A stretch of DNA of 64,000 bases from Streptomyces tanashiensis (GTDB lineage Bacteria > Actinomycetota > Actinomycetes > Streptomycetales > Streptomycetaceae): positions 1,148,401-1,212,400 of the forward strand of contig NZ_BMRZ01000001.1 in assembly GCF_014648895.1 (NCBI RefSeq), given 5' to 3'. A model generated the notes under the pieces. It did not search any database. It had not been told where the DNA came from and worked only from the letters and a program-made list of their open reading frames with translations. Positions within the stretch are counted from its first letter, which is position 1, and the number at the start of each line of letters is the position of its first letter. The translations under genes were made by a program, and so were the position numbers. This document shows, in pieces, positions 1-64,000 of this stretch.

Positions 1-522
1 GTCGACGAGGCCGATCAGCATGATGAAGAGGCCGATGCCGATCGCGATGCCCTTGCGCAGGCCGACCGGGACGGCGTTCATGACGCGCTCGCGCAGACCG
101 GTGGCGACGAGCAGCATCACGACGACGCCGGCGAGGACGACCATGCCCATGGCGTCCGGCCAGGACATCTTCGGCGCGAGCTGGAGCGCGACGACCGTGT
201 TGACGCCGAGGCCTGCGGCGAGGGCGATCGGGACGTTGCCGATGACGCCCATGAGGAGCGTCGAGAACGCCGCCGTGAGGACGGTGGCGGTGACGAGCTG
301 GCCGCCGTCGAGCTGGTGCCCGTACATGTCCTTGGCGCTGCCGAGGATGATCGGGTTCAGCACGATGATGTAGGCCATCGCGAAGAAGGTGGCGAAGCCG
401 CCGCGGATCTCGCGGGCGACGGTCGAACCTCGCTCGGAGATCCTGAAGTAGCGGTCGAGGCCGGAGACGGGGTGTTCAGGGGTCTCCGGGGGCGTGGCCT
501 TGGCGGTGGCCGTCGTACTCAT
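1..522 (-). CDS. NCS2-family purine permease (AzgA/PbuG type), N-terminal part
   Basis: This is the N-terminal 174 residues of a nucleobase permease of the NCS2 family, most like bacterial hypoxanthine/guanine/adenine symporters. The gene runs off the left edge. After a soluble leader containing LDRYFRISERGSTVAREIRGG come hydrophobic spans with FATFFAMAYIIVLNPIIL, the typical first transmembrane segment of the AzgA subfamily. A glycine/alanine-rich second and third span follow (GVIGNVPIALAAGLGVN), a signature of purine transporters. The ATG at 522 is preceded by GAGG/AGGAACC-type purines. The gene is divergent from the DUF2530 gene. Family assignment is firm; the exact substrate is inferred. 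Confidence 0.88.
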   Translation of the reverse strand, partial: MSTTATAKATPPETPEHPVSGLDRYFRISERGSTVAREIRGGFATFFAMAYIIVLNPIILGSAKDMYGHQLDGGQLVTATVLTAAFSTLLMGVIGNVPIALAAGLGVNTVVALQLAPKMSWPDAMGMVVLAGVVVMLLVATGLRERVMNAVPVGLRKGIAIGIGLFIMLIGLVD

Positions 523-675
523 GGGGGTTCCTCTTCGGAGGTTCAGAGAAGTCCTTTTTGGCGGTTCATACGAGTGGAACCCGCCAGAGGCAAACCGTTT
601 CAGTATGAACACATGAACGAGCGAGCGTCCATCTCCGCGCGTAGACACCGCAACGAGCGGCCTAAACTGAGCCCC

Positions 676-951
676 ATGGCGAAGTGGACACCGAAGCACG
701 AGGCACCCGAGCCCCTCGAAGGGCCGGTCGTCGCCACCATCACCGGCGGAACGATCCTCTGGTTCGTCCTCTTCCTCGTCCAGGTCCCCTTCTACGGCTG
801 GTTCGACGACCGGGACCTCACCTGGTGGGTGTGGACCTGCCTGGCCGGTGCGGGGCTCGGCCTGATCGGCATCTGGTACGTACGCAAGCGGGACGCGGCG
901 ATCAAGCGGCACGCGGCGGCGCAGCGGACGGCCGACGGAGACCACGCGTAG
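676..951 (+). CDS. DUF2530 small membrane protein
   Basis: A 91-residue protein with two predicted transmembrane helices (about residues 22-43 and 52-72) and a basic C-terminal tail (YVRKRDAAIKRHAA), so the C-terminus is probably cytoplasmic. Sequence and length fit the actinobacterial DUF2530 family, whose function is unknown. The ATG at 676 begins MAKWTPKHE; longer readings upstream run into the divergent permease promoter and look non-coding. It stands between the purine permease and the P-type ATPase with no overlap, so it is probably transcribed alone. Confidence 0.85.
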   Translation: MAKWTPKHEAPEPLEGPVVATITGGTILWFVLFLVQVPFYGWFDDRDLTWWVWTCLAGAGLGLIGIWYVRKRDAAIKRHAAAQRTADGDHA

Positions 952-1039
952 CACCAGGGGACGATTCCGCTCCTCCCCCGGTCTGATCTTCGCCCTTCTC
1001 GGCAGGTGAACGACCGAATCCGGTCGTACCGTCGAGAAC

Positions 1040-3448
1040 ATGACTCAGCGGTCGAAGATCGACACGGACGGCGTCGGGACGACGGCGACCGGGCTCCCCG
1101 TCGTGCACAGCCCCGCCGGGCTGACCTCCGCCGAGGTCGCCGAACGCGTCGCGCGCGGCGAGGTCAACGACGTCCCCGTACGCAGCTCCCGCTCGACCAC
1201 GGAGATCGTCCGCGCCAACGTCTTCACCCGCTTCAACGCGATCATCGGCGTGCTGTGGGTGATCATGCTGCTGGTCGCGCCGATCCAGGACAGCCTCTTC
1301 GGCTTCGTGATCGTCGCCAACACCGGCATCGGCATCGTCCAGGAGCTCCGCGCCAAGAAGACCCTCGACGGGCTCGCGGTCATCGGCGAGGCGAAACCCA
1401 CCGTCCGGCGCGACGGGGTCGCCGCCGAACTCTCCACCTCCGAGATCGTCCTCGGCGACCTCATCGAGCTGGGCCCCGGCGACAAGGTCGTCGTGGACGG
1501 CGAGGTGGCGGAGGCCGACAGCCTGGAGATCGACGAGTCACTGCTCACGGGCGAGGCGGACCCGGTGGTGAAGAAACCCGGCGACCGCATGATGTCCGGC
1601 TCGTTCGTCGTCGCCGGCGGCGGCGCCTTCACCGCCACCAAGGTCGGCCGCGAGGCGTACGCCGCCCAGCTCGCCGAGGAGGCGTCCCGCTTCACCCTGG
1701 TCCACTCCGAGCTGCGTACGGGCATCTCCACGATCCTGAAGTACGTGACGTGGATGATGATCCCGACCGCGATCGGGCTCGTCATCAGCCAGCTCGTCGT
1801 GAAGGACGACAACTTCAAGGACGCCGTCGCCCGCACGGTCGGCGGCATCGTCCCGATGATCCCCGAGGGCCTCGTCCTCCTCACCTCCGTCGCCTTCGCG
1901 ATCGGCGTGATCCGCCTCGGCCGCAAGCAGTGCCTCGTGCAGGAACTCCCGGCGATCGAGGGCCTCGCCCGGGTCGACGTGGTCTGCCTGGACAAGACGG
2001 GCACGCTCACCGAGGGCGGCATGGACGTCACGGAACTCCGCCCCCTGAACGGCGGCGACGAGACGTACGTTCGCAAGGTGCTGGGTGCCCTGGGCGAGTC
2101 CGACCCGCGGCCGAACGCCTCCCTCCAGGCCATCATCGACGCCTACCCGGACACGGTGGAGTGGCGCTGCACGGAGAGCCTGCCCTTCTCCTCCGCCCGC
2201 AAGTACAGCGGCGCGTCCTTCAGCGAAGGCGACGGCGAGAACTCGACCTGGCTCCTGGGCGCCCCGGACGTCCTCCTGAAGGCCGGCGACCCGACGCTCC
2301 CCGAGATCGACCACCTCAACGAACAGGGCCTCCGGGTCCTCCTCCTCGCCCGCGCGGCCCACGACCTCGACGCCCCCGACGTCGCCGCCGACGCCCGCCC
2401 CACCGCGCTCGTCGTCCTCGAACAGCGGCTGCGCCCCGACGCCGCCGACACCCTCGCCTACTTCGCCGACCAGAACGTCGCCACCAAGGTCATCTCGGGC
2501 GACAACGCGGTCTCGGTGGGAGCGGTGGCCGGAAAACTGGACATGCCGGGCGCGGAGAACACGGTGGACGCCCGCCACCTGCCCGACGACCGGGAGGCCA
2601 TGGCAAAGGTCCTGGACGAGAACGCGGTCTTCGGCCGGGTCACCCCCCAGCAGAAGCGGGACATGGTGGCGGCGCTCCAGTCCCACGGCCACACGGTCGC
2701 CATGACGGGCGACGGCGTCAACGACGTCCTGGCCCTGAAGGACGCGGACATCGGCGTCTCGATGGGCTCGGGCTCGGAGGCGACGAGGGCGGTGGCCCAG
2801 ATCGTCCTCCTGAACAACAGCTTCGCCACGCTCCCGTCGGTGGTGGCGGAGGGCCGCCGCGTCATCGGCAACATCACGCGCGTGGCCACGCTCTTCCTCA
2901 CCAAGACCGTGTACTCGGTCCTCCTGGCGGTCCTGGTGGTCTGCTCCCAGGTGGAGTACCCCTTCCTCCCCCGCCACCTGACCCTGCTCTCCACCCTCAC
3001 GATCGGCATCCCGGCGTTCTTCCTCGCGCTGGCCCCCAACAAGGAACGCGCGAAGCCGCACTTCGTCCGGCGGGTCATGCGGTACGCGATCCCCGGCGGC
3101 GTCGTCGCGGGCGCGGCCACCTTCACCACGTACCTCCTGGCCCGTCACCACTACACGGGCGAGGACGCCCTGGCCGCCGAGACCAGCGCGGCGACCCTCA
3201 CGCTCTTCCTGGTCTCCCTGTGGGTCCTCGCGATCATCGCCCGCCCCTACACCTGGTGGCGCCTCACCCTCGTCGCCGCCATGGCCGGCGCCTTCCTCCT
3301 CGTCCTCGCCGTCCCCTGGCTCCAGGACTTCTTCGCCCTGAAGCTGGTGGGCGTGACGATGCCGTGGACGGCCGTCGGCGTCGCGGCGGCGGGAGCGGCC
3401 CTCCTGGAACTCGCGTGGCGCTGGGTGGACCGCCGCTTCCCGGCGTAG
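1040..3448 (+). CDS. P-type cation-transporting ATPase, CtpE-like
   Basis: An 802-residue P-type ATPase that would move a cation across the cytoplasmic membrane using ATP. The phosphorylation motif DKTGTLTEG has its aspartate at about residue 318, and the hinge motif MTGDGVNDVLALKDADIGV is present. The actuator loop reads LLTGEAD. There is no N-terminal CxxC metal-binding domain and no CPC motif, so it is not a copper/zinc P1B pump. The N-terminal PIQDSLFGFVIVANTGIGI region and the overall length resemble mycobacterial CtpE, a calcium-linked ATPase. I infer a calcium or other divalent-cation role; the substrate is not provable from sequence. Confidence 0.88.
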   Translation: MTQRSKIDTDGVGTTATGLPVVHSPAGLTSAEVAERVARGEVNDVPVRSSRSTTEIVRANVFTRFNAIIGVLWVIMLLVAPIQDSLFGFVIVANTGIGIVQELRAKKTLDGLAVIGEAKPTVRRDGVAAELSTSEIVLGDLIELGPGDKVVVDGEVAEADSLEIDESLLTGEADPVVKKPGDRMMSGSFVVAGGGAFTATKVGREAYAAQLAEEASRFTLVHSELRTGISTILKYVTWMMIPTAIGLVISQLVVKDDNFKDAVARTVGGIVPMIPEGLVLLTSVAFAIGVIRLGRKQCLVQELPAIEGLARVDVVCLDKTGTLTEGGMDVTELRPLNGGDETYVRKVLGALGESDPRPNASLQAIIDAYPDTVEWRCTESLPFSSARKYSGASFSEGDGENSTWLLGAPDVLLKAGDPTLPEIDHLNEQGLRVLLLARAAHDLDAPDVAADARPTALVVLEQRLRPDAADTLAYFADQNVATKVISGDNAVSVGAVAGKLDMPGAENTVDARHLPDDREAMAKVLDENAVFGRVTPQQKRDMVAALQSHGHTVAMTGDGVNDVLALKDADIGVSMGSGSEATRAVAQIVLLNNSFATLPSVVAEGRRVIGNITRVATLFLTKTVYSVLLAVLVVCSQVEYPFLPRHLTLLSTLTIGIPAFFLALAPNKERAKPHFVRRVMRYAIPGGVVAGAATFTTYLLARHHYTGEDALAAETSAATLTLFLVSLWVLAIIARPYTWWRLTLVAAMAGAFLLVLAVPWLQDFFALKLVGVTMPWTAVGVAAAGAALLELAWRWVDRRFPA

Positions 3449-3611
3449 CCCTCACCGGGACACAGCTCCTCCACCCTTCGCTCCAGCGGGACTTGGGCCC
3501 ATCGGCGCGCGGCGGCGCCTGCTGTACCGTACGGCTGCGATCTTCGGCTCGGGGGCGGTGTGCGCCGGTCCGGGCCGGCCGCGCCACCCGTTCTAGAGCA
3601 AAGGAAATGTC

Positions 3612-3974
3612 ATGCGCAGACCACTCGCCGCGCTCGGCACCACGGCCCTGGTCATCACCTCCAGCCTCGGGCTGACGCTCGGGACCGCCGGTGCGGCCCA
3701 CGCGTCCCGCGAGTACTGCCAGGCCATGTTCGGCAGCTACGAGCCGCTGCTGTACCAGGGCATCACCGGGTACAACCTGGAGGTCCAGGAGCTCCAGTGC
3801 AAGCTCAACTCCTGGAAGCCGAGCCTGGCGCTCGTGGAGGACGGCAAGTTCGGCCCGGCCACGCGCGACGCCGTCGTGAGGTTCCAGGCCTTCGCAGGCC
3901 TGGAGCAGGACGGCGTGGTCGGCTGGTACACGTGGAGCTCGCTGGACCGGTGGTGCAACTACCTGCAGACCTGA
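3612..3974 (+). CDS. Secreted peptidoglycan-binding domain protein
   Basis: A 120-residue exported protein. Residues 1 to about 31 are a Sec signal peptide (MRRP, then a hydrophobic stretch, then GAAHAS). The mature part is a single PG_binding_1-type repeat with the hallmark DGKFGPATRDAVVRFQ and a following DGVVGWYTW. Three cysteines in the mature region (REYC, LQCKL, RWCNY) could form disulfides. The ATG at 3612 has AAAGGAAAT just upstream. No catalytic domain is attached, so the likely role is wall binding outside the cell, perhaps as an inhibitor or anchor; this is inference. Confidence 0.85.
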   Translation: MRRPLAALGTTALVITSSLGLTLGTAGAAHASREYCQAMFGSYEPLLYQGITGYNLEVQELQCKLNSWKPSLALVEDGKFGPATRDAVVRFQAFAGLEQDGVVGWYTWSSLDRWCNYLQT

Positions 3975-3990
3975 CCGGCGACGGGGCCGC

Positions 3991-6900
3991 TCAGTCGAAC
4001 CAGCGGTCCCGGGCCAGCTCCGCCGTCCTCGACGGGTCCTCCAGGAGGGCCGCCACCTCGAAGCGGCGGGGCCACTGGCCGGCCGCCCAGGCGAGACCGG
4101 CCGCCACGCCCTCCAGGGTCGAGGCGTGGACGACGCCGTCGGGGGTGCGGCGCCAGTCGAGATCGGTGCCGCCCGCGTGGAGTTCCTCGTGCTCGACGTA
4201 CGAGGAGGGGGTCGAGGGGCCCAGGAGGGCGTGGACCGACGACGGGACCTCGTGCTCCTCGCCGACCGTCGTGACCTCGGCCGCGACGGCCTCGCTCAGC
4301 CGGCGGACCTGGAAGAGGTCGGCCAGGTCGGCCGCGCGGGACGGGGAGACCGGGAGGAGGGGGAGGTCGCCGGCCAGCGGGAGCAGGTCGGGGGCGTCTG
4401 CCACCAGGGCCTCGGAGGCGTCGACCACGACCAGGCTGCCGTCCACGACCGCGCGCAGTTCGTCCGGGAGCGTCACCTGCTCGGGGTCCAGGTCCGCCAG
4501 GGCCGTGTACAGGGCGTGGAGCTGGACCCCCGTCACCTCCCGCGACGGGTCCGCGAGACGGGTCAGGAGCTCCACCGCGCCGCCCGGCTCGTCGAGGAGG
4601 GCCGCGACCGAGGTGCGGACGCCCAGGGCGCGCAGGACCTGCTCGTCCTCGAATCCGGTCGCGTCGGCGGAGTCGTACAGGCCGGCGAGGAGCGGGTCCG
4701 AGCCCGCCGCGCGCAGGCCCGCCGGGCGGCGGCCGTCCAGGACCGGGTGGTCGCGCAGCCACCAGGCCGTGTACGAGCGGACGGTCTCCGTCGTGCCGTC
4801 CGGCAGCAGGACCCGTACGGGCTGGGTCAGGGCGTCCCGGAGGGGCGGCTGCGCGAGCAGCGCGAGGGCCTGCGGCCAGGCGTCGTCGTCCACCAGGTCC
4901 AGGTCCCGTACGGCCACGATCTCCGTCGCCACGGGGGGTACCGGGGTCTCCGGGAGGCGGTCCAGGACGTCCTCGCACCAGACGTCGACCGCGTCGAGGA
5001 GGCCCGCGTCGTCCGGCTCCGGGTAGTCGCCCTCGCGCGGCTCGACCTCGTCCGGGTCGAGGACCAGGTCGGTGGCGCGGACCAGGGCGAAGTTCGCGAG
5101 CACCCCGCACGCGGCGAGCGGCTGCTCGCCCCAGCGGGACGCCAGTTCCGCGTCGACGAAGGCCAGTTCGTCCTCGCGCATCACGGCCGCGAAGGGCGAG
5201 CCCGGGAGGACCAGTTCGCCCGCCGGGGAGAGTTCGCCGTCCTCGTCGGGGAGGGCGAGCGCGCCGAGCCACGGCTCCTCGCCGGGGTCGAGCTCCGCGT
5301 CGCGGACCAGGGCGAGGACCGTGTCGGCCAGCTCCTCCGCGTCGAGGGCGTCCGCGTCCTCGTCCCAGATCTCCCCCGCGTCGAGGGAGCCGGCGACCGC
5401 CGCCCGCACCTGCGGGGTCGTCAGGACCGCGCGGGGCGTGGCGGGCAGGGCGCCCAGCTTCTCCAGGAGCGGGTGGGCGGCCTCCGGGTGCGCCACCTTC
5501 AGGCCGAGCCGGGTCAGCTCGGCGGGGGTGCGGTCCTGCGGGAGGAGGACCTGACGGGGGCCGATCGTCGTACGGATCCGGGCGCCCTCGGCGGTCTCCG
5601 CGAGCGGCACCGGGAGGCCCGTCAGGCGGTCCGGGTCGACGCCGGCGAGGGAGTCGTACAGCCGCCACCACCACGTCGGCGCCCGGTCCACCCCGGCCAG
5701 GCGGTCGATCGCCTCGGTCAGGGGGACGCGGCCGACGCCGAGCGTGCGGAGCTCGGGACGGCGTTCGAGTCCGGCGGGCAGCAGGGTCGGGAACACCTCG
5801 GCGAGCACGTCGACGGTCTCCGCGCCCGCGCCCTCCGCGACCTCCGCCTCGATCGGGCGGAGCGCGGGAAGCTCCTCGGACGGCGCGGCCGGCGCCAGGA
5901 ACGCGACCCTCGGAAGCCGGTCCAGGATCGCCTCGCGCAGCGCCCCGTCGAGCGGGCCCTTGCCGAGCGGCCCGGGGACGAGGTCGAGGGTCGCCGTCGT
6001 CACCGGATGCCAGTCGGCGAGCAGTTCGGCGTACGCGTCGGCGGCCCGCTGCACCAGGAAGTCGGTGAGCGGCCCCGGCGCCGGGTGCCGCCGGGCCGTG
6101 TCGAGCGGGAGGGACGCGATGAGCAGGGCGGGGATGCCGAGCGGCTCGTCGGTGGGGGTCGGGGCGTGCACGACGGGGGTCGTACGGGGGTACCTCGGGG
6201 CCCCCTCGGCATCCACGGGCACGGCCCAGGTCACGGACCAGTGCGGGCGGAGCCGCTCCTCGACCGGACGGTCCTTCAGGAGTCCGGCGTCGAGGGGGCC
6301 GCCGTGGGTGACGGTCCGCCAGCGGTTGCCGCCGGTCGCGGAGTCGTCGACGCGGACATAGCCGTCGTCCTCGGAGCGGCGCAGGGTCCGTACGCCCTCG
6401 GCCGTCTCCACGACGATCTCGGCGAGGCCCGGAAGGGTGAGGAGCAGGGCGTCGTCGACCGAGGCGAGGAGACGCTCGGCCAGGTCCTCGGCGGCGGTGT
6501 CCCGCAGCGGGAGGACGACGACGGTGTCGTAGCCGTCGGGCGCGGTGCCCTCGGCGGGCAGCGGGAGCCGGAGCAGCGGCACGTGGCCGTCGCGGCGGCG
6601 CAGTTCGTCGCCGAGGCCCGGGCTGTACCGGGCGGCCTCGGCGGCCAGTTCGCGCGCCTCGGCGAGGGACCACCTGACGCCGCCGTGCCGGCCCAGGACG
6701 GCGGGCTCGTCGGAGACGGCGAGGACGGCGGCGAAGCCGACGCCGAAGCGGCCGACGGCGCCGTGGGCCTGCTCGCGCTTGGCCGAGGCGCGGAGGGTGG
6801 AGAGCGACTCGGTGCCCGCGGCGTCCAGCGGGGCGCCGGTGTTCGCGGCGGCGAGGACGGCGGGGCCCTCGTGGTCCGCGGGGTGCAGGGTCAGCCGGAG

Positions 6901-7122
6901 ACGGCCGGTGACACCGGCGCGGTGGGCGGCGTCGGCGGCGTTCTGGGCGAGCTCGACGACGAGGCGGTCGCGGTAGCCGCCGAGCGCCAGGTCCTCCTCG
7001 GCGTTGGCGTCCTCGCGGAACCGGGCGGGCGAGGCGCCCCAGGCGTCGAGCACGCCCCGCCGCAGCCGTGCGGTGCCGAAGGGATCGGTTCCGTCGGTCG
7101 TCGTCCGGACGCTGACGCTCAC
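3991..7122 (-). CDS. Sacsin N-terminal ATPase-like (GHKL) domain protein
   Basis: A 1043-residue protein with an N-terminal GHKL ATPase fold like that of sacsin and Hsp90. The N box ELAQNAADAAHRAG (about residue 45) and the ATP-lid glycines in GAVGRFGVGFAAVL (about residue 100) are visible. The rest is long, acidic and has no catalytic motif I recognise. The GTG at 7122 is chosen because GGAG lies seven bases upstream and the 54 codons before it read as arginine/proline-rich non-coding sequence. It is a conserved streptomycete gene next to DUF3027. Role unknown; chaperone-like ATP use is inference. Confidence 0.82.
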   Translation of the reverse strand: MSVSVRTTTDGTDPFGTARLRRGVLDAWGASPARFREDANAEEDLALGGYRDRLVVELAQNAADAAHRAGVTGRLRLTLHPADHEGPAVLAAANTGAPLDAAGTESLSTLRASAKREQAHGAVGRFGVGFAAVLAVSDEPAVLGRHGGVRWSLAEARELAAEAARYSPGLGDELRRRDGHVPLLRLPLPAEGTAPDGYDTVVVLPLRDTAAEDLAERLLASVDDALLLTLPGLAEIVVETAEGVRTLRRSEDDGYVRVDDSATGGNRWRTVTHGGPLDAGLLKDRPVEERLRPHWSVTWAVPVDAEGAPRYPRTTPVVHAPTPTDEPLGIPALLIASLPLDTARRHPAPGPLTDFLVQRAADAYAELLADWHPVTTATLDLVPGPLGKGPLDGALREAILDRLPRVAFLAPAAPSEELPALRPIEAEVAEGAGAETVDVLAEVFPTLLPAGLERRPELRTLGVGRVPLTEAIDRLAGVDRAPTWWWRLYDSLAGVDPDRLTGLPVPLAETAEGARIRTTIGPRQVLLPQDRTPAELTRLGLKVAHPEAAHPLLEKLGALPATPRAVLTTPQVRAAVAGSLDAGEIWDEDADALDAEELADTVLALVRDAELDPGEEPWLGALALPDEDGELSPAGELVLPGSPFAAVMREDELAFVDAELASRWGEQPLAACGVLANFALVRATDLVLDPDEVEPREGDYPEPDDAGLLDAVDVWCEDVLDRLPETPVPPVATEIVAVRDLDLVDDDAWPQALALLAQPPLRDALTQPVRVLLPDGTTETVRSYTAWWLRDHPVLDGRRPAGLRAAGSDPLLAGLYDSADATGFEDEQVLRALGVRTSVAALLDEPGGAVELLTRLADPSREVTGVQLHALYTALADLDPEQVTLPDELRAVVDGSLVVVDASEALVADAPDLLPLAGDLPLLPVSPSRAADLADLFQVRRLSEAVAAEVTTVGEEHEVPSSVHALLGPSTPSSYVEHEELHAGGTDLDWRRTPDGVVHASTLEGVAAGLAWAAGQWPRRFEVAALLEDPSRTAELARDRWFD

Positions 7123-7290
7123 GTCTGACTCCACTCTGCGGGGCGGATCGGTCCCGGACCTCAGTGCCCGGGGCCCGAAGGTACCGCGCCCCGGGACCCC
7201 CGGACGGCCGGGGCACGTGCGGTCCCAGGGGCGTGCGGAGTCATTCGGCCACCCACGCGGGGCTCCGCGGGGTGGCGTGGCCACACCCCC

Positions 7291-8220
7291 TCAGGAGTGG
7301 CCCAGGTCCTCGGAGGCCGCGTCGGGTTCCGTCGTGGAGCCGGAGTCCTTCGCCGGGCGGAGGGGGAACTCGTCCGCCGCCATGGAGTCCAGGACCGGCG
7401 GGGCCGGGCGCGGGGGCTTCGGCATGACGGCGGCCTCCGAGTGCCCGCCGCAGCCGTACGCGAGGGAGACGACCCGGCCGTCCGCCGGGGAGAACTCGTT
7501 GGCGCAGAGGCCGAACGCCTGCTTCAGGGAGCCGGCCAGCGGCACCAGGAAGGCGCAGGACTCGCAGGAGGCGGGCGCCGCCTGTGCCATCGGGGTCTTC
7601 GCGCCGAACGCCTCGTCCCAGCGGTCCGCCGCCACGTGCAGTCCGTACCGGGAGAGGACCCGGGCCCGGCGCATGCCGAGTTCCTCGGCGACCGCCGCGA
7701 TGGCGCCGCGGGACGGGGTGCGCGAGGTGAGCTCGGCGTCCTCCTCGTCGAGGTGCTCCTCCATCTCCTCCGAGACGGCGGAGTTCGGCGGCGGCGCGTC
7801 CTCGCCCGAGTAGCCGGGCTCCAGGCGCAGGTCGTCCTGCTCCGTGGGCAGGAGGTCGCCGGGGCCCATGTCGCCGGGCCGCAGCCGCTCGCTCCACGGC
7901 ACCCACTCGGGGGCGAGGAGGGCGTCGCCGCCGGGCAGCAGGACGGTTTCGTCGAGCGTGACGTTCTTGGCACGCGAGGCCCGGGTGACGGTCACCGCCC
8001 AGCGCCAGCCCCGGTAGCCCGGCTCCTTGGACTCGAAGTAGTGCGTGACGACGCGGTCGCCCTCCGCGACCGCCTCGACGTGCGCGCCGACGATGCCGGG
8101 CGCGGCCGCCTCCTCGGCGGCCTCCCGCGCGAGGTCTACGGCCTCCGCGCACAGGCGGTCGGGGGTACGCGTGGCTCGCGGGGTACGCGGGGTACCGCTT
8201 CGCGTCGTCGCAGCACTCAC
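7291..8220 (-). CDS. DUF3027 protein
   Basis: A 309-residue protein of the actinobacterial DUF3027 family. It has an N-terminal helical region, a central acidic stretch (EEMEEHLDEEDAEL) and a Cys-rich C-terminal half (CESCAFL, then FGLCANEF, then YGCGGHSE) that could bind a metal such as zinc. The GTG at 8220 (MSAATTRSG) has GGAGAG upstream. It is transcribed in the same direction as, and just upstream of, the sacsin-like gene, and this pair recurs in streptomycetes as far as I recall. Function is not known. Confidence 0.82.
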   Translation of the reverse strand: MSAATTRSGTPRTPRATRTPDRLCAEAVDLAREAAEEAAAPGIVGAHVEAVAEGDRVVTHYFESKEPGYRGWRWAVTVTRASRAKNVTLDETVLLPGGDALLAPEWVPWSERLRPGDMGPGDLLPTEQDDLRLEPGYSGEDAPPPNSAVSEEMEEHLDEEDAELTSRTPSRGAIAAVAEELGMRRARVLSRYGLHVAADRWDEAFGAKTPMAQAAPASCESCAFLVPLAGSLKQAFGLCANEFSPADGRVVSLAYGCGGHSEAAVMPKPPRPAPPVLDSMAADEFPLRPAKDSGSTTEPDAASEDLGHS

Positions 8221-8632
8221 AGGTCTCGCTTCTCTCCTACGCCGTCTCACGGGTGCGCCGGCCGAGGGGCGGGAGCGAAGCCACGGGCGGCGGGCGGAGC
8301 GGACCAGAGGGCCGCATCGACGTCCGCACCCGACTTGTCTCGCGCGTCTCGGGCACACCTAACGCCATCCATTCTGCGGGATGCCGAAGAGGCGCGCGGC
8401 CGAGAGCTTCCGCCGGTGACGCGCTACGCACGCTACCCCGTTCGCGGGCCTCCGCCCACCTGCCCGTCCCAAGTGGCCCGGATCGCGGACGCCCGGCGGG
8501 ACCGGACCGACCGGCGGCGGGCCCTCCGCCGGGCCCGTCCGCGCCCCCGAAGTGGCCCGTTCCGGGACCCCGCGTCGGGGTCCACCGTCGTGCCACGGTT
8601 CGTCGGGCGCGCCCGTGGGGCACTATGACGGA
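8221..8632. other. 412-bp intergenic region between divergent genes
   Basis: This holds the back-to-back promoters of the DUF3027 gene and the MFS gene. I see no convincing small gene, RNA or strong hairpin. The sequence is uniformly GC-rich, and the open readings across it are arginine/proline-rich shadows. Confidence 0.5.
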
Positions 8633-10015
8633 GTGGCAGCCGCACGGTCCCCCGTACGATCGCATGATCCCGCCGGGCCGCTCCGCCGAGCGGGCCGGAA
8701 GGTCGGGCGCGCCCTGCACCTGCCGTTCACCGGGACCGCGAAGGGCATCCGGAAGGCCACCCACGCGCACGGCGCGGGCGAGTCGGGGCTCGGGAAGCTG
8801 ATCGAGCTCCACGCCGTGAACGGCGCCGGGGACGTCATGATCACCGTCGCCCTCGCCTCCACCGTCTTCTTCTCCGTGCCGACCGACGAGGCCCGCGGCC
8901 GGGTCGCGCTCTACCTCGCCGTCACGATGGCTCCCTTCACGCTCCTCGCCCCCGTGATCGGTCCGCTCCTGGACCGGATCCCGCACGGGCGGCGCGCGGC
9001 GATGGCGGGCGCGATGCTGACCCGCGCGGTCCTCGCGATCATGATGTCGGGGGCCGTGGCGACGGGCGGCCTGGAGCTGTACCCGGCGGCGCTCGGCGTG
9101 CTCGTGGCCTCGAAGGCGTACGGGGTGGTGCGCAGCGCCGTCGTGCCCCGCCTCCTCCCACCGAACTTCTCCCTGGTGAAGGCGAACTCGCGGGTGACCC
9201 TGGCCGGGCTGCTCGCGACCGGCATCGCCGCGCCCATCGGGGCGGGGCTCCAGATGGTCGGGCCGAGCTATCCGCTGTACGGGGCGTGCGCGCTGTTCCT
9301 GCTCGGCGCGTTCTGGGCGCTGCGGATGCCGCCCAAGGTGGACTCGGCGAAGGGGGAGCGGCGGGCGCACCTGCTGACCCACGGCGAGAAGAAGCCGAGC
9401 CTGCGGACGGTCGGCCCGTCGGTGCTGCACGGTCTGGAGGCGAACGCCTCGCAGCGCATGCTGTCCGGTTTCCTGATCTTCTTCCTGGCCTTCCTGCTGC
9501 GTGAGCATCCGCTGTCCGGGCAGAGCGCGGCCGTCTCCCTGGGGATCGTGGGCGTGGCGGCGGGCGTGGGGAACGCCTGCGGCACGGCGGCCGGCTCGCT
9601 GCTGCGGGACCGGGGCCACGGGCCCGAGGTGATCATCGCCACGATGATCACCGTGGTGCTCGGTACGGCCATCTGCACGGCGGTCTTCTTCGGCGGTCTG
9701 ATGGTCGCCGTCCTCGGCGCGGTCGCGGGGCTCACCCAGGCCCTGTCGAAGCTGTCCCTGGACGCGCTGATCCAGCGGGACGTGCCGGAACTGGTGCGGA
9801 CCTCGGCGTTCGCCCGCTCCGAGACGGCGCTGCAGATGGCGTGGGTGGTGGGCGGCGGGATCGGCATCGCCCTGCCCCTGAACGGCACCCTCGGCATGTC
9901 GGTCGCCGCCGGGATCCTGGCCCTGGGCTGGCTCCTCGCGGTCCGTGGCCTCCTGTCGGCGGCCCGCAGCCGCCCGGGCCCGAAGGGCGGCCGCCCGAGG
10001 ACGAAGGTGGCCTAG
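8633..10015 (+). CDS. MFS transporter
   Basis: A 460-residue major facilitator protein with about twelve hydrophobic spans. The cytoplasmic loop between spans 2 and 3 is recognisable (GPLLDRIPHGRRAAM), and a long basic central loop (GERRAHLLTHGEKKPSL) separates the halves. The GTG at 8633 (MAAARSPVR) is chosen because the cytoplasmic N-terminus that follows (LHLPFTGTAKGIRKATH) is the usual start of this streptomycete family. It is followed by the DUF2771 lipoprotein and the mqn genes. Substrate unknown; drug/proton antiport is the family's commonest role. Confidence 0.85.
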   Translation: MAAARSPVRSHDPAGPLRRAGRKVGRALHLPFTGTAKGIRKATHAHGAGESGLGKLIELHAVNGAGDVMITVALASTVFFSVPTDEARGRVALYLAVTMAPFTLLAPVIGPLLDRIPHGRRAAMAGAMLTRAVLAIMMSGAVATGGLELYPAALGVLVASKAYGVVRSAVVPRLLPPNFSLVKANSRVTLAGLLATGIAAPIGAGLQMVGPSYPLYGACALFLLGAFWALRMPPKVDSAKGERRAHLLTHGEKKPSLRTVGPSVLHGLEANASQRMLSGFLIFFLAFLLREHPLSGQSAAVSLGIVGVAAGVGNACGTAAGSLLRDRGHGPEVIIATMITVVLGTAICTAVFFGGLMVAVLGAVAGLTQALSKLSLDALIQRDVPELVRTSAFARSETALQMAWVVGGGIGIALPLNGTLGMSVAAGILALGWLLAVRGLLSAARSRPGPKGGRPRTKVA

Positions 10016-10110
10016 CCGGGGGCGGGGACACTCCGTGCGAACCGGTACGCCGTGGCGGCACGCCGTACCCCCGCGTGGCGCGGGCGCGGCGGCCCGATAG
10101 CCTTCGGCTC

Positions 10111-10590
10111 ATGACCGTTGCGTTCTTCTCCGGCTCGCGCCGCCGGGCCGCCGTCGCCCTCGGGGCCGTCTCCGCCGGCCTCCTCGTCCTCTCCGCCTGC
10201 GACAAGCCGACTCCGCTCGCGACCCTGACGGTCGGGACGGACTCGGTGCACACCGAGGCCGCCTGCTACAACGACGGCGACGCCATCAAGGAGTCGCAGA
10301 TCCAGCAGTGCCTCAACAAGAAGGCCGAGAAGACCATCACGGTCTCCGCGGACGACAAGATCCGCTTCGGGGTGGACCCGGAGATCGCGGACAACGGCTG
10401 GACGATCTTCCTCGGCGGCCAGCAGGCCGAGCCCGAGCCGTACAAGAAGACGTACCGGACCATCCCGGCCAGCGCCTTCTTCTCCAGCCAGACCGGCGAG
10501 GCCACCGACAAGACCCAGGTGACCATCGTCGAGAACACCGGCAAGAAGCTGACCGGCGTCTGGCACTTCCAGCTGAAGAAGGACTCCTGA
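10111..10590 (+). CDS. DUF2771 family lipoprotein
   Basis: A 159-residue lipoprotein. The signal peptide ends in the lipobox LVLSAC at about residue 30, so the cysteine would be lipidated and the protein held on the outer face of the membrane. The mature part has a beta-rich look (ITVSADDKIRFGVDPEIADN) and fits DUF2771. It ends seven bases before mqnB and may share its transcript. No catalytic residues are evident; role unknown. Confidence 0.85.
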   Translation: MTVAFFSGSRRRAAVALGAVSAGLLVLSACDKPTPLATLTVGTDSVHTEAACYNDGDAIKESQIQQCLNKKAEKTITVSADDKIRFGVDPEIADNGWTIFLGGQQAEPEPYKKTYRTIPASAFFSSQTGEATDKTQVTIVENTGKKLTGVWHFQLKKDS

Positions 10591-10597
10591 TCCGCCG

Positions 10598-11428
10598 GTG
10601 GTCCACCGGATCCTGATCGTGACGGCCGTGGCGGCGGAGGCGGACTCCGTCTCCGCGGGCCTCGGCCTCGGCGACCCCGGGCTCCTCCCGCTGCCGGGCG
10701 GTCTCACGCTGCGCCGTCACCGGGACCGCGTCGACGTCCTGGTCGGCGGGGTCGGCCCCGCGGCCGTCGCCGCCGCGACCGGGACGGCGCTCGCGCACGA
10801 GGCGCTGACCGGGGACCGGGGCCGTTACGGCCTCGTCGTCTCCGCCGGGATCGCCGGCGGGTTCCTTCCGGCGGCGCCGGTCGGCTCCGTCGTGGTGTCC
10901 TCGGCGATCGTCGCCGCCGATCTCGGGGCCGAGACCCCGGACGGGTACCTCGCCGTCGAGGAGCTCGGCTTCGGGCGGTCGGTCCACCACGTGCCCGAGG
11001 CACTGACCGACCGGATCACCACCGCGCTGACCGCCGGGAGCCGGGACACCGCGGGCCCGGACGCCGGGAGCCCGGACACCGCCGCGCCGGACACCGGGAG
11101 CCCGGACACCACCACCCCGGGCACCACCGCACCGCCGTACGCCCTCGCGCCCGTCCTCACCGTCTCCACCGTCACGGGCACCGCCCGGCGCGCCGCCGAG
11201 CTCGCGGAGCGCCACCCGACGGCCGCCGCCGAGGCGATGGAGGGCTTCGGCGTCGCCGAGGCCGCCGCCGCGCACGGCGTGCCCGTCGTCGAGATCCGGG
11301 CCGTGTCGAACGCCGTCGGCCCCCGCGACCGCGCCGCCTGGCGCATCGGCGAGGCCCTGGGCGCCCTCCGGCACACCTTCGAGCTGCTGAGCCGAACCGT
11401 CCTCGTGGAGCCGTGGGAGCCGTCGTGA
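10598..11428 (+). CDS. mqnB: Futalosine hydrolase
   Basis: Hydrolyses futalosine to dehypoxanthine futalosine and hypoxanthine in the alternative menaquinone pathway. The nucleoside-phosphorylase-like fold is recognisable: start MVHRILIVTAVAAEADSV, glycine-rich VLVGGVGPAAVAAATG and VSAGIAGGFLP, and the C-terminal purine-site segment AEAMEGFGVAEAAAAHGVPVVEIRAVSN. The GTG at 10598 fits. The protein is 276 residues, about 40 longer than usual, because residues 147-180 are a Pro/Asp/Thr-rich three-unit repeat between the two halves of the domain. The gene overlaps mqnD by four bases, so the two are translationally coupled. Confidence 0.92.
   Translation: MVHRILIVTAVAAEADSVSAGLGLGDPGLLPLPGGLTLRRHRDRVDVLVGGVGPAAVAAATGTALAHEALTGDRGRYGLVVSAGIAGGFLPAAPVGSVVVSSAIVAADLGAETPDGYLAVEELGFGRSVHHVPEALTDRITTALTAGSRDTAGPDAGSPDTAAPDTGSPDTTTPGTTAPPYALAPVLTVSTVTGTARRAAELAERHPTAAAEAMEGFGVAEAAAAHGVPVVEIRAVSNAVGPRDRAAWRIGEALGALRHTFELLSRTVLVEPWEPS
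11036..11125 (+). repeat. Three 30-bp repeats inside mqnB
   Basis: Three direct 30-bp units encode GSRDTAGPDA, GSPDTAAPDT and GSPDTTTPGT. The array is in frame and adds a low-complexity surface loop to MqnB. Confidence 0.9.
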
Positions 11429-12279
11429 CCAAGCTGAAGATCGCCTACTCGCCCTGCCCGAACGACACCTTCGTCTTCGACGCCTGGGCGCACGGCCGGG
11501 TCCCGGGCGCGCCCCGGCTCGACGTGACCTTCGCGGACATCGACGTCACCAACGGCTGGGCGGAGAGCGGCACCGACACCCACGACGTCCTGAAGGTGTC
11601 GTACGCGGTGCTGCCGTGGATCCTCGACGAGTACGCCCTGCTGCCCTGCGGCGGCGCCCTGGGCCGGGGCTGCGGGCCGCTTGTCCTCACCCGCGACGCC
11701 GCGACCGGCGCGGACCTGGCGGGGAAGACGGTCGCCGTGCCGAGCGAGCGCTCGACGGCGTACCTGCTGTTCCGGCTGTGGGCGGCGGAGAAGGTCCCCG
11801 GCGGCGTCGGAGAGGTCGTCGTGATGCCGTTCCACGAGATCATGCCCGCCGTGCGGGACGGCAAGGTCGACGCGGGGCTCGTCATCCACGAGGCCCGCTT
11901 CACGTACGGGAACTACGGGCTGCACTGCCTCGCCGACATGGGCGAGCACTGGGAGTCCACGACCGGTCTCCCGATCCCGCTGGGCGCGATCGTCGCCCGC
12001 CGCTCGCTGGGGGCCGAGACGCTGGAGCTGCTCGCCGAGTCCGCCCGCGCCTCGGTGCGGATGGCCTGGGACGATCCGGCGGCCTCCCGGCCGTACGTCC
12101 TGGAGCACGCCCAGGAGATGGACCCGAAGGTGGCCGACCAGCACATCGGCCTCTACGTGAACGAGTTCACGGCCGACCTCGGCGAGCACGGCTACGCGGC
12201 GGTCCGCGGGCTGCTCACGCGCGCCGCGGCCGAGGGGCTCGTACCGCCCCTCGGCCCGGACGCGCTGCGGTTCCCGTAG
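11425..12279 (+). CDS. mqnD: 1,4-dihydroxy-6-naphthoate synthase
   Basis: Converts cyclic dehypoxanthine futalosine to 1,4-dihydroxy-6-naphthoate, the naphthoquinone precursor of menaquinone. It is 284 residues with a periplasmic-binding-protein-like fold. The N-terminal KIAYSPCPNDTFVFDAW, the DVLKVSYAVLPWIL segment and the catalytic-region GLVIHEARFTYGNYGL (a conserved His) are typical. The GTG start at 11425 overlaps the mqnB stop as GTGA. With mqnB it shows that this organism makes menaquinone by the futalosine route; the order fits S. coelicolor. Confidence 0.94.
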   Translation: MTKLKIAYSPCPNDTFVFDAWAHGRVPGAPRLDVTFADIDVTNGWAESGTDTHDVLKVSYAVLPWILDEYALLPCGGALGRGCGPLVLTRDAATGADLAGKTVAVPSERSTAYLLFRLWAAEKVPGGVGEVVVMPFHEIMPAVRDGKVDAGLVIHEARFTYGNYGLHCLADMGEHWESTTGLPIPLGAIVARRSLGAETLELLAESARASVRMAWDDPAASRPYVLEHAQEMDPKVADQHIGLYVNEFTADLGEHGYAAVRGLLTRAAAEGLVPPLGPDALRFP

Positions 12280-12286
12280 GCGGGGC

Positions 12287-12670
12287 CTACACGTCGAGCT
12301 GGTCGGCGACCGCGCGGAGCAGGCCGGCGATCTTCTTGCCGGCCGCCTTCTCCGGGTAGCGGCCGCGCTCCAGCATCGGCGTGATGTTCTCCAGGAGCGT
12401 CGTCAGGTCCTGCACGATGGACGCCAGTTCGTCGGGCTTGCGGCGCTGCGCCGCGGCGACGGACGGGGTCGGGTCGAGGATCGTGACGGACAGCGCCTGG
12501 TCGCCGCGCTGACCGGCGACGACCCCGAACTCCACCCGCTGACCAGGCTTCAGTGCGTCGACTCCGGCAGGGAGCACCGACGAGTGGACGAAGACGTCGC
12601 CGCCGTCGTCACGGGAGAGAAAGCCGAAGCCCTTCTCGCTGTTGAACCATTTGACCTTGCCGGTAGGCAC
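12287..12670 (-). CDS. Cold-shock domain protein with C-terminal extension
   Basis: A 127-residue protein whose first 65 residues form a cold-shock (OB-fold) nucleic-acid-binding domain (TGKVKWFNSEKGFGF with RNP1 and DVFVHSS with RNP2). About 60 residues of predicted helix follow (ASIVQDLTTLLENITPMLERG), which single-domain Csp proteins lack. The GTG at 12670 is chosen because VPTGKVKWF matches the family's N-terminus. It is convergent with mqnD, eight bases away. A likely RNA chaperone; the helical tail may mediate oligomerisation. Confidence 0.9.
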   Translation of the reverse strand: MPTGKVKWFNSEKGFGFLSRDDGGDVFVHSSVLPAGVDALKPGQRVEFGVVAGQRGDQALSVTILDPTPSVAAAQRRKPDELASIVQDLTTLLENITPMLERGRYPEKAAGKKIAGLLRAVADQLDV

Positions 12671-12810
12671 GTCTGTCCTCGTCCTCGTCCTCGTCGATGG
12701 GGATGGCAAACAGCGGGTCGACCGACCCGCCGGCACCAGGCTAATGGGCAGGAGGCCGGTGACAAGACGTCGCCGATGTGTTCCTCCGGCCTGGGAACTA
12801 CCCTGGCCGG

Positions 12811-13074
12811 ATGCGTAGTGAAACCCCCGCCGTGCCGGTGGACGACAGTGCCCCGGGTGACGGACTCGTCAAGGCCGGTGTGATCGTGTTCGCGGTCGGC
12901 GCGGTCGCGACGCTGGTCACCGTGGCCCCGCTGTTCCTCGGGACGGACCCGTTCCCCACCGTGGCGTACCTCGTGTCGATGCTGATGGGGGTCGGATTCC
13001 TCCTCGCCACCGCCGGGGTGCTGCGCTCGGTCGCGGCCCAGCGGCGGCAGGCCCGTTCCGGCCAAACGGCCTGA
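12811..13074 (+). CDS. Small two-helix membrane protein
   Basis: An 87-residue protein with two predicted transmembrane segments (about residues 21-42 and 50-70), an acidic N-terminal tail and a basic C-terminal tail (AAQRRQARSG). The ATG at 12811 is preferred over an upstream ATG because the upstream residues look like promoter sequence. It is divergent from the cold-shock gene and convergent with the HAD gene. No family function is known to me. Confidence 0.7.
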   Translation: MRSETPAVPVDDSAPGDGLVKAGVIVFAVGAVATLVTVAPLFLGTDPFPTVAYLVSMLMGVGFLLATAGVLRSVAAQRRQARSGQTA

Positions 13075-13077
13075 GGC

Positions 13078-13710
13078 TCAGGCCAGGTACCCCTCCCACC
13101 AGGCGCGGAAGTCCGTCAGGTCCGCCAGGACCACGTCCGCGCCGGCCGCCCGCAGCTCCTCGGCGGGGCAGGGGCCGGTCGCGACGGCCACCGAGAGGGC
13201 GCCCGCCGCGGCGGCGCCCCGGACGTCTCCGACATGGTCCCCGACGTACACCCCGGCGCCGTGCGCGCGCAGCGCCTCCGCCTTGCCCTCGGCCCACAGG
13301 CCGCCCGCGACCGCGTCGGGCTCGATGCCGAGGTGGGCGAGGTGCAGCTCGGCGTGGGGGCCGTTCTTCGCGGTGACGACGATCGTGCTGCCGCCCGCCT
13401 CGCGCACGGCCTCGATCGCGTCCCGGGCGCCCGGCATCGGGACGGTGGGCTCGATCGCGTACGTGGGATAGAGCGCCCGGTAGCGGGCGGTCATCTCCGT
13501 GACGTGCTCGGCCGGGAACCAGTGCGCGATCTCCTGCTCCAGGGGCGGCCCGAGGCGGCTCACGACGAGGTCGGCGTCGATGGGGACGCCCGTCTCGGCG
13601 GAGAAGGCGACGAAGGCCGCCCTGATGCCCGGGCGGGTGTCGAGCAGGGTCAGATCGAGGTCGAAGCCGACGGTGGGCGCGTGCGCGGGCGTGGTTGTCA
13701 TGGGACCCAT
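13078..13710 (-). CDS. HAD-family hydrolase
   Basis: A 210-residue haloacid-dehalogenase-type phosphatase of the phosphoglycolate-phosphatase subgroup. Motif I is FDLDLTLLD (Asp nucleophile and acid/base Asp present; Leu replaces the usual Gly after the second Asp). Motif II is IVVTAKN, with T in place of the common S. Motif IV is GDHVGD. The cap domain between motifs I and II is helical. A second ATG three codons in (13701) is an equally good start. Substrate unknown. Confidence 0.85.
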   Translation of the reverse strand: MGPMTTTPAHAPTVGFDLDLTLLDTRPGIRAAFVAFSAETGVPIDADLVVSRLGPPLEQEIAHWFPAEHVTEMTARYRALYPTYAIEPTVPMPGARDAIEAVREAGGSTIVVTAKNGPHAELHLAHLGIEPDAVAGGLWAEGKAEALRAHGAGVYVGDHVGDVRGAAAAGALSVAVATGPCPAEELRAAGADVVLADLTDFRAWWEGYLA

Positions 13711-13759
13711 TGTCGGGGGACCTCCGGCCCAGGTGTTCGAATATGGGTGCTGGCTACAC

Positions 13760-13778
13760 TCAGGTGAGCCTAACCAAA
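13760..13778 (+). promoter_or_regulatory. Iron box (DmdR/IdeR-type operator)
   Basis: The 19 bp read on the minus strand match the DmdR1/IdeR consensus (TTAGGTTAGGCTCACCTAA) at 17 of 19 positions. It lies 25 bases before the first FecCD permease, so iron-loaded DmdR should repress the importer operon. This box also rules out the upstream in-frame ATG at 13743 as the start. Confidence 0.85.
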
Positions 13779-13802
13779 CCCGTACTCCCCCGATGGGTCC
13801 CG

Positions 13803-14807
13803 ATGCCAGCCGCTTTCCGTACCAGACGGGTCCTCGCGACCTCGGCGGCTCTCGTCGCCCTGCTCCTCGCCGTCCTCCTCAGCCTCGCCGTGGGCGCCCG
13901 CCCCATCGCGCCCTCCACCGTCCTCGACGCCCTGCTGCACGGCGCGACGGGCGACGACGCCGAGGTCGTCCGGGAGCTCCGCGTCCCCCGGACCCTCATC
14001 GGGCTGATGGTCGGCGCCGCCCTCGGGCTCGTCGGCACCGCCCTCCAGGGCATCACCCGCAACCCGATCGCCGACCCCGGCATCCTCGGCATCAGCCAGG
14101 GCTCGTCGGTCGCCGTCGTCCTCGCCATCGCCTTCCTCGGCGTGCACGAGCTGAGCGGCTACGTGTGGTTCGCCTTCGCCGGCGCCGCCCTCGCCTCCGT
14201 CGCCGTCTACGCGATCGCCGCCGCCGGGCGCGGCGGGGCCACCCCCGTGAAACTGGCGCTCGGCGGGGCCGCGATCAACGCGCTGCTGCTCTCCGTCACC
14301 ACCGGCGTCCTCACGACCAGGGCCTCGGCGCTCGACGAGTTCCGGTTCTGGCAGATCGGCTCCCTCGACGGACGCGACACCGAGATCGTGGGCCAGATCT
14401 GGCCCTTCCTGCTGCTCGGCGCGGTCCTCGTCCTCTCCGTGGCCCGCGGACTGGACGCGCTCGCGCTCGGCGAGGACGTCGCCAAGGGGCTCGGGCAGAG
14501 CGTCGCGGCCGTGCGGATCGTGGGCGGGCTCGGCGCGACCGTCCTCACCGGCGCGGCCGTCGCCGCCGCCGGGCCCGTCGCCTTCGTCGGCCTCGCCGTC
14601 CCCCACATCGCCCGTGCCGTCGTCGGATCCGACCACCGCTGGGTGCTGCCGATGGCCGCGATCACCGGCCCGGTGATGCTGCTCGTCGCCGATGTCGCCG
14701 GGCGGATCGTCTTCCCGCCGGGCGAGATCCCGGCCGGGGTGATGACCGCACTCATCGGTGTGCCGTTCCTCGTCACCCTGGTCCGGCGGAAGGCGGTGCC
14801 GGCGTGA
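13803..14807 (+). CDS. Iron-siderophore ABC transporter permease (FecCD) 1
   Basis: A 334-residue polytopic membrane protein of the FecCD/BtuC family, one half of the channel of a ferric-siderophore importer. Typical family segments are [36 protein letters not shown] and the C-terminal [19 protein letters not shown], which contacts the ATPase. The ATG at 13803 is chosen because longer readings overlap the iron box. The stop overlaps the next permease (GTGA). No substrate-binding lipoprotein gene is adjacent, so it is probably encoded elsewhere. Confidence 0.92.
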
Positions 14808-15859
14808 CCACCGTGAACGTCCGGCCCGCCGGACACGGGCTCGTGCGCGCCGGACGGGGATCCTTCCTCGTCCACCGCCGCTCGGCCCTCGTCGCCGGCG
14901 GCCTGCTGCTGCTCCTGGCCGCGGCCTGCGTCGCGTACCTCTGCGTCGGGGAGAAGTCCGTCGCGCCCGGCGAGGTCCTACGGATCCTCCTCGGGGAGCC
15001 GTCGCCGTCCGCGTTCGTCGTCGAGGAGCTGCGCGAGCCGCGGCTCGTCGTCGCCCTCGCCGTCGGCGCCGCCTTCGGCATCGCGGGCGGCCTCATCCAG
15101 ACCGTCGCCCGCAACCCGCTCGCCAGCCCCGACATCATCGGCATCAGCCAGGGCGCCGGGGCCGTCACCGTCGCCGCGATGACCTTCGGCCTCACCTCGT
15201 ACACCGTCCTGCCGTACGTCTCCATCGCCGGCGGCATCCTCGCCGCCGCCCTCGTCTACGCCTTCGCCTGGCGCGGCGGGCTGCACGCGACCCGCTTCGT
15301 CCTCATCGGCATCGGCATCGCGATCGCGCTGCGGTCCCTCATCACGCTCTTCATGACGAAGGGCGACTACCTCGTCGCCCAGCAGGCCCAGATCTGGATG
15401 ACCGGCTCCCTCAACGGGCGCGGCTGGGACGAGTCCGCGCCGATCCGCTGGACGCTGCTCCTGCTGCTGCCGGCCGTGCTGTGGGCGGCCCGCGCCCAGC
15501 GGACCGTCTCCCTCGACGACGACACGGCGACCGCGCTCGGCGTCCGGCTCGGCGCGGTCCGGCTCGGGCTCGTCGCCGTCGGCGTCGTCCTCGCCTCGGT
15601 GGCGACCGGCGTCGCGGGACCGGTCGACTTCGTGGCCCTGCTCGCCCCGCAGATCGCCCGCCGCATGACCCGGACGGCGCAGATCCCGCTGCTCTGCTCC
15701 GCGCTCACGGGCGCGGTGATCGTGGTCGTCGCCGACCTGCTCGGCCGGCGGCTCTTCTCCCCCGTCGAACTGCCGGTGGGTGTCCTCACGGCGGCGGTCG
15801 GCGCCCCGTATCTGATCTGGCTCATCGTCCGGAGCCGAGCCGTTGGAGGCAAGACGTGA
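14804..15859 (+). CDS. Iron-siderophore ABC transporter permease (FecCD) 2
   Basis: A 351-residue second FecCD permease, paralogous to the preceding one and predicted to heterodimerise with it. The conserved segments are [38 protein letters not shown] and [18 protein letters not shown]. The GTG start overlaps the previous stop and its own stop overlaps the ATPase gene, so the three genes form a tightly coupled iron-repressed operon. Confidence 0.92.
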
Positions 15860-16662
15860 GCAGACTGCAGGCCCGCGAGCTGACGCTCGCCTACGAGGAC
15901 CGCACCGTCGTCGAGGAGCTCGACCTCGCGATCCCCGACGGCAGGGTGACCGTGATCGTCGGCCCCAACGCCTGCGGCAAGTCCACCACCCTCCGGGCGC
16001 TCGGCCGGCTCCTCAGGCCGGCGGGCGGCGCCGTCCTCCTCGACGGCGAAGAGCTGGCGAAGCTGCCGACCAAGCGGATCGCCCGCTCGATCGGCCTGCT
16101 GCCGCAGACCCCCGTCGCGCCCGAGGCCATCACCGTCGCCGACCTGGTCTCCCGGGGCCGCCAGCCGCACCAGGCCTGGTGGAAGCAGTGGTCCGAGGAG
16201 GACGAGCGGGCCGTCACCGACGCCATGGAACGCACGGACGTCGCCGCGCTCGCCGACCGGTCCGTCGACGCGCTCTCGGGCGGCCAGCGGCAGCGGGTGT
16301 GGATCGCGATGGCCCTCGCCCAGGAGACCGACCTGCTCCTCCTCGACGAGCCCACCACCTATCTGGACATCTCCCACCAGGTGGAGGTCCTCGACCTGGT
16401 CCGCCGCCTCAACCGGCTGCGCGGCCGGACCGTGGTCCTCGTCCTCCACGACCTGAACCAGGCCGCCCGGTACGCCGACCACCTCGTGGCCATGAAGGCG
16501 GGGCGGGTCGTCGCCGAGGGCCCGCCGGAGGAGATCGTCACGGCGGAGCTCGTGCGGGACGTCTTCGGGCTCTCGTCGGTCGTCGTCCCGGACCCCGTGA
16601 CCGGGTCGCCGCTCGTGGTGCCGGGGGCGCCGTGGGGGGCCGAGGAGCCCGTGCGCTCGTAG
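15856..16662 (+). CDS. Iron-siderophore ABC transporter ATP-binding protein
   Basis: A 268-residue FepC/FhuC-type ATPase that powers the two FecCD permeases. Walker A is GPNACGKST (an unusual Ala-Cys in place of the usual Asn-Gly). The signature is [17 protein letters not shown], Walker B is [12 protein letters not shown] and the switch histidine is in LVLHDLNQA. The GTG at 15856 overlaps the upstream stop by four bases. The 3' end leads straight into a tandem repeat array with no obvious U-tract terminator. Confidence 0.94.
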
Positions 16663-16675
16663 GGGCGCAGGGCCC

Positions 16676-16817
16676 GCGCGAGCGCCGGAGGTAAGGCTCA
16701 GGTCTGCGCGAGCGCCGGAGGCAGGGCTCAGGGCACGCGCGAGCGCCGAAGGCAGGGCTCAGTGTCTGCGCGAGCGCCGGAGGCAGGGCTCAGTGTCTGC
16801 GCGAGCGCCAGAGCAGG
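16676..16817. repeat. 31-bp tandem repeat array (four units plus a partial)
   Basis: Units start at 16676, 16706, 16737, 16768 and 16799 (lengths 30, 31, 31 and 31, then partial). Each carries GCGCGAGCGCCGGAGG followed by GGCTCAG. The right part overlaps the 3' end of the minus-strand membrane-protein gene, whose stop codon (16790-16792) lies inside the fourth unit. The array therefore looks like repeated duplication of that gene's final codons and stop, spreading towards the ABC operon. Confidence 0.85.
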
Positions 16818-17893
16818 AACAGGGCCGAGGCGATCGCCGCGCCCCGGAGGACCCACGGCCAGGTCTCGGAGACCGCCGCGCCCATCGCCTCGCCGCCCGG
16901 GGCCACCGCCTCGCCCCAGCGGCCCTCGACCCGGCCCCACAGCCAGACGATGCCGGTCGCGGCGCTGAGGCCGGGGATCACGAGGACGGCTCCCCTGACC
17001 TCGCCCGGGGTCAGCCGGCGGGAGGCGTAGGCGAGGAGCCAGCCCGCCGCGAGGGCGACCAGCGAGCCGAAGACGGCGCCGCCCACCAGGAGCAGCGCGG
17101 CCAGCAGGACGAAGGGGTTCGCGAGGCGGGCGCGGGACGGGGCCGCCTCCTCCTCCACGGGGGCCGGTTCCTCCGCGGGGGCCGGTTCCTCCACGGGGGC
17201 CGGGGCCCTGCGGAGCCGGAGGACCCGGGCGAGCCGGCGGACCTTCCCCGGTGCGGGCTCCTCGTCCGCGGCCTCCTCGTCCTCCTCGGGGGCGGGCCGC
17301 GCGAAGAGGTCGGGGCGCTCGATGCCACCGACGAAGCCGAAGAACCCGTCCTCGTCGGAGGGGTCGTCGGCGTCCGTCCGCCACCAGTCCGCCGTGCGGT
17401 CGGCGGCGGGGGCGTCCTTCTCGGCCCCGGCGGGGCCCGCGCCGCCGGGGCCGGAGCCGGCCGCGCCCCGGCCGCCCCGGGCCCGGCCGTCGGGGCCCCG
17501 GTCGTCCTGGGCGGGGACGGCGGGGCGCGACGCGCCGGAAGCCGGACGCGGGTTTCCGGGACCGCCGGAGGCCGCCTCGCGGGTACGGCGGAGGCCGCGG
17601 GTACGGCCCGGGCCCCCGCCGTCCCCCGTGCGGGGCTCCGGCACGGGTGCGGCAGCGGGCCCGCCCGAGGGGCCCGCGCGGTCCACGACCTCGTCCGGGG
17701 TGCCGAGGGCGCCGAGGATGCCGCGGACCGTGGCCGGGCTCTCCTCGCCGTGCGTGGCGCGCCGGCGGTCGATCTCGTTCCGCAGCCCGGACACCAGCTT
17801 CATCCGGTCGCTCGCCGGCAGTTGCCGCTGCTGTGCCAGATCGCCGACCCGGCTCAGATAGTCGTAGACCAACTGGTCGCTCTCGATCCCCAC
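16790..17893 (-). CDS. HAAS-like N-terminal domain, C-terminal membrane protein
   Basis: A 367-residue protein. Residues 1 to about 65 (DQLVYDYLSRVGDLAQQ ... LGTPDEVVDRA) form a helical domain like the HAAS/DUF1700 module found in membrane proteins under PadR-type control. A long low-complexity Gly/Pro/Arg/Glu linker follows. The C-terminal 120 residues hold about three to four membrane spans. The start is the GTG at 17893. It is divergent from the helicase-associated gene. The final codons are repeated in the adjacent tandem array. Function unknown. Confidence 0.75.
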   Translation of the reverse strand: MGIESDQLVYDYLSRVGDLAQQRQLPASDRMKLVSGLRNEIDRRRATHGEESPATVRGILGALGTPDEVVDRAGPSGGPAAAPVPEPRTGDGGGPGRTRGLRRTREAASGGPGNPRPASGASRPAVPAQDDRGPDGRARGGRGAAGSGPGGAGPAGAEKDAPAADRTADWWRTDADDPSDEDGFFGFVGGIERPDLFARPAPEEDEEAADEEPAPGKVRRLARVLRLRRAPAPVEEPAPAEEPAPVEEEAAPSRARLANPFVLLAALLLVGGAVFGSLVALAAGWLLAYASRRLTPGEVRGAVLVIPGLSAATGIVWLWGRVEGRWGEAVAPGGEAMGAAVSETWPWVLRGAAIASALFLLWRSRRH

Positions 17894-17965
17894 GGTGCCC
17901 CTCCACGGCCGGTTCGCCCGGTACGGCCCGACGTTAGCGCCTGGACAGCGGCTAACGTGGTCCGG

Positions 17966-20545
17966 ATGGGGATCGGTGAGCTCGACCGGGAGGCGCACGT
18001 GCCCGAAGCAACTGGCGCCGGTGCGGCGCCCCGCACGCTCGCGGAGGCGCTCCGCGCGCGGGGCGACGAGGGGCTCTCCGCGCTGCTGCGCGCCCGGCCC
18101 GATCTGCTGAGCCCCGTACCGAACGACCTGACGCAGCTGGCGACCCGCGCCGGCACGCGGGGGTCGGTGGTGCGGGCCCTGGAGCGGCTCGACCGGTTCG
18201 CCCTCCAGACGGCCGAGGCGCTCGCCGTCGCCCCCGACCCCGCCCCGTACCCCTTGCTCCTGGCGCTGCTCACCGGCGACGAGGGCGATCCGGAGATCGA
18301 GGCGGCGCTGCCGGGCGCGGTGGCGCTGCTGCGCGAGCAGGCCCTGGTGTGGGGCGAGGACGACCGGCTGCGGCTCGTGCGGACCGCGCGGGAACTGCTC
18401 GCGCCCTCGGCGCAGCACCCTTCGCCGACCGGGCTCGGGCCGACGGTGGCCGAGGCGACCGCGGGGATGTCTCCGGGGCGGGTGCAGGAGATCATCGCGA
18501 CGGCGGGTCTCACCGCGACGCACGATCCGGTGTCGGCGGTGGCCGTCCTCACCGGGCTGTTCACCGACCGGGAGCGGATGGGCGCGCTCCTCGACGAGGC
18601 GTCCCCCGAGGCCCTCTCCGTCCTGGACCGGCTGGTGTGGGGCCCGCCGTACGGCGAGGTGACGGCGAACCCGGCGCCCCCGGTGCGCTGGCTGCGCGAC
18701 CGGGGTCTGCTGCTCCCGGTGTCGGCGCGGACGATGGTGCTGCCCCGGGAGGTGGCCCTGCACCTGCGCGGCGGGCGGGCGCACCGGTCGCCGGAGCCGG
18801 TGGCGCCGGTGCTCGCCGTGGCGCGCGACTACCGTCCCCAGGTTGTGGACAGCGCCGCCGCCGGGCAGGCGTACGCGACGCTCGCGACCGTCGAGGAGCT
18901 GCTGAAGTCCTGGGACCAGGGCGGCCCGCAGGTCCTGCGGGCCGGCGGGATGTCCGTACGGGACCTCAAGCGGACCGCGGCGACCCTGGACGTGACGGAG
19001 CAGCTCGCCGCGTTCTGGCTGGAGCTGTGCTTCGGGGCGGGGCTGCTCGCCTCGGACGGCGAGGCCGACGAGCGGTACGCGCCGACGCCCGCGTACGACG
19101 ACTGGCTCGATCTGCCGGCCGCCGAGCGCTGGGCCCGGCTCGTCGCGCCCTGGCTCATGGCGACCCGGACGTCCGGCCTGGTGGGCGGTGCGGACGCGAA
19201 GGGCCGCACGCTCGCCGCACTCGGCCCGGATCTGGACCGCGCCTCCGCGCCGGAGGTCCGCCACCGGGTCCTGGAGCTCCTCGCGACGCTCCCGCCGGGC
19301 GCCGCGGCCGACCCCGAGACGCTGTTCGCGCGGCTGCGCTGGGAGCGGCCGCTGCGGGGCGCCGCGCAGGCGGGCCCGCCGCGCCCGCCCCAGCCCGCGG
19401 CCGGAACCGACGAGACCCCCGGCCCCGAGGTCCCCGGTGACCTGCGGTCCCGGCTCGCGCGCTGGACGCTCGCGGAGGCGGAGCTGCTCGGGCTCACCGG
19501 CAGGGGCGCGCTCGCGGGTCCCGCCCGGGCGCTGCTCAACCTGCCGCTGGCGGAGGCCGCGACGCCCGCCGACCACGGGGGCCGGGTCGAGCTGTCGGTG
19601 GCCGCCGGGCGGGCGGCGACCCTGCTCGCGCCGCTGCTCCCCGAGGCCGTCGACCACGTCCTGCTCCAGGCCGACCTGACGGCCGTCGCGCCCGGGCCGC
19701 TGCGGCGGCCGCTCGCCGACGCGCTGGCGGTCCTGGCGGACGTGGAATCGAAGGGTGGCGCGACGGTCTACCGGTTCACGCCCGGTTCCGTGCGGCGTGC
19801 GCTCGACTCCGGGCGGTCCGCCTCCGACCTGCACGACTTCCTCGGCGCGCACTCCCGCACGCCCGTGCCGCAGCCGCTCGCGTACCTGATCGACGACGTG
19901 GCCAGGAAGCACGGCCACCTGCGGATCGGGGCGGCCTCCGCGTACGTGCGCTGCGACGACGACACCGTCCTCGGGGAGATCCTGGCGGACCGGCGCTCCG
20001 CCGCGCTCGGCCTGCGGCGCCTCGCGCCGACGGTGCTCGCGGCGCAGGCGGACCCGGCGTCGCTGCTCGAAGGGCTGCGGTCGATGGGGTACGCCCCGGC
20101 CGCCGAGTCCGCCGAGGGCGACGTCCTGGTCACCCGCGCCGACGCGTACCGCACCCCGGCCCGTACGGCCCCGGTGCCCGTCCCCGACGGGCCGCCCGCC
20201 CCGGACACCACGCTGCTCGGCGCGGCGGTGAAGGCGATCCGGGCGGGCGACCGGGCGGCGACGGCGGTACGGAAGGAGCCCGCGGCCGCCGTGGAGTCGG
20301 CGGGCGGTCTCCCCCGCACGTCGGCGGCCGAGACGCTGGCCACCGTCCAGGCCGCCGCCATGACCGGCTCGGCCGTCTGGATCGGCTACGTCAACGCGGA
20401 GGGGGCGGCGAGCCAGCGCGTCATCGCCCCGGTCCGCGTCGAGGGCGGTTTCGTGACGGGCTACGACCACACGGCCGACGAGGTCCGCACGTACCCCCTG
20501 CACCGCATCACGGGCGTCGCGGAGCTGGCCGACGAGCAGATCTAG
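17966..20545 (+). CDS. Helicase-associated (Helicase_C_3) protein with C-terminal WYL-like domain
   Basis: An 859-residue cytoplasmic protein. The central and C-terminal part (LPEAVDHVLLQADLTAVAPG ... VYRFTPGSVRRALDSG) fits the Helicase_C_3 domain seen in XPB-associated actinobacterial proteins. The last 60 residues (SAVWIGYVNAEGAA ... TYPLHRITGVAEL) look like a WYL ligand/nucleic-acid-binding domain. No Walker motifs are present, so it should not itself be a helicase. In the uninterrupted chromosome it lies directly upstream of xpb, which points to a partner role in DNA repair. The ATG at 17966 starts MGIGELDREA. Confidence 0.82.
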   Translation: MGIGELDREAHVPEATGAGAAPRTLAEALRARGDEGLSALLRARPDLLSPVPNDLTQLATRAGTRGSVVRALERLDRFALQTAEALAVAPDPAPYPLLLALLTGDEGDPEIEAALPGAVALLREQALVWGEDDRLRLVRTARELLAPSAQHPSPTGLGPTVAEATAGMSPGRVQEIIATAGLTATHDPVSAVAVLTGLFTDRERMGALLDEASPEALSVLDRLVWGPPYGEVTANPAPPVRWLRDRGLLLPVSARTMVLPREVALHLRGGRAHRSPEPVAPVLAVARDYRPQVVDSAAAGQAYATLATVEELLKSWDQGGPQVLRAGGMSVRDLKRTAATLDVTEQLAAFWLELCFGAGLLASDGEADERYAPTPAYDDWLDLPAAERWARLVAPWLMATRTSGLVGGADAKGRTLAALGPDLDRASAPEVRHRVLELLATLPPGAAADPETLFARLRWERPLRGAAQAGPPRPPQPAAGTDETPGPEVPGDLRSRLARWTLAEAELLGLTGRGALAGPARALLNLPLAEAATPADHGGRVELSVAAGRAATLLAPLLPEAVDHVLLQADLTAVAPGPLRRPLADALAVLADVESKGGATVYRFTPGSVRRALDSGRSASDLHDFLGAHSRTPVPQPLAYLIDDVARKHGHLRIGAASAYVRCDDDTVLGEILADRRSAALGLRRLAPTVLAAQADPASLLEGLRSMGYAPAAESAEGDVLVTRADAYRTPARTAPVPVPDGPPAPDTTLLGAAVKAIRAGDRAATAVRKEPAAAVESAGGLPRTSAAETLATVQAAAMTGSAVWIGYVNAEGAASQRVIAPVRVEGGFVTGYDHTADEVRTYPLHRITGVAELADEQI

Positions 20546-20632
20546 CGCTGCGGGCCCGGTCCGGTCCGGCCCCGCATCAGGCAGACTGGAGGATTGGCCG
20601 TCGTCGGAGCGGCCCGGGAAGGACCGATCGCA

Positions 20633-20682
20633 CGTGAATGGGCCACTCATCGTCCATGCGATCAAGCTGGATGCACATACCT
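20633..20682 (+). other. Left attachment site (attL)
   Basis: The xpb half up to the shared core is followed by the element arm 20659-20682. That arm is an imperfect inverted repeat (20 of 24 positions) of the arm at 24807-24830 at the other end. The predicted crossover dinucleotide is CA at 20655-20656. Confidence 0.8.
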
Positions 20683-20684
20683 AG
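20634..20684 (+). pseudogene. Severed 5' end of xpb (native start)
   Basis: The GTG at 20634, with GGAAGGA upstream, begins MNGPLIV, the normal N-terminus of streptomycete XPB helicases, which continues QSDKTLLLEVD. Here it runs into element DNA after GTC CA and ends at a TAG after 16 codons. The rest of the gene resumes at 24827, on the other side of the inserted element. The native xpb promoter and ribosome site are therefore stranded 4.2 kb away. Confidence 0.88.
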
Positions 20685-20717
20685 CACGTTGGGCCAGGTA
20701 GCGGATAGGCCCACCTG

Positions 20718-20740
20718 GAAAAGAGCGCGCTAAGCGCGCT
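20718..20740 (-). terminator. Rho-independent terminator
   Basis: On the minus strand AGCGCGCT, a T, then AGCGCGCT is followed by CTTTTCC. It lies at the stop codon of the 65-residue gene and would end the two-gene minus-strand transcript just before attL. Confidence 0.65.
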
Positions 20741-20927
20741 TCACGCTCTCGGGCGGGACCAGCCACTCACGGCCCCCGCCCTCAGGCCAGAGGAACGCTG
20801 TAGGGCGCTTCCGGCGCTCGCTCGGCAGGCCGGCGGGGTCCTCGTAGTCCGGAATCACGTCACGCAGGATGCCGACCCGTCCCGCGCCGTCTTCCACACG
20901 TCGCCCGATGTCCGCTGCGGTGACCAT
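20730..20927 (-). CDS. Hypothetical 65-residue element protein
   Basis: A 65-residue hydrophilic protein (MVTAADIGRRVEDGAGRVGI ... REWLVPPESVKRA) with an SH3-like, beta-rich appearance. Its ATG at 20927 has a strong GGAGGGG site and overlaps the preceding stop as TGATG, so it is translationally coupled to the 64-residue gene. Similar small pairs accompany integrated elements and regulators in streptomycetes, from memory. Function unknown. Confidence 0.72.
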   Translation of the reverse strand: MVTAADIGRRVEDGAGRVGILRDVIPDYEDPAGLPSERRKRPTAFLWPEGGGREWLVPPESVKRA

Positions 20928-21121
20928 CAGTGCCCCTCCGGGTGCCGCCGCATGAAGACGTTGCAGTCGGACACCGTGGCCATGTCGCCCCCGGCACGGG
21001 CGCGGGAGCGCACGTTGGCCAGCTCGATGCATCCCGCGCACCCGTCGACAGGGTCCGGCTCCCGATCCAGGTTCAACGGCAGTTCGACAGGCGTAGCGCT
21101 GTATCGCGTGGGCTCACTCAT
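20927..21121 (-). CDS. Hypothetical 64-residue element protein with Cys pair
   Basis: A 64-residue protein with a CAGC motif and a third Cys in VSDCNVFMRRH, which suggests metal binding. The start at 21121 has no clear ribosome site, so it may be translated from a very short or leaderless mRNA. It is divergent from the XRE-like regulator across a 116-bp region with repeated ACGTCC motifs and coupled to the 65-residue gene downstream. Function unknown. Confidence 0.68.
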   Translation of the reverse strand: MSEPTRYSATPVELPLNLDREPDPVDGCAGCIELANVRSRARAGGDMATVSDCNVFMRRHPEGH

Positions 21122-21237
21122 GGCGCGATGGTCGCGCCGGTCGTCAGGACGGAGGAACCTCGTACGTTTCCCACTTTGGGACGTCCTACCACGTGTAGAA
21201 CGTCCCTAGGAACGTCCGAAATCCGAGGGGGCGCAGC
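21122..21237. promoter_or_regulatory. Divergent promoter region with ACGTCC repeats
   Basis: ACGTCC occurs at 21181, 21200 and 21212. The last two lie in direct 8-bp repeats GAACGTCC spaced 12 bp apart, with GGGACGTCC upstream. This is a candidate operator for the adjacent helix-turn-helix regulator, controlling both directions. GAGGGG precedes the ATG at 21238. Confidence 0.5.
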
Positions 21238-21978
21238 ATGTCCAACGAGCGACTTCGAACCGTCATGGAGGCAGGTGGCTGGACACATGCGGCCTTGGCT
21301 GGCGTCACAGGCGTCGGCCCCAAGTCCGTGGAACGGTGGGTCAATCTCGGGCGTACTCCGCGCCGGGCAACGGCACTGGCGGCAGCGGAAGCGCTCGGGG
21401 AAGACGTGCATGCCCTGTGGCCGGCACTCCGGCAGGCGCGTGCCGCACGTGCTGTCAGCCCCGAACTCGTCGCTCTGTACGGACAGCGGGCGGATCTTCC
21501 CGTGTCGGTCTTCGTCGATCTCCTCTCCCAGGCGCGGCAGCGGATCGACGTGCTGGTGTACGCGGCCGTCTTCCTGCACGAGGCGTACCCCCGCCTCAAT
21601 GACCTCCTGCGCGAACGGGCCGACGACGGATGCGCGGTCCGCATCGCGGTGGGTGACGCCGACGACCGCAACGTCCAGCAGCGCGGACGAGAAGAGAAGT
21701 TCGGCCACGGCATCGAGTCCCGCTGCCGACTCGCGCTCCTGCATTACCGGCCTCTCGCGGACGTACCGGGAATCGAGCTGCGCACCCATGGAACGACCCT
21801 CTACAACAGCCTGTACCGCGCCGACGACCAGATGCTGGTCAACGCACACGTGTGGGGCGTCAACGCCTACGGCGCGCCCGTGTGGCACCTCCGGCGCCAC
21901 GGCGACGGGGGCATGTTCGACACCTACGCGGGGAGCTTCGACGCCGTATGGGAAACGGCCCGCCCCGTGGAAGGCTGA
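21238..21978 (+). CDS. Helix-turn-helix regulator with PLD-like C-terminal domain (DUF5919 type)
   Basis: A 246-residue protein. Residues 1 to about 60 form an XRE-like helix-turn-helix (TGVGPKSVERWVNLGRTPRR). Residues from about 85 onward (LPVSVFVDLLSQARQRIDVL, then FLHEAYPRLNDLLRERADDG, then FDTYAGSFDAVW) resemble the degenerate phospholipase-D-like domain DUF5919. I see no HKD catalytic motif, so the domain is probably a sensor. It is followed five bases later by a Nudix gene, an arrangement I recall as recurrent in actinomycetes. Likely regulator of the Nudix gene and perhaps of the divergent pair. Confidence 0.78.
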   Translation: MSNERLRTVMEAGGWTHAALAGVTGVGPKSVERWVNLGRTPRRATALAAAEALGEDVHALWPALRQARAARAVSPELVALYGQRADLPVSVFVDLLSQARQRIDVLVYAAVFLHEAYPRLNDLLRERADDGCAVRIAVGDADDRNVQQRGREEKFGHGIESRCRLALLHYRPLADVPGIELRTHGTTLYNSLYRADDQMLVNAHVWGVNAYGAPVWHLRRHGDGGMFDTYAGSFDAVWETARPVEG

Positions 21979-21983
21979 GCACC

Positions 21984-22454
21984 GTGGCCCGAACCGAGTA
22001 CTACGACGATCCCAACGCCCCCCGGCCGAACAGCCTGGTCGTGGCAGCCTCTGCCGTCGTCACCGATGAGGACGGCCGCGTACTCCTCCAGCGGCGCCGG
22101 GACAACGACTTGTGGGCGCTGCCGGGCGGAGCCATGGACATGGACGATTCCCTCCCCGGCACGGCCGTGCGAGAGGTCCAGGAGGAGACCGGTCTGGATG
22201 TCGAGATCACGGGACTCGTCGGCACGTACACCGACCCCCGCCATGTCATCGCGTACAGCGACGGAGAGGTACGCCGGCAGTTCAACGTCTGCTTCACCGC
22301 CCGGGTCGTCGGCGGCACCCTGGCCATCTCCGACGAGAGCACGGACCTCCGCTTCGTGGCGCCCGAAGCACTCGACTCGCTTCCCATGCACCACACGCAA
22401 CGCCTGCGCATCCGGCACTTCCTGGAGCACCGCGCCGCCCCGTACCTGGGATAG
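21984..22454 (+). CDS. Nudix hydrolase
   Basis: A 156-residue Nudix protein, presumably a nucleoside-diphosphate-linked pyrophosphatase in the cytoplasm. The Nudix box runs from GGAMDMDDSLPG to AVREVQEETGL. The metal-binding REVQEE core is intact, but the first conserved Glu of the box is Asp. The GTG at 21984 (MARTEYYDD) lies five bases after the regulator's stop, so the two are co-transcribed. It is cargo of the xpb-inserted element. Confidence 0.88.
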   Translation: MARTEYYDDPNAPRPNSLVVAASAVVTDEDGRVLLQRRRDNDLWALPGGAMDMDDSLPGTAVREVQEETGLDVEITGLVGTYTDPRHVIAYSDGEVRRQFNVCFTARVVGGTLAISDESTDLRFVAPEALDSLPMHHTQRLRIRHFLEHRAAPYLG

Positions 22455-22514
22455 GGCCACCGGTCGCGGTGGCGTCACTCCCCCAGCCGGCTACATGCAC
22501 CGGCCAGCAGTTCA

Positions 22515-22718
22515 TCAGGAGTAGAAGCCCTGGCCGTAGTCCTCCCGCCTCAGAGTGAAGTCGTCCGGACGATCACGACGAAGCTCCTCGTATCGCTGCG
22601 CGAAGATGTCGATCGCTTCATGAAGCGTGCAGTCCAATGCTTCGCGGATCGCCATGAGCGCAGAGATGATCCTTTGCTCCAGGATGTCGCGGTCCAGACT
22701 CTCGGGCAGATGCTCCAC
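22515..22718 (-). CDS. Hypothetical 67-residue protein
   Basis: A 67-residue, charged, helical protein (MEHLPESLDRDILEQR ... RREDYGQGFYS). It has no transmembrane span or cofactor motif. It is convergent with the Nudix gene and lies inside the inserted element. Codon use is reasonable for the genome. Function unknown. Confidence 0.6.
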   Translation of the reverse strand: MEHLPESLDRDILEQRIISALMAIREALDCTLHEAIDIFAQRYEELRRDRPDDFTLRREDYGQGFYS

Positions 22719-23146
22719 GGTGCCGTGACCCTACCCGGCACGGATGGCCAACCCCCGGGGCAGGGGATAACTGACCACGGAAACCCACTGATCAGCCACG
22801 CGAGAGTTTCCGCTCCCACACGCGCTGGTCAAGGGTTGAAGGGGGCCACCGCCCACCCCCTCGCACGCAAACGGATGCGGCTCTGGCTTCCGACCGCCCA
22901 CTCCCACAAGCGCAGCGTGCGTGGCTCACCCTCAGCGGCGCAGGGCTGCGATGGCGCAATGACGGATCGAGCCCTTGGTCTGTTTTCTCTTATTTTTCTA
23001 TGTGCAATCAAAAAGTAGGGAGAACCGTCATTCCGTCATCACCCTGCCGCTGAGAGAGCAGCAAACCGGCGGCACCCCCTGGGAGCGCGGACGACCCGCC
23101 GCCAGGGCTTCCCCAGCAACGGGCCGCGAACAGTCGCCAGGAGAGC
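22719..23146. other. 428-bp non-coding stretch inside the element
   Basis: No gene is visible. It contains an unusually A/T-rich patch (about 22978-23018, TCTTATTTTTCTATG) unlike its surroundings. The patch is flanked by AATGACGG (22958-22965) and its complement CCGTCATT (23025-23032). This could be a control region of the element, a terminator for the integrase, or a decayed gene. Confidence 0.5.
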
Positions 23147-24787
23147 TCAGAACAGCTCAAGCGTCTGAGCCGCTGCGCGCTGTACGACCGCTTCGACGTT
23201 CTTGCAGTCGGCGTCCGCCCGGCGGATCTCGCCGTCCTCGCCGAAGTAGACCGCGAGGCGGGAAGTGTCCAGTCTCGGGCCGCCCTTGCGGGACATGCCG
23301 ACCTCGACGTACGCCCCCGCGTTCAGCAGCAGATCGCGCTTGCCCGCCGTGTCCGCGTCCTTCCAGAGCTGTGCGTGAGTCCGGCCGGTCGGAACCGCCT
23401 CCACGCCCGCAGGCTTCGCGGTGCGCTGCTTCTCGTTCAGCGAAGCCAAGCGTTCCTCCAGCTTGGCGTACTGAGCCGCGTACCTCGTGGCACCCTCCTC
23501 ACCCTTGAACAGGCCACGGTCGTACCGGTCCTTCTCCAGGTCCTCCAGCGCTTCCCTGGCCTGCCGGATCTGCGGGCGGAAGTCCTCGCCCACGTGCTCC
23601 ACCATGCGCACCACGGGGAAGGCGCCGAACTTCTCCAGGAACAGCGCCGTGACGTGCTGTTCCATGCCCTCACCGGCGATGCTCACGCCGTAGCAAGTCA
23701 GCTCCGCGCCTGCCTGCCGGGCCTTCAGCCGGCCGATGCACCGATAGCGGATGCGCCCCTTGGCGACGTACGTGTACATGCGGTTGTGGCACACCGCGCA
23801 GTAGACGATCCCCCGCAGCAGCGCCGTTCCCTCGCGTCGCCGGTCGCCCGGATTGGCTCGCCGGCTCAGCTCGTCCTGCAACGCCTGCCAGGTGTCCATG
23901 TCCAGGATCGGCGTGCGGTTGACCAGCGGCAGGCCGTCCGTCATCAGGATCGGCTTGCCGTCCTCGATCACCTGCCCCAGCAACTGGGGGTTGCCGAGAA
24001 GGCTCCGCAAGGTGGACGGATACCACCGCTTGGAGTCGCTTCGCTTGCCTGTGGTCTGCCGCGACGAGTGGCCGGGCGACGGCTTGTCGGACTCCGTGAG
24101 GTCCACTGCGATCTTGAGCAGCGAGTCCTTGTTGAGGACGCGTTCCACGATCTCGTGAATCGTCTTCGCTTCCTCGGGGTTGACCTCCAGGACCTTCCCC
24201 GCACCGTTGGGGTTCGGGGCCACCCGGTACCCGTACGGCACCCTGCCGCCCGTATAACGGCCCTCCCGTCGCAGGTGCTCATGGGCGCTGGAGACACGCA
24301 TACCGATGGTGTCGGACTCCAGCTCGGCGAAGACCGCGATCACCTTGGCCATGGCACGCCCCATGGAAGAGGTGAGGTCCAGCGGCTCACTGGCGGATGC
24401 CAGAGCCACGCCCTCCGCCTGCGTCACCTTCATGATCTCGGCGAAGTCCACCGTGGAGCGGGCCAAGCGGTCGATCTTGAAGAACACGATCACGTCGAAC
24501 TCGGCGAGACGGGCCAGGATCCGCTGAAGCCCGGGACGGTCCAGTCCGCGCGAGTAGCCCGAGACGTCGATGTCCTCTTCCACGGCTATGACCTGCCAGC
24601 CACGGGCCGCGCACAGAGCCTCACAGGCCGCGCGCTGACGCTCGGGCGAGGTAGAGTTTTCTGTTTCCCGCGAAAGGCGGACATAGATGGCCGCGCGCAT
24701 TCCCGACGCGTTGGCCGGGACGCCCTTCGGGCGACGGGCACGGGGCATGGCCCTTGCCGTGGCAGGCGCAGATGTGGTGTCTGTCAC
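23147..24787 (-). CDS. Large serine recombinase (integrase)
   Basis: A 546-residue site-specific recombinase. The resolvase-type catalytic domain begins RAAIYVRLSRETENS with the nucleophilic Ser at about residue 39. The Recombinase domain includes GGRVPYGYRVAPNPNGAG, and a zinc ribbon with YCAVCHNRMY and later cysteines lies near residue 330. A coiled-coil segment (LEDLEKDRYDRGLFKGEEGA) follows, as in directional phage integrases. The GTG at 24787 is 27 bases from the rebuilt xpb start and divergent from it. It should catalyse attP x attB integration into xpb; excision would need a directionality factor, possibly one of the small element genes. Confidence 0.93.
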   Translation of the reverse strand: MTDTTSAPATARAMPRARRPKGVPANASGMRAAIYVRLSRETENSTSPERQRAACEALCAARGWQVIAVEEDIDVSGYSRGLDRPGLQRILARLAEFDVIVFFKIDRLARSTVDFAEIMKVTQAEGVALASASEPLDLTSSMGRAMAKVIAVFAELESDTIGMRVSSAHEHLRREGRYTGGRVPYGYRVAPNPNGAGKVLEVNPEEAKTIHEIVERVLNKDSLLKIAVDLTESDKPSPGHSSRQTTGKRSDSKRWYPSTLRSLLGNPQLLGQVIEDGKPILMTDGLPLVNRTPILDMDTWQALQDELSRRANPGDRRREGTALLRGIVYCAVCHNRMYTYVAKGRIRYRCIGRLKARQAGAELTCYGVSIAGEGMEQHVTALFLEKFGAFPVVRMVEHVGEDFRPQIRQAREALEDLEKDRYDRGLFKGEEGATRYAAQYAKLEERLASLNEKQRTAKPAGVEAVPTGRTHAQLWKDADTAGKRDLLLNAGAYVEVGMSRKGGPRLDTSRLAVYFGEDGEIRRADADCKNVEAVVQRAAAQTLELF

Positions 24788-24806
24788 AACGCGATCCTAT
24801 CCCTGG

Positions 24807-24856
24807 AGGTATGTGTGTCCTGCCTGATCGTCCAGAGCGACAAGACGCTGCTCCTG
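24807..24856 (+). other. Right attachment site (attR), doubling as xpb translation start
   Basis: The element arm 24807-24830 is followed by the core and xpb DNA. The predicted crossover dinucleotide is CA at 24833-24834. The arm contains the AGG of the GGAGG ribosome site (24805-24809) and the GTG codon at 24815 now used by xpb. Confidence 0.8.
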
Positions 24857-26452
24857 GAGGTCGACCACGAGCTCGCCGAGGCCTGCCGTCGGGCCATCGC
24901 GCCGTTCGCCGAGCTGGAGCGGGCGCCGGAGCACATCCACACCTACCGGGTGACGCCGCTGGGTCTGTGGAACGCGCGGGCCGCCGGGCACGACGCCGAG
25001 CAGGTCGTCGACGCGCTCGTCGAGTACTCGCGGTACCCCGTGCCGCACGCGCTGCTCGTCGACATCGCCGAGACCATGGCCCGGTACGGGCGGCTCACGC
25101 TCTCCAAGCACCCCACGCACGGGCTCGTGCTGACCACGACCGACCGGCCCGTCCTGGAGGAGATCCTCCGGTCGAAGAAGGTGCAGCCGCTGGTCGGCGA
25201 GCGGATCGACGCGGACACCGTGGTCGTGCACCCCTCCGAGCGCGGGCAGATCAAGCAGACGCTGCTGAAGCTGGGCTGGCCGGCCGAGGACCTCGCCGGG
25301 TACGTGGACGGGGAGGCGCACCGGATCGACCTGGCCGAGGACGGCTGGAGCCTGCGCCCGTACCAGAAGCAGGCCGTCGACGGCTTCTGGCACGGCGGCT
25401 CCGGTGTCGTCGTGCTGCCCTGCGGCGCGGGCAAGACGCTGGTCGGGGCCGGGGCGATGGCCCAGGCGAAGGCGACCACGCTGATCCTCGTGACGAACAC
25501 CGTGTCCGCCCGGCAGTGGAAGCACGAGCTGGTGAAGCGGACCTCGCTGACCGAGGACGAGATCGGCGAGTACAGCGGCACCCGCAAGGAGATCCGGCCG
25601 GTCACGATCGCCACGTACCAGGTGCTCACGACCAAGCGGAAGGGCATCTACCCGCACCTGGAGCTCTTCGACTCCCGGGACTGGGGCCTCATCGTCTACG
25701 ACGAGGTGCACCTGCTGCCGGCGCCGGTCTTCAAGTTCACGGCCGACCTCCAGGCCCGCCGCCGGCTCGGGCTGACCGCGACCCTCGTGCGGGAGGACGG
25801 GCGGGAGTCCGACGTGTTCTCGCTGATCGGGCCGAAGCGGTTCGACGCGCCGTGGAAGGAGATCGAGGCGCAGGGGTACATCGCGCCCGCCGACTGCGTC
25901 GAGGTGCGGGTGAACCTGACCGACTCGGAGCGGCTCGCGTACGCGACGGCCGAGGCGGAGGAGAAGTACCGCTTCTGCGCGACGACCGCGACGAAGCGGA
26001 AGGTGACGGAAGCCCTGGTGAAGAGGTTCGAGGGTCAGCAGATCCTCGTCATCGGGCAGTACATCGACCAGCTGGACGAGCTGGGCGAGCACCTCGACGC
26101 CCCGGTGATCAAGGGCGAGACGTCGAACGCGCAGCGGGAGAAGCTCTTCGACGCGTTCCGCAACGGCGAGATCAACGTGCTCGTGGTGTCGAAGGTCGCG
26201 AACTTCTCGATCGACCTGCCGGAGGCGACCGTCGCGATCCAGGTGTCGGGCACCTTCGGGTCCCGGCAGGAGGAGGCACAGCGCCTGGGCCGGGTGCTGC
26301 GGCCGAAGGCGGACGGGCACAAGGCGCACTTCTACTCGGTGGTCGCGCGGGACACGATCGACCAGGACTTCGCGGCGCACCGGCAGCGGTTCCTGGCGGA
26401 GCAGGGGTACGCGTACCGGATCGTGGACGCGGACGAGCTGCTGGCGCCCTAG
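24815..26452 (+). CDS. XPB/Ssl2-type DNA repair helicase (start rebuilt by element)
   Basis: A 545-residue superfamily 2 helicase related to XPB, presumed to act in nucleotide excision repair. Walker A is PCGAGKT (about residue 200), the Walker B/DEAH-type motif is YDEVHLL (about residue 296), the XPB-specific RED motif is in LVREDGRESD, and motif VI is in QRLGRVLRPK. The GTG at 24815, five bases after GGAGG, gives MSCLIVQSDK. The first three codons and the ribosome site are element DNA and native xpb resumes at codon 5. The helicase-associated/WYL gene across the element is its natural upstream neighbour. Confidence 0.92.
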   Translation: MSCLIVQSDKTLLLEVDHELAEACRRAIAPFAELERAPEHIHTYRVTPLGLWNARAAGHDAEQVVDALVEYSRYPVPHALLVDIAETMARYGRLTLSKHPTHGLVLTTTDRPVLEEILRSKKVQPLVGERIDADTVVVHPSERGQIKQTLLKLGWPAEDLAGYVDGEAHRIDLAEDGWSLRPYQKQAVDGFWHGGSGVVVLPCGAGKTLVGAGAMAQAKATTLILVTNTVSARQWKHELVKRTSLTEDEIGEYSGTRKEIRPVTIATYQVLTTKRKGIYPHLELFDSRDWGLIVYDEVHLLPAPVFKFTADLQARRRLGLTATLVREDGRESDVFSLIGPKRFDAPWKEIEAQGYIAPADCVEVRVNLTDSERLAYATAEAEEKYRFCATTATKRKVTEALVKRFEGQQILVIGQYIDQLDELGEHLDAPVIKGETSNAQREKLFDAFRNGEINVLVVSKVANFSIDLPEATVAIQVSGTFGSRQEEAQRLGRVLRPKADGHKAHFYSVVARDTIDQDFAAHRQRFLAEQGYAYRIVDADELLAP

Positions 26453-26628
26453 TCGGTGCGCGCCGGGCGGGGTCGGGGGTCCTTGATCCCCGCCTCGGCC
26501 GGGCCGTAGTCGCCCAGAAGGGCTACCGCGGCCGCCGCGCCGCCGAAGGCGCGTATCGCGCGGACGGCGGTGGCGAGGCGGTGGGGGCGGGGGACGGTGG
26601 TCACGAGGGTGAAGGTCGTCGCTGCCAT
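26449..26628 (-). CDS. Small hypothetical protein
   Basis: A 59-residue reading frame (MAATTFTLVTTVPRPHRLAT ... IKDPRPRPARTD) whose stop overlaps the xpb stop. A GGAGG lies unusually close to the ATG, and an ATG at 26652 is an alternative start. The composition looks protein-like but no domain is recognisable. Moderate to low certainty. Confidence 0.42.
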   Translation of the reverse strand: MAATTFTLVTTVPRPHRLATAVRAIRAFGGAAAAVALLGDYGPAEAGIKDPRPRPARTD

Positions 26629-26858
26629 GCCTCCATGATGGAATCCGGACATTGCGGATACATCGGCCTGGGGGTGGAACCGGGGTCCGCCTCGCGTCGG
26701 ATCCTGCCCCCTAGGGGCGAAAGCGGTTCGCCCGGGCGCCCGCCCGGAGTTACACTTTCCGGCTTCCCCCGCTTCCCGTTCGTGGAGCGCCGCCGCCCGG
26801 TCGGAAACCGGCGGCCACCTTGTCGTGTCCGCGTATCCACCTGCCCGGAGGCTTCACC

Positions 26859-28880
26859 GTGTCCGTATCCGACCCGCTCTCGCGCGAGCGCGCCCATCTG
26901 ACCTCGTCCCGCGCCGCGCTGCGCGCGATGCGCGAGGACGTCGAGGCGCTCGACATCAAGGACGTCACCGCGAACTGGGTCAACTCCCTGGTGCTCGGGC
27001 GGCAGATCGAGGACCGGATCAAGGCGCTCGCCGACCTCGCGGACACCCCGCTCTTCTTCGGGCGGCTCGACTACCTGCACACCACGCAGGAGGGGCAGCG
27101 CTTCTACATCGGGCGGCGGCACGTCCACGACGCCGACGGCGACCCGATGGTGATCGACTGGCGTGCGCCGGTCTCCCAGCCGTACTACCAGGCGTCGAAG
27201 AAGGACCCGCAGGACGTCGGCCTGCGGCGCCGCTTCGGGTACACCGGTGGCGACCTCACCGCCTACGAGGACGAGCACCTCTCCGACCCCGAGGAGCTGG
27301 AGCACACCAGCCGGCTGCTCCAGGCGGAGATCGAGCGGCCCCGCGTCGGCCCCATGCGGGACATCGTGGCGACGATCCAGCCGGAGCAGGACGGGATCGT
27401 CCGCTCCGACCTGTCGGGGACGGTGTGCGTGCAGGGAGGGCCCGGTACGGGCAAGACGGCCGTCGGCCTGCACCGTGTCGCGTACCTCCTCTACGCGCAC
27501 CGGGAGCGGCTCGCCCGCACCGGCACCCTGGTCATCGGGCCGAACCGTTCCTTCCTGCACTACATCGAGCAGGTCCTCCCCGCGCTCGGCGAGCTGGAGG
27601 TGCAGCAGGCGACCGTCGACGACCTCGTGGCGCACGTCGAGGTGCGGGGCACGGACGAGGCGGCGACCGCCGTCGTCAAGGGCGACGCCCGGATGGCGGA
27701 GGTGCTGCGGCGGGCGGTCCGCTCGCACGTGACGCTGCCGACGGAGTCCCTGATGGTGGTCCGCGGTTCGCGCCGCTGGCGGGTCCCGGCCCACGAACTG
27801 GAGGAGATGGTCCGGGAGTTGCTCGACCGCGACATCCGGTACGGCGCCGCCCGCGAGGCCCTGCCGCAGCGCATCGCGCACGCCGTCCTGGTCCGCATGG
27901 AGGAGGCCGGCGAGGCCCCCGACGACCGGGTGCAGAACGCGGTCGCGCGGAACACGGCGGTGAAGGCCGTCGTGAAGGAGTGCTGGCCGCTCGTCGAGCC
28001 CGCGAAGCTGGTCCTGCGGCTCCTGAGCGACGCCGGCTTCCTCGCCGAGCACGCCGAGGGGCTGCTCACCGAGGACGAGCAGAAGCTGCTGCTCTGGACG
28101 AAGCCCGCGCGGAGCGTGAAGACGGCGAAGTGGTCGGCGGCGGACGCCGTCCTCATCGACGAGACGAAGGACCTGGTCGAGCGGACGCACTCGCTCGGGC
28201 ACGTGGTGCTCGACGAGGCGCAGGACCTGTCCCCCATGCAGTACCGGGCGGTGGGCCGCCGCTGCACGACCGGCTCGGCGACGGTCCTGGGCGACCTGGC
28301 GCAGGGCACGACGCCGTGGGCGACGGAGAGCTGGGCGCAGGCGCTCGGGCACCTGGGGAAGCCGGAGGCGATGGTGGAGGAATTGACCGCCGGCTTCCGT
28401 GTGCCGCGCGAGGTCATCGCGTACGCCTCGCGGCTGCTTCCGCACATGTCGCCGGGGCTCGCGGCGGTGGAGTCGGTCCGGGAGAACCCGGGCTCGCTGG
28501 CCGTCCGCCGCACGGAGGACCTGGACGCGGACACCGTCGCGGCCTGCGTCGAGGCGCTGGCGCACGAGGGCTCCATCGGCCTGATCGCCGCCGACGCGCG
28601 GATCGCGCCGCTCGCGGAGGCGCTGGCGGCGGCCGGTCTGGCGCACCTCTCCCCCGGCGAGGAGACGACGGCCGAGTCCCGGCTGACGCTGGTCCCGGCC
28701 TCGCTCGCGAAGGGTCTGGAGTACGACTACGTGGTCCTGGACGAGCCGGCGGCCGTCGTCGACGGCGAGCCGGACGAGCGGACGGGCCTGCGCCGCCTCT
28801 ACGTGGCGCTGACCCGAGCCGTGTCGGGCCTGACGGTCGTTCACTCGGCGCCGATCCCGGAGCAGTTGGGCGCGCTGTGA
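26859..28880 (+). CDS. HelD-like RNA-polymerase-associated UvrD-type ATPase
   Basis: A 673-residue superfamily 1 ATPase of the actinobacterial HelD/HelR kind, which dissociates or recycles stalled RNA polymerase. An N-terminal coiled-coil arm (ERAHLTSSRAALRAMREDVE) comes first. Walker A GGPGTGKT is near residue 192, followed by motif Ia (GPNRSFLHYIEQVLPALGE), Walker B VVLDEAQD near residue 450 and the C-terminal KGLEYDYVVLDEP and RRLYVALTRA. The GTG at 26859 follows a clear GGAGG. A short palindrome GCCCCCTAGGGGC lies upstream (26706-26718). I find no rifamycin-associated element, so induction by rifamycins is not indicated. Confidence 0.88.
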   Translation: MSVSDPLSRERAHLTSSRAALRAMREDVEALDIKDVTANWVNSLVLGRQIEDRIKALADLADTPLFFGRLDYLHTTQEGQRFYIGRRHVHDADGDPMVIDWRAPVSQPYYQASKKDPQDVGLRRRFGYTGGDLTAYEDEHLSDPEELEHTSRLLQAEIERPRVGPMRDIVATIQPEQDGIVRSDLSGTVCVQGGPGTGKTAVGLHRVAYLLYAHRERLARTGTLVIGPNRSFLHYIEQVLPALGELEVQQATVDDLVAHVEVRGTDEAATAVVKGDARMAEVLRRAVRSHVTLPTESLMVVRGSRRWRVPAHELEEMVRELLDRDIRYGAAREALPQRIAHAVLVRMEEAGEAPDDRVQNAVARNTAVKAVVKECWPLVEPAKLVLRLLSDAGFLAEHAEGLLTEDEQKLLLWTKPARSVKTAKWSAADAVLIDETKDLVERTHSLGHVVLDEAQDLSPMQYRAVGRRCTTGSATVLGDLAQGTTPWATESWAQALGHLGKPEAMVEELTAGFRVPREVIAYASRLLPHMSPGLAAVESVRENPGSLAVRRTEDLDADTVAACVEALAHEGSIGLIAADARIAPLAEALAAAGLAHLSPGEETTAESRLTLVPASLAKGLEYDYVVLDEPAAVVDGEPDERTGLRRLYVALTRAVSGLTVVHSAPIPEQLGAL

Positions 28881-29275
28881 GCCGGGCGGGATCTCTCCAC
28901 CACGTCGAGCTGTGGGTGGGCGACCTGGAGCGGGCCGAGCGGAGCCTCGGCTGGCTGCTCGGGGCGCTGGGGTACACGCCCTTCCAGTCCTGGGAGGGCG
29001 GCCGCAGCTGGGCGCTCGGCTCCTGCTACCTGGTCGTCGAGCAGTCCCCGGCGCGTACGTCGGACCACCACGACCGCCTCCGCCCCGGCCTGAACCACCT
29101 GGCCTTCCACGCGGGCGACAGGTCGGCCGTCGACGCCCTCGCCGCGGAGGCGCCGGCGCACGGCTGGCGGCTGATGTTCGCCGACCGGCATCCGTACGCG
29201 GGCGGCGAGGGCGTCTACGCGGCGTACCTGGAGAACGAGGACGGGTTCGAGGTGGAGCTGGTGGCGGCGGACTGA
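28877..29275 (+). CDS. VOC-family (glyoxalase/dioxygenase fold) protein
   Basis: A 132-residue vicinal-oxygen-chelate protein with paired beta-alpha-beta-beta-beta units. LHHVELWVGDLERAERSLGW begins the first, GLNHLAFHAGDRSAVDALAA the second, and the end is the metal-site LENEDGFEVELVA. His and Glu positions for metal binding are present. The GTG start overlaps the HelD-like stop by four bases (GTGA), so it is co-translated. Substrate unknown. Confidence 0.85.
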   Translation: MSRAGSLHHVELWVGDLERAERSLGWLLGALGYTPFQSWEGGRSWALGSCYLVVEQSPARTSDHHDRLRPGLNHLAFHAGDRSAVDALAAEAPAHGWRLMFADRHPYAGGEGVYAAYLENEDGFEVELVAAD

Positions 29276-29302
29276 CGCCCGGCGTGATCCGGAAGGCAGG
29301 CC

Positions 29303-30190
29303 CTAGAGCGAGGTCGCGTACTCGGCGAGGGCCTCGGTGCGGCTGCGGTGGGCGATTCCGGCGAGCACGAGGTTCGTGTCGCGGTAGTAGTGCTCGGTCA
29401 CCAGGCCCCAGACCAGGGCCCAGCCCCGGCCGCGCGCCCAGGTGGCGTCGTCGACGCCGGCGGCCTCGCGGAAGAGGGACCGGGTGTCGGCGGTGAGCAG
29501 CGTCCAGGCCGGCATGGTGTCGCAGGCGGGGTCCCCGGCGCCGAGGGCGCCGAAGTCGATGACGGCGCTGAGGCGGCCGTCGCGGCCGAGGAGGTTGCCC
29601 GGTAGCAGGTCGCCGTGGATCCAGACGGGCGGGCCGTCCCACTGCGGGAGCCGGAGCACGGACTCCCAGGCGGCCGTGGCGAGTTCGGCGTCGATGGTGC
29701 CGTCGGCCCCGAGGTCGCGGATCGCTCCCACCAGGGAGCCGTCCTCCCAGCCGGTCACCGGGCCGCCCCGCGAGGAGGAGGGTCCGCCGGTGGCGTCGAC
29801 CGCGCGCAGCGCCTTACCGAAGCGTCCCAGTTCGACGGCGGTGTGGGCGAGATCGGTGAGCGGGGCGGTGTGGGCGTCGGCGCCGTCCAGCCAGGCGAAG
29901 ACCGACCAGGCGTGCTCGTAACCCTCGCCGGGCACGCCCTGCCCGACGGGCACGGGGACGGGCAGGGGCAGGTGGGGGGCGAGGTGGGGCAGCCAGCGCT
30001 GCTCCTTCTCCGCCTGCCCGGCCGCCCAGTCGGCCTTCGGCAGCCGTACGGCGAACTCGTCCCCGAGCCGGAACATGGCGTTGTCGGTGCCGGCGGAGTT
30101 CACCTCCCGTACGGGAAGTCCCGCCCATTCGGGGAACTGGGCGGCGATCAGCCGCTCGACGAGGGTGGTGTCGATGCCGGGGGAGGTCAT
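29303..30190 (-). CDS. Aminoglycoside phosphotransferase family (APH) kinase
   Basis: A 295-residue protein-kinase-like phosphotransferase. The Brenner motif HGDLLPGN is at residues 192-199 and the magnesium-binding IDFG at 211-214. The nucleotide-binding half includes FAVRLPKADW. Family members phosphorylate aminoglycosides, macrolides or small metabolites; the true substrate here cannot be read from sequence. The ATG at 30190 begins MTSPGIDTTL. It lies 17 bases downstream of the TetR gene on the same strand and may be co-transcribed with it. Confidence 0.87.
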   Translation of the reverse strand: MTSPGIDTTLVERLIAAQFPEWAGLPVREVNSAGTDNAMFRLGDEFAVRLPKADWAAGQAEKEQRWLPHLAPHLPLPVPVPVGQGVPGEGYEHAWSVFAWLDGADAHTAPLTDLAHTAVELGRFGKALRAVDATGGPSSSRGGPVTGWEDGSLVGAIRDLGADGTIDAELATAAWESVLRLPQWDGPPVWIHGDLLPGNLLGRDGRLSAVIDFGALGAGDPACDTMPAWTLLTADTRSLFREAAGVDDATWARGRGWALVWGLVTEHYYRDTNLVLAGIAHRSRTEALAEYATSL

Positions 30191-30207
30191 GCGCGCGAGG
30201 TTAGCGA

Positions 30208-30798
30208 TCAGCCGTCCGCCGGGCCACGGGATTTCGGGTCCGCGGGCCGGTCGAGGATGAGATCGCCGGCGCGGGAGAGGACTTCGGCGCGGGTGCGGCC
30301 GTCGTGGTCGGCGGCGAGGAAGTGGTGGCCGATGGCCACGCAGAAGGCGATGAGGCTGCGGGCCTCGACCTCGTCGGGGTCGGGACAGAAGGTGCCGATC
30401 ATCTCGCGGAGCAGTTCCATGCGGCGGTTGTCGACCCGGCGCAGGCGCTCGGCGACGGCCTCGTCGCGCCGGGCCCAGTCGCGGACGGCGAGGTCGATGG
30501 GGCGCAGCCGGTCGCCGGAGAAGGTGAGCATGCCGGCGAGGGTGATCAGGGCCCTCGGGTCGCCGCCCTCGTCCTGCCGGACGCGGTCGACGACCTGGTC
30601 GGCGGCCTCCCGCTCCCAGGTGTCGAGCATGGCGGAGAGGAGGGCGTCGCGGTCGGCGAAGTAGCCGTAGAAGCCTCCCTTGGTGACGCCGAGCCGTTTG
30701 GCGAGGGCTTCGACGCGGACGGCGTCGGGCCCGCCGTCGGCGAGGACCCGGAGGCCCTCCTCCACCCATCGTTCGCGTGGCGTGCGTGCGCTGCCCAC
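30208..30798 (-). CDS. TetR-family regulator
   Basis: A 196-residue TetR-type repressor. The N-terminal helix-turn-helix reads ALAKRLGVTKGGFYGYFADRD. The C-terminal ligand-binding part is helical, and FCVAIGHHFLAADHD near the end is conserved-looking. The GTG start is at 30798. A perfect 11-bp inverted repeat 24 bases upstream, between this gene and the divergent DUF2867 gene, is the obvious autoregulatory operator. Confidence 0.88.
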   Translation of the reverse strand: MGSARTPRERWVEEGLRVLADGGPDAVRVEALAKRLGVTKGGFYGYFADRDALLSAMLDTWEREAADQVVDRVRQDEGGDPRALITLAGMLTFSGDRLRPIDLAVRDWARRDEAVAERLRRVDNRRMELLREMIGTFCPDPDEVEARSLIAFCVAIGHHFLAADHDGRTRAEVLSRAGDLILDRPADPKSRGPADG

Positions 30799-30822
30799 GG
30801 TGTGTCCCTCCTCACCCTGCAG

Positions 30823-30848
30823 CCGAATATACGCCTCCGTATATTCGG
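30823..30848. promoter_or_regulatory. Perfect palindromic TetR operator
   Basis: CCGAATATACG (30823-30833), a CCTC spacer, then the exact complement CGTATATTCGG (30838-30848). A second weaker palindrome TACGC-GA-GCGTA sits at 30874-30885 and shares the CGTATA half-site. Both lie between the divergent TetR and DUF2867 genes. Confidence 0.85.
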
Positions 30849-30917
30849 TCTGGCATCGTTGAACTCGTCGTTGTACGCGAGCGTATAGAACGTCGAGAAG
30901 TGGAAGGCGGCAGCACC

Positions 30918-31508
30918 ATGAAGCTCCCCGTCACCGAACACACCACCCGGCCGTGGCGGATCCACGCGTTCACCCCCGACTTCACGACCGAGGACGTGTG
31001 GTCCTTCCGCACCCCGGGCGCGGGACCCGACGACTTCCCGCTCGCGCTCGCCGCGATCGCGGCGGGCGCCGGCCTCTCCCGGCAGTCGGGGCCGACCGCC
31101 TTCCTGTTCGCGGTGCGCTGGAAGCTGGGCGCCCTGCTCGGCTGGGACGAGCCCGGGGCGGGCATCGGCCCGCGGGTCCGGTCGCTGCGCGAGCGCATGC
31201 CGGAGGAGCTGACGGCGACGGTGGACCCCGCCCCGGGCCCCGGCCCGTTCACGCCCCTGTACGAGCTGCACGACGAGTGCGCCCGGGAACTGGCGAACAA
31301 GACCGTCCACGGGGTCATGCACCTGGGCTGGGTGGAGACGCCCGACGGGGGCCACGAGCTCCGCATGGCGGTCCTGGTCAAGCCCAACGGCCGCTTCGGC
31401 CGCGCCTACATGGCCCTGATCGCACCCTTCCGGTACCTCGTCGTCTATCCGGCGATGACCCGCCAGTGGGAAGCCGCCTGGCGGGACCGGGAGCGCCTGC
31501 TCGGGTAG
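30918..31508 (+). CDS. DUF2867 family protein
   Basis: A 196-residue protein fitting DUF2867 (EDVWSFRTPGAGPDDFPLAL, then YELHDECARELANKTVHGVM, then RYLVVYPAMTRQWEAAWRDR). The fold resembles START-like small-molecule-binding proteins, but the function is unknown. The ATG at 30918 follows GGAAGG. It is divergent from the TetR gene across the palindromic operator and is therefore its likely target. Confidence 0.82.
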   Translation: MKLPVTEHTTRPWRIHAFTPDFTTEDVWSFRTPGAGPDDFPLALAAIAAGAGLSRQSGPTAFLFAVRWKLGALLGWDEPGAGIGPRVRSLRERMPEELTATVDPAPGPGPFTPLYELHDECARELANKTVHGVMHLGWVETPDGGHELRMAVLVKPNGRFGRAYMALIAPFRYLVVYPAMTRQWEAAWRDRERLLG

Positions 31509-31532
31509 GAGGTACGGACCGGGGTACGGGAC

Positions 31533-32222
31533 CTACGCGTCGATCGCCTCGCGCCAGGTGCGGACCGCGTCCGCCGAGACCGGGGCCGTCCAGCCCCGGG
31601 GGCGGGCCGCGCCGCCGATGTGGAAGGCGGTGAGGCCGGCCGCGCGGAGGGTCGGGAGGTGGTCGAGGCGGAGGCCGCCGCCCACGAGGATCTGGGGCTC
31701 GTAGCCCGGCTCGCCCGCGCGGGCGGCCTCGGCGGCGAGGGTGGTGAGGCCGTCGTCGACGCCGGTGGCGGCGCCGGCCGTCAGGTAGGTGTCGAGGCCG
31801 GGCAGGTCGGCGAGGCGCTTGCGCAGGCCGTCGCGGTCGGCCGCGCGGTCGATCGCCCGGTGGAAGGTCCAGCGGCAGCCGTCCAGGACGGCGATCAGGC
31901 GCTCGACGGCGACCAGGTCGGGCTCGCCGTCGGCCGTGAGGAAGCCGAGGACGAACTCGTCCGCGCCCGCCGAGCGGAGTTCCTCCGCCCGGCCGGCCAG
32001 GGCGTCCACGTCGCCCGCCGCGAAGCCGTCCGCGAGGCGGAGCATCACGCGCAGCGGGATGTCCACGGCGGACCGGATGGCGGCGAAGGACGCCGTGGAC
32101 GGGGTGAGTCCGTCCGCCGCCATGTCGGTGACGAGTTCGAGCCGGTCGGCCCCACCGGTCTGGGCTGCGACCGCGTCTTCCTCGTCGAGGGCGATCACCT
32201 CAAGGACAGCACGGTTGCTCAT
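31533..32222 (-). CDS. cutC: CutC-family copper homeostasis protein
   Basis: A 229-residue TIM-barrel protein of the CutC family (LEVIALDEEDAVAAQTGGAD, RLELVTDMAADGLTPS, FHRAID, ILVGGGLRLDHLP). The cytoplasmic family is linked to copper handling, although its biochemical role is still debated. The ATG at 32222 is preferred because GGAGG sits ten bases upstream; the alternative ATG at 32231 is only one base from it. It lies about 50 bases downstream of the secreted copper-linked gene on the same strand and probably shares its CsoR-controlled promoter. Confidence 0.86.
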   Translation of the reverse strand: MSNRAVLEVIALDEEDAVAAQTGGADRLELVTDMAADGLTPSTASFAAIRSAVDIPLRVMLRLADGFAAGDVDALAGRAEELRSAGADEFVLGFLTADGEPDLVAVERLIAVLDGCRWTFHRAIDRAADRDGLRKRLADLPGLDTYLTAGAATGVDDGLTTLAAEAARAGEPGYEPQILVGGGLRLDHLPTLRAAGLTAFHIGGAARPRGWTAPVSADAVRTWREAIDA

Positions 32223-32273
32223 CTCGCCCATTCCTCCATGAATGACGACTACAGGTCTAGTCCAATGTCCAGA

Positions 32274-33251
32274 CTAGCCGTGCGCGTGCTCTCCCGCATC
32301 GTGCGTGGCCTCGGCGGTGGCCGGAGCGGAGGCCTTCGCGGGGGTCTTTCCGGTCGCTCCCGCCGTGACCGTGAAGGACGCGGTCCGGACCTTGCCCTCG
32401 TGCTGGAAGTCGAGGAAGAGGCGGTACGTGCCCGCGCTGGGCGCCGTCGCCGTGAAGGAGACGTCCGGGCCGGGGCCGCCCTCGTTCGGGTGCACATGGA
32501 GGTAGGCGAGGTCGCCGTCGCGCAGGGCGACGAGGTGGCCGTACGCGCCGAGGTAGGGCTCCAGGTCGGTGACGGGCTTTCCGGCCCTGGTGACGGTGAG
32601 CCTCAGCTCGCCGGCCCTGCCCGGGTCGAGGACGCCGCCGAGCCGGACCTGGTAGCCGTCGACGGTCGCGGTCGGGGCGACGGCGGGCAGCGGCTTCGGG
32701 GCGTACGCGCCCGGGACCGACAGATCCACGCCCAGCGTGATGCCCTTCGCGCCCTTCACCGCCGGCTTGAAGTCGGCGAAGGCCTTGTAGCCGCCGGCGG
32801 CGGGCAGGTCCGCGTCCACCGACCAGGTGCCGTCGGCGGCCTTCACGGGGTGCAGGTGGCGGAAGGTGTTGAGGTCGCGCGAGGCGACGATGAAGTGCAG
32901 CTCCTTGCCGTGCTCGGTGGTGAAGGCGGTGACCTTCCGACCGGCGGAGTCCTTGATCGAGAACCTCAGGGTGCTCCTGCCCGCGGCGGGGGTGGGGGTC
33001 TCCAGGGCCAGGGTGTAGCCGTCCTGGGAGACCTGGAGGCCGCCGGGGAGGTCCGCGGCGGCGGTCGCGCCCTCCTCGTGGCCCGCGTGCCCGTCGCCCG
33101 CCTTCTTCTGCGGCTCCTGCGCCGCGTGCTCGCCGTGTCCCGCCTTCTGCGGCTCCTCGACGGGGCCGACCCCCTTGCCGACCCCGTACGCGGTCCCGAA
33201 GGTCGCGGCGAGCGCGGCGGCAAAGGCAGTGATCTTCACTCCGGTGTTCAT
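32274..33251 (-). CDS. Secreted His-rich, copper-linked protein
   Basis: A 325-residue protein with an N-terminal signal or anchor (MNTGVKITAFAAALAATFGT). A His-rich stretch follows (GHGEHAAQ, then DGHAGHEEG), then beta-rich domains (DLNTFRHLHPVKAADGTW, LAYLHVHPNEGG) and a His-rich C-terminal tail (THDAGEHAHG). Paired HLHP/HVHP motifs suggest surface metal binding. The ATG at 33251 faces copZ across a region with three CsoR-type boxes. I infer an extracytoplasmic copper-binding role; no enzyme motif is seen. Confidence 0.78.
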   Translation of the reverse strand: MNTGVKITAFAAALAATFGTAYGVGKGVGPVEEPQKAGHGEHAAQEPQKKAGDGHAGHEEGATAAADLPGGLQVSQDGYTLALETPTPAAGRSTLRFSIKDSAGRKVTAFTTEHGKELHFIVASRDLNTFRHLHPVKAADGTWSVDADLPAAGGYKAFADFKPAVKGAKGITLGVDLSVPGAYAPKPLPAVAPTATVDGYQVRLGGVLDPGRAGELRLTVTRAGKPVTDLEPYLGAYGHLVALRDGDLAYLHVHPNEGGPGPDVSFTATAPSAGTYRLFLDFQHEGKVRTASFTVTAGATGKTPAKASAPATAEATHDAGEHAHG

Positions 33252-33307
33252 GACTGCTCTCCCGTACGTGGGTGGCGTGGGCATTCCTGCGTCCGATGCA
33301 CTTCACC

Positions 33308-33324
33308 ATACCCCTGGGGGGTAT
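33308..33324. promoter_or_regulatory. CsoR-type operator 1
   Basis: A 17-bp box ATACCCCTGGGGGGTAT, a G/C-tract palindrome with ATA/TAT ends typical of copper-sensing CsoR. It is nearest to the minus-strand secreted protein gene. Confidence 0.82.
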
Positions 33325-33355
33325 CAAGTCAAGCCGGGTCCGACACTTGCGCGGG

Positions 33356-33372
33356 ATACCACCGGGGGGTAT
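33356..33372. promoter_or_regulatory. CsoR-type operator 2
   Basis: A 17-bp box ATACCACCGGGGGGTAT, the same spacing as the first, midway between the divergent copper genes. Confidence 0.78.
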
Positions 33373-33390
33373 ACATGGACTCACAACCGG

Positions 33391-33407
33391 ATACCCCCCG
33401 AGGGTAT
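33391..33407. promoter_or_regulatory. CsoR-type operator 3
   Basis: A 17-bp box ATACCCCCCGAGGGTAT, 30 bases before the copZ start codon. It rules out the in-frame ATG at 33375 as the start of copZ. Confidence 0.8.
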
Positions 33408-33437
33408 CTCCCAGTGGAACCGACCGAGGAGGAAGCC

Positions 33438-33722
33438 ATGGGCTCCTGCTGCACCCCCGACAACAGCTGCTCGACCACCACGGAGACCGCCGCCGTCGCG
33501 GTCGCCGAGAGCACCGTCACCGTCTACGCCGTCTCCGGCATGACGTGCGGCCACTGCAGGACCGCGATCACCACGTCCGTCAGCGCCCTGGACGGCGTCA
33601 TCTCCGTGGACGTCGACGTCGCCGGCGGCCTGGTGACCGTGACCACCGGCGGCGAGCCCGACGACGCCGCGATCACCGCGGCCGTCGACGACGCGGGCTA
33701 CGAGCTGACCGGCCGGGCCTGA
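33438..33722 (+). CDS. copZ: CopZ-type copper chaperone with Cys-rich N-terminus
   Basis: A 94-residue heavy-metal-associated domain protein. The copper site MTCGHC lies in VYAVSGMTCGHCRTAITTSV, followed by the ferredoxin-like fold (GVISVDVDVAGGLVTVTTGG, then ITAAVDDAGYEL). An N-terminal extension, MGSCCTPDNSCS, adds three cysteines. It should carry Cu(I) in the cytoplasm to CopA. GAGGAGGA precedes the ATG at 33438. It is the first gene of a copZ-copA-csoR set behind the CsoR boxes. Confidence 0.92.
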   Translation: MGSCCTPDNSCSTTTETAAVAVAESTVTVYAVSGMTCGHCRTAITTSVSALDGVISVDVDVAGGLVTVTTGGEPDDAAITAAVDDAGYELTGRA

Positions 33723-33881
33723 TCCGCCGCCGGGCAGACCACACCCCACCGGCGTCCCCCGTCCCGGTACCCGAAGGTCCGCCCGGCAGGCGGCCACCGC
33801 CCGCACCACCCGGCCGCCGGGGCCCGGCCTCCCCCAAGCCCAGGCCCCGGCCCCCGAACCCGCTGCATCGAGGAGCAGGAA

Positions 33882-36152
33882 ATGACCACGACCACTCCGG
33901 GCACCGCCCAGGTCGAGCTCGCCATCGGCGGCATGACCTGCGCCTCGTGCGCGGCCCGCATCGAGAAGAAGCTCAACCGCATGGACGGGGTCGAGGCCAC
34001 CGTCAACTACGCCACCGAGAAGGCCAAGGTCACCTTCGACGCCGACATCGACGTCGCCGACCTGATCGCCACCGTCGAGGCCACCGGCTACACCGCCGCC
34101 GAGCCCCGGCCGGAGCGCCCCGCGAGCGGCGGCGGGGACGAGGAAGGCCCCACCGACGAGGAGAAGGCCGACGAGGAGCTGCGGCCCCTCAAGCAGCGGC
34201 TGGTCACCGCCGTCGCGCTCGCCGTGCCCGTCATCGCGATGGCGATGGTCCCGGCGCTGCAGATCGAGTACTGGCAGTGGCTGAGCCTCACGCTCGCCGC
34301 CCCGGTCGTCGTCTACGCCGCCTGGCCGTTCCACCGGGCCGCCTGGACCAACGCCAAGCACGGCGCGGCCACCATGGACACCCTGATCTCGGTCGGCACG
34401 ATCGCCGCGTTCCTCTGGTCGCTCTGGGCGCTGTTCTTCGGCACGGCCGGTACGCCCGGCATGACGCACCCCTTCGAGTTCACGATCGCCCGCACCGACG
34501 GCGCCGGGAACATCTACCTGGAGGCCGCGGCCGGCGTCACCGCGTTCATCCTGGCCGGCCGGTACTTCGAGGCCCGCTCGAAGCGCAAGGCGGGCGCCGC
34601 GCTCAAGGCGCTGATGCAGCTGGGCGCGAAGGAGGTCACCGTCCTCAAGGACGGCCGCGAGGTCACCGTACCGACCGCCGAACTCCAGGTCGGGGACCGC
34701 TTCCTGGTCCGTCCGGGCGAGAAGATCGCCACCGACGGCACCGTCGTCGAGGGCTCCTCGGCCGTCGACGCCTCGATGCTGACCGGCGAGTCCGTGCCCG
34801 TCGAGGTCTCCGTCGGCGACTCCGTCACCGGCGCCACCCTGAACGCCGGCGGCCGGCTCGTCGTCGAGGCCACCCGCGTCGGCTCCGACACCCAGCTGGC
34901 CCGGATGGCCAAGCTCGTCGAGGACGCGCAGAACGGCAAGGCCGCCGCCCAGCGCCTCGCCGACAGGATCTCGGCCGTCTTCGTGCCGATCGTCATCGCC
35001 CTCGCGCTCGGCACCCTCGGCTTCTGGCTGGGTACGGGGCAGGGCCTGACCGCCGCGTTCACCGCCGCCGTCGCCGTCCTGATCATCGCCTGCCCCTGCG
35101 CCCTCGGCCTGGCCACCCCGACCGCCCTCATGGTCGGCACCGGCCGCGGCGCCCAGCTCGGCATCCTCATCAAGGGCCCCGAGGTCCTGGAGACCACCCG
35201 CAAGGTCGACACGATCGTCCTCGACAAGACCGGCACCGTCACCACCGGCCGGATGACCCTGATCAAGGTCCACACCGCCGCCGGCACGGACGAGACCGAC
35301 GTCCTGCGCCTCGCCGGCGCCCTGGAGCACTCCTCCGAGCACCCCATCGCCCAGGCCGTCGCCACCGGCGCCGCCGCCAGGGTCGGCACCCTGCCCACCC
35401 CCGAGGACTTCGCCAACATCCCGGGACTCGGCGTGCAGGGCGTCGTCGACGGCCACGCCGTCCTCGTCGGCCGCGAGAAGCTGCTCCAGGAGTGGGCGAT
35501 GGAGCTCACCCCGTCCCTGAAGGCCGCGAAGGAGGCCGCCGAGAAGGCCGGGAAGACCGCCATCGCGGTCGCCTGGGACGGCGAGGCCCGCGCGGTCCTG
35601 GAGGTCGCCGACGCCGTCAAGGAGACCAGCGCCGAGGCCATCCGGCGGCTCCGCGCCCTCGGCCTCACCCCGATCCTGCTCACCGGTGACAACAAGGCGG
35701 TCGCCGAGGCCGTCGCCGCCGAGGTCGGCATCGACGAGGTCATCGCGGAGGTCATGCCGCAGGACAAGGTCGACGTGGTCAAGAGGCTGCAGGGCGAAGG
35801 CCGTTCGGTCGCCATGGTCGGCGACGGCGTGAACGACGCCGCCGCGCTCGCCCAGGCCGATCTGGGCCTGGCGATGGGCACCGGCACGGACGCCGCCATC
35901 GAGGCCGGCGACCTGACCCTCGTACGGGGAGACCTGCGGGCCGCGGCCGACGCGATCCGGCTCTCCCGCAGGACCCTCGGCACCATCCGCTCGAACCTCT
36001 TCTGGGCCTTCGCCTACAACGTGGCCGCCCTGCCGCTCGCCGCGGCCGGACTGCTCAACCCGATGATCGCGGGCGCGGCCATGGCCTTCTCCTCGGTCTT
36101 CGTGGTCGGCAACAGCCTCCGCCTGCGGGGCTTCCAGGCCGCCGACCGCTGA
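33882..36152 (+). CDS. copA: Copper-exporting P1B-type ATPase
   Basis: A 756-residue Cu(I) exporter. An N-terminal metal-binding domain has MTCASC (Cys 20 and 23). The transmembrane copper site is CPC at residues 404-406, the phosphorylation site DKTGT starts at Asp 448, the adenine-binding [12 protein letters not shown] has the P1B SEHP motif, and the hinge is [13 protein letters not shown]. It would pump Cu(I) out of the cytoplasm. The 159-base gap after copZ is Pro/Arg-rich non-coding sequence; the ATG follows AGGAGCAGGAA. Confidence 0.95.
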
Positions 36153-36188
36153 CGAACTCCCTTCCCGCCGATCCCCGAGGAGCCCGTC

Positions 36189-36470
36189 GTGGCCGGTTAC
36201 GGACAGCACAAGGAAGACATCATCAGACGACTGCGCCGCATCGAGGGCCAGGTCAGGGGGGTGCAGCGGATGGTCGACGAGGACGTGTACTGCATCGACG
36301 TCCTCACCCAGGTCTCCGCGATCAACGCGGCCCTCCAGTCCTGCGCGGTGGCCCTCCTGGACGAGCACCTCAGCTGCTGCGTCACGGAGGCCATCGCCCA
36401 GGGCGGGGACCAGGCGAAGGTGAAGGTGGGTGAGGCGTCCAAGGCGATCGCCCGGCTGATCCGGACGTGA
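36189..36470 (+). CDS. csoR: Copper-sensing repressor CsoR
   Basis: A 93-residue DUF156-family repressor. The Cu(I) ligands of the family are present: Cys35 (DVYCIDVL), His60 and Cys64 (DEHLSCC), with the expected C-x24-H-x3-C spacing. It should bind the 17-bp boxes at 33308, 33356, 33391 and 36665 and release DNA on copper binding. The GTG at 36189 has GAGGAG upstream, and the gene follows copA closely, so the repressor is part of its own regulon. Confidence 0.93.
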   Translation: MAGYGQHKEDIIRRLRRIEGQVRGVQRMVDEDVYCIDVLTQVSAINAALQSCAVALLDEHLSCCVTEAIAQGGDQAKVKVGEASKAIARLIRT

Positions 36471-36505
36471 CGGAGTCCCCGGGACTCACCGAAGCAGTGT
36501 CAACC

Positions 36506-36522
36506 GCCCTTGCGTGAAGGGC
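36506..36522 (+). terminator. Hairpin after csoR
   Basis: GCCCTT, loop GCGTG, AAGGGC: a perfect 6-bp stem 36 bases after the csoR stop. It has no T-tract, so it is a weak terminator candidate. Confidence 0.45.
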
Positions 36523-36664
36523 AGTCGGCGGACAGCGTGAGACTCAGCCGAAGACAGAGGCCGAGCACCTGCCGGAGGAGCGTCAGCTCCACCGATCCGG
36601 GCACACCGGAGCCGCAGACCTTCGCGCACGGGCGGTTCTTCATGAGGGTCGACATCCCGCCATC

Positions 36665-36681
36665 GTACCCCTGGGGGGTAT
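36665..36681. promoter_or_regulatory. CsoR-type operator 4, before the BlaI/M56 pair
   Basis: A 17-bp box GTACCCCTGGGGGGTAT that differs from operator 1 only in the first base. It lies 52 bases before the BlaI-type gene and puts that pair in the copper regulon. Confidence 0.78.
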
Positions 36682-36732
36682 ACCTGGGCGGGGGAAGCGG
36701 CCCGTACGATGACTGGCCCTACGGGGGAGGGG

Positions 36733-37131
36733 ATGCACGTGCGCCGGCTGGGAGAGCTGGAGGCCGAGATCATGGACCGGCTGTGGGCCTGGCAGCGGCC
36801 CGCCACGGTCCGCGAGATCGTCGACGACATCAATCGGGGACGCAGGGTCGCCTACACGACGGTGATGACGGTCGCGGACATCCTGCACCGCAAGGGCTGG
36901 CTCCGCCGCGAGAAGTCCGGACGGGCCTGGCTGTACGAGACGGTCCGCAGCCGCGAGGAGTACACGGCGGGCCTGATGCGGGACGCCCTCGGCGACAGCC
37001 AGGACCGCCCGGCCGCCCTCCTCCGCTTCGTCGAGGTCATCTCGGACGAGGACATGGCCGCCCTCGACGCGGCCCTCCGCGCCGCCCGGGGCGATCAGCT
37101 CCCGCACCCCGGGGACGGGGCCGGCGCGTGA
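36733..37131 (+). CDS. BlaI/MecI/CopY-family transcriptional repressor
   Basis: A 132-residue winged-helix repressor (LGELEAEIMDRLWAWQRPATVREIVDD, shown here only as a motif span; then VAYTTVMTVADILHRKGWL and the dimerisation helix ALLRFVEVISDEDMAALDAA). Family members repress until cleaved by a partner membrane metalloprotease or released by a metal. The ATG at 36733 directly follows GGGGGAGGGG; a GTG at 36739 is also possible. The stop overlaps the M56 protease gene. A CsoR-type box lies upstream, which suggests copper induction. Confidence 0.88.
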   Translation: MHVRRLGELEAEIMDRLWAWQRPATVREIVDDINRGRRVAYTTVMTVADILHRKGWLRREKSGRAWLYETVRSREEYTAGLMRDALGDSQDRPAALLRFVEVISDEDMAALDAALRAARGDQLPHPGDGAGA

Positions 37132-38039
37132 ACCACCACGTCCTCGTCCCGCTCGGGCTCGCGCTCCTCACCGGCTTCCTCGTGCCCTGGCTGGTGGTCC
37201 GGGCCCGCTGGGCCCAGCAGGTGCCCCGGCTCGCCCTCGCCGTCTGGGCCGCCTGCGGCGCCGGCTTCGCGGCCGCGGCGGCGCTGCTGCCCGCGCAGCT
37301 GGTCCTGTCGGGAGAGAGCAGCCACCGGCTGGCGGACATGCTGTTCACGTTCCGGCCGCCCACACCCGGCCAGATCCTGCACCTCGACGGGCGCGAACGG
37401 TTCGCCTTCTCCCTCTCGCTCCTCGTCCTGTCGCTGCCCGCCGCCGCGTTCGTCCGCCGCCTGACCAGGGCCCGGCGGGTCCGGGCACGGCACGCGGGCG
37501 TGCTGCGGCTCGTCGGACGGTACGACCCCGCGCTGCGCGCCACCGTCCTCGACGACGACCGGCCCGCCGTCTACTGCCTGCCCGGCCGGTCGCGACGGGT
37601 CGTCGTCTCCTCGGGCGCGGTGCACACCCTGACCCCCGCCCAGCTCGCGGCGGCCCTCGCGCACGAGCGGGCGCACATCGCGGGGCGGCACCATCTCCTG
37701 GTCGCGGCGGCCGAGGCCTTCGCCGCCGTCTTCCCGCGCCTCCCGCTCGCGCGCCACGGCGGGAGCGCCGTACCGCTGCTGCTCGAAATGGCCGCGGACG
37801 ACCGGGCGTTGCGCCGCTGCACCCGCGACGCGCTCGCGACGGCGCTGTACGCCCTGGCCTCGGGCCGGGCGCCGCGGTCGGCGTTCGCCGCGGGCGGCCC
37901 CTCGGCGGCGCTGCGGATGCGGCGCATCCTCACCCCGTACAGCGCGGGACACCCCGTCCTGCGCGGTCTCCTCACGATCGCGGCGGCGGCGCTCGCGATG
38001 GCGCCCTTGATCGTCGCCTGCTGCTCGTTCCCCCAGTAA
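37128..38039 (+). CDS. M56-family membrane metallopeptidase (BlaR1-like)
   Basis: A 303-residue membrane protease. The zinc site is HERAH (His179, Glu180, His183), followed by a second-sphere EMAADDRALRR. Hydrophobic spans lie near residues 5-24, 35-58, 93-112 and at the C-terminus. No penicillin-binding sensor domain is attached, unlike BlaR1, so the signal is not a beta-lactam by this evidence. The GTG overlaps the BlaI-type stop. The natural substrate would be that repressor. Confidence 0.87.
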   Translation: MNHHVLVPLGLALLTGFLVPWLVVRARWAQQVPRLALAVWAACGAGFAAAAALLPAQLVLSGESSHRLADMLFTFRPPTPGQILHLDGRERFAFSLSLLVLSLPAAAFVRRLTRARRVRARHAGVLRLVGRYDPALRATVLDDDRPAVYCLPGRSRRVVVSSGAVHTLTPAQLAAALAHERAHIAGRHHLLVAAAEAFAAVFPRLPLARHGGSAVPLLLEMAADDRALRRCTRDALATALYALASGRAPRSAFAAGGPSAALRMRRILTPYSAGHPVLRGLLTIAAAALAMAPLIVACCSFPQ

Positions 38040-38161
38040 TCGTGAACACCGTTATTTACTAAGCGAATTCGTAGATTTCGCATCGGTCACGGACCGCGGA
38101 ATACGCCGCTATTGTGGGTACGTTGGGGCTCGGACTCGGCACGTCGAAGGGTGCACAACCA

Positions 38162-38644
38162 ATGCAGCTCGCTGGCGTTCGTACGGCAGCGGCCGGCGAC
38201 GCGACGACGATATCCAGACTGCTTGCCGACATCATCCGGAGCAGCTACGCCGGAATACTGGACGAAATCCCGATGCGCCGGCTGATCTCGGCCCAATGCG
38301 CACTCCCCCGCATACGCGCGGAAATTGAAATTCCGGGGGGCGCGCCCGGGTGGCTCGGCTGGCTGGTCGCCACGGACGCGGAGGGCGCGGTCGTCGGCGT
38401 GGCCGCCGGCGGGGTCCCGGTGCCGGGCGAGGGCGAGGTGTACGCGCTCGCGGTGGACCCCGGCGCGCGCCGCGCCGGGGTCGGTACGGCCCTGCTCGCC
38501 GCCGCGACCGAGCGGATGCGGGGCTACGGCGCCCGCGAGCAGCGGGTGGAACTCCCGGCGGTGGCCGACCCGGCGCTCCCCTTCTACTCCCACCTGGGCT
38601 TCGCCGCCCTCTCCCCGAGGCGCTGGAGCAGACCGCTCTCCTGA
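38162..38644 (+). CDS. GNAT-family N-acetyltransferase
   Basis: A 160-residue acetyl-CoA-dependent transferase. The coenzyme-binding motif is VYALAVDPGARRAGVGTALL. An earlier beta strand GWLVATDAEGAVVGVAAGG and the C-terminal FYSHLGFAAL complete the fold. The ATG at 38162 (MQLAGVRTAA) is preferred; a GTG at 38114 would add 16 poorly convincing residues. Upstream (38040-38100) is an A/T-richer stretch that probably holds its promoter. Substrate unknown. Confidence 0.8.
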   Translation: MQLAGVRTAAAGDATTISRLLADIIRSSYAGILDEIPMRRLISAQCALPRIRAEIEIPGGAPGWLGWLVATDAEGAVVGVAAGGVPVPGEGEVYALAVDPGARRAGVGTALLAAATERMRGYGAREQRVELPAVADPALPFYSHLGFAALSPRRWSRPLS

Positions 38645-38823
38645 GCCGCACCGCGGCGGAGCCCGAGCGGCACCGTGGCAGATCCACGCCATCGCGTGTT
38701 CACGCAGGCCGATCCGGTGGATCGGGGTTCCCTCCCCAGGTCAGGATGGGTTCAGCGGCGCGGGCCCGGCGGCACGGGTACCTCGTCCGGACGGCATGGA
38801 CCGAGCGAGCCCCTGGAGGAGCG

Positions 38824-39717
38824 ATGCACACACCGAGCGGCACTTCCCTGCCCGTCGTGCCCGCAGCGCTCGCTCCGGTCCTGCCGTCCCGATACGGCCT
38901 CGACCAGGAGCCCGCCCCCGGCGCCGGCATCCGGGTCACCGCCGACACCCTCCCCGGGCTCGAATCGGTCTCCCCCGCCGACGAGAACTCCGTCTGGCTG
39001 CACGACGCCCTGCTCGGCCCGCACAGCGCGGACATCGTCCGCTACCTCAGCCTCGCCCGCTCCACCGGCGGACCCGTCCTCGACCTCGGCTCCGGCGCCG
39101 GGCGGCTCGCCGTCCCGTTCGCCCGGCACGGCTTCGCCGTGGAAGCCGTGGACCGGGACGCCTCGGCCCTGGAGCGCCTCGAAGGCTGGGCCCGCAGGAT
39201 CGGTCCGCAGGTGGCCGGGCTCGTCGTCACCCACCGCGCGGAGCTCACCGGGCTCCGTCTGGAGGGCAGCTACCGGCTGGCGCTGCTCGCGGGCGCCATG
39301 GTCACCGCCGTCCCGCCGGCCAGCCGGCCGGAGCTGCTCCGCGAGGTCGCCGCCCATCTGGAGACGGGCGGGGCGCTCGCCCTCGACTACACCGCGCACC
39401 AGCTGCCGGGCCTGATCGCGGAGCCGCGGCGGACCTGGGCCTTCCAGGTGCCGCGCTTCGACGGCATCGACGAGTGGGTGGTGGCCCGGCAGGTCTTCGA
39501 CCTGCCGTCGATGAGCGAGCGGATCACCTACTACGCGGCCAGGACCGGCAAGCTCTCCACGGAACGCGTCGTGCTCACGACCGACAAGTGGATCGTCGAC
39601 CCCGAGCGGCTCGTGGCCGAGCTGCAGTCGGCGGGGCTGCACATCGAGGGCCGGCGGCGGCACCGGATCGACGAACGGACCGAGTCCGTCCTCCTCGTCT
39701 GCCGGACGGACGACTGA
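38824..39717 (+). CDS. Class I SAM-dependent methyltransferase
   Basis: A 297-residue Rossmann-fold methyltransferase. Motif I is VLDLGSGAGRLAVPFA, the ribose-binding acidic residue is in VEAVDRD, and a motif IV-like segment is LLAGAMVTAVPP. The ATG at 38824 has GGAGGAG five bases upstream. It sits alone between the GNAT and Fur genes. The general architecture resembles small-molecule or peptide methyltransferases; I do not see a precursor-peptide gene next to it, so no pathway is assigned. Confidence 0.85.
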   Translation: MHTPSGTSLPVVPAALAPVLPSRYGLDQEPAPGAGIRVTADTLPGLESVSPADENSVWLHDALLGPHSADIVRYLSLARSTGGPVLDLGSGAGRLAVPFARHGFAVEAVDRDASALERLEGWARRIGPQVAGLVVTHRAELTGLRLEGSYRLALLAGAMVTAVPPASRPELLREVAAHLETGGALALDYTAHQLPGLIAEPRRTWAFQVPRFDGIDEWVVARQVFDLPSMSERITYYAARTGKLSTERVVLTTDKWIVDPERLVAELQSAGLHIEGRRRHRIDERTESVLLVCRTDD

Positions 39718-39819
39718 ATCGCGGGGAGCACGGACGGCCGAAGAGCGCCTGACGAGGTTGACGAGCAAGAGGTACGATGCCCACAAAAGTTTGAGCCGAC
39801 CAGGTGGCGGGCGGAGAAG

Positions 39820-40260
39820 ATGGCAGTCGTGGAAGAGCTGACGGGCCGCGAGGCGGTGATCCAGCGCCTGCGCGATGTCGGGCTGCGGGTCACGGGCCCG
39901 CGCCTGGAGGTGCTCACGGTGCTCGCCGCCGGCGGCCATCTGGACGTCGAGGCGATCACCTCGACGGCCCGCGAGCGGCTCGGCACGCTGACCAGCCAGG
40001 CCGTGTACGAGATGCTGCGGCACTTCCAGGAGACCGGTCTGGTCAGCAAGTTCGACCGCCCCGGCCTGCCCGCGGTCTTCGAGATCTCCGGACCGGCCCA
40101 CCAGCACGCCCTGTGCACGGTGTGCGGCCGGGTGGAGAACGTCTCCGCGACCGCGCCCGAGCCGCCCCGCGGCGCCCTGCCGCAGTGGCGGGTGGACGAC
40201 GCGGAGGTCGTCTTCAGGGGCCTGTGCCCCGACTGCCGGGCGGACGCCCCCGGCGCCTGA
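39820..40260 (+). CDS. Fur-family repressor (peroxide-sensor type)
   Basis: A 146-residue Fur/PerR-like metal-dependent repressor. The winged helix contains LTSQAVYEMLRHFQETGLVS. The metal-site segment is HQHALCTVCGRVENV and the second zinc Cys pair is CPDC near the C-terminus, giving the four-Cys structural zinc site. It resembles streptomycete CatR/FurA, but no catalase gene is adjacent. The ATG at 39820 follows GGAGAAG. Confidence 0.87.
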   Translation: MAVVEELTGREAVIQRLRDVGLRVTGPRLEVLTVLAAGGHLDVEAITSTARERLGTLTSQAVYEMLRHFQETGLVSKFDRPGLPAVFEISGPAHQHALCTVCGRVENVSATAPEPPRGALPQWRVDDAEVVFRGLCPDCRADAPGA

Positions 40261-40358
40261 GCCACGGTCAACTCCGTGCGTGTCGTTCGAATATGTGGCA
40301 GGGTCTAGCGGGGCGATTCAACAGGGTCCGCGTGGATCCGAGGGGAGTCTGCTGCGCC

Positions 40359-41390
40359 GTGTCCAGAAACGCCGCCGTGACCCGCGCGGGGAGCGAACAG
40401 GCCCTCGCCGTCTACCAGGAACTGCGCGCCCGCCCCGAGGCCGGCTTCGACGAGGTCGCGGACGGGTTCGAGCTCTCCGCCGACGAGCGGGACCGATGTC
40501 GGCGCGAACTCGCCTCCTTAGGTCTCACCGCCGGCCGTGAAGCCTCCGGCCCCGGCCCCCGCCCCCTCGTCGTCGACCCCGATGTCGCCCTGCTGCGGCT
40601 GCTGCGCCGGGAGCGCGACCGGCTCCAGGACCGCCTCGCCGCGACCAGCCGCGCGCACACCGCCCTCGAAGCCCTCGCCGGCCCCTTCCTGCGGGCCGGG
40701 GCCGCGCCCAGCTCCGAGGTCGAGGTGGAGATCGTCACCGATCCGCAGCGGGTGCTGCGCGAGCTGACGGACCTGACCGCGTCCGTGCGCACCGCCGTCC
40801 ACGTCATGCACACCGGCTCCGTACGGCGCGAGGAGATGGCCGCCGAGCTGGAGCGGGACCGCTCCCGGGCGGCCCGCGGAGTGCGGGTCCGCGCCATGTA
40901 CAGCCGCCGGGTCGGCACCGTGCCCGAGATGACCCAGCACCTGGAGGACCGGGCGGCGCTCGGCGTGGAGCTGCGCCTCTCCCCCGTCGTCCCGATGAAC
41001 ATGGTCCTCGCCGACGAGAACTTCGCCCTGCTGCCGACGGACCCGCACGACCCGGACTCGCCCACCATCCTCGCCCGCGGCCCGGGTCTGGTCCGCTCGT
41101 ACCTCGCGCTGTACGAGTACTGCTGGCAGGCGGCCGCCCGGTACGGCGAGGAGCCCGGGGAGCCCGGCGGCGACGGCCTCTCCGACCAGCAGCGGGCCGC
41201 GCTGCACATGCTCGCCTCCGGCATCAAGGACGAGCAGATCGCGCGCAGCCTCGGGGTCTCGCTGCGGACCGTCAGCCGCCTGCTGTCCGAGGTCATGCAG
41301 GAGCTGGGGGCGGCCAGCCGCTTCGAGGCCGGCGTCAAGGCGGCCCGGCTCGGGCTGCTCGACGGCGAGGGGCCGGAACCCGTGGCCTAG
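40359..41390 (+). CDS. LuxR-type (TrmB-like N-terminus) regulator with a TTA codon
   Basis: A 343-residue regulator. The N-terminal winged-helix region (ALAVYQELRARPEAGFDEVA) resembles TrmB-type proteins. A PLD-like middle follows (ARGVRVRAMYSRRVGTVPEM). The C-terminal LuxR helix-turn-helix is ASGIKDEQIARSLGVSLRTV. Codon 54 (40518-40520) is TTA, rare in Streptomyces and read by the bldA tRNA, so translation should be developmentally limited. It is followed by a paralogue in tandem. The start is the GTG at 40359, after GGGGAG. Confidence 0.86.
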   Translation: MSRNAAVTRAGSEQALAVYQELRARPEAGFDEVADGFELSADERDRCRRELASLGLTAGREASGPGPRPLVVDPDVALLRLLRRERDRLQDRLAATSRAHTALEALAGPFLRAGAAPSSEVEVEIVTDPQRVLRELTDLTASVRTAVHVMHTGSVRREEMAAELERDRSRAARGVRVRAMYSRRVGTVPEMTQHLEDRAALGVELRLSPVVPMNMVLADENFALLPTDPHDPDSPTILARGPGLVRSYLALYEYCWQAAARYGEEPGEPGGDGLSDQQRAALHMLASGIKDEQIARSLGVSLRTVSRLLSEVMQELGAASRFEAGVKAARLGLLDGEGPEPVA

Positions 41391-41532
41391 CACGAGGAGT
41401 TCGGATGTCATGGAGGACGCGCACGGGCCGCAGGGGCCGTGCGGACCGCAGAGAGCGCACGACGGACTCCCGCCGAACCGTATGACAGGGTGAGGGCGGG
41501 GCGACTCGGAGGATGAGGGGGGTCACTTCGCC

Positions 41533-42585
41533 ATGGTCACCGCGGGCGACGGCATCGGGGACGGCACGACCGACGTCCTGCTTGCCGTGTACCAGGAGCT
41601 GCGCCGCCGGGGCGTCTCGGACTTCGAGGAGGTCCGCAGGGAACTCGGTCTTGCGGCGGAGGAGTACGAGCGATGTCGCCGCGAACTCCTCGCCCTGGGT
41701 CTCATCGTGCCCACGGGGCAGGTGCACGCCACCGTCACCGCCGTGCAGGACGGCAGCTGGCGGTCGGAGACGGACACGGTGGCGGCGATCGACCCGGAGA
41801 TCGCGCTGCTGCGGCTCCTGGAGCGGGAGCGGGAGCGGCTGCGGGAGCACCTGGCCGAGGCGGACGAGGCGTACAGCACGCTGGAGATCCTGGCGAGCTC
41901 CTATCTGCGGGCCGAGGCCCTGACCCGGGCGGAGGCGCACGTCGAGGCGCTGACCGACTACCGCAGGATCCAGCAGGCGATCGAGGACATCACCGATGTG
42001 ATGCAGGAGAGTTCGGCCTCGCTGCACCCGGGGACGCCGGGCCGGCAGAACCCGGAGCTGATGCTCGACCGGGACCGGCGGCAGCTCGCCAACGGGGTGC
42101 GGGTGCGCGCCATCTACGGCCGCCAGGAGGCCACGGACCCGCAGATGGAGAAGTTCCTGGGGCAGCGGGCGGAGCTGGGGGTGGAGATCCGGCTGGCGCC
42201 GGTGGTGCCGATGAACCTGATCATCGCCGACCAGCAGTTCGCGCTGGTGCCGATCCGGCCCGAGGAACCGGGCGAGGGCGCGATCCTGGCGCGGGGCAGC
42301 GCCCTGGTGCGGCCGTATCTGAGCCTGTACGAGCACTGCTGGCACACGGCGACCCCGTACGGGAACGAGGCGACGGCGGAGGCGGGCGGCGACGGGCTCT
42401 CGGAGCAGCAGCGGGCCGCGCTGCACATGCTGGCGTCGGGGATGAAGGACGAGCGGATCGCGCGCACGCTGGGGGTGTCGCTGCGGACGGTCAGCCGGAT
42501 GATCTCGGAGCTGATGCAGGAGCTGGGGGCGACGAGCCGCTTCGAGGCGGGGGCACGGGCGGTGCGGCTCGGCTGGCTGGACTGA
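41533..42585 (+). CDS. LuxR-type (TrmB-like N-terminus) regulator, tandem paralogue
   Basis: A 350-residue paralogue of the preceding gene with the same three parts: VLLAVYQELRRRGVSDFEEV, ANGVRVRAIYGRQEATDPQM and the LuxR helix ASGMKDERIARTLGVSLRTV. The equivalent Leu codon is CTG here, so it lacks the TTA switch. GGAGGATGAGGGG lies upstream of the ATG at 41533. The adjacent copies are likely an old duplication. Targets may include the neighbouring minus-strand gene set; that is inference. Confidence 0.86.
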   Translation: MVTAGDGIGDGTTDVLLAVYQELRRRGVSDFEEVRRELGLAAEEYERCRRELLALGLIVPTGQVHATVTAVQDGSWRSETDTVAAIDPEIALLRLLERERERLREHLAEADEAYSTLEILASSYLRAEALTRAEAHVEALTDYRRIQQAIEDITDVMQESSASLHPGTPGRQNPELMLDRDRRQLANGVRVRAIYGRQEATDPQMEKFLGQRAELGVEIRLAPVVPMNLIIADQQFALVPIRPEEPGEGAILARGSALVRPYLSLYEHCWHTATPYGNEATAEAGGDGLSEQQRAALHMLASGMKDERIARTLGVSLRTVSRMISELMQELGATSRFEAGARAVRLGWLD

Positions 42586-42617
42586 CTCTTTCCGGAATGC
42601 GCGGGAAATCACCGCGG

Positions 42618-42645
42618 CCCCGCAATCGTGGCAGCGATTGCGGGG
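42618..42645 (+). terminator. Strong hairpin between convergent genes
   Basis: CCCCGCAATCG, loop TGGCAG, CGATTGCGGGG: a perfect 11-bp stem between the LuxR-type gene and the convergent small secreted-protein gene. It could act in both directions. Confidence 0.75.
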
Positions 42646-42692
42646 CACGGCCGAGCGCATGAATTCCCGGGTGAATTCCCGGAGGAATGGCC

Positions 42693-42896
42693 TCAGTTGG
42701 TCGGGGTCGGCTTCGGGGGAACGACCGGCCAGCCGTTGTCCTCGGCGACGCCGGCGATGGTCTGCGGGGTGACCGGGGCGCTGCTGTCGGAGTCGACGGC
42801 GAAGGCGGCGCCGCCCGCGACGGCGGTACAGGCGACCGCCGCGACCAGCAGCTGACGGACGGCCTTGCGGATACCGGTGTTCTGCGCAACGGACAT
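42693..42896 (-). CDS. Small secreted protein
   Basis: A 67-residue protein. Residues 1 to about 34 are a signal peptide (RKAVRQLLVAAVACTAVAGG, cleavage after AAFA). The mature peptide of about 33 residues is acidic and then Pro-rich (GWPVVPPKPTPTN). The ATG at 42896 has GGAGGAATC upstream. It has no cysteines in the mature part and no known domain. It lies between the LuxR pair and the glycosyltransferase and could be a regulatory target of the former. Confidence 0.72.
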   Translation of the reverse strand: MSVAQNTGIRKAVRQLLVAAVACTAVAGGAAFAVDSDSSAPVTPQTIAGVAEDNGWPVVPPKPTPTN

Positions 42897-43089
42897 GATT
42901 CCTCCAGGACTTGGAATGTGAATTCCGTCTTCCGGGGCCCGTGCCGCCGGGCGTTCCCTGAAGACATCTCCATTCTGTCCCGGCCCCCGAATCGAATCCA
43001 GGGATAGTCTCTGCGTGGACCCGCCATGGCGTGGATGCGTCAATGCGCCCTCGCCGCAACGGAATTGAGCGATCCGGAGCTCGCCATAC

Positions 43090-43107
43090 CTTTGGTCGAA
43101 CCAAAAG
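43090..43107. repeat. Inverted repeat downstream of the MshA-like gene
   Basis: CTTTGGT-CGA-ACCAAAAG, A/T-richer than its surroundings. It sits just after the glycosyltransferase stop and 194 bases before the small secreted-protein gene. It is either a weak terminator or an operator half of that gene's promoter region. Confidence 0.45.
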
Positions 43108-43112
43108 AGATG

Positions 43113-44423
43113 CTAGACTTGTGCTACGGCCTTCTCGTTCCTCCAGGAGAGAGAGGCCGCCGGGGCAGGGGCGTGCCGCCGCCCCTGCCCCACCTCCCGC
43201 TCCAGCGCCCCCCGGTACACCTCGATGGTCCGGCCGGCCGACGCCCGCCAGCTCATCCCGCGCGCGTGGCGCACCGCCGCCGCCCCCATCGTCTCCACCG
43301 CCTCCGGATGCGCCGCGAACCAGCGCAGCCGGCGCGCGTACTCCACCGGGTCGTGCCCCCGCACGAGCAGCCCCGTCACCCCGTCCCACACCGCCGTCGG
43401 CAGCCCGCCCACCGCCGCCGCGAGCACCGGCGTCCCGCACGCCTGCGCCTCCACCGCCACCAGACCGAAGGACTCGCTGCGCGAGGGGACGACCAGCACG
43501 TCCGCCGCCCGGTACCAGTCCGCCAGCCGCTCCTGCGGCACCGGCGGGAAGGACCGCAGCACATCGGTGACCCCCAGCTCCTCCGCGAGCCGCCCCACCG
43601 AGCCCCGCCCGGTGGCGCCCGAATGCCCGCCCACCACCGGCACCAGGAGCCGGCGGCGCAGCTCGGGCGCCTCCCGCAGCAGCTCGGCCACCGCCCGGAC
43701 GAGCACGTCCGGGCCCTTCAGCGGCTGGATGCGACCGGCGTAGAGCGGCACGAACGCCTCGGCCGGCAGCCCGAGCCGGGCCCGGGCCGCCGCCCGCCCT
43801 CCCCCGGAACCCTCACCCGGGCGGAAGGTGCGCAGGTCGACCCCTGGTCGCACGACCTCGGTCCGCGCCCCCTCCGCCCCGTACAGCGAGCGCAGCGCCT
43901 GCGCCTCGTCGGCCGTGTTGGCGATCAGCCGGTCCGCGCTGCCCACCACCTGGTGCTCGCCCCGGACCCGGAGCTCGGGCTCGGGGGTGTCGCCCTCGGC
44001 GAGCGAGGCGTTCTTCACCCGGGCCAGGGTGTGGGCGGTGTGCACGAGCGGTATCCGCCAGCCCACCGAGGCGATCCGGCCCGCCTGCCCGGAGAGCCAG
44101 TAGTGCGAGTGGACCAGGTCGTAGCGCCGCTCCTCCTTGAGCAGGGCCAGCGCGAACGGCACCACCAGGTCGGGCATGGCCTCCTTGGGCAGCGCCCTGC
44201 GCGGCCCGGCGTGGAGGTGACGGACCCGCACGCCCGGGGCGAGCTCGACGAGCGGGGGCGCGCCCTCGCCCCGGCAGCGGGTGAACAGGTCGACCTCCGC
44301 GCCCTGTTCGGCGAGGGCGCGGGAGAGCTCGACCATGTAGACGTTCATGCCGCCGGCGTCCCCCGTCCCGGGCTGGTGGAGCGGGGAGGTGTGGACGCTG
44401 AGCATGGCGACGCGCAGGGACAC
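43113..44423 (-). CDS. MshA-like GT4 glycosyltransferase
   Basis: A 436-residue family 4 retaining glycosyltransferase. The N-terminal region RVAMLSVHTSPLHQPGTGDA continues into GGMNVYMVELSRALAEQG and closely follows MshA, which moves GlcNAc from UDP-GlcNAc to inositol 3-phosphate in mycothiol synthesis. The donor site has LYAGRIQPLKGPDVLV and the EX7E motif SESFGLVAVEAQACGTP. The GTG at 44423 has AGGAG upstream. As it is clustered with PIG-L and tRNA-ligase-like genes, I think it builds a GlcNAc glycoside for a mycothiol-like product rather than mycothiol itself. The acceptor is unknown. Confidence 0.88.
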   Translation of the reverse strand: MSLRVAMLSVHTSPLHQPGTGDAGGMNVYMVELSRALAEQGAEVDLFTRCRGEGAPPLVELAPGVRVRHLHAGPRRALPKEAMPDLVVPFALALLKEERRYDLVHSHYWLSGQAGRIASVGWRIPLVHTAHTLARVKNASLAEGDTPEPELRVRGEHQVVGSADRLIANTADEAQALRSLYGAEGARTEVVRPGVDLRTFRPGEGSGGGRAAARARLGLPAEAFVPLYAGRIQPLKGPDVLVRAVAELLREAPELRRRLLVPVVGGHSGATGRGSVGRLAEELGVTDVLRSFPPVPQERLADWYRAADVLVVPSRSESFGLVAVEAQACGTPVLAAAVGGLPTAVWDGVTGLLVRGHDPVEYARRLRWFAAHPEAVETMGAAAVRHARGMSWRASAGRTIEVYRGALEREVGQGRRHAPAPAASLSWRNEKAVAQV

Positions 44424-44550
44424 GTGGGGCTCCTGAGGAGTGGGGGGCCACGTGTCCCTGCGCGTCGCTCGCGCGCGCACGGTCACGCGGCAGGGAGGGG
44501 ACTGGACACTGCTCGTACGGAAGTACTTAGTTGCTTAGTAGTTATGGGGA

Positions 44551-46116
44551 TCAGAATCCGAAGACAGGGCCCGACGGCGGCGCCAGCCTGGTCCCCGGCA
44601 GCGGACCCGTCAGGGCCTGCCAGTCGACCGGGCGCCCCGGCTCCACCTGGAGCGCCGCCGCCAGCCGGCCGGCGCCCTCCGGCATCACCGGCCGCGCCCA
44701 CGCCGACAGCGCCGAGGCCACCGCCAACTGCGCGGCGAGCGCCGGGAGATGACGGCAGGAGGTGCTGGGGCGGCACCGCTCGTGGGCGTTGACGTGGCCG
44801 AAGTCGGCCACCGACCGGACCATCTCGTCCAGGACGGCGACCGCCCGGCGCGGGTCGAAGGCGTCGGGGCCGTACGCCTCGCGCAGATCGTCCACGCCCC
44901 GGTGCAGCCGCCGCTCCAGGATCTCCCAGCCGGTGCCGCCGGGCAGCGCCTGCGGGGCGAGACCGCCGCACTCCTCCCGCACGGCCGAGAAGAGCCGGGA
45001 CAGCCAGCTGTTCCAGTTCTCGTCCAGCTCCCTCCGGGCGGTCGCGAGCCGATCCCGCCGGAAGACCGTGCGGCGGCCGAGCGGGCGGGCCTGGAGGACA
45101 TGGCGGCGCAGGGTGTCGGAGCCGTACTCGGTGAGCAGGTCGAGCGCCCAGGCGTTGCCCTCCTGGACCCCCTCCTCGATGACGTACGACTCGTTGACGT
45201 TGAAGTCCTGCGGCAGCTTGATGTCCTGCGCGAGCAGCAGCACCGGCAGCAGCACGGCATGGCAGAACGCGTGCCCGAAGCCGCAGAAGTGGATCGCCCG
45301 GCGGGGCAGCGGGCCCGTCACGTCGTAGCCGAAGAGGTGCATCGCGGCGGCCTCGAAGCAGCCGTCGACACGGTGCTCGGGGAAGCCCTCGACCGGCACC
45401 GGCAGGCCCCACTCGGCCGGGTGGCCGACCGCGATGTCCGGCAGCCCGTCCTCGACGAGCGACTCGCACAGCGCCGCCAGCCGCGGCGGCAGCCCGGCCG
45501 TCGCCCAGTAGTCGGCGAGGATGTCCCGGAACGGCTCCAGGGGCACGTACAGCCGGCGGCAGCGACGGGCGACCGCCGGGGTGTCGCAGAGCGCGCAGCG
45601 CGCCGAGATCAGGTCCCCGCCGTCGTTCGGACGGGCGCACTCGTGGCACATCCCGCCGTCGCTGACCGCGCCGCAGTGCGGGCAGGTGCCGGTGGCGTGC
45701 GCCCCGTACAGCCAGCGGTCGCACGGCTCGCAGTACGGGAGCAGCCGGGTCCGGGGAGCGATGACCCCCTGTGCGTACAGCTTCGCGAAGAGGTCCTGCA
45801 CCCAGCGTCCGTACCCCTTGTCGCGGCGCGGGCGCACGATGTGGTCGAACTCCACGCCCGAGCGCAGCCAGTCGGCGGTGATCGCGGCGCGGTAGCCCTC
45901 CGCGACCTCCTCCGGCTTGCGGTGGTGGCGCAGCGCCCGCACCTCGACGGAGCTGGCGTGGTCGGCGGTGCCGGTGGTGAACCGGACCGCCTCGCCCTCG
46001 GCGCGCAGATAGCGGGTGAGGACGTCGGCGGCGACGTACGGCCCGGCGAGGTGGCCGATGTGGAGTTCGCCGTGGGTGGCGGGCGGGGTCGCGGTGATCC
46101 AGACGGGGGTGCTCAT
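44551..46116 (-). CDS. Free-standing methionyl-tRNA-synthetase-like ligase (KMSKS lost)
   Basis: A 521-residue class I tRNA-ligase-fold protein closest to methionyl-tRNA synthetase. The HIGH motif is intact (residues 19-22, GELHIGHLAG). The MetRS-type zinc knuckles have four CxxC pairs (129/132, 145/148, 157/160, 174/177). The KMSKS loop is replaced by residues like NVNESYVIEEG (about 306-316), and the C-terminal anticodon-binding region is short and divergent. It should still adenylate an amino acid but need not charge tRNA, like MshC in mycothiol synthesis. GGAGG precedes the ATG; 32 bases separate it from the SDR gene upstream. Confidence 0.86.
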   Translation of the reverse strand: MSTPVWITATPPATHGELHIGHLAGPYVAADVLTRYLRAEGEAVRFTTGTADHASSVEVRALRHHRKPEEVAEGYRAAITADWLRSGVEFDHIVRPRRDKGYGRWVQDLFAKLYAQGVIAPRTRLLPYCEPCDRWLYGAHATGTCPHCGAVSDGGMCHECARPNDGGDLISARCALCDTPAVARRCRRLYVPLEPFRDILADYWATAGLPPRLAALCESLVEDGLPDIAVGHPAEWGLPVPVEGFPEHRVDGCFEAAAMHLFGYDVTGPLPRRAIHFCGFGHAFCHAVLLPVLLLAQDIKLPQDFNVNESYVIEEGVQEGNAWALDLLTEYGSDTLRRHVLQARPLGRRTVFRRDRLATARRELDENWNSWLSRLFSAVREECGGLAPQALPGGTGWEILERRLHRGVDDLREAYGPDAFDPRRAVAVLDEMVRSVADFGHVNAHERCRPSTSCRHLPALAAQLAVASALSAWARPVMPEGAGRLAAALQVEPGRPVDWQALTGPLPGTRLAPPSGPVFGF

Positions 46117-46148
46117 GGGACCTCCTTGACGCGGTGTGTTTCCGTCGG

Positions 46149-46895
46149 TCAGCGGGGCTCGAAGTGGAAGGAACGGATGAAGCAGTCGCGCGGCTGCTCG
46201 ACCGCGTAGACGATGCACTCGAAAAGGGCCTGCGTGGTCAGCTTCTCGTCGGGTGCTATTCCGTCCGGATTCGATCCGTCCCATTCCGCGAAACGCGGGT
46301 CCGAGGTCGAGAAATCGGGCGGGAAGAGGGAGAAGACGCGCACCCCGGAGGGCCGCAGCCGGCGCGACAGGATGTCGGCGAAACCGGCCTGGGCGCTCTT
46401 CGCCGCCCAGAAGGCCTCGTGGGCGACGCCGGCGGTCGCCGCTGAGGCGCCCTCGGCGTCGCGGACGGCGACCATGTTCACGATGTCGGGCCGCAGCGAG
46501 CCGCGCAGCAGCGGCAGGAAGTGCTTCACCATGAGGACCGTGCCGCCGGCCGTCGACTCGATCGTCTCCACGATCTCGGCGTCGCTGGCCGCCTCCAGGT
46601 CCATGCCGTCGAGCCAGCGGGCGCCGTTGTTGACCAACAGGTCCACCCGGTCGGTCCGCTCCCCGACCCGGGCCGCGAACTCCCGGATCTCGGCGGGCCT
46701 GCTCAGGTCGCAGCCGAAGGCGTGGATACGGTCGCGGGCCGAACCCATGACCTCGGTACGGGTCCGCTCGGCGGCCTCGACGGTCCGCGCCGACACGTAG
46801 ACCTCGGCGCCGAGATGCGCGAATCCGACGGCGAGCGCGCGACCGAAATAGCGGGACGCCCCGGTCACGACGACACGCAGATTCTCGAATTTCAT
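46149..46895 (-). CDS. SDR-family protein lacking the catalytic Tyr
   Basis: A 248-residue short-chain dehydrogenase fold. The nucleotide site is VVTGASRYFGRALA (the third Gly position is conserved, a Tyr-Phe pair replaces the usual Gly-Ile) and NNGA is at 89-92. The YxxxK motif reads FWAAK (Phe162, Lys166), and the usual catalytic Ser region is NMVAVRD. Two of three catalytic residues are therefore missing, so it may bind a dinucleotide without classical redox chemistry, or work by another mechanism. The ATG is at 46895, inside the minus-strand gene set. Confidence 0.83.
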   Translation of the reverse strand: MKFENLRVVVTGASRYFGRALAVGFAHLGAEVYVSARTVEAAERTRTEVMGSARDRIHAFGCDLSRPAEIREFAARVGERTDRVDLLVNNGARWLDGMDLEAASDAEIVETIESTAGGTVLMVKHFLPLLRGSLRPDIVNMVAVRDAEGASAATAGVAHEAFWAAKSAQAGFADILSRRLRPSGVRVFSLFPPDFSTSDPRFAEWDGSNPDGIAPDEKLTTQALFECIVYAVEQPRDCFIRSFHFEPR

Positions 46896-46986
46896 GTGTG
46901 TCTGCTCTCCCCACGGATACCGATGGCCGGTCCATTTCAGCGTGGCAGAGGCACGGCGTTCCGAGCGCGCCGAAAGGGGTGCGCAT

Positions 46987-47874
46987 TCACGCCGTTGCGT
47001 GGACACGCCACGGCAGCTCCAGGCTTTCGAGCACCTCGGCGCGCTTGTGGTGGACGCGGACGCGGTCGTGCGCGGCGGAGACCGTGACCGTGCCGGTGGG
47101 GGTGCGGACGGGACCCCGCACTGCGGGCACGACGGTCCCGCCGATCGCCCCCGCGGCGGCGAGGGCGGCGGCGCCGGTGAGGGCGAGCCGGGGGTGCCAG
47201 CCGCCGACGGTCAACGCGCGGACGGACAGGCCGTCGGGTCCTTCGGCGAAGGCGGCGATCTTGGGGAGGGCGGAGGTGGGGGGATGCCCGAGCCGGCGGG
47301 CGGCCTCGGCGCGCAGGGCGAGGAGCTGACGCTCCGTCGCTCCCGGCTCCAGCCGCCGGGCGTCGACGAACACGTACGGATTGCCGTACCGCACGAGGGA
47401 GACGGGCACGCCGAGGAGGACGTCGACGGGACGGCCCGTGGGGAGCGTGCCGGGAGCGTCGGGCGCCTTGAGGAAGCTGAGCGTGTACGCGTCGTGGTGG
47501 GGCTCGCGTTCGCACAGCACGGTGTCGCCGGTGGTCACGGCACGGACGGTGACGGGCCCGGGGCGGCCGTCGGCGACGACACAGGCGAGGAGGGAGTGCC
47601 CGCACCCGGCCCGGAAGTCGAAGGAACCGTCGGGGAGGGCCTGGACGAAGCGGTAGTGAAGGGTGAGGGGGTCGAAGAGAGCGATCTTGTTGAGGCGGGG
47701 GTGGGGGGTGGCGGCGAGGGCGCGTCGCAGCTCGCCGCCGAGGGCGAGGGCGCCGACGGGCAACCGGTCGACCCGCACGACGAGCGTGGGCCCGGGCGCG
47801 TCCTCGGCCCGCACGACGGTGGCCGCCACCGTTGTGGGCGCCTCCGCCGGGCGCGCCCCGGCCGTTGTGCGCAT
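46987..47874 (-). CDS. PrpF/DapF-fold isomerase-like protein
   Basis: A 295-residue protein resembling the PrpF family (aconitate/oxalomesaconate tautomerases; diaminopimelate-epimerase fold). An N-terminal half contains LNKIALFD and the Cys-containing FRAGCGHSLLACVVAD, where family members place a catalytic Cys. The second half has GVPVSLVRYGNPYVFVDAR and ALPKIAAFAE. GGGGGAGGAACGT precedes the ATG at 47874. Within the cluster it could isomerise or epimerise an amino-acid or polyol-like building block; substrate unknown. Confidence 0.78.
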   Translation of the reverse strand: MRTTAGARPAEAPTTVAATVVRAEDAPGPTLVVRVDRLPVGALALGGELRRALAATPHPRLNKIALFDPLTLHYRFVQALPDGSFDFRAGCGHSLLACVVADGRPGPVTVRAVTTGDTVLCEREPHHDAYTLSFLKAPDAPGTLPTGRPVDVLLGVPVSLVRYGNPYVFVDARRLEPGATERQLLALRAEAARRLGHPPTSALPKIAAFAEGPDGLSVRALTVGGWHPRLALTGAAALAAAGAIGGTVVPAVRGPVRTPTGTVTVSAAHDRVRVHHKRAEVLESLELPWRVHATA

Positions 47875-48004
47875 ACGTTCCTCCCCCAGACTTCGTCCGG
47901 GAGATGCCCCCATCGCCCTGCGGGACGATTGCCCACACGGGCGTGGCCCCGGGGCGCAGCCCCCCTGCGCCGGCGCGGGTTCGGGACGGGAAGGTCCCGG
48001 GGGT

Positions 48005-49810
48005 TCAGGCCGCACAGCCGGCCGGGATCCGCATGCCCTGGACGACCTCCGTCCACAGCTCGTGGACGGCGAGGGACCAGAGCGTCAGGGCGGCCTGCGG
48101 GGTGGGGTGTTCCAGGTGGCGGGCCAGGAGCTTCGCCGCCCGGTCCGCGCGGATCTTCCCGCCGAGGACCAGCCGCGCCGGGGAGAGCATCTCGCGGACG
48201 AGGTCCAGCAGCGGGCCGCCGGGGGCGAGCATGGCCGCGACGGGCAGCGTGAAGGGCTGCTTGGGCCGCCGGAGCACGGACGGGGGCAGGAGCTCGGCGC
48301 CCGCCTCGTACAGCGCCCGTTTACCCGTCCGGGCCGCCACCGGCAGGGACCGCGCGTGGGTGACGACGGACGGCTGGAGGAACGGCAGCCGGGCTTCGAC
48401 GGCCCAGGCCATGGAGAGGTGGTCGAGGCGTCGCAGGTGGTACGCGGGGAGCCGCCACCGGGTCTCGAAGGCGGTCATCGCGGTGAGCCGGTCCGCTCCG
48501 ACCGCCTCGGCCGAGCGCAGCTCCTGTGCGATGCGGTCGGCGGCGGAGCCCGTATCCGCGATGTACGCACGGTAGTTGGCGGTGTAGAGGTGCTCGCGGA
48601 GCAGGCGCGGGGCCGCCGAGAGCGCGTCCGCGTACGCGCCCGCCCAGTCCGCCCCCTCCGGCGCCGCCAGCGCCGCCCGCATCCGGTCGTATCCGCCGAA
48701 GAGTTCGTCGGCGCCGTCGCCGGTGAGGGCGACGGTGAAGCCGTTCTGGCGGACGGCGCGGAAGAGGGCGTAGGTGGAGAGGGTGATGGGGTCGGCGTTG
48801 GGCTGGCCGAGGTGGCGGACGGTGCGGGTGAGGAGGGAGCCGAGTTCGTCGGGGTCGACGGCGACCTCGTGGTGGACGGTCCGGGCGCGGCGGGCGACGG
48901 CGCGGGCGTACGCGGCCTCGGAGTCGGGCCACCGGCCCCGGTAGGTGAGGTGGAAGGTGTGCAGCGGCGGCGCGTCGGTCTCGCGGGCGTGCTCGGCGGC
49001 GAGGGCGGTCACGAGCCCGGAGTCGAGGCCGCCGCTGGTGACGGCGCAGACGGGCACCTCGGCCCGGGCGAGCCGGCGGACCTCGTGGCGCAGGACGTCC
49101 TGGGTGCCGCCGAGGGGTTTCACGCGGTGGGGGCCGCGGCGTCGGACGACGGGGGCCGTGCCCGGGCGGACGAGGGCGGTGGCGCCGGGCGGCAGGACGT
49201 CGACTCCGGCGAGCGCGGTGTGGGTGGAGAAGGAGGTGCGGGTGGCGAGGACGGTGTCGAGGGCGTCCTCGCGCGGGGAGATCCGTACGCCTTCGAAGGC
49301 GAGGAGGGCGGGGATCTCGGAGGCGAAGCGGGTGGAGCCGTCGTACGGGTCGTGGTGCAGGTGGAGCGGCTTCATGCCCATGTCGTCGACGGCGAGGACG
49401 AGTTGCGTACGGCCGGGCCGCAGGTCGAGGAGGGCGACGGCGAACATGCCGTCGAGGTGTTCGGCGAAGGCGGGTCCGTACTCGGCGTACAGCGCGGGGA
49501 GCACGGTGCCGTCGCAGCGGTCGGGGAAGCGGTGGCCGCGGGCGGCGAGGGTGCGGCGGAGCTCGGCGTGGTTGTAGATCTCGCCGTTGAGCACGGCGAG
49601 GATGCCGGGCAGGTGGGGCAGCCGGTAGGGCTGCCGGCCGCCGCAGGGGTCGGTGACGGCGAGCCGGTCGCAGCCGAGGGACCAGCCGGGCCCGCTGAGC
49701 ACGTGGTGCTCGTCGGGTCCGCCGTGGCGCTGGCGGGCGGAGACCGCCGCGAGCTGGGCCGGCTCGGGGCGGTCCGCCCCGGCGGCGAAGGAGCCGAGGA
49801 TCCTGCACAT
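48005..49810 (-). CDS. Asparagine-synthase-type amidotransferase
   Basis: A 601-residue AsnB-family enzyme with two domains. The N-terminal class II glutaminase has Cys2 as nucleophile after Met removal (MCRILGSF; Arg replaces the usual Gly). Glutamine-binding LNGEIYNHAELR and the C-terminal ATP-pyrophosphatase loop VTSGGLDSG and TGDGADELFGGYDR follow. The ATG at 49810, not the one three codons upstream, exposes Cys2, and GGAGG lies upstream. It could amidate or condense a carboxylate with an amine in the pathway. It is first in the minus-strand set and divergent from the PIG-L gene. Confidence 0.9.
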   Translation of the reverse strand: MCRILGSFAAGADRPEPAQLAAVSARQRHGGPDEHHVLSGPGWSLGCDRLAVTDPCGGRQPYRLPHLPGILAVLNGEIYNHAELRRTLAARGHRFPDRCDGTVLPALYAEYGPAFAEHLDGMFAVALLDLRPGRTQLVLAVDDMGMKPLHLHHDPYDGSTRFASEIPALLAFEGVRISPREDALDTVLATRTSFSTHTALAGVDVLPPGATALVRPGTAPVVRRRGPHRVKPLGGTQDVLRHEVRRLARAEVPVCAVTSGGLDSGLVTALAAEHARETDAPPLHTFHLTYRGRWPDSEAAYARAVARRARTVHHEVAVDPDELGSLLTRTVRHLGQPNADPITLSTYALFRAVRQNGFTVALTGDGADELFGGYDRMRAALAAPEGADWAGAYADALSAAPRLLREHLYTANYRAYIADTGSAADRIAQELRSAEAVGADRLTAMTAFETRWRLPAYHLRRLDHLSMAWAVEARLPFLQPSVVTHARSLPVAARTGKRALYEAGAELLPPSVLRRPKQPFTLPVAAMLAPGGPLLDLVREMLSPARLVLGGKIRADRAAKLLARHLEHPTPQAALTLWSLAVHELWTEVVQGMRIPAGCAA

Positions 49811-49956
49811 ACCGGTCACCCTCCAAGCACATCACCCAACATGTCACAGCCAATGATTTGAACGTACCAAGTTTTTGAATGGCGCGTAAGTGCCATGTCC
49901 TGTTCACGCCACGGCTTGGCCTTGCGACGCCCCCGCCACCCCAACAGGCTGACCCC
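49811..49956. promoter_or_regulatory. Divergent promoter region, AsnB-like and PIG-L genes
   Basis: A 146-bp region with an A/T-rich centre (49848-49880, GATTTGAACGTACCAAG then TTTTTGAATGG). It probably drives the minus-strand set from the AsnB-like gene and the plus-strand deacetylase. Confidence 0.5.
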
Positions 49957-50682
49957 ATGGAGGACTTCAACCGGACCACCCCCGAGTCCCTGCTGGTCGT
50001 GGCCGCACACCCGGACGACATCGAGTTCTGCGTGAGCGGCACCGTCATGCAGTGGATCGAGCGCGGCACCCGCGTCACGTACTGCATCGTCACGGACGGC
50101 GGCGCGGGCGGTTACGACGAAGCGCTCCCCCGCCAGGCCATGGCGGACCTGCGCCGCGCCGAGCAGGTCCACTCCGCCAAGCTCAGCGGCGTCGCCGACG
50201 TGCGCTTCCTCGGCTACCCCGACAGCTTCGTGGAGGCCTCCGTGGAGCTCCGCCGCGATCTGTGCCGGGTCATCCGCGAAGTACGGCCGCAGCGCGCCAT
50301 CATCCCGTCCCCCGAGATCAACTGGGCGCGCGTCGCCGACCTCCACCCCGACCACCGCGCGGTCGGTGACGCGTCTCTGCGCGCCGTCTACCCCGAGGCC
50401 CGCAACCCCTTCGCCCACGCGGAACTCCTCAAGGAGGAGGGCCTGGAGCCGTGGACCGTCCACGAGCTGTGGCTGATGACCGGGCCCACCCCGAACCAGT
50501 ACGTCGACGTCACCTCCGTCTTCGACCGCAAGGTCGAGGCCCTGCGCATCCACACCTCGCAGACGGCCCACTTCGACGACCTGGCCGGCCTCCTGCGCGA
50601 CTGGCTCGGCGAGCACGCGACGGCCGGCGGACTGCCCCCGGGCCGGATGGCGGAGGCCTTCCAGATCGTGCACATCGACTGA
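49957..50682 (+). CDS. PIG-L/MshB-family N-acetyl-sugar deacetylase
   Basis: A 241-residue zinc-dependent deacetylase of the family that includes MshB and BshB. The zinc/catalytic motif is AHPDDIE (His18, Asp20, Asp21), and the second histidine site is HPDHR (His130, His133). Family members remove the acetyl group from GlcNAc glycosides to give a free amine. The ATG at 49957 is preferred; an ATG at 49879 would add 26 residues overlapping the promoter. Divergent from the AsnB-like gene and clustered with an MshA-like transferase, it fits the second step of a mycothiol-like route. Confidence 0.88.
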   Translation: MEDFNRTTPESLLVVAAHPDDIEFCVSGTVMQWIERGTRVTYCIVTDGGAGGYDEALPRQAMADLRRAEQVHSAKLSGVADVRFLGYPDSFVEASVELRRDLCRVIREVRPQRAIIPSPEINWARVADLHPDHRAVGDASLRAVYPEARNPFAHAELLKEEGLEPWTVHELWLMTGPTPNQYVDVTSVFDRKVEALRIHTSQTAHFDDLAGLLRDWLGEHATAGGLPPGRMAEAFQIVHID

Positions 50683-50754
50683 GTCTTGTCGCCTCTCGGG
50701 ACGCGTGAGACCGTGACGGACCAACGCACGTGATTCTGGGGGGGAGTTCACGCC

Positions 50755-51711
50755 ATGGCGGTCGAGAGGTCGGATGCGGACAAGGGTCTGATGGACCAGC
50801 ACGCCCTGCCCTGGGTGGAGGCGAACGAGGACGACGCCCACGCGGCCGCCGACCGCCTCCGCCCCTTCGGTGCGAAGTTCGCGGACGACCGGGCGGACGC
50901 GGCCAAGGCGGTCGAGCGACTCGTGTCCAGCGGGCAGGGCGAGGCGAACAAGGCGCTCGCGGAGCACTGGGAGGGCCTGGCGGCCCAGTTCTCGCAGGTG
51001 TCCTCGGCGGCCGGGACCATCGCCGACGGCATGGACGGGTGCGGCGACATCGTCTCCGGGGCGAAGAACGCCGTTCTCGACCTCGTCCACAACCTGCGGT
51101 CGTCGGTCTCCCGCCTCTCGGACGCCATGATGCCGACGACCGACACCGCGCTCACCCAGGCGGAGGCGGCGGAGGCGGAGAAGGTCAGGCCCCGGTTCCA
51201 GGCCGAGGTGACCTCGGCGACCACCCACGGCGAGGAGCGCCTGAAGCGCGTACGGAACGACAGCGCCGTCGGATCCCTCAAGTCCATCGCCGGACTGCCC
51301 GAGGGGACCGGCGGTGGCACCGGCCGGCAGGGCGACGGCACCGGCGGGCAGGGCGCCGACAGGATGCACCTGGCCTCCGCCGGCGGCTCCTGGTGGGGTG
51401 ATCTGATCCACGACGACGACGAGCACACGCACGCGGCCAAACGGCTCGGGAAGATCGCCGACCACATCCGTGACACCACCTCGCAGCCCCTCGCCCAGGC
51501 CGTCCTCGCCGTGACCGAACTCGGCGCGAGCGGCGCCGTCGGCGCCTCCCTGGCCGCCGGCATCCGCCCGCTCCTCGACGACCTCGTGCTCGCCTCGCTC
51601 GCCCTCGCCGACCACCTGACCGGTCCGCTCACCGGTGCGATCAAGGCCGCCGCCGAGGAGCAGAAGCGCAGGCAGGACGAGATCAGGGACCGCTTCGGCT
51701 GGAGGCGCTAG
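50755..51711 (+). CDS. WXG100-like helical protein
   Basis: A 318-residue, mostly helical soluble protein. The N-terminal 130 residues (HAAADRLRPFGAKFADDRAD, then EHWEGLAAQFSQVSSAAGTI) have the heptad pattern and the W-x-G-like centre (HWEG) of WXG100 proteins secreted by type VII systems. A Gly-rich linker (residues about 181-196) and two further helical segments follow. It has no signal peptide, toxin motif or adjacent ESX genes. I would treat it as a possible type VII substrate or a coiled-coil scaffold. Confidence 0.68.
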   Translation: MAVERSDADKGLMDQHALPWVEANEDDAHAAADRLRPFGAKFADDRADAAKAVERLVSSGQGEANKALAEHWEGLAAQFSQVSSAAGTIADGMDGCGDIVSGAKNAVLDLVHNLRSSVSRLSDAMMPTTDTALTQAEAAEAEKVRPRFQAEVTSATTHGEERLKRVRNDSAVGSLKSIAGLPEGTGGGTGRQGDGTGGQGADRMHLASAGGSWWGDLIHDDDEHTHAAKRLGKIADHIRDTTSQPLAQAVLAVTELGASGAVGASLAAGIRPLLDDLVLASLALADHLTGPLTGAIKAAAEEQKRRQDEIRDRFGWRR

Positions 51712-51735
51712 AGAGCGTCTCGCCGATCGGGCCGG

Positions 51736-51781
51736 GACAGCCCACTGGGGCCCGCCTCGTGGCGGGCCCCAGTGGGCTGTC
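51736..51781. terminator. Long bidirectional terminator hairpin
   Basis: A perfect 21-bp stem (51736-51756 with 51761-51781) and a TCGT loop between the convergent WXG-like and chitinase genes. Confidence 0.9.
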
Positions 51782-51790
51782 GGGCGGGGT

Positions 51791-53314
51791 TCAGCAGGCG
51801 CCGAGGTCCTGCCAGACGCCCCACTCGCCGGTGGTGCCGGGCTCCTCGCCGGTCGTCCACCACTTGGCCTTCCAGGTGTGGCCCTTGTGCGAGACCTGCT
51901 GGCCGCCGGTGTACACGCTGGAGGACACCCACGGGGCCGCCGTGCACTGCGTGGCGCCGCCGGTGACGGTCAGGGAGAGGACCGCCGCGTGTCCGGCCGA
52001 CGGGCTCGCTCCGTTCACCACGAGCTGGTAGGTGCCGGAGACCGTGGCCGCCGTGGTGTTCACGGTGAGGGTCGAGGAGCCTCCGGCCGTCACCGAGGCG
52101 GGGCTGAGCGTGGCGGTGACGCCGGCGGGCAGTCCGCCGACCGTGAGGTTCACCGTCTGTGCCGTGCCGGCGGTGACGGCGGTCTTCACCGTGGCGGAGG
52201 TGGACGCACCGGCGGTGACGGTGGCGGCGGCCGGGGTGGTGGTCACCGAGAAGTCGTCGGCCGGGGTCGTGGTCCCGCTGGTGAAGGGGGCGAAGATGTG
52301 CGAGAAGTCCCAGGTGTTCTGCTGGATGCCCGAGCAGTTGTCGGCGGCTGCGCCGCCGGCGCAGCCGCCGTTGTCACGCTGGAGTGCCCAGAACGAGAGG
52401 GTGTTGATGCCCTTGGAGACCGCCCAGTCGTAGACCGTGCGGGCGTTGGCGAGGGTGAAGGTCTCGGCGGGGCCGAAGTCGTCGACGCCGATCATCTCGG
52501 TGATGCCGACCATGCCCCAGAGCTGGGCGGACGTCTTGGTGGGGTAGAGCTTGGCGAGCTGGTCGTAGAGGCCCTGGGCGGCGGTCTTGGTGTCCGCGGC
52601 CATGTCGTGGGCGGCGTTGTCGTAGTAGTCGAAGGTCATCATGTTGACGACGTCGACGCGCGCGCCGTTGGTCACGGCGTTCTTGAGGACCGCGAGCCCG
52701 CTGGCGGCGAGGCCGTGGGTGGTCGTCGGCAGGGTGTACGAGATCTGGATCTGGCGGCCGTTGGCGGCGGCCCAGTCCTGGACGACCTTGATGGCCTTGT
52801 TGCGGCGGTCGATGCCGGCGGTGTTGTCGAGGGAGTCGACCTCGATGTCCATGTCGAGCCGGGTGACGTCGTAGGTCGTGATGACCTTCTCGTACACGGC
52901 GGCGATCTGGTTGACGTCGGTGCAGCTGTCGGCGATCTCGGTGCCGGTGGTGTCGGCCGTGTAGCCGCCGAAGGAGGGGATGACGTCGCCGCCGCGGGAG
53001 CGCATGGTCGCGATGTCGGCGCCGAAGGAGGACGCGGCGACGGGCAGACCGGTGTCGCCGTTCCAGTAGGCGGTGCAGGATCCCTTGGCGGCGGTCTGGA
53101 GGAACGCCATCGTGAGGTGCTTGGCGCCCGACTGCGCGCTGAGGGCGGCGGGGCTCTCCCCGGTCCAGGACTCGAAGTAGGGGGCGAAGACCCGGGCGGG
53201 GAGCGGGGTGGCCGCCTGGGCGGGGGCGGTGGCGACGGTGGCGAGGCCGAGGGCGGCCACGGCGGTCACGGCGGCGGTGAGGGCCGAGCGGAGCGAACGT
53301 ACGCGTCGTCTCAT
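51791..53314 (-). CDS. Secreted GH18 chitinase with carbohydrate-binding module
   Basis: A 507-residue exported chitinase. A signal peptide (residues 1 to about 35, ending APAQA) is followed by the GH18 barrel with the catalytic motif LDMDIE (Asp154, Asp156, acid Glu158). A Thr/Ala-rich immunoglobulin-like domain of about 90 residues comes next, then a C-terminal CBM5/12-type chitin-binding module (WVSSSVYTGGQQVSHKGHTW, then WGVWQDLGAC). The ATG at 53314 begins MRRRVRSLRS. Paired 12-bp direct repeats about 100-130 bases upstream are the kind found before streptomycete chitinase genes. Confidence 0.93.
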   Translation of the reverse strand: MRRRVRSLRSALTAAVTAVAALGLATVATAPAQAATPLPARVFAPYFESWTGESPAALSAQSGAKHLTMAFLQTAAKGSCTAYWNGDTGLPVAASSFGADIATMRSRGGDVIPSFGGYTADTTGTEIADSCTDVNQIAAVYEKVITTYDVTRLDMDIEVDSLDNTAGIDRRNKAIKVVQDWAAANGRQIQISYTLPTTTHGLAASGLAVLKNAVTNGARVDVVNMMTFDYYDNAAHDMAADTKTAAQGLYDQLAKLYPTKTSAQLWGMVGITEMIGVDDFGPAETFTLANARTVYDWAVSKGINTLSFWALQRDNGGCAGGAAADNCSGIQQNTWDFSHIFAPFTSGTTTPADDFSVTTTPAAATVTAGASTSATVKTAVTAGTAQTVNLTVGGLPAGVTATLSPASVTAGGSSTLTVNTTAATVSGTYQLVVNGASPSAGHAAVLSLTVTGGATQCTAAPWVSSSVYTGGQQVSHKGHTWKAKWWTTGEEPGTTGEWGVWQDLGAC

Positions 53315-53415
53315 GGCAATCCAATGACTGTGGGGGGGGTGTGGGGGTGCGTCAACGTCCTTGTCGCGCACGACTGTTGCGATACGGAGTAACCCCGCGG
53401 CCATGGGCACGTCAA

Positions 53416-53443
53416 TGACCTGGACCAAACTTGGACTAGACCA
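53416..53443 (-). promoter_or_regulatory. Direct repeats of the chitinase promoter
   Basis: TGACCTGGACCA (53416-53427) and TGGACTAGACCA (53432-53443). Read on the minus strand these give TGGTC-type repeats similar to the 12-bp elements and DasR sites of streptomycete chi genes. They lie about 105 bases before the chitinase start. Confidence 0.7.
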
Positions 53444-53594
53444 ATTTCGCGCTTCGTTGCGTGGTACATCCAGCCGGCGCGGGCGCGTGCTGGAGCGATG
53501 CGCGCGGGCCGCCGGATTGGTCCAGCGAGCCCAGCCTCACGGCCTCCGCGCTCGGAAGCGGTTCCTCCGCCGACCGCCCGGGTACCTGGCGTAC

Positions 53595-53759
53595 ATGTCA
53601 AAAGGCTGGCGCTGGTTCCTCCTGGCCGTCCTCGTCGTCTGGACCGTCTTCGCGCTCCAGTGGACGGATCTCGGCTGCGACTACCCCGAGGCCTATCTGG
53701 CGGTGCTCCGCTTCGGCACACCGGAGGGCCTGGAGTTCCTCCCGGCCTGCGCGGGCTAG
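53595..53759 (+). CDS. Small single-span membrane protein
   Basis: A 54-residue protein with a basic start (MSKGWRW), one hydrophobic helix (residues 8-23) and a short outside tail with two cysteines (GCDYPEAY, then LPACAG). The ATG at 53595 is preferred over a start at 53361, whose extra residues lie in the chitinase promoter. No family known to me. Confidence 0.55.
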   Translation: MSKGWRWFLLAVLVVWTVFALQWTDLGCDYPEAYLAVLRFGTPEGLEFLPACAG

Positions 53760-53785
53760 CCGGTTCCGCTGCCTAGGATCGCCGC

Positions 53786-54085
53786 ATGACCCGTCACTCG
53801 CGCTCGTCCCTGTCGCTCTGGTCGCGGGACTCGTTCCTGTCCGTCGGCTCGGTCGGATCGACCCTCTCGATCGGCTCGGTCGGCTCGTTCCTCTCCGTCG
53901 GCTCGGTCGGCTCCGCCCTCTCGGTCGCCTCCGTCGGCTCCTGGGCCAGCCTCGGCTCCCTCCTGTCCGCCCGGTCCAGCTGGTCGGTCCTCTCCTGGCG
54001 CTCCCACCGGGGCGTCCTCGCGGCGGGCGCGGTGCTCGCGGTGGCGGGGACGGTCGCGGTGACGAGCGCCCGCCGGACCCGCTGA
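53786..54085 (+). CDS. Ser/Gly-repeat protein with C-terminal membrane helix
   Basis: A 99-residue protein. After MTRHSRSSLSLWSRDS come nine or so SVGS/SIGS-like units (residues 17-60), then a hydrophobic helix near the C-terminus (VLAAGAVLAVAGTVAV) and a basic end. The repeats have the small-residue periodicity of a beta-solenoid. I recall similar short repetitive proteins in other streptomycetes. Reading the opposite strand gives only Glu/Arg-rich sequence. Function unknown. Confidence 0.65.
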   Translation: MTRHSRSSLSLWSRDSFLSVGSVGSTLSIGSVGSFLSVGSVGSALSVASVGSWASLGSLLSARSSWSVLSWRSHRGVLAAGAVLAVAGTVAVTSARRTR

Positions 54086-54140
54086 CGCGCACCGGGGCGC
54101 GAGCCGAGCGCGTGTCGGGCGCGTGTCGGGCGCGGGCTGG

Positions 54141-54914
54141 TCAGAGGGTCTCGGGCACCCCCGGGCGGAGCCATCGGAGACGGTCCTCCAGGTCCGGGGC
54201 CCCGAAGGCCTCCGTGATGCGGGCCGGGTCCTCCGCGAGGTGGGTCCAGGAGTCGAAGTGGAGCGGGACCACCGTGCGGGCGCCCAGGGTGCGGGCGAGG
54301 GCCGCGCCCTCCCCGGCGCTCATCGAGAAGGCGCGGTCGCCGGTGGACGGGAAGTGCGCGTCGCCGAGGTGGAGGAAGGCCGTGCCGATACGGAAGCGGG
54401 CGGCGATCTCCGTGAGGGCGTCGTGGCGGACGGTGTCGCCCGAGACGTAGAGCGTGCCGCCCTCGTACGCGACGACGAAGCCGGTGACCGGGCCCGTCAC
54501 GTGCTCGGTGCCCTCCGGGCCGTGCCGGGCGGGGGTGGCCGTGACCGTGACGGCCGTGGCCCCGGCGGTGATCCTCCGGCTCTCCCAGGGCGCGAGCCCC
54601 TCCGCCCGGCCGCCGAGGCGTGCGGCGGCCTCCGGGGTGGTGAGGACCGCTCCCGCGCGGGCGAGGACCTCGCGGCCGGTCCGGTCGAGGTTGTCGGCGT
54701 GCTGGTCGTGCGAGAGCAGGACCAGGTCGACGGGCGGGAGTTCGGCCGCGGTCAGCGCGGGGCCCGCGGTGCGGTGGAGCGGGCGGGCGCCCGGGTAGTC
54801 GGCGGGGGCCGGGTCCAGTGCGGGGTCAGTGAGGACGGTGAGGTCGCCGATGCGCAGGAGGACGGTCGCCGTGCCGAGGTAGGTGGCGGTGACGGTCTCG
54901 ACGGGCGCGCTCAC
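54141..54914 (-). CDS. MBL-fold metallohydrolase (UlaG/YtnP-like)
   Basis: A 257-residue metallo-beta-lactamase-fold protein. The metal-binding motif reads SHDQHADNLD, so the first His and the Asp-His pair are present, with Gln in the second variable position. Further ligands are probably in YVSGDTVRHD and VVPLHFDSW. Family members hydrolyse lactones or act as general hydrolases. The GTG at 54914 overlaps the stop of the FMN reductase gene (GTGA), so the two are co-translated. Confidence 0.86.
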   Translation of the reverse strand: MSAPVETVTATYLGTATVLLRIGDLTVLTDPALDPAPADYPGARPLHRTAGPALTAAELPPVDLVLLSHDQHADNLDRTGREVLARAGAVLTTPEAAARLGGRAEGLAPWESRRITAGATAVTVTATPARHGPEGTEHVTGPVTGFVVAYEGGTLYVSGDTVRHDALTEIAARFRIGTAFLHLGDAHFPSTGDRAFSMSAGEGAALARTLGARTVVPLHFDSWTHLAEDPARITEAFGAPDLEDRLRWLRPGVPETL

Positions 54915-55519
54915 GCGCAGGCCTTCGAAGCGCCCGTCTCCGAGGCGCCGGCCTTCGAGGCGTCGATCTTGGCCTGGAGGGAGGCCAGGAGGCCCTGGAG
55001 GAGCTCGATGGTGAGCTCGTCCGTGAGGTTGCCGTCGGCGTCGAAGCGCTCGTGCGAGCGGAAGACGTGGACCTCGGGCTTCACGACGACGTCGCTGTCG
55101 GTCCAGACGAAGACCTGACGGAGGGCGAGCTGCGCCCGGACCGTGCCGAAGTTGGTGGGCGCGGCGCCGAGGATCGCGGTGGGCTTGCGGTGCAGCGGGA
55201 GGCCCTCGGTCCTCGTCCAGTCGGTGGACAGCCAGTCGAGCGCGTTCTTGAGGACACCGGGGACGGAGTAGTTGAACTCCGGTGTGGCGATGAGCAGTCC
55301 GTCCGCCTCCATGACCCGGCGGCGCAGCTCGTTCACGACGGCCGGGCGCAGCTCGGGGGTGTCGAGGTCCTGCTCGTACGGCGGGATCTCGCGCAGGTCC
55401 TCGTAGATCTCGATCTCCTGGCCGCCGGGGTTGAACTTCCGGGCGGCGTGCAGCAGTCGGGTGTTGTGCGAGGCGGCGCGGAGCGAGCCGGAGATGGCGA
55501 GGATCGTGGACGCGGTCAT
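54911..55519 (-). CDS. NADPH-dependent FMN reductase family protein
   Basis: A 202-residue flavodoxin-fold oxidoreductase. The FMN phosphate loop is ISGSLRAASHNTRLLHAA, and the flavin ring contact TPEFNYSVPGVLKNALDWLS is the family hallmark. It would reduce quinones, azo compounds or free flavin using NAD(P)H. It is divergent from the pirin gene across a region with repeated TetR-type half-sites and heads a two-gene transcript with the MBL-fold hydrolase. Confidence 0.9.
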   Translation of the reverse strand: MTASTILAISGSLRAASHNTRLLHAARKFNPGGQEIEIYEDLREIPPYEQDLDTPELRPAVVNELRRRVMEADGLLIATPEFNYSVPGVLKNALDWLSTDWTRTEGLPLHRKPTAILGAAPTNFGTVRAQLALRQVFVWTDSDVVVKPEVHVFRSHERFDADGNLTDELTIELLQGLLASLQAKIDASKAGASETGASKACA

Positions 55520-55578
55520 GGGAACCCCCCAGTTCGTCGGGTGAGCCGGCGGGTGCCGGACTCGACGGTCCTGAAGCT

Positions 55579-55616
55579 AAACCGATCGGTTCAGTCTGTC
55601 AACCAAACAGTTCAGT
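55579..55616. promoter_or_regulatory. Repeated AAACNGTTCAGT-type operator sites
   Basis: AAACCGATCGGTTCAGT (55579-55595) and AAACAGTTCAGT (55605-55616), with GAACTGAAT and GTTCATTC further on. The same motif recurs at 57650 before the TetR gene, so this region is a likely operator for that regulator, controlling the pirin-MFS and FMN reductase transcripts. Confidence 0.65.
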
Positions 55617-55654
55617 CTTGACAGTGAACTGAATGGTGTAGTTCATTCGAGGGC

Positions 55655-56569
55655 ATGGCCACTCACGCGCTCACCGCAGGGCGGACCGTCGCCCGCGTCG
55701 CCCGCCCCTTCCACACCTACGAAGGCGCCGGATTCCCCGTACGCCGCCCCTTCCCGACCGAGGAACTCCCCTTCGTCGACCCCTTCCTGATGATTGACCA
55801 GGTCGGACCGGTCGAGCTCGCGCCGGGCGAGGCGAAGGGCGCGCCCCCGCACCCGCACCGGGGCTTCGAGACCATCCAGTACGTCCTCGACGGCGACATC
55901 GCGAACGCCGACTCGCGCGGCCACCGCGCCGTCGTCCGCGCCGGCGGCGCCCAGTGGCTCACCGCCGGCTCCGGGATCGTCCACGAGGCCCTGCCCACCC
56001 CGGAGTTCCTCGCCTCGGGCGGACGGCAGCACATGCTCCAGATCTGGCTGAACCTCCCCGCCCGCCTCAAGGGCGTCCCGCCGCGGAGCCAGAACGCCGA
56101 GCCGGCCGACCTCCCCGTGGCCGTCACCCCGGAGGGCGCCGAACTGACCGTCCTCGCCGGGACCAGCCACGGCGTGACCGGCCCCTTCGAGACCCGTACG
56201 CCGGTCCTCGTCGCCCACGGTCGGCTCGCGCCCGGCACCCGCGCCGAGTTCACCGTCCCCGCCGGGCACAACCCGATGGTGTACGTGATGCGGGGCGAGG
56301 CCACCGTCTCCGGCGAGCACCTCCCCGACGGCCACCTCGCGGTCCTCGCCCGGGACGGGGAACGGTTCACGGTCGAGGCCCCGTCGGCCACCGGGGCACC
56401 TGCCGCCGCCGGGGCCCCCGGCGCCGTCACCGAGGTCCTCGTCCTGACCGGCGAACCGATCGGCGAACCGGTCGCCCGCAGCGGGCCCTTCGTGATGAAC
56501 ACGCCCGACGAACTCCGCCGGGCGGAACGGGACTTCCGGCAGGGCCTGATGGGCCGGATGCCGGTATGA
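55655..56569 (+). CDS. Pirin-family protein
   Basis: A 304-residue bicupin of the pirin family. The metal-binding motif HPHRGFET is near residue 68, and the later GSGIVHEALP carries the remaining His/Glu ligands. Bacterial pirins act as quercetinase-like oxygenases or as regulators. The ATG at 55655 starts MATHALTAGR. The stop overlaps the MFS gene (ATGA). The stretch encoding ELAPGEAKGAPPHPH resembles the phage phiC31 integration site, which in S. coelicolor also lies in a pirin gene. Confidence 0.9.
   Translation: MATHALTAGRTVARVARPFHTYEGAGFPVRRPFPTEELPFVDPFLMIDQVGPVELAPGEAKGAPPHPHRGFETIQYVLDGDIANADSRGHRAVVRAGGAQWLTAGSGIVHEALPTPEFLASGGRQHMLQIWLNLPARLKGVPPRSQNAEPADLPVAVTPEGAELTVLAGTSHGVTGPFETRTPVLVAHGRLAPGTRAEFTVPAGHNPMVYVMRGEATVSGEHLPDGHLAVLARDGERFTVEAPSATGAPAAAGAPGAVTEVLVLTGEPIGEPVARSGPFVMNTPDELRRAERDFRQGLMGRMPV
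55813..55858 (-). other. phiC31 attB-like sequence within the pirin gene
   Basis: Read on the minus strand, about 37 of 46 positions match the phiC31 attB I recall, including the central TT crossover dinucleotide, but the base after it is C rather than G. It may be a secondary (pseudo-attB) site; a better match may exist elsewhere in the genome. Confidence 0.5.
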
Positions 56570-57669
56570 CGGCGCTGTCGACGCCCCCGGAGGCCAAGGA
56601 GACCGCCCCCCGGAGCGGCCTCCTGCTCGCCGCCCTCGCCGCGCCCGCCGCCATGGGCGTGTCGGGGCCGAGCCTCGCGCTGCCGGAGGCCGCGCGCGCC
56701 CTGGCCGTCACCCCGGCGGCGGCCGCCTGGCTGATGACGGCGTTCGGACTCGGGATGGCGATCGGCACCCCGCTCCTCTCGGCCACCGCCGGACGGCGGC
56801 ACGGCGCCGCCGGTGTCCTCAGGGCCGCCGCCGCCCTCGTGGCCCTCGGCTCCCTCCTCGTGCTCCTCGCCCCGAACCTGCCCCTGGCGATCGGCGGGCG
56901 GGCCCTGGAGGCGGCCGGAGCGGCGGGCCTGAACGTCGCCGCCTTCCAGCTCGCGGGCCGCGACCCCTCGGGCCGGACCCCGGGCCTGGTCGCGATCGGC
57001 AGCGCGGCGGGGGGCACCGCGGGCCTGTTCGCGGGGGCGGCGGTGGCCGGGGTGTTCGGCTGGCGCGGCGCCCTGGTCCTCCCGCTCCTCGGCCTGCTCC
57101 CCCTGCGCCCCGCGCTCCGCCTGGCGGGCGGGGAGCCGGCACGGACCGACGACACCCCCCGTACCTCCGCGGCCCTCCCCCTCGACATCCTCCGCGACCG
57201 CCGCTTCCTCGCCGCCGCCGCGCTCATGCTGGCGCTCTCGACCGTCAACTTCGCCCTGCTGTACGCCGCTCCGCGCCGCGTCGCCGCGCTCACCGGCTGG
57301 GGCGCGGTGGAGACCGGCGCCGTCGCGTCCGTCGCCGCGCTCACCGGGGCGCTGCTGTCCTGGCAGCTGGTCCGCGCGGCCCCGGCGCTCGGCCCCGCCC
57401 GGCTGCGGGTGGTCCTCGCGCTCGGTTCGGCCGTGGCGCTCGTGCTCGCCGTGACCGCGCCCTGGCCGGCGGCCGTCCTGCTCGGCTCGGGGACCAGCGC
57501 GCTCGTCACGGCCGGCGGTCAGGGGCTGCTCACGGGCGCGGCGACCGGGGGGCTGCCGGAGGCCCGGCACGGGCTCGCGATCGGCCTGTTCAACCTGGCG
57601 TTCCTGATCGGTGTCGCGGCCGGTCCCGCCCTCGCGGCCTTTGCAGACCAAACCGTTCAGTTCATATAG
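56566..57669 (+). CDS. MFS transporter
   Basis: A 367-residue major facilitator protein with about eleven to twelve hydrophobic spans. The stretch MTAFGLGMAIGTPLLSATAG holds span 2 and the loop that follows. The ATG at 56566 overlaps the pirin stop, so the two are co-translated. The final codons (DQTVQF) are encoded by DNA that also forms the TetR-type operator at 57650. Probably a drug or metabolite exporter controlled by the downstream TetR. Confidence 0.86.
   Translation: MTALSTPPEAKETAPRSGLLLAALAAPAAMGVSGPSLALPEAARALAVTPAAAAWLMTAFGLGMAIGTPLLSATAGRRHGAAGVLRAAAALVALGSLLVLLAPNLPLAIGGRALEAAGAAGLNVAAFQLAGRDPSGRTPGLVAIGSAAGGTAGLFAGAAVAGVFGWRGALVLPLLGLLPLRPALRLAGGEPARTDDTPRTSAALPLDILRDRRFLAAAALMLALSTVNFALLYAAPRRVAALTGWGAVETGAVASVAALTGALLSWQLVRAAPALGPARLRVVLALGSAVALVLAVTAPWPAAVLLGSGTSALVTAGGQGLLTGAATGGLPEARHGLAIGLFNLAFLIGVAAGPALAAFADQTVQFI
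57650..57665. promoter_or_regulatory. Operator-like site before the TetR gene
   Basis: AAACCGTTCAGTTCAT, matching the motif at 55579-55616. It lies inside the last codons of the MFS gene, about 87 bases before the TetR start, and probably mediates autoregulation. Confidence 0.58.
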
Positions 57670-57728
57670 TGAGGGCTCTCGTCGTGAGGCCCCTCGCCGT
57701 GAGAGCCCTCGCCGTGAGACCCCTCGCC
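57669..57728 (+). repeat. Four tandem 15-bp repeats in the TetR leader
   Basis: Units start at 57669, 57684, 57699 and 57714, with consensus GTGAGRNCCCTCGCC. Each can form a small GAGG/CCTC hairpin. They fill the space between the MFS stop and the TetR gene. Confidence 0.85.
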
Positions 57729-57751
57729 ACCACCGAACCGAAGGACCGCTC

Positions 57752-58432
57752 ATGGGAGCCGGAGCCGACACCCAGGCCGACGCCATCGACGAGTACGGCA
57801 TCCCGATCATCCCGGACCCCGCCGACGCCGCCTCGCGCAAGCGCCAGGCGATCATCGACGCGGCCCTCTCCGAGTTCCTCGCGGAGGGGTACTCGGCGGC
57901 CTCCATGGACGCCATCACCCGCGGTTCCGGCGTCTCGAAGGCGACGATCTACAAGCACTTCGGCAGCAAGGAGCGCCTCTTCCTCGCCGTCATCGGCGGC
58001 GTCCTGCCGAAGACCTACGCCGACCTTGAGCCCTCCAACTCCACGATCGCCGACGCCCCCGACCTGCGGGCCGCGCTCGTCCGGCTCACCACCGACTGGG
58101 CCCGGATCCTGCTGCGCCCCGACATCATGTCGCTGCGCCGCCTGGTCATCGGCGAGATCGACCGCTTCCCGCAGCTCGGCCAGCTCTGGTACCGGGTCAG
58201 CTACGACATGAACAACGGCCCGCTGATCGAGGCCTTCACCGAGCTGAACGCGCGCGGCGCCCTCGACGCGCCCGACCCGGTCCTCGCCGTGCAGCAGCTG
58301 GTGGCGGCGACGGTGGGCGTGCCGCAGCTCGTCCGCACCTTCTCCCCCGACGCCGAGATCGACGACGCGGAGCTGACGCGGGTGATCAGCTCGGGAGTGG
58401 ATCTGTTCCTCGCCCGGTACGCGCGTTCCTGA
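57752..58432 (+). CDS. TetR-family regulator
   Basis: A 226-residue repressor. After an acidic N-terminal arm comes the helix-turn-helix AITRGSGVSKATIYKHFGSK. The C-terminal domain (YRVSYDMNNGPLIEAFTELN) resembles the TetR_C region of AcrR-like regulators. The ATG at 57752 follows AAGGA. Shared operator motifs at 55579-55616 and 57650-57665 point to control of the pirin-MFS transcript and the divergent FMN reductase. The 3' end overlaps the convergent permease by 47 bases. Confidence 0.88.
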   Translation: MGAGADTQADAIDEYGIPIIPDPADAASRKRQAIIDAALSEFLAEGYSAASMDAITRGSGVSKATIYKHFGSKERLFLAVIGGVLPKTYADLEPSNSTIADAPDLRAALVRLTTDWARILLRPDIMSLRRLVIGEIDRFPQLGQLWYRVSYDMNNGPLIEAFTELNARGALDAPDPVLAVQQLVAATVGVPQLVRTFSPDAEIDDAELTRVISSGVDLFLARYARS

Positions 58433-59720
58433 GGCTCCGGACCCACGCGAGGACCAGCAGGGCGAGGGCCCAGCCCCCGGTGGTGAGGAGCTGGGTGCGA
58501 CTGTCGGCGTCGCCGAGCATGAACGCCAGGACGGCACCGATCCCGGCGAGGGCGACGACGGCCCGAACGGAGGGTCCGCCCAGGCGCAGGTGGGAGGCGG
58601 CGATCAGCGCCCAGACGATCAGGATCGCGGCGCCGATCGAGTGGAGCAGGAACGGGAAGACCGTGCGCGGCCAGACCATGCTGAGCACGACGGAGACGAA
58701 CCCGAACGCGGCGGAGGCGAGGACGGCGGCGTACGGGACGCCCGACCGTCCCAGCCGGCCGAGGACGCGGGGCGCGTCGCCCCGCCCGACGAGGGCGTAC
58801 AGCATCCGGGAGGAGCCGTAGATGTTGGCGTTCATGGCGGACAGGAGGGCCACGAGGACGACGGCCTTCATCAGGTCGGCGGCACCGGGCACGCCGATCC
58901 GGTCCATCACGGCGGCGTAGGGCCCGTCGGCCACGCCCGGGGCGTTCCACGGGACGAGGGTGACGATGACGGCCATGGAGCCGAGGTAGCAGACCGCGAC
59001 CCGCCACATCACGGCCCGGACGCCCGCCCGCACGGCGCGGACCGGGTCCTCGCACTCGGCGGCGGCGATCGTCACAGTCTCCAGACCGCCGAAGGCGAAG
59101 ACGGCCGCGACGACGCCGACGGCGACGCCGTGCCAGCCGTGCGGGAGGAAGCCGCCGTCGTGCAGGAGGTGCCCGGCCCCGGGTGAGGGCGAACCGGGCA
59201 GCAGCCCGGCGAGGACGACCACCCCGAGCAGCAGGAACCCCGCGATCGCGGCGATCTTCAGCCCGGCGAACCAGAACTCCAGCTCGCCGAAGTTCCGTAC
59301 CCCGGCGAGGTTGCTCACGGTGAACACGCTCATGAAGACGGCCACCCACGCCCAGCCGGGCACGGCGGGCACCCAGCCCCCGGCGATGTGCGCCGCCGCG
59401 ACGGCCTCGGCGGCGACGCTCACGACGAGCAGCGCCCAGTACATCCACCCGGCCAGCAGCCCGGCCCACGGCCCGAACGCCCGCCGCGCGTGCTCGGCGA
59501 AGGACCCGGTCACCGGCCGCGCGGCCGACATCTCCCCGAGCATCCGCATCACGAGCACCGTCAGCACTCCGGCCAGCGCGTACGCCACGAGGATCCCGGG
59601 CCCGGCGGCCGCGATCCCGACCCCCGACCCGACGAACAGCCCGGCCCCGATGGCCCCGCCCAACGCGATCATGGCCAGATGCCGCTGCCGCAGCCCCGCC
59701 CCGAGCACCAGCCCCGTCAC
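58386..59720 (-). CDS. Amino acid permease (APC family)
   Basis: A 444-residue polytopic transporter with about twelve spans. The first span has the amino-acid/polyamine permease signature (ALGGAIGAGLFVGSG), and EMSAARPVTGSFAEHA follows span 2 as in the AAT subfamily. It would import an amino acid with protons. The GTG is at 59720. It is convergent with and overlapping the TetR gene, which could create antisense interference at the 3' ends. Confidence 0.9.
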   Translation of the reverse strand: MTGLVLGAGLRQRHLAMIALGGAIGAGLFVGSGVGIAAAGPGILVAYALAGVLTVLVMRMLGEMSAARPVTGSFAEHARRAFGPWAGLLAGWMYWALLVVSVAAEAVAAAHIAGGWVPAVPGWAWVAVFMSVFTVSNLAGVRNFGELEFWFAGLKIAAIAGFLLLGVVVLAGLLPGSPSPGAGHLLHDGGFLPHGWHGVAVGVVAAVFAFGGLETVTIAAAECEDPVRAVRAGVRAVMWRVAVCYLGSMAVIVTLVPWNAPGVADGPYAAVMDRIGVPGAADLMKAVVLVALLSAMNANIYGSSRMLYALVGRGDAPRVLGRLGRSGVPYAAVLASAAFGFVSVVLSMVWPRTVFPFLLHSIGAAILIVWALIAASHLRLGGPSVRAVVALAGIGAVLAFMLGDADSRTQLLTTGGWALALLVLAWVRSLRNARTGRGTDPLPS

Positions 59721-59819
59721 GATTCCCCCCGAGTTTCAGACGACCAGCGCAGGAGCCTGACGCCTGATCCCACCGGAGGGCAACCCGATCCCGCTCGCTG
59801 AGACGTCCCGAGACGCGCG

Positions 59820-60449
59820 TCAGCCGCCCGCGACGAGTCGCACCGCGAGGACGACGATCAGCGTGCTCGACGCGAGCGCCGTGCCGAGTCTTCCCCTGGC
59901 GCTCGTCAGGGTGCGGCCGAGGAGCGTGCCGCCCAGGGCGAGGAGGAGCTGCCAACTGGCCGAGGCGAGCAGGGCGGCGAGGACGAAGGCGGTGCGGTCG
60001 GTGAGGGTCGCGGGGGCGGAGGGGCCCGTGGCGAGGACGAGCGCCGCGAAGTAGATCACCGTCATGGGGTTGAGGATCGTGATCCCCAGGAAGGCGAGGT
60101 ACGCGCGGGCGGGAGTGAGGGCCACCCCGTCGTCGCGGGAGGCCAGTCCGCCCGCACGGTACGCGGCGAGCGCCGTCCAGCCGGCCCGTACCGCGAGCAC
60201 CGCGAGCACGACGGCGGAGGCCCACCGCAGGGGGGTCATCACGGGAGCCAGGACGGGAACGAGCGCGGAACCCCCGGCGACGGCGACCAGGGCGTAGACC
60301 CCGTCGGCCGTGGCGACACCCAGGGCCGCGCCGGCGCCCGTGCGCCAGCCGGCGCGGGCCGTGACGGCCACGAGGTAGGCGCCGACGGCGCCGACCGGGA
60401 TCGCGATGCCGTAGCCGGCCAGCAGGCCGGCCACCACCGCGGCCGTCAC
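59820..60449 (-). CDS. LysE-family translocator
   Basis: A 209-residue membrane protein with about six spans. It starts MTAAVVAGLLAGYGIAIPVG, has the loop GAGAALGVATADGVYALVAV and the span ITILNPMTVIYFAALVLA, as in LysE/RhtB amino-acid exporters. The GTG overlaps the DUF2087 stop, so both are co-translated. The substrate is not predictable. Confidence 0.88.
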   Translation of the reverse strand: MTAAVVAGLLAGYGIAIPVGAVGAYLVAVTARAGWRTGAGAALGVATADGVYALVAVAGGSALVPVLAPVMTPLRWASAVVLAVLAVRAGWTALAAYRAGGLASRDDGVALTPARAYLAFLGITILNPMTVIYFAALVLATGPSAPATLTDRTAFVLAALLASASWQLLLALGGTLLGRTLTSARGRLGTALASSTLIVVLAVRLVAGG

Positions 60450-60754
60450 GCGGCGGCGGGGATCGTGCCTCCGGGGGAACCGGGCCGCTGCTGTCGTCGG
60501 TAGTCCGCGCCGTCCTTCGTACGGGAGAGGAAGCCGCCGGTCACGAGGTGGCGGCGGAGCGCCGGAAAGTCCTCGTGCACCGCGCGCAGGGCCTCGTTGA
60601 CCTCGGGCTCACGGTAGGTCCGGTCCGCCTCGAAGAGGGTCACGGCCAGGTGCGCGAGCAGCGCCTCGCGGCGGGCGGGCCTGCGCGGGATCGCCTTCAG
60701 GCGCCCGTCCGCGGAGAACAGGTCCGCGACGGGGCGGGAGGGATGACTGGTCAT
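60446..60754 (-). CDS. DUF2087 protein
   Basis: A 102-residue protein with the DUF2087 pattern (LKAIPRRPARREALLAHLA, then YREPEVNEALRAVHEDFPAL and RRHLVTGGFLSRTKDGADYR). The module is a small winged-helix-like fold often fused to regulators. Here it stands alone and is coupled to the LysE exporter, so it may regulate it. The ATG at 60754 (MTSHPSRPV) is preferred over one at 60790. Confidence 0.85.
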   Translation of the reverse strand: MTSHPSRPVADLFSADGRLKAIPRRPARREALLAHLAVTLFEADRTYREPEVNEALRAVHEDFPALRRHLVTGGFLSRTKDGADYRRQQRPGSPGGTIPAAA

Positions 60755-60806
60755 GCCGAGAGACTGGCGTCCCGCTCCCCCGCCCCGCAAAGGGTTTTCA
60801 GCGCGC

Positions 60807-61091
60807 TCAGCCCGTGATGACGTTCACGGCCGGCTGGAAGTTCGGCATGACCGGCGGCATCCCGGACTGCTCGAACAACGGCCGGGCCTTCTCCACGAAG
60901 GCGAGGAAGTTCTCCTCCGAGTCGAAGAAGTCCGTGATCCGCCACCCGCCGCTCCCGTCCGGCCCGGACGCGTGCGCGATGAACCCCTGCGGCGGGAACC
61001 ACTCGGCACCCTGGATCAGCCGCGTGGTCTCCTCGTACTGCTCCTGGGTCCCGCCGGGGATCTCGATGGTGACGACGACGCCCTTGCGCAT
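60807..61091 (-). CDS. Small dimeric alpha-beta-barrel-like protein
   Basis: A 94-residue protein (MRKGVVVTIEIPGGTQEQYE ... GGWRITDFFDSEENFLAFVE) with the beta-alpha-beta layout of antibiotic-monooxygenase/ABM-like ferredoxin folds. Aromatic residues WFPP and FFDS could line a pocket. The ATG at 61091 is preferred over a start at 61157. No neighbour suggests a pathway. Role unknown. Confidence 0.72.
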   Translation of the reverse strand: MRKGVVVTIEIPGGTQEQYEETTRLIQGAEWFPPQGFIAHASGPDGSGGWRITDFFDSEENFLAFVEKARPLFEQSGMPPVMPNFQPAVNVITG

Positions 61092-61197
61092 GGTCCTGCT
61101 CCTGTACGTCCGGGGAGGGATCCCGACCAGCAGACCAGCCGCCCCGGGGCCCCGCACGGCGACGGGACCCGTTCGGGCGAGACTTCGACCGGCGGCG

Positions 61198-61389
61198 TCA
61201 GACCGCGTGCGCTCGCGCGAACGCGGTGAAGGCGGCCCAGGCGGCGGGGGTGGCCGTCAGCTCGCCCTTGGCGTGGTCCTTGGTGTCCCGGACGAGGACA
61301 CGGGGGAGGTTGTCGGCGACCTCGATGCAGGCGTCGTTGTCGTTGCCGCTGTACGTGCTCTTGTGCCAGTTCGGCGAGGTCTCAGTCAT
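61198..61389 (-). CDS. DUF397 protein
   Basis: A 63-residue protein of the DUF397 family (WHKSTYSGNDNDACIEVAD, VLVRDTKDHAKGELTATPAA). These small actinobacterial proteins are nearly always encoded with XRE-DUF5753 regulators, as here, and are implicated in development, for instance the bldB/whiJ-type systems. The ATG overlaps the upstream regulator gene by eight bases. Confidence 0.92.
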   Translation of the reverse strand: MTETSPNWHKSTYSGNDNDACIEVADNLPRVLVRDTKDHAKGELTATPAAWAAFTAFARAHAV

Positions 61390-62203
61390 GGTGTTCCTTC
61401 GCGATCGCGCGCATCAGTTCCAGGGACGCCCGGACGCCCAACGCACCCTGCTGCAGCAGATCATAGACACGCTGGAATCGCATGACCTCTGCCGGTTCTT
61501 CTGTGTAGTTGCCCGTGCTGAACCCCTCCGTGTACGCCCCGCGTTCCCCCTTGGGGAGCGTCAGCAGGGCGAGGGAACCAGCCACGGGTGCTCCCTTCAT
61601 GGGGAGCACCTGGACGTTCACGTTGGGGCGCTCACTCATGGCGAGCAGGTGCTCGACCTGCTCCCGCATCACCTGGCCGCCTCCCATGTCCCGGCGCAGG
61701 CAGGCCTCGTCGAGAACGATCATCATCCAGGGCGGATCGGCCTGGTCGAGCACGGCCTGACGCTCCAGTCGCCTGCCCACGAAGCTGCCGATCTGCGCCG
61801 AGTCGCCCGCGAGGCCCGCCTCCATCGCCGCTCGGGCGTAGCCGGCGGTCTGGAGCAGACCCGGAACGACGATCGAGAACTCGTGTATGGCCGTGGCTTC
61901 GAGCTGCCGCCTCATGTACGTCTTCGCGTAGTCACGGACGTTCTGGTCGGTCAGGATCTTCACGAGGTCCACGAGCGATCCGGGTGGGAGCCGCAGCACG
62001 ATCTCCAGCTTCTTCGCCAGGTCCCGGTCCGGCGGGTCTTCGCCACGCTCGATCTCGGAGATCCGGCTGCCGCTGCTGAAGACCTTCGCCGCCAGGTACG
62101 CCTGGGTCCACTCGCGCCCCAGCGCCAACCGCGCCTCGCGCACCCTGTTCCCGAGGTACTGCTCGATGCTGTCCCCGGGGTCCAGGTCCTTCGCTCCTGG
62201 CAT
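61382..62203 (-). CDS. XRE-family regulator with DUF5753 (WhiJ-like)
   Basis: A 273-residue DNA-binding protein. The N-terminal helix-turn-helix (TQAYLAAKVFSSGSRISEIE) is followed by DUF5753 (EFSIVVPGLLQTAGYARAAM, then VEHLLAMSERPNVNVQVLPM). It belongs to the large WhiJ-like set that, with a DUF397 partner, tunes development or antibiotic production. The ATG at 62203 starts MPGAKDLDPG. It is divergent from the two small plus-strand genes. Confidence 0.9.
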   Translation of the reverse strand: MPGAKDLDPGDSIEQYLGNRVREARLALGREWTQAYLAAKVFSSGSRISEIERGEDPPDRDLAKKLEIVLRLPPGSLVDLVKILTDQNVRDYAKTYMRRQLEATAIHEFSIVVPGLLQTAGYARAAMEAGLAGDSAQIGSFVGRRLERQAVLDQADPPWMMIVLDEACLRRDMGGGQVMREQVEHLLAMSERPNVNVQVLPMKGAPVAGSLALLTLPKGERGAYTEGFSTGNYTEEPAEVMRFQRVYDLLQQGALGVRASLELMRAIAKEHHD

Positions 62204-62312
62204 ATGCCTCGTTCCTCACCTGCGCCATGGAACTCAACTCCTGGTGAGCGTAGGTCCGGTCACGTCATCGTGGAGTCGTTCCGGAGGAGATCCATCAGAA
62301 AGAGAGCCCTCC

Positions 62313-62549
62313 ATGCGTACGACCACGAACGATCCCCCCGTCCGCCCCGTCTCAGAGCCCGAGGCCGCCCAGGTGTACGTGGACCTGAAGGCCGCCATGG
62401 ACAGCGTCGGGCTCCCGACGAACGGGCTCTACCGCGACGTGACGCGCGGGCCCGGCGGTGACGTCCACCGGTACGGGCTCGGGGTCGTCAGCCTGACCGG
62501 CGCCAAGCGACTCACCGCACTCCTGCGTGCCGCCCGGCCCGCCCCGTGA
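62313..62549 (+). CDS. Hypothetical 78-residue protein
   Basis: A 78-residue hydrophilic protein (VSEPEAAQVYVDLKAAMDSV, then RYGLGVVSLTGAKRLTALLR). The ATG at 62313 follows GAGAGCCC. It is divergent from the XRE regulator and coupled to the next gene (GTGA overlap). Such small pairs next to XRE-DUF5753/DUF397 genes are common in streptomycetes, from memory; function unknown. Confidence 0.68.
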   Translation: MRTTTNDPPVRPVSEPEAAQVYVDLKAAMDSVGLPTNGLYRDVTRGPGGDVHRYGLGVVSLTGAKRLTALLRAARPAP

Positions 62550-62782
62550 GGTACCGGGTCGGCGACGTCGTGACCGACGCGCAGCGGGCCCTCACCGGGC
62601 AGGTCCGGGACGTGCACGGGAACGTGCTGACCCTGGTCCGACCCAGCGGCTACCTGTGGGAGGCGGCGGCCGACCAGTGCTGGACGGCGAGTCCGACGGA
62701 GCGCGAGAGCCTGACCCCTCGCGGAGCCGTCCGCATCATCAGCACGTCGCCGTCACCCGGACGGCCCTCCTCCGCCCCGTAG
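62546..62782 (+). CDS. Hypothetical 78-residue protein
   Basis: A 78-residue protein with an SH3-like start (MRYRVGDVVTDAQRALTGQV) and a single Trp-rich patch (YLWEAAADQCW). The GTG at 62546 overlaps the previous stop by four bases. Resembles the small partner proteins found beside XRE-type regulators; function unknown. Confidence 0.68.
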   Translation: MRYRVGDVVTDAQRALTGQVRDVHGNVLTLVRPSGYLWEAAADQCWTASPTERESLTPRGAVRIISTSPSPGRPSSAP

Positions 62783-62953
62783 CGGCGATCGCGCACAGAA
62801 GCGCCGCATCGAGCGTCACTCGTACGGGGGTTACTCGTCCGGTGTGTCGGTCTGGACGTGGTGTGGGCGGTACGTTCGCGCAAAACGGCCCCCGTCGATG
62901 GCTCCAACCATCGGCGAGGGCCTGAACCACTCGTGGAAGGCACTAGTTCCACC

Positions 62954-63929
62954 GTGATCTACCGGCACTTTAACGCGCCCTCGCGCGGCTTCACCCAGTT
63001 CTCGCACGACATCATTCGGCATCCCCGGCTCTCCTCCGACGCCGTTCGGCTTCTGACCTGGCAGCTCTCCCTCCCCCAAGGCGCCCGCGACTGTCTTTCC
63101 CGCACCGCCGAACGTGCCCGGATCGGGGCAACCGCCTTCGGGCGGGCCAAGCGGCAGCTCAAGGACGAAGGCTTCGTGCACGAGCGGCGGGTGCAGGTCG
63201 ACGGAGGACGGTGGGTCACCCAACAGCTCGTGTCCGGCTCCCCGTTGACCGCCGCCCAGGCCGCCAAGCTCCTCGCACGGGAGCCCGTGCCGTCCTCGCA
63301 GGTCGCACCGAGTCCCCGGAAACCGGCCGCCGGTCGGCCGACGACCCCGTCGGCCGACGGTCATCCAAAGAAAGACCCCGGGGGAGACACCTCCCCCCCT
63401 TCCCTCGAAGGGCGACGAGACGGCGGAGGAATCCCCTCGGCTCGAAGACGCCCGCGCGCTGGTCGGCGCGCTGCCTCTCCTCTCCCCCGCCCTCCGGCAC
63501 ATCCCACCCGGCATGCGCGACGAGCTCGCCCGCCTCGCCGCCCGCTGGCTCGACGCCGGCCACACCTCCGGCGACGTGCACGAGCACGTCCTGCGCGGAC
63601 TGCCCGGTGCCGGGACGCCCGTGCACCGGCCCGGCGGCCTCGTCCGGTACCTCCTCCGCGACGTACCCCGCCGCGAGCTGCCGTCCCTGACCCTGCCGCT
63701 CCCGCGGGTGTCCGGTGAGTCGGTCTCCGTGCGACTCCTGGGCACCCGGGAGTGCGCCGGCGACCACACCCAGGCCACGCTGTTCCGCCCCGTCGCGGAC
63801 GAGACGATGTGCGCCGTCTGCGTACCGCACGACGAAGGCCCGTCGCCGTCGCGACGGGCCTTCCAGGAGTTCGTTCATCGTCCGGGTCACTTCGGGTCGC
63901 GGTTGAACACCGCCTTGGACCAGAAGTAG
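62954..63929 (+). pseudogene. Helix-turn-helix protein split by a frameshift at a C7 run
   Basis: The first part (VIYRHFNAPSRGFTQFSHDI, RTAERARIGATAFGRAKRQL) is a winged-helix DNA-binding domain. Coding quality collapses after GGDTSPPS in that frame and resumes in the +1 frame as DETAEESPRLEDARALVGAL and MRDELARLAARWLDAGHT through CAVC. The switch falls at the C7 run 63393-63399, and removing one C would join the two parts into one protein of about 325 residues. This is either a true frameshift, slippage or a sequencing error. A terminator hairpin lies inside the last part, and the end overlaps the convergent permease gene by 43 bases. Confidence 0.72.
63834..63863. terminator. Perfect 13-bp stem hairpin
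   Basis: GAAGGCCCGTCGC, loop CGTC, GCGACGGGCCTTC, between the convergent frameshifted gene and the permease gene. It overlaps the last codons of the former. Confidence 0.8.
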
Positions 63930-64000
63930 CCGAGGGTGGCCAGGGCGAGGCACCAGCCGAGGGCGAGCCAGCCGTTGTGGCCGATCTCGGTGCCCAGCAG
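63887..64000 (-). CDS. ABC-2-type transporter permease, C-terminal end
   Basis: Only the last 37 codons are in the window. They encode GWLALGWCLALATLGYFWSK and then AVFNRDPK, a final transmembrane span and short basic tail typical of drug-export ABC-2 permeases. The rest lies beyond the right edge. Family call rests on this short segment only. Confidence 0.6.
   Translation of the reverse strand: MLGTEIGHNGWLALGWCLALATLGYFWSKAVFNRDPK

What the first reader, a model, noticed from the sequence alone, without database searches (positions are those of the whole stretch)
20634..24856. Integrative element replaces the translation start of the XPB helicase gene
The native xpb start (GTG at 20634, MNGPLIV) ends after 16 codons at the left junction. 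At the right junction the element supplies GGAGG and GTG so that xpb now begins MSC and rejoins native sequence at LIVQSDK. The gene stays open while its native promoter is cut off 4.2 kb away, so xpb expression must now depend on element DNA, including the region overlapping the integrase promoter. Integration inside an essential-looking reading frame with start-codon replacement by the attachment arm is unusual. I know of no described serine-integrase site in xpb.
Basis: partly seen in the sequence, partly recalled or inferred. Interest (0 to 1): 0.93.

Follow-up and report, generated by a model that had tools for sequence, protein, structure and literature searches.

The report
Dead mobile element starts repair gene
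A small mobile DNA element that recurs at one spot has replaced the start of a predicted DNA-repair helicase gene with its own start codon and predicted ribosome-binding site; 46 of 392 sampled Streptomyces genomes carry this start, and it stays in place, likely still driving the gene, even where the rest of the element has apparently rotted away.

Summary
A 4,178-bp element with a large serine integrase sits at codons 6-8 of xpb (core ATCGTCCA). Two relatives have the empty site, identical to the window's joined flanks from the start codon on. The native GTG (MNGP) is stranded in a 16-codon ORF; xpb now starts GGAGG-N5-GTG-TCC-TGC (MSC) in the element's attP arm.

The same start is in at least 46 of 392 sampled genus genomes; a scan of GTDB species for arm plus core found 71 of 72 at xpb, in several genera. 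GP is the ancestral state. The 46 form a decay series: integrase full-length in 7, remnant in 17, none detected in 22. In 40 loci without a full integrase (39 of the genus), GGAGG and a start codon persist in 40, the spacer in 16. Of 41 integrase-free scars, 18 also keep a plus-strand TANNNT-N5-RTTTC block (shuffles 0.01), which in the window lies antisense inside the integrase gene: a candidate xpb promoter, untested. Gene-start replacement is known for elements at dusA and prfC. The serine integrase, the xpb target and the fossil start signals look new.

The parts
20582..20597 (+). native xpb promoter-like block CAGACT-N3-GGATTGG, now 4.2 kb from xpb
   Evidence: natives show CACACT-N4-GTTTGG-like blocks here; regex match in 48 of 80 natives, shuffled mean 0.28
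20634..20684 (+). stranded native xpb start (MNGPLIV) running into the element; 16 codons and stop
   Evidence: sequence; empty-site comparison
20649..20656 (+). left copy of the 8-bp core ATCGTCCA (attL)
20669..20681 (+). left attP-arm repeat GGATGCACATACC
   Evidence: attP symmetric at 21 of 32 pairs
20927..21121 (-). 64-aa ORF, no family
21238..21978 (+). HTH (XRE-like) protein, 246 aa, cargo
   Evidence: Pfam HTH_31
21984..22454 (+). NUDIX hydrolase, 156 aa, cargo
   Evidence: Pfam NUDIX E 5.9e-21
22515..22718 (-). 67-aa ORF, no family; 97% identical in L076
23147..24787 (-). large serine integrase, 546 aa; catalytic Ser taken to be that of YVRLS (recalled motif)
   Evidence: Pfam Resolvase + Recombinase + Zn_ribbon_recom; phrog_95 integrase
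24652..24667 (+). candidate xpb promoter TAGAGT-N5-GTTTC, antisense to integrase codons about 41-46
   Evidence: retained in integrase-free scars; no sigma-70 hit and no -35
24805..24817 (+). element-supplied Shine-Dalgarno GGAGG and in-frame GTG start, in the right attP arm
24808..24820 (+). right attP-arm repeat GGTATGTGTGTCC
24827..24834 (+). right copy of the core ATCGTCCA (attR); host xpb resumes
24815..26452 (+). xpb helicase, now MSCLIVQSDK..., 545 aa
   Evidence: NF045503 869 bits against cut-off 610

Best explanation
A 4.2-kb element with a large serine integrase sits at codons 6-8 of xpb, so that the xpb frame now opens at the element's GTG behind its GGAGG, which is predicted to be the new ribosome-binding site, and transcription likely comes from a promoter that the element carries antisense in its integrase gene. 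Shown: target site, empty site, frame-restoring arm, recurrence at the same codons, decay series, retention of GGAGG and a start codon. Inferred: that the integrase made the insertion at this core (from its family, attP symmetry and co-location); that integrase-free MSC starts are decayed copies; that selection for xpb expression is what preserves the start signals; and that TAGAGT-N5-GTTTC at 24652-24667 is the xpb promoter in this clade of elements. Once the element is broken, the host likely cannot easily return to its own start, so the arm becomes a permanent part of xpb.
For: Empty site in two relatives equal to the joined flanks from the start codon on. The 10 loci stored with integrase identity of 70% or more (window included; the hit list was truncated) all sit at xpb, with the arm GGAGGTATGYGTGTCCTGC in 10 of 10. 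71 of 72 arm-plus-core matches in GTDB species are at the xpb start. Class-wide GP. 47 of 47 MSC starts keep GGAGG and a start codon (42 GTG, 4 ATG, 1 TTG) and none has a stop in the first 480 codons. In the 40 without a full integrase: SD 40, start 40, spacer 16. Element 97.1% identical over 4,160 bp between window and L076 while xpb is 88.5%: recent horizontal spread. The label needs 34 changes on the xpb tree, at least 15 forced by strong branches. Promoter block in 19 of 42 integrase-free upstream regions as printed, 18 of 41 without the duplicate L143 = L078; shuffles 0.01, minus strand 0, natives 0 of 80.
Against: No expression data. The sigma-70 scan finds no promoter at 24300-24900; the candidate has no -35. 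A second clade of elements has TCGTCT-type sequence at the same place, so the block is not universal: strict match in only 19 of 60 integrase-bearing loci, and 16 of the 42 integrase-free loci as printed show neither regex. The regexes were written after seeing the alignment. The MSC class was defined by the two codons before LIV, so retention of TCC TGC itself is not evidence. The xpb tree may be distorted by recombination, some changes may be losses, and 31 of 500 label shuffles need as few changes. No excisionase or transfer gene was recognised.
Confidence: 0.82

Rival explanations
1. The start is replaced as described, but xpb transcripts come from read-through or another promoter; the TANNNT-N5-RTTTC block is a by-product of integrase coding.
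For: No -35 and no sigma-70 hit; the block overlaps integrase codons of SRETE.ST, present in the full-length genes read; the second clade lacks it.
Against: It survives in loci with no integrase match in the 250 bp upstream, at 32-169 bp from the SD, on one strand only.
Confidence: 0.3
2. MSCLIVQSDK is an old native start, and elements simply landed beside it.
For: In 22 of 46 MSC genomes of the genus no integrase was detected.
Against: Of the rows shown in the truncated list all but one (G680) read GG-CC; MSC starts are scattered over the xpb tree next to GP sisters; MSC arms carry the attP repeat, and four elements carry attL with the GP start at the other end.
Confidence: 0.03
3. xpb is dead or unneeded in carriers and the open frame is passive.
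For: 5 of 37 probed genomes have no XPB match, so XPB may be dispensable.
Against: SD and start kept in 40 of 40 while the adjacent integrase was lost or broken; no stops in 480 codons in 47 of 47; ATG in place of GTG in one group of four (L213, L215-L217).
Confidence: 0.05
4. Few integrations happened; most MSC lineages got the allele by descent or by homologous recombination of the xpb region.
For: Some MSC rows are sister groups (L221-L223, L213-L217, L195/L202); a gene tree cannot separate re-integration from recombination.
Against: Two promoter-type clades, different cargo and different left ends at the same site; near-identical element in distant xpb backgrounds.
Confidence: 0.3

Closest known systems
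IMEVchUSA3 and other dusA-specific integrative elements (PMC8409611, passages seen)
   Same: Insert in the 5' end of a housekeeping gene; attR restores the frame with a new N-terminus; element supplies a new promoter (lacZ fusion there).
   Different: Different integrase family (tyrosine type, recalled for dusA elements; the passages call SGI1's own integrase tyrosine); new N-terminus compared over 35 residues; proteobacteria; no fossil series of retained start signals in the passages seen.
SXT/R391 at prfC (PMC4344509 passages; [quoted passage not shown]
   Same: 5' gene insertion with new promoter and N-terminus.
   Different: About 100-kb conjugative element (abstract in the listing) with an integrase of another family (recalled); here 4.2 kb, no transfer genes found.
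SCO2603-type serine-integrase elements at the phiJoe site (PMC5311408, passages)
   Same: Small chromosomal serine-integrase elements in Streptomyces with varying cargo at one conserved site.
   Different: Site is 74 bp from the END of a radical-SAM ORF; no start replacement in the passages seen.
PhiBT1 site in SCO4848 (PMC7460540, passages)
   Same: Streptomyces phage-integrase site inside a coding gene.
   Different: Insertion is said to inactivate the co-transcribed SCO4849; no frame rescue described in the passages seen.

Membership tests
Large serine integrase | Resolvase domain, Recombinase domain, zinc ribbon in one long protein | tested here: met
   546 aa
Large serine integrase | short shared core with dyad-symmetric attP | tested here: met
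   8-bp core; attP 21 of 32 symmetric pairs, best of the centres tried
Large serine integrase | catalysed attP x attB recombination | not testable with these tools
   no assay
Integrative mobilizable element | relaxase or oriT | tested here: not met
   no relaxase among the element ORFs scanned; oriT not searched
Prophage | virion genes | tested here: not met
   no virion family accepted (one NUDIX stretch matched a portal-protein model at 1e-06, taken as the NUDIX domain); no phage integrase of 60% identity or more
dusA/prfC-type gene-start-replacing element | 5' insertion with frame restored by attR | tested here: met
dusA/prfC-type gene-start-replacing element | element promoter drives the target gene | tested here: inconclusive
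   comparative support only; negative
XPB helicase | NF045503 above cut-off | tested here: met
   869 bits against 610

The most novel reading that the evidence does not exclude
The element carries a dedicated host-gene rescue cassette: a promoter written antisense through its own integrase active-site codons, plus an SD and start codon built into its attP arm. When the element dies, selection for the host's repair helicase keeps just this cassette, so a broad set of actinobacteria now express xpb from fossil attachment sites.
Probability: 0.5. Interest if true: 0.78.

Novelty: new variant of a known kind. Interest (0 to 1): 0.64.

Why it matters
It would show how an integrase can use a conserved protein-coding target without harm, by carrying the missing start signals in its attachment arm, and how such arms become permanent host regulatory DNA. 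It gives a natural series from intact element to bare scar in which retention of transcription and translation signals can be measured. It also affects annotation: xpb starts differ by lineage, and the arm is a marker for lost elements.

Tried and rejected
Rejected: MSC as ancestral; a known phage or plasmid as source of the integrase (no match of 60% identity or more in either collection; the phage rows listed are 37% or less and the plasmid rows listed 31% or less); an Rfam element at the junctions (none at gathering score); a canonical sigma-70 promoter (none); defence cargo as an explanation (the NUDIX protein matches PDC-S07 at 2.2e-10 only). I first read L195 and L202 as scars with the host promoter back in place; closer reading shows TAGACT, the element type, so only L193 remains a possible host-promoter scar. 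One search's 330 matches include a decoy gene (GTGGGYGCGGACTTC...), so I give no native count from it, and 46 is a lower bound: a genome matched only through the decoy and not hit was not looked at again, except G018. Papers: the four searches aimed at a serine-integrase site, xpb or start replacement gave no report of an xpb site; most hits were seen as listings only. Passages were sought in PMC12924846, PMC5311408 and PMC7460540 ('helicase' 0 times in each) and PMC2587704 (XPB named as a repair helicase of Kineococcus and M. tuberculosis, no insertion in it in the passages). One search's XPB phrase occurs in none of the 10 papers listed. Rows dropped: L081, L088, L090 (arm hits not at xpb); L156 (arm not at xpb); L180 (too little upstream sequence for the promoter test); L143 is the same locus as L078. 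Five genomes gave no XPB match. One search's pattern was matched by 226 of 394 genomes and can show GP- or SC-like codons only.
Full report
What is there. The window lies in a genome of 9.0 Mb. Its genus is taken as Streptomyces because unnamed genus loci coincide with named Streptomyces records (for example L078 = L143, S. hainanensis). xpb is at 24815-26452 (NF045503, 869 bits, cut-off 610). A 4,178-bp block lies between two copies of ATCGTCCA at 20649 and 24827. Left of it is the native start GTG 20634 (MNGPLIV), which runs on into the block and stops after 16 codons. At its right end GGAGG (24805) and GTG (24815) open a frame MSC that meets the host codons LIVQSDK. Two relatives, L240 and L242 (xpb 96.8% and 97.3% identical over 600 bp), have no block: from the start codon on, their site equals the window's two flanks joined. 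L240 also aligns through the upstream gene's end; L242 matches only about 90 bp upstream. The base before the core is C at the left junction and in the empty site but G at the right junction, so the crossover lies in the core.

The element. It encodes a 546-aa large serine integrase (Resolvase, Recombinase, zinc ribbon), an HTH protein, a NUDIX hydrolase and small ORFs. No relaxase, virion gene or known excisionase was found among the ORFs scanned. The two element ends put side by side give an attP with 21 of 32 symmetric pairs in the window (21, 19 and 20 in L076, L034 and L140). In the right arm GGAGG overlaps the outer edge of the repeat; the mirror arm reads CTAGG there. No phage or plasmid record holds an integrase of 60% identity or more.

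Recurrence. In 295 genus genomes, the 10 stored loci with integrase identity of 70% or more (window included; hit list truncated) lie directly upstream of xpb, with the arm GGAGGTATGYGTGTCCTGC in 10 of 10. The arm pattern with up to one mismatch hits 30 of 392 genus genomes, reversed control 0; 27 of the 30 are at xpb. Of 37 genomes with no match or only a decoy match and none, 32 had an XPB match. Thirty of those loci were read, 18 with MSC starts on altered arms; of the other two, G266 is MSC and G330 GP. That makes at least 46 of 392. A scan of GTDB species for arm plus core gave 72 loci, 71 at the xpb start, including Kitasatospora, Actinacidiphila, Streptantibioticus, Wenjunlia, Saccharopolyspora (3) and Streptosporangium (2). 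At class level 226 of 394 genomes matched a pattern that allows GP- or SC-like codons; of the rows that the truncated list shows, only G680 reads TCCTGC and the others read GG-CC, i.e. GP. GP is therefore taken as ancestral. On a tree of 127 xpb genes (47 MSC, 80 GP) the label needs 34 changes, at least 15 forced by well-supported branches; shuffled labels need 38.3 on average and 31 of 500 need as few. It is a gene tree by a quick method; changes may be gains or losses.

Mobility. Window and L076 share the element at 97.1% over 4,160 bp, while xpb is 88.5% and the upstream gene about 81%. Complete attL ends were recognised in four loci at xpb: the window (4,178 bp), L076, L034 and L140, with 6.1-6.3 kb in the last two; in the other loci read no attL was recognised. 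Cargo differs: L034 carries an HTH/TPR protein, a resolvase and an HNH protein.

Decay, and what survives. Among the 46 genus MSC genomes the integrase is full-length in 7, a remnant in 17 and undetected in 22 (counted if a match began within 400 bp of the end of the stretch; stretches were 2.5 or 1.5 kb, a few shorter, down to 297 bp). The MSC class was defined by the two residues before LIVQSDK, not by the SD. In 47 of 47 (one outside the genus) GGAGG and a start codon are present: 42 GTG, 4 ATG, 1 TTG, at 5-9 nt. In the 40 without a full integrase, SD 40, start 40, but the spacer TATGY is intact in only 16. None of 47 has a stop in the first 480 codons from LIV on.

Promoter. Aligned upstream regions show a plus-strand block in one clade of elements, window included: TAGASTxxxxxGTTTC, antisense to the codons after the presumed catalytic serine. 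In loci with no integrase match in the 250 bp upstream it is found in 19 of 42 as printed (18 of 41 without the duplicate L143), with shuffles giving 0.01, the minus strand 0 and natives 0 of 80. A looser TARACT-N5-RTT is in 20 of 42; either in 26 of 42; 16 show neither. The related rows among these (e.g. L213-L217; L087, L188, L191) are not independent, and the regexes were written after seeing the alignment. The distance to the SD varies from 32 to 169 bp, as if the stuffing between promoter and SD were free to go. Native genes have a similar-looking block, CASACT-N4-GTTTGG, by a looser regex in 48 of 80. Against it: no -35 and no hit in a sigma-70 scan; only 19 of 60 integrase-bearing loci have it; a second clade has a different block (RMCATRGANNGCGGC, 37 of 102 upstream regions, 0 in one shuffle of each). 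I rate the promoter step at about 0.65.

Reading. The integrase likely chose a conserved coding site and avoids harm by carrying the lost start signals in its own arm; the host then likely keeps the signals when the element dies. Gene-start replacement with a new promoter is known for IMEVchUSA3 at dusA and is stated there for SXT at prfC (PMC8409611, passages). New here, as far as my searches reach (open-licence library only), are the large serine integrase, the xpb site and the fossil series.

Noticed in passing
L156 4323-4367 and L170 833: Streptomyces shenzhenensis DSM 42034 has two arms on one contig; the one in L156 is followed by core and an element left end (CATACGATCA), i.e. an attP-like junction in the chromosome.
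   Followed up: partly
upstream of xpb in L135, L144, L145, L182, L218: A second retained block, RMCATRGANNGCGGC, occurs in scars of the other element clade and in none of the 45 loci with the TANNNT-N5-RTTTC or TARACT-N5-RTT block; perhaps that clade's promoter.
   Followed up: partly
window 24785-24799: The integrase GTG (24787, minus) is preceded 6 nt upstream by TAGGAT, as in a leaderless transcript; integrase and xpb start codons are only 27 bp apart, divergent.
   Followed up: no
L126, L149, L184, L175, L190, L227: The same xpb start occurs in Saccharopolyspora, Streptosporangium and one further family (G680), so the element family crosses actinobacterial families.
   Followed up: partly
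L193, last 60 bp before the arm (arm at 4157 in xpb orientation): Kitasatospora humi scar has a host-like GACACTGGAGG block directly upstream of the element SD: possibly a deletion that joined the host promoter to the element start.
   Followed up: partly
window 23375-26452: The xpb frame is open far back through the antisense of the integrase (1025 aa); probably an effect of high G+C, since a stop closes it in L009.
   Followed up: partly
window 21984-22454: Cargo NUDIX protein matches the PADLOC candidate model PDC-S07 at 2.2e-10.
   Followed up: no
G121, G139, G178, G183, G320: Five genomes of the genus gave no XPB match at E<=1e-100: loss or assembly gap.
   Followed up: no
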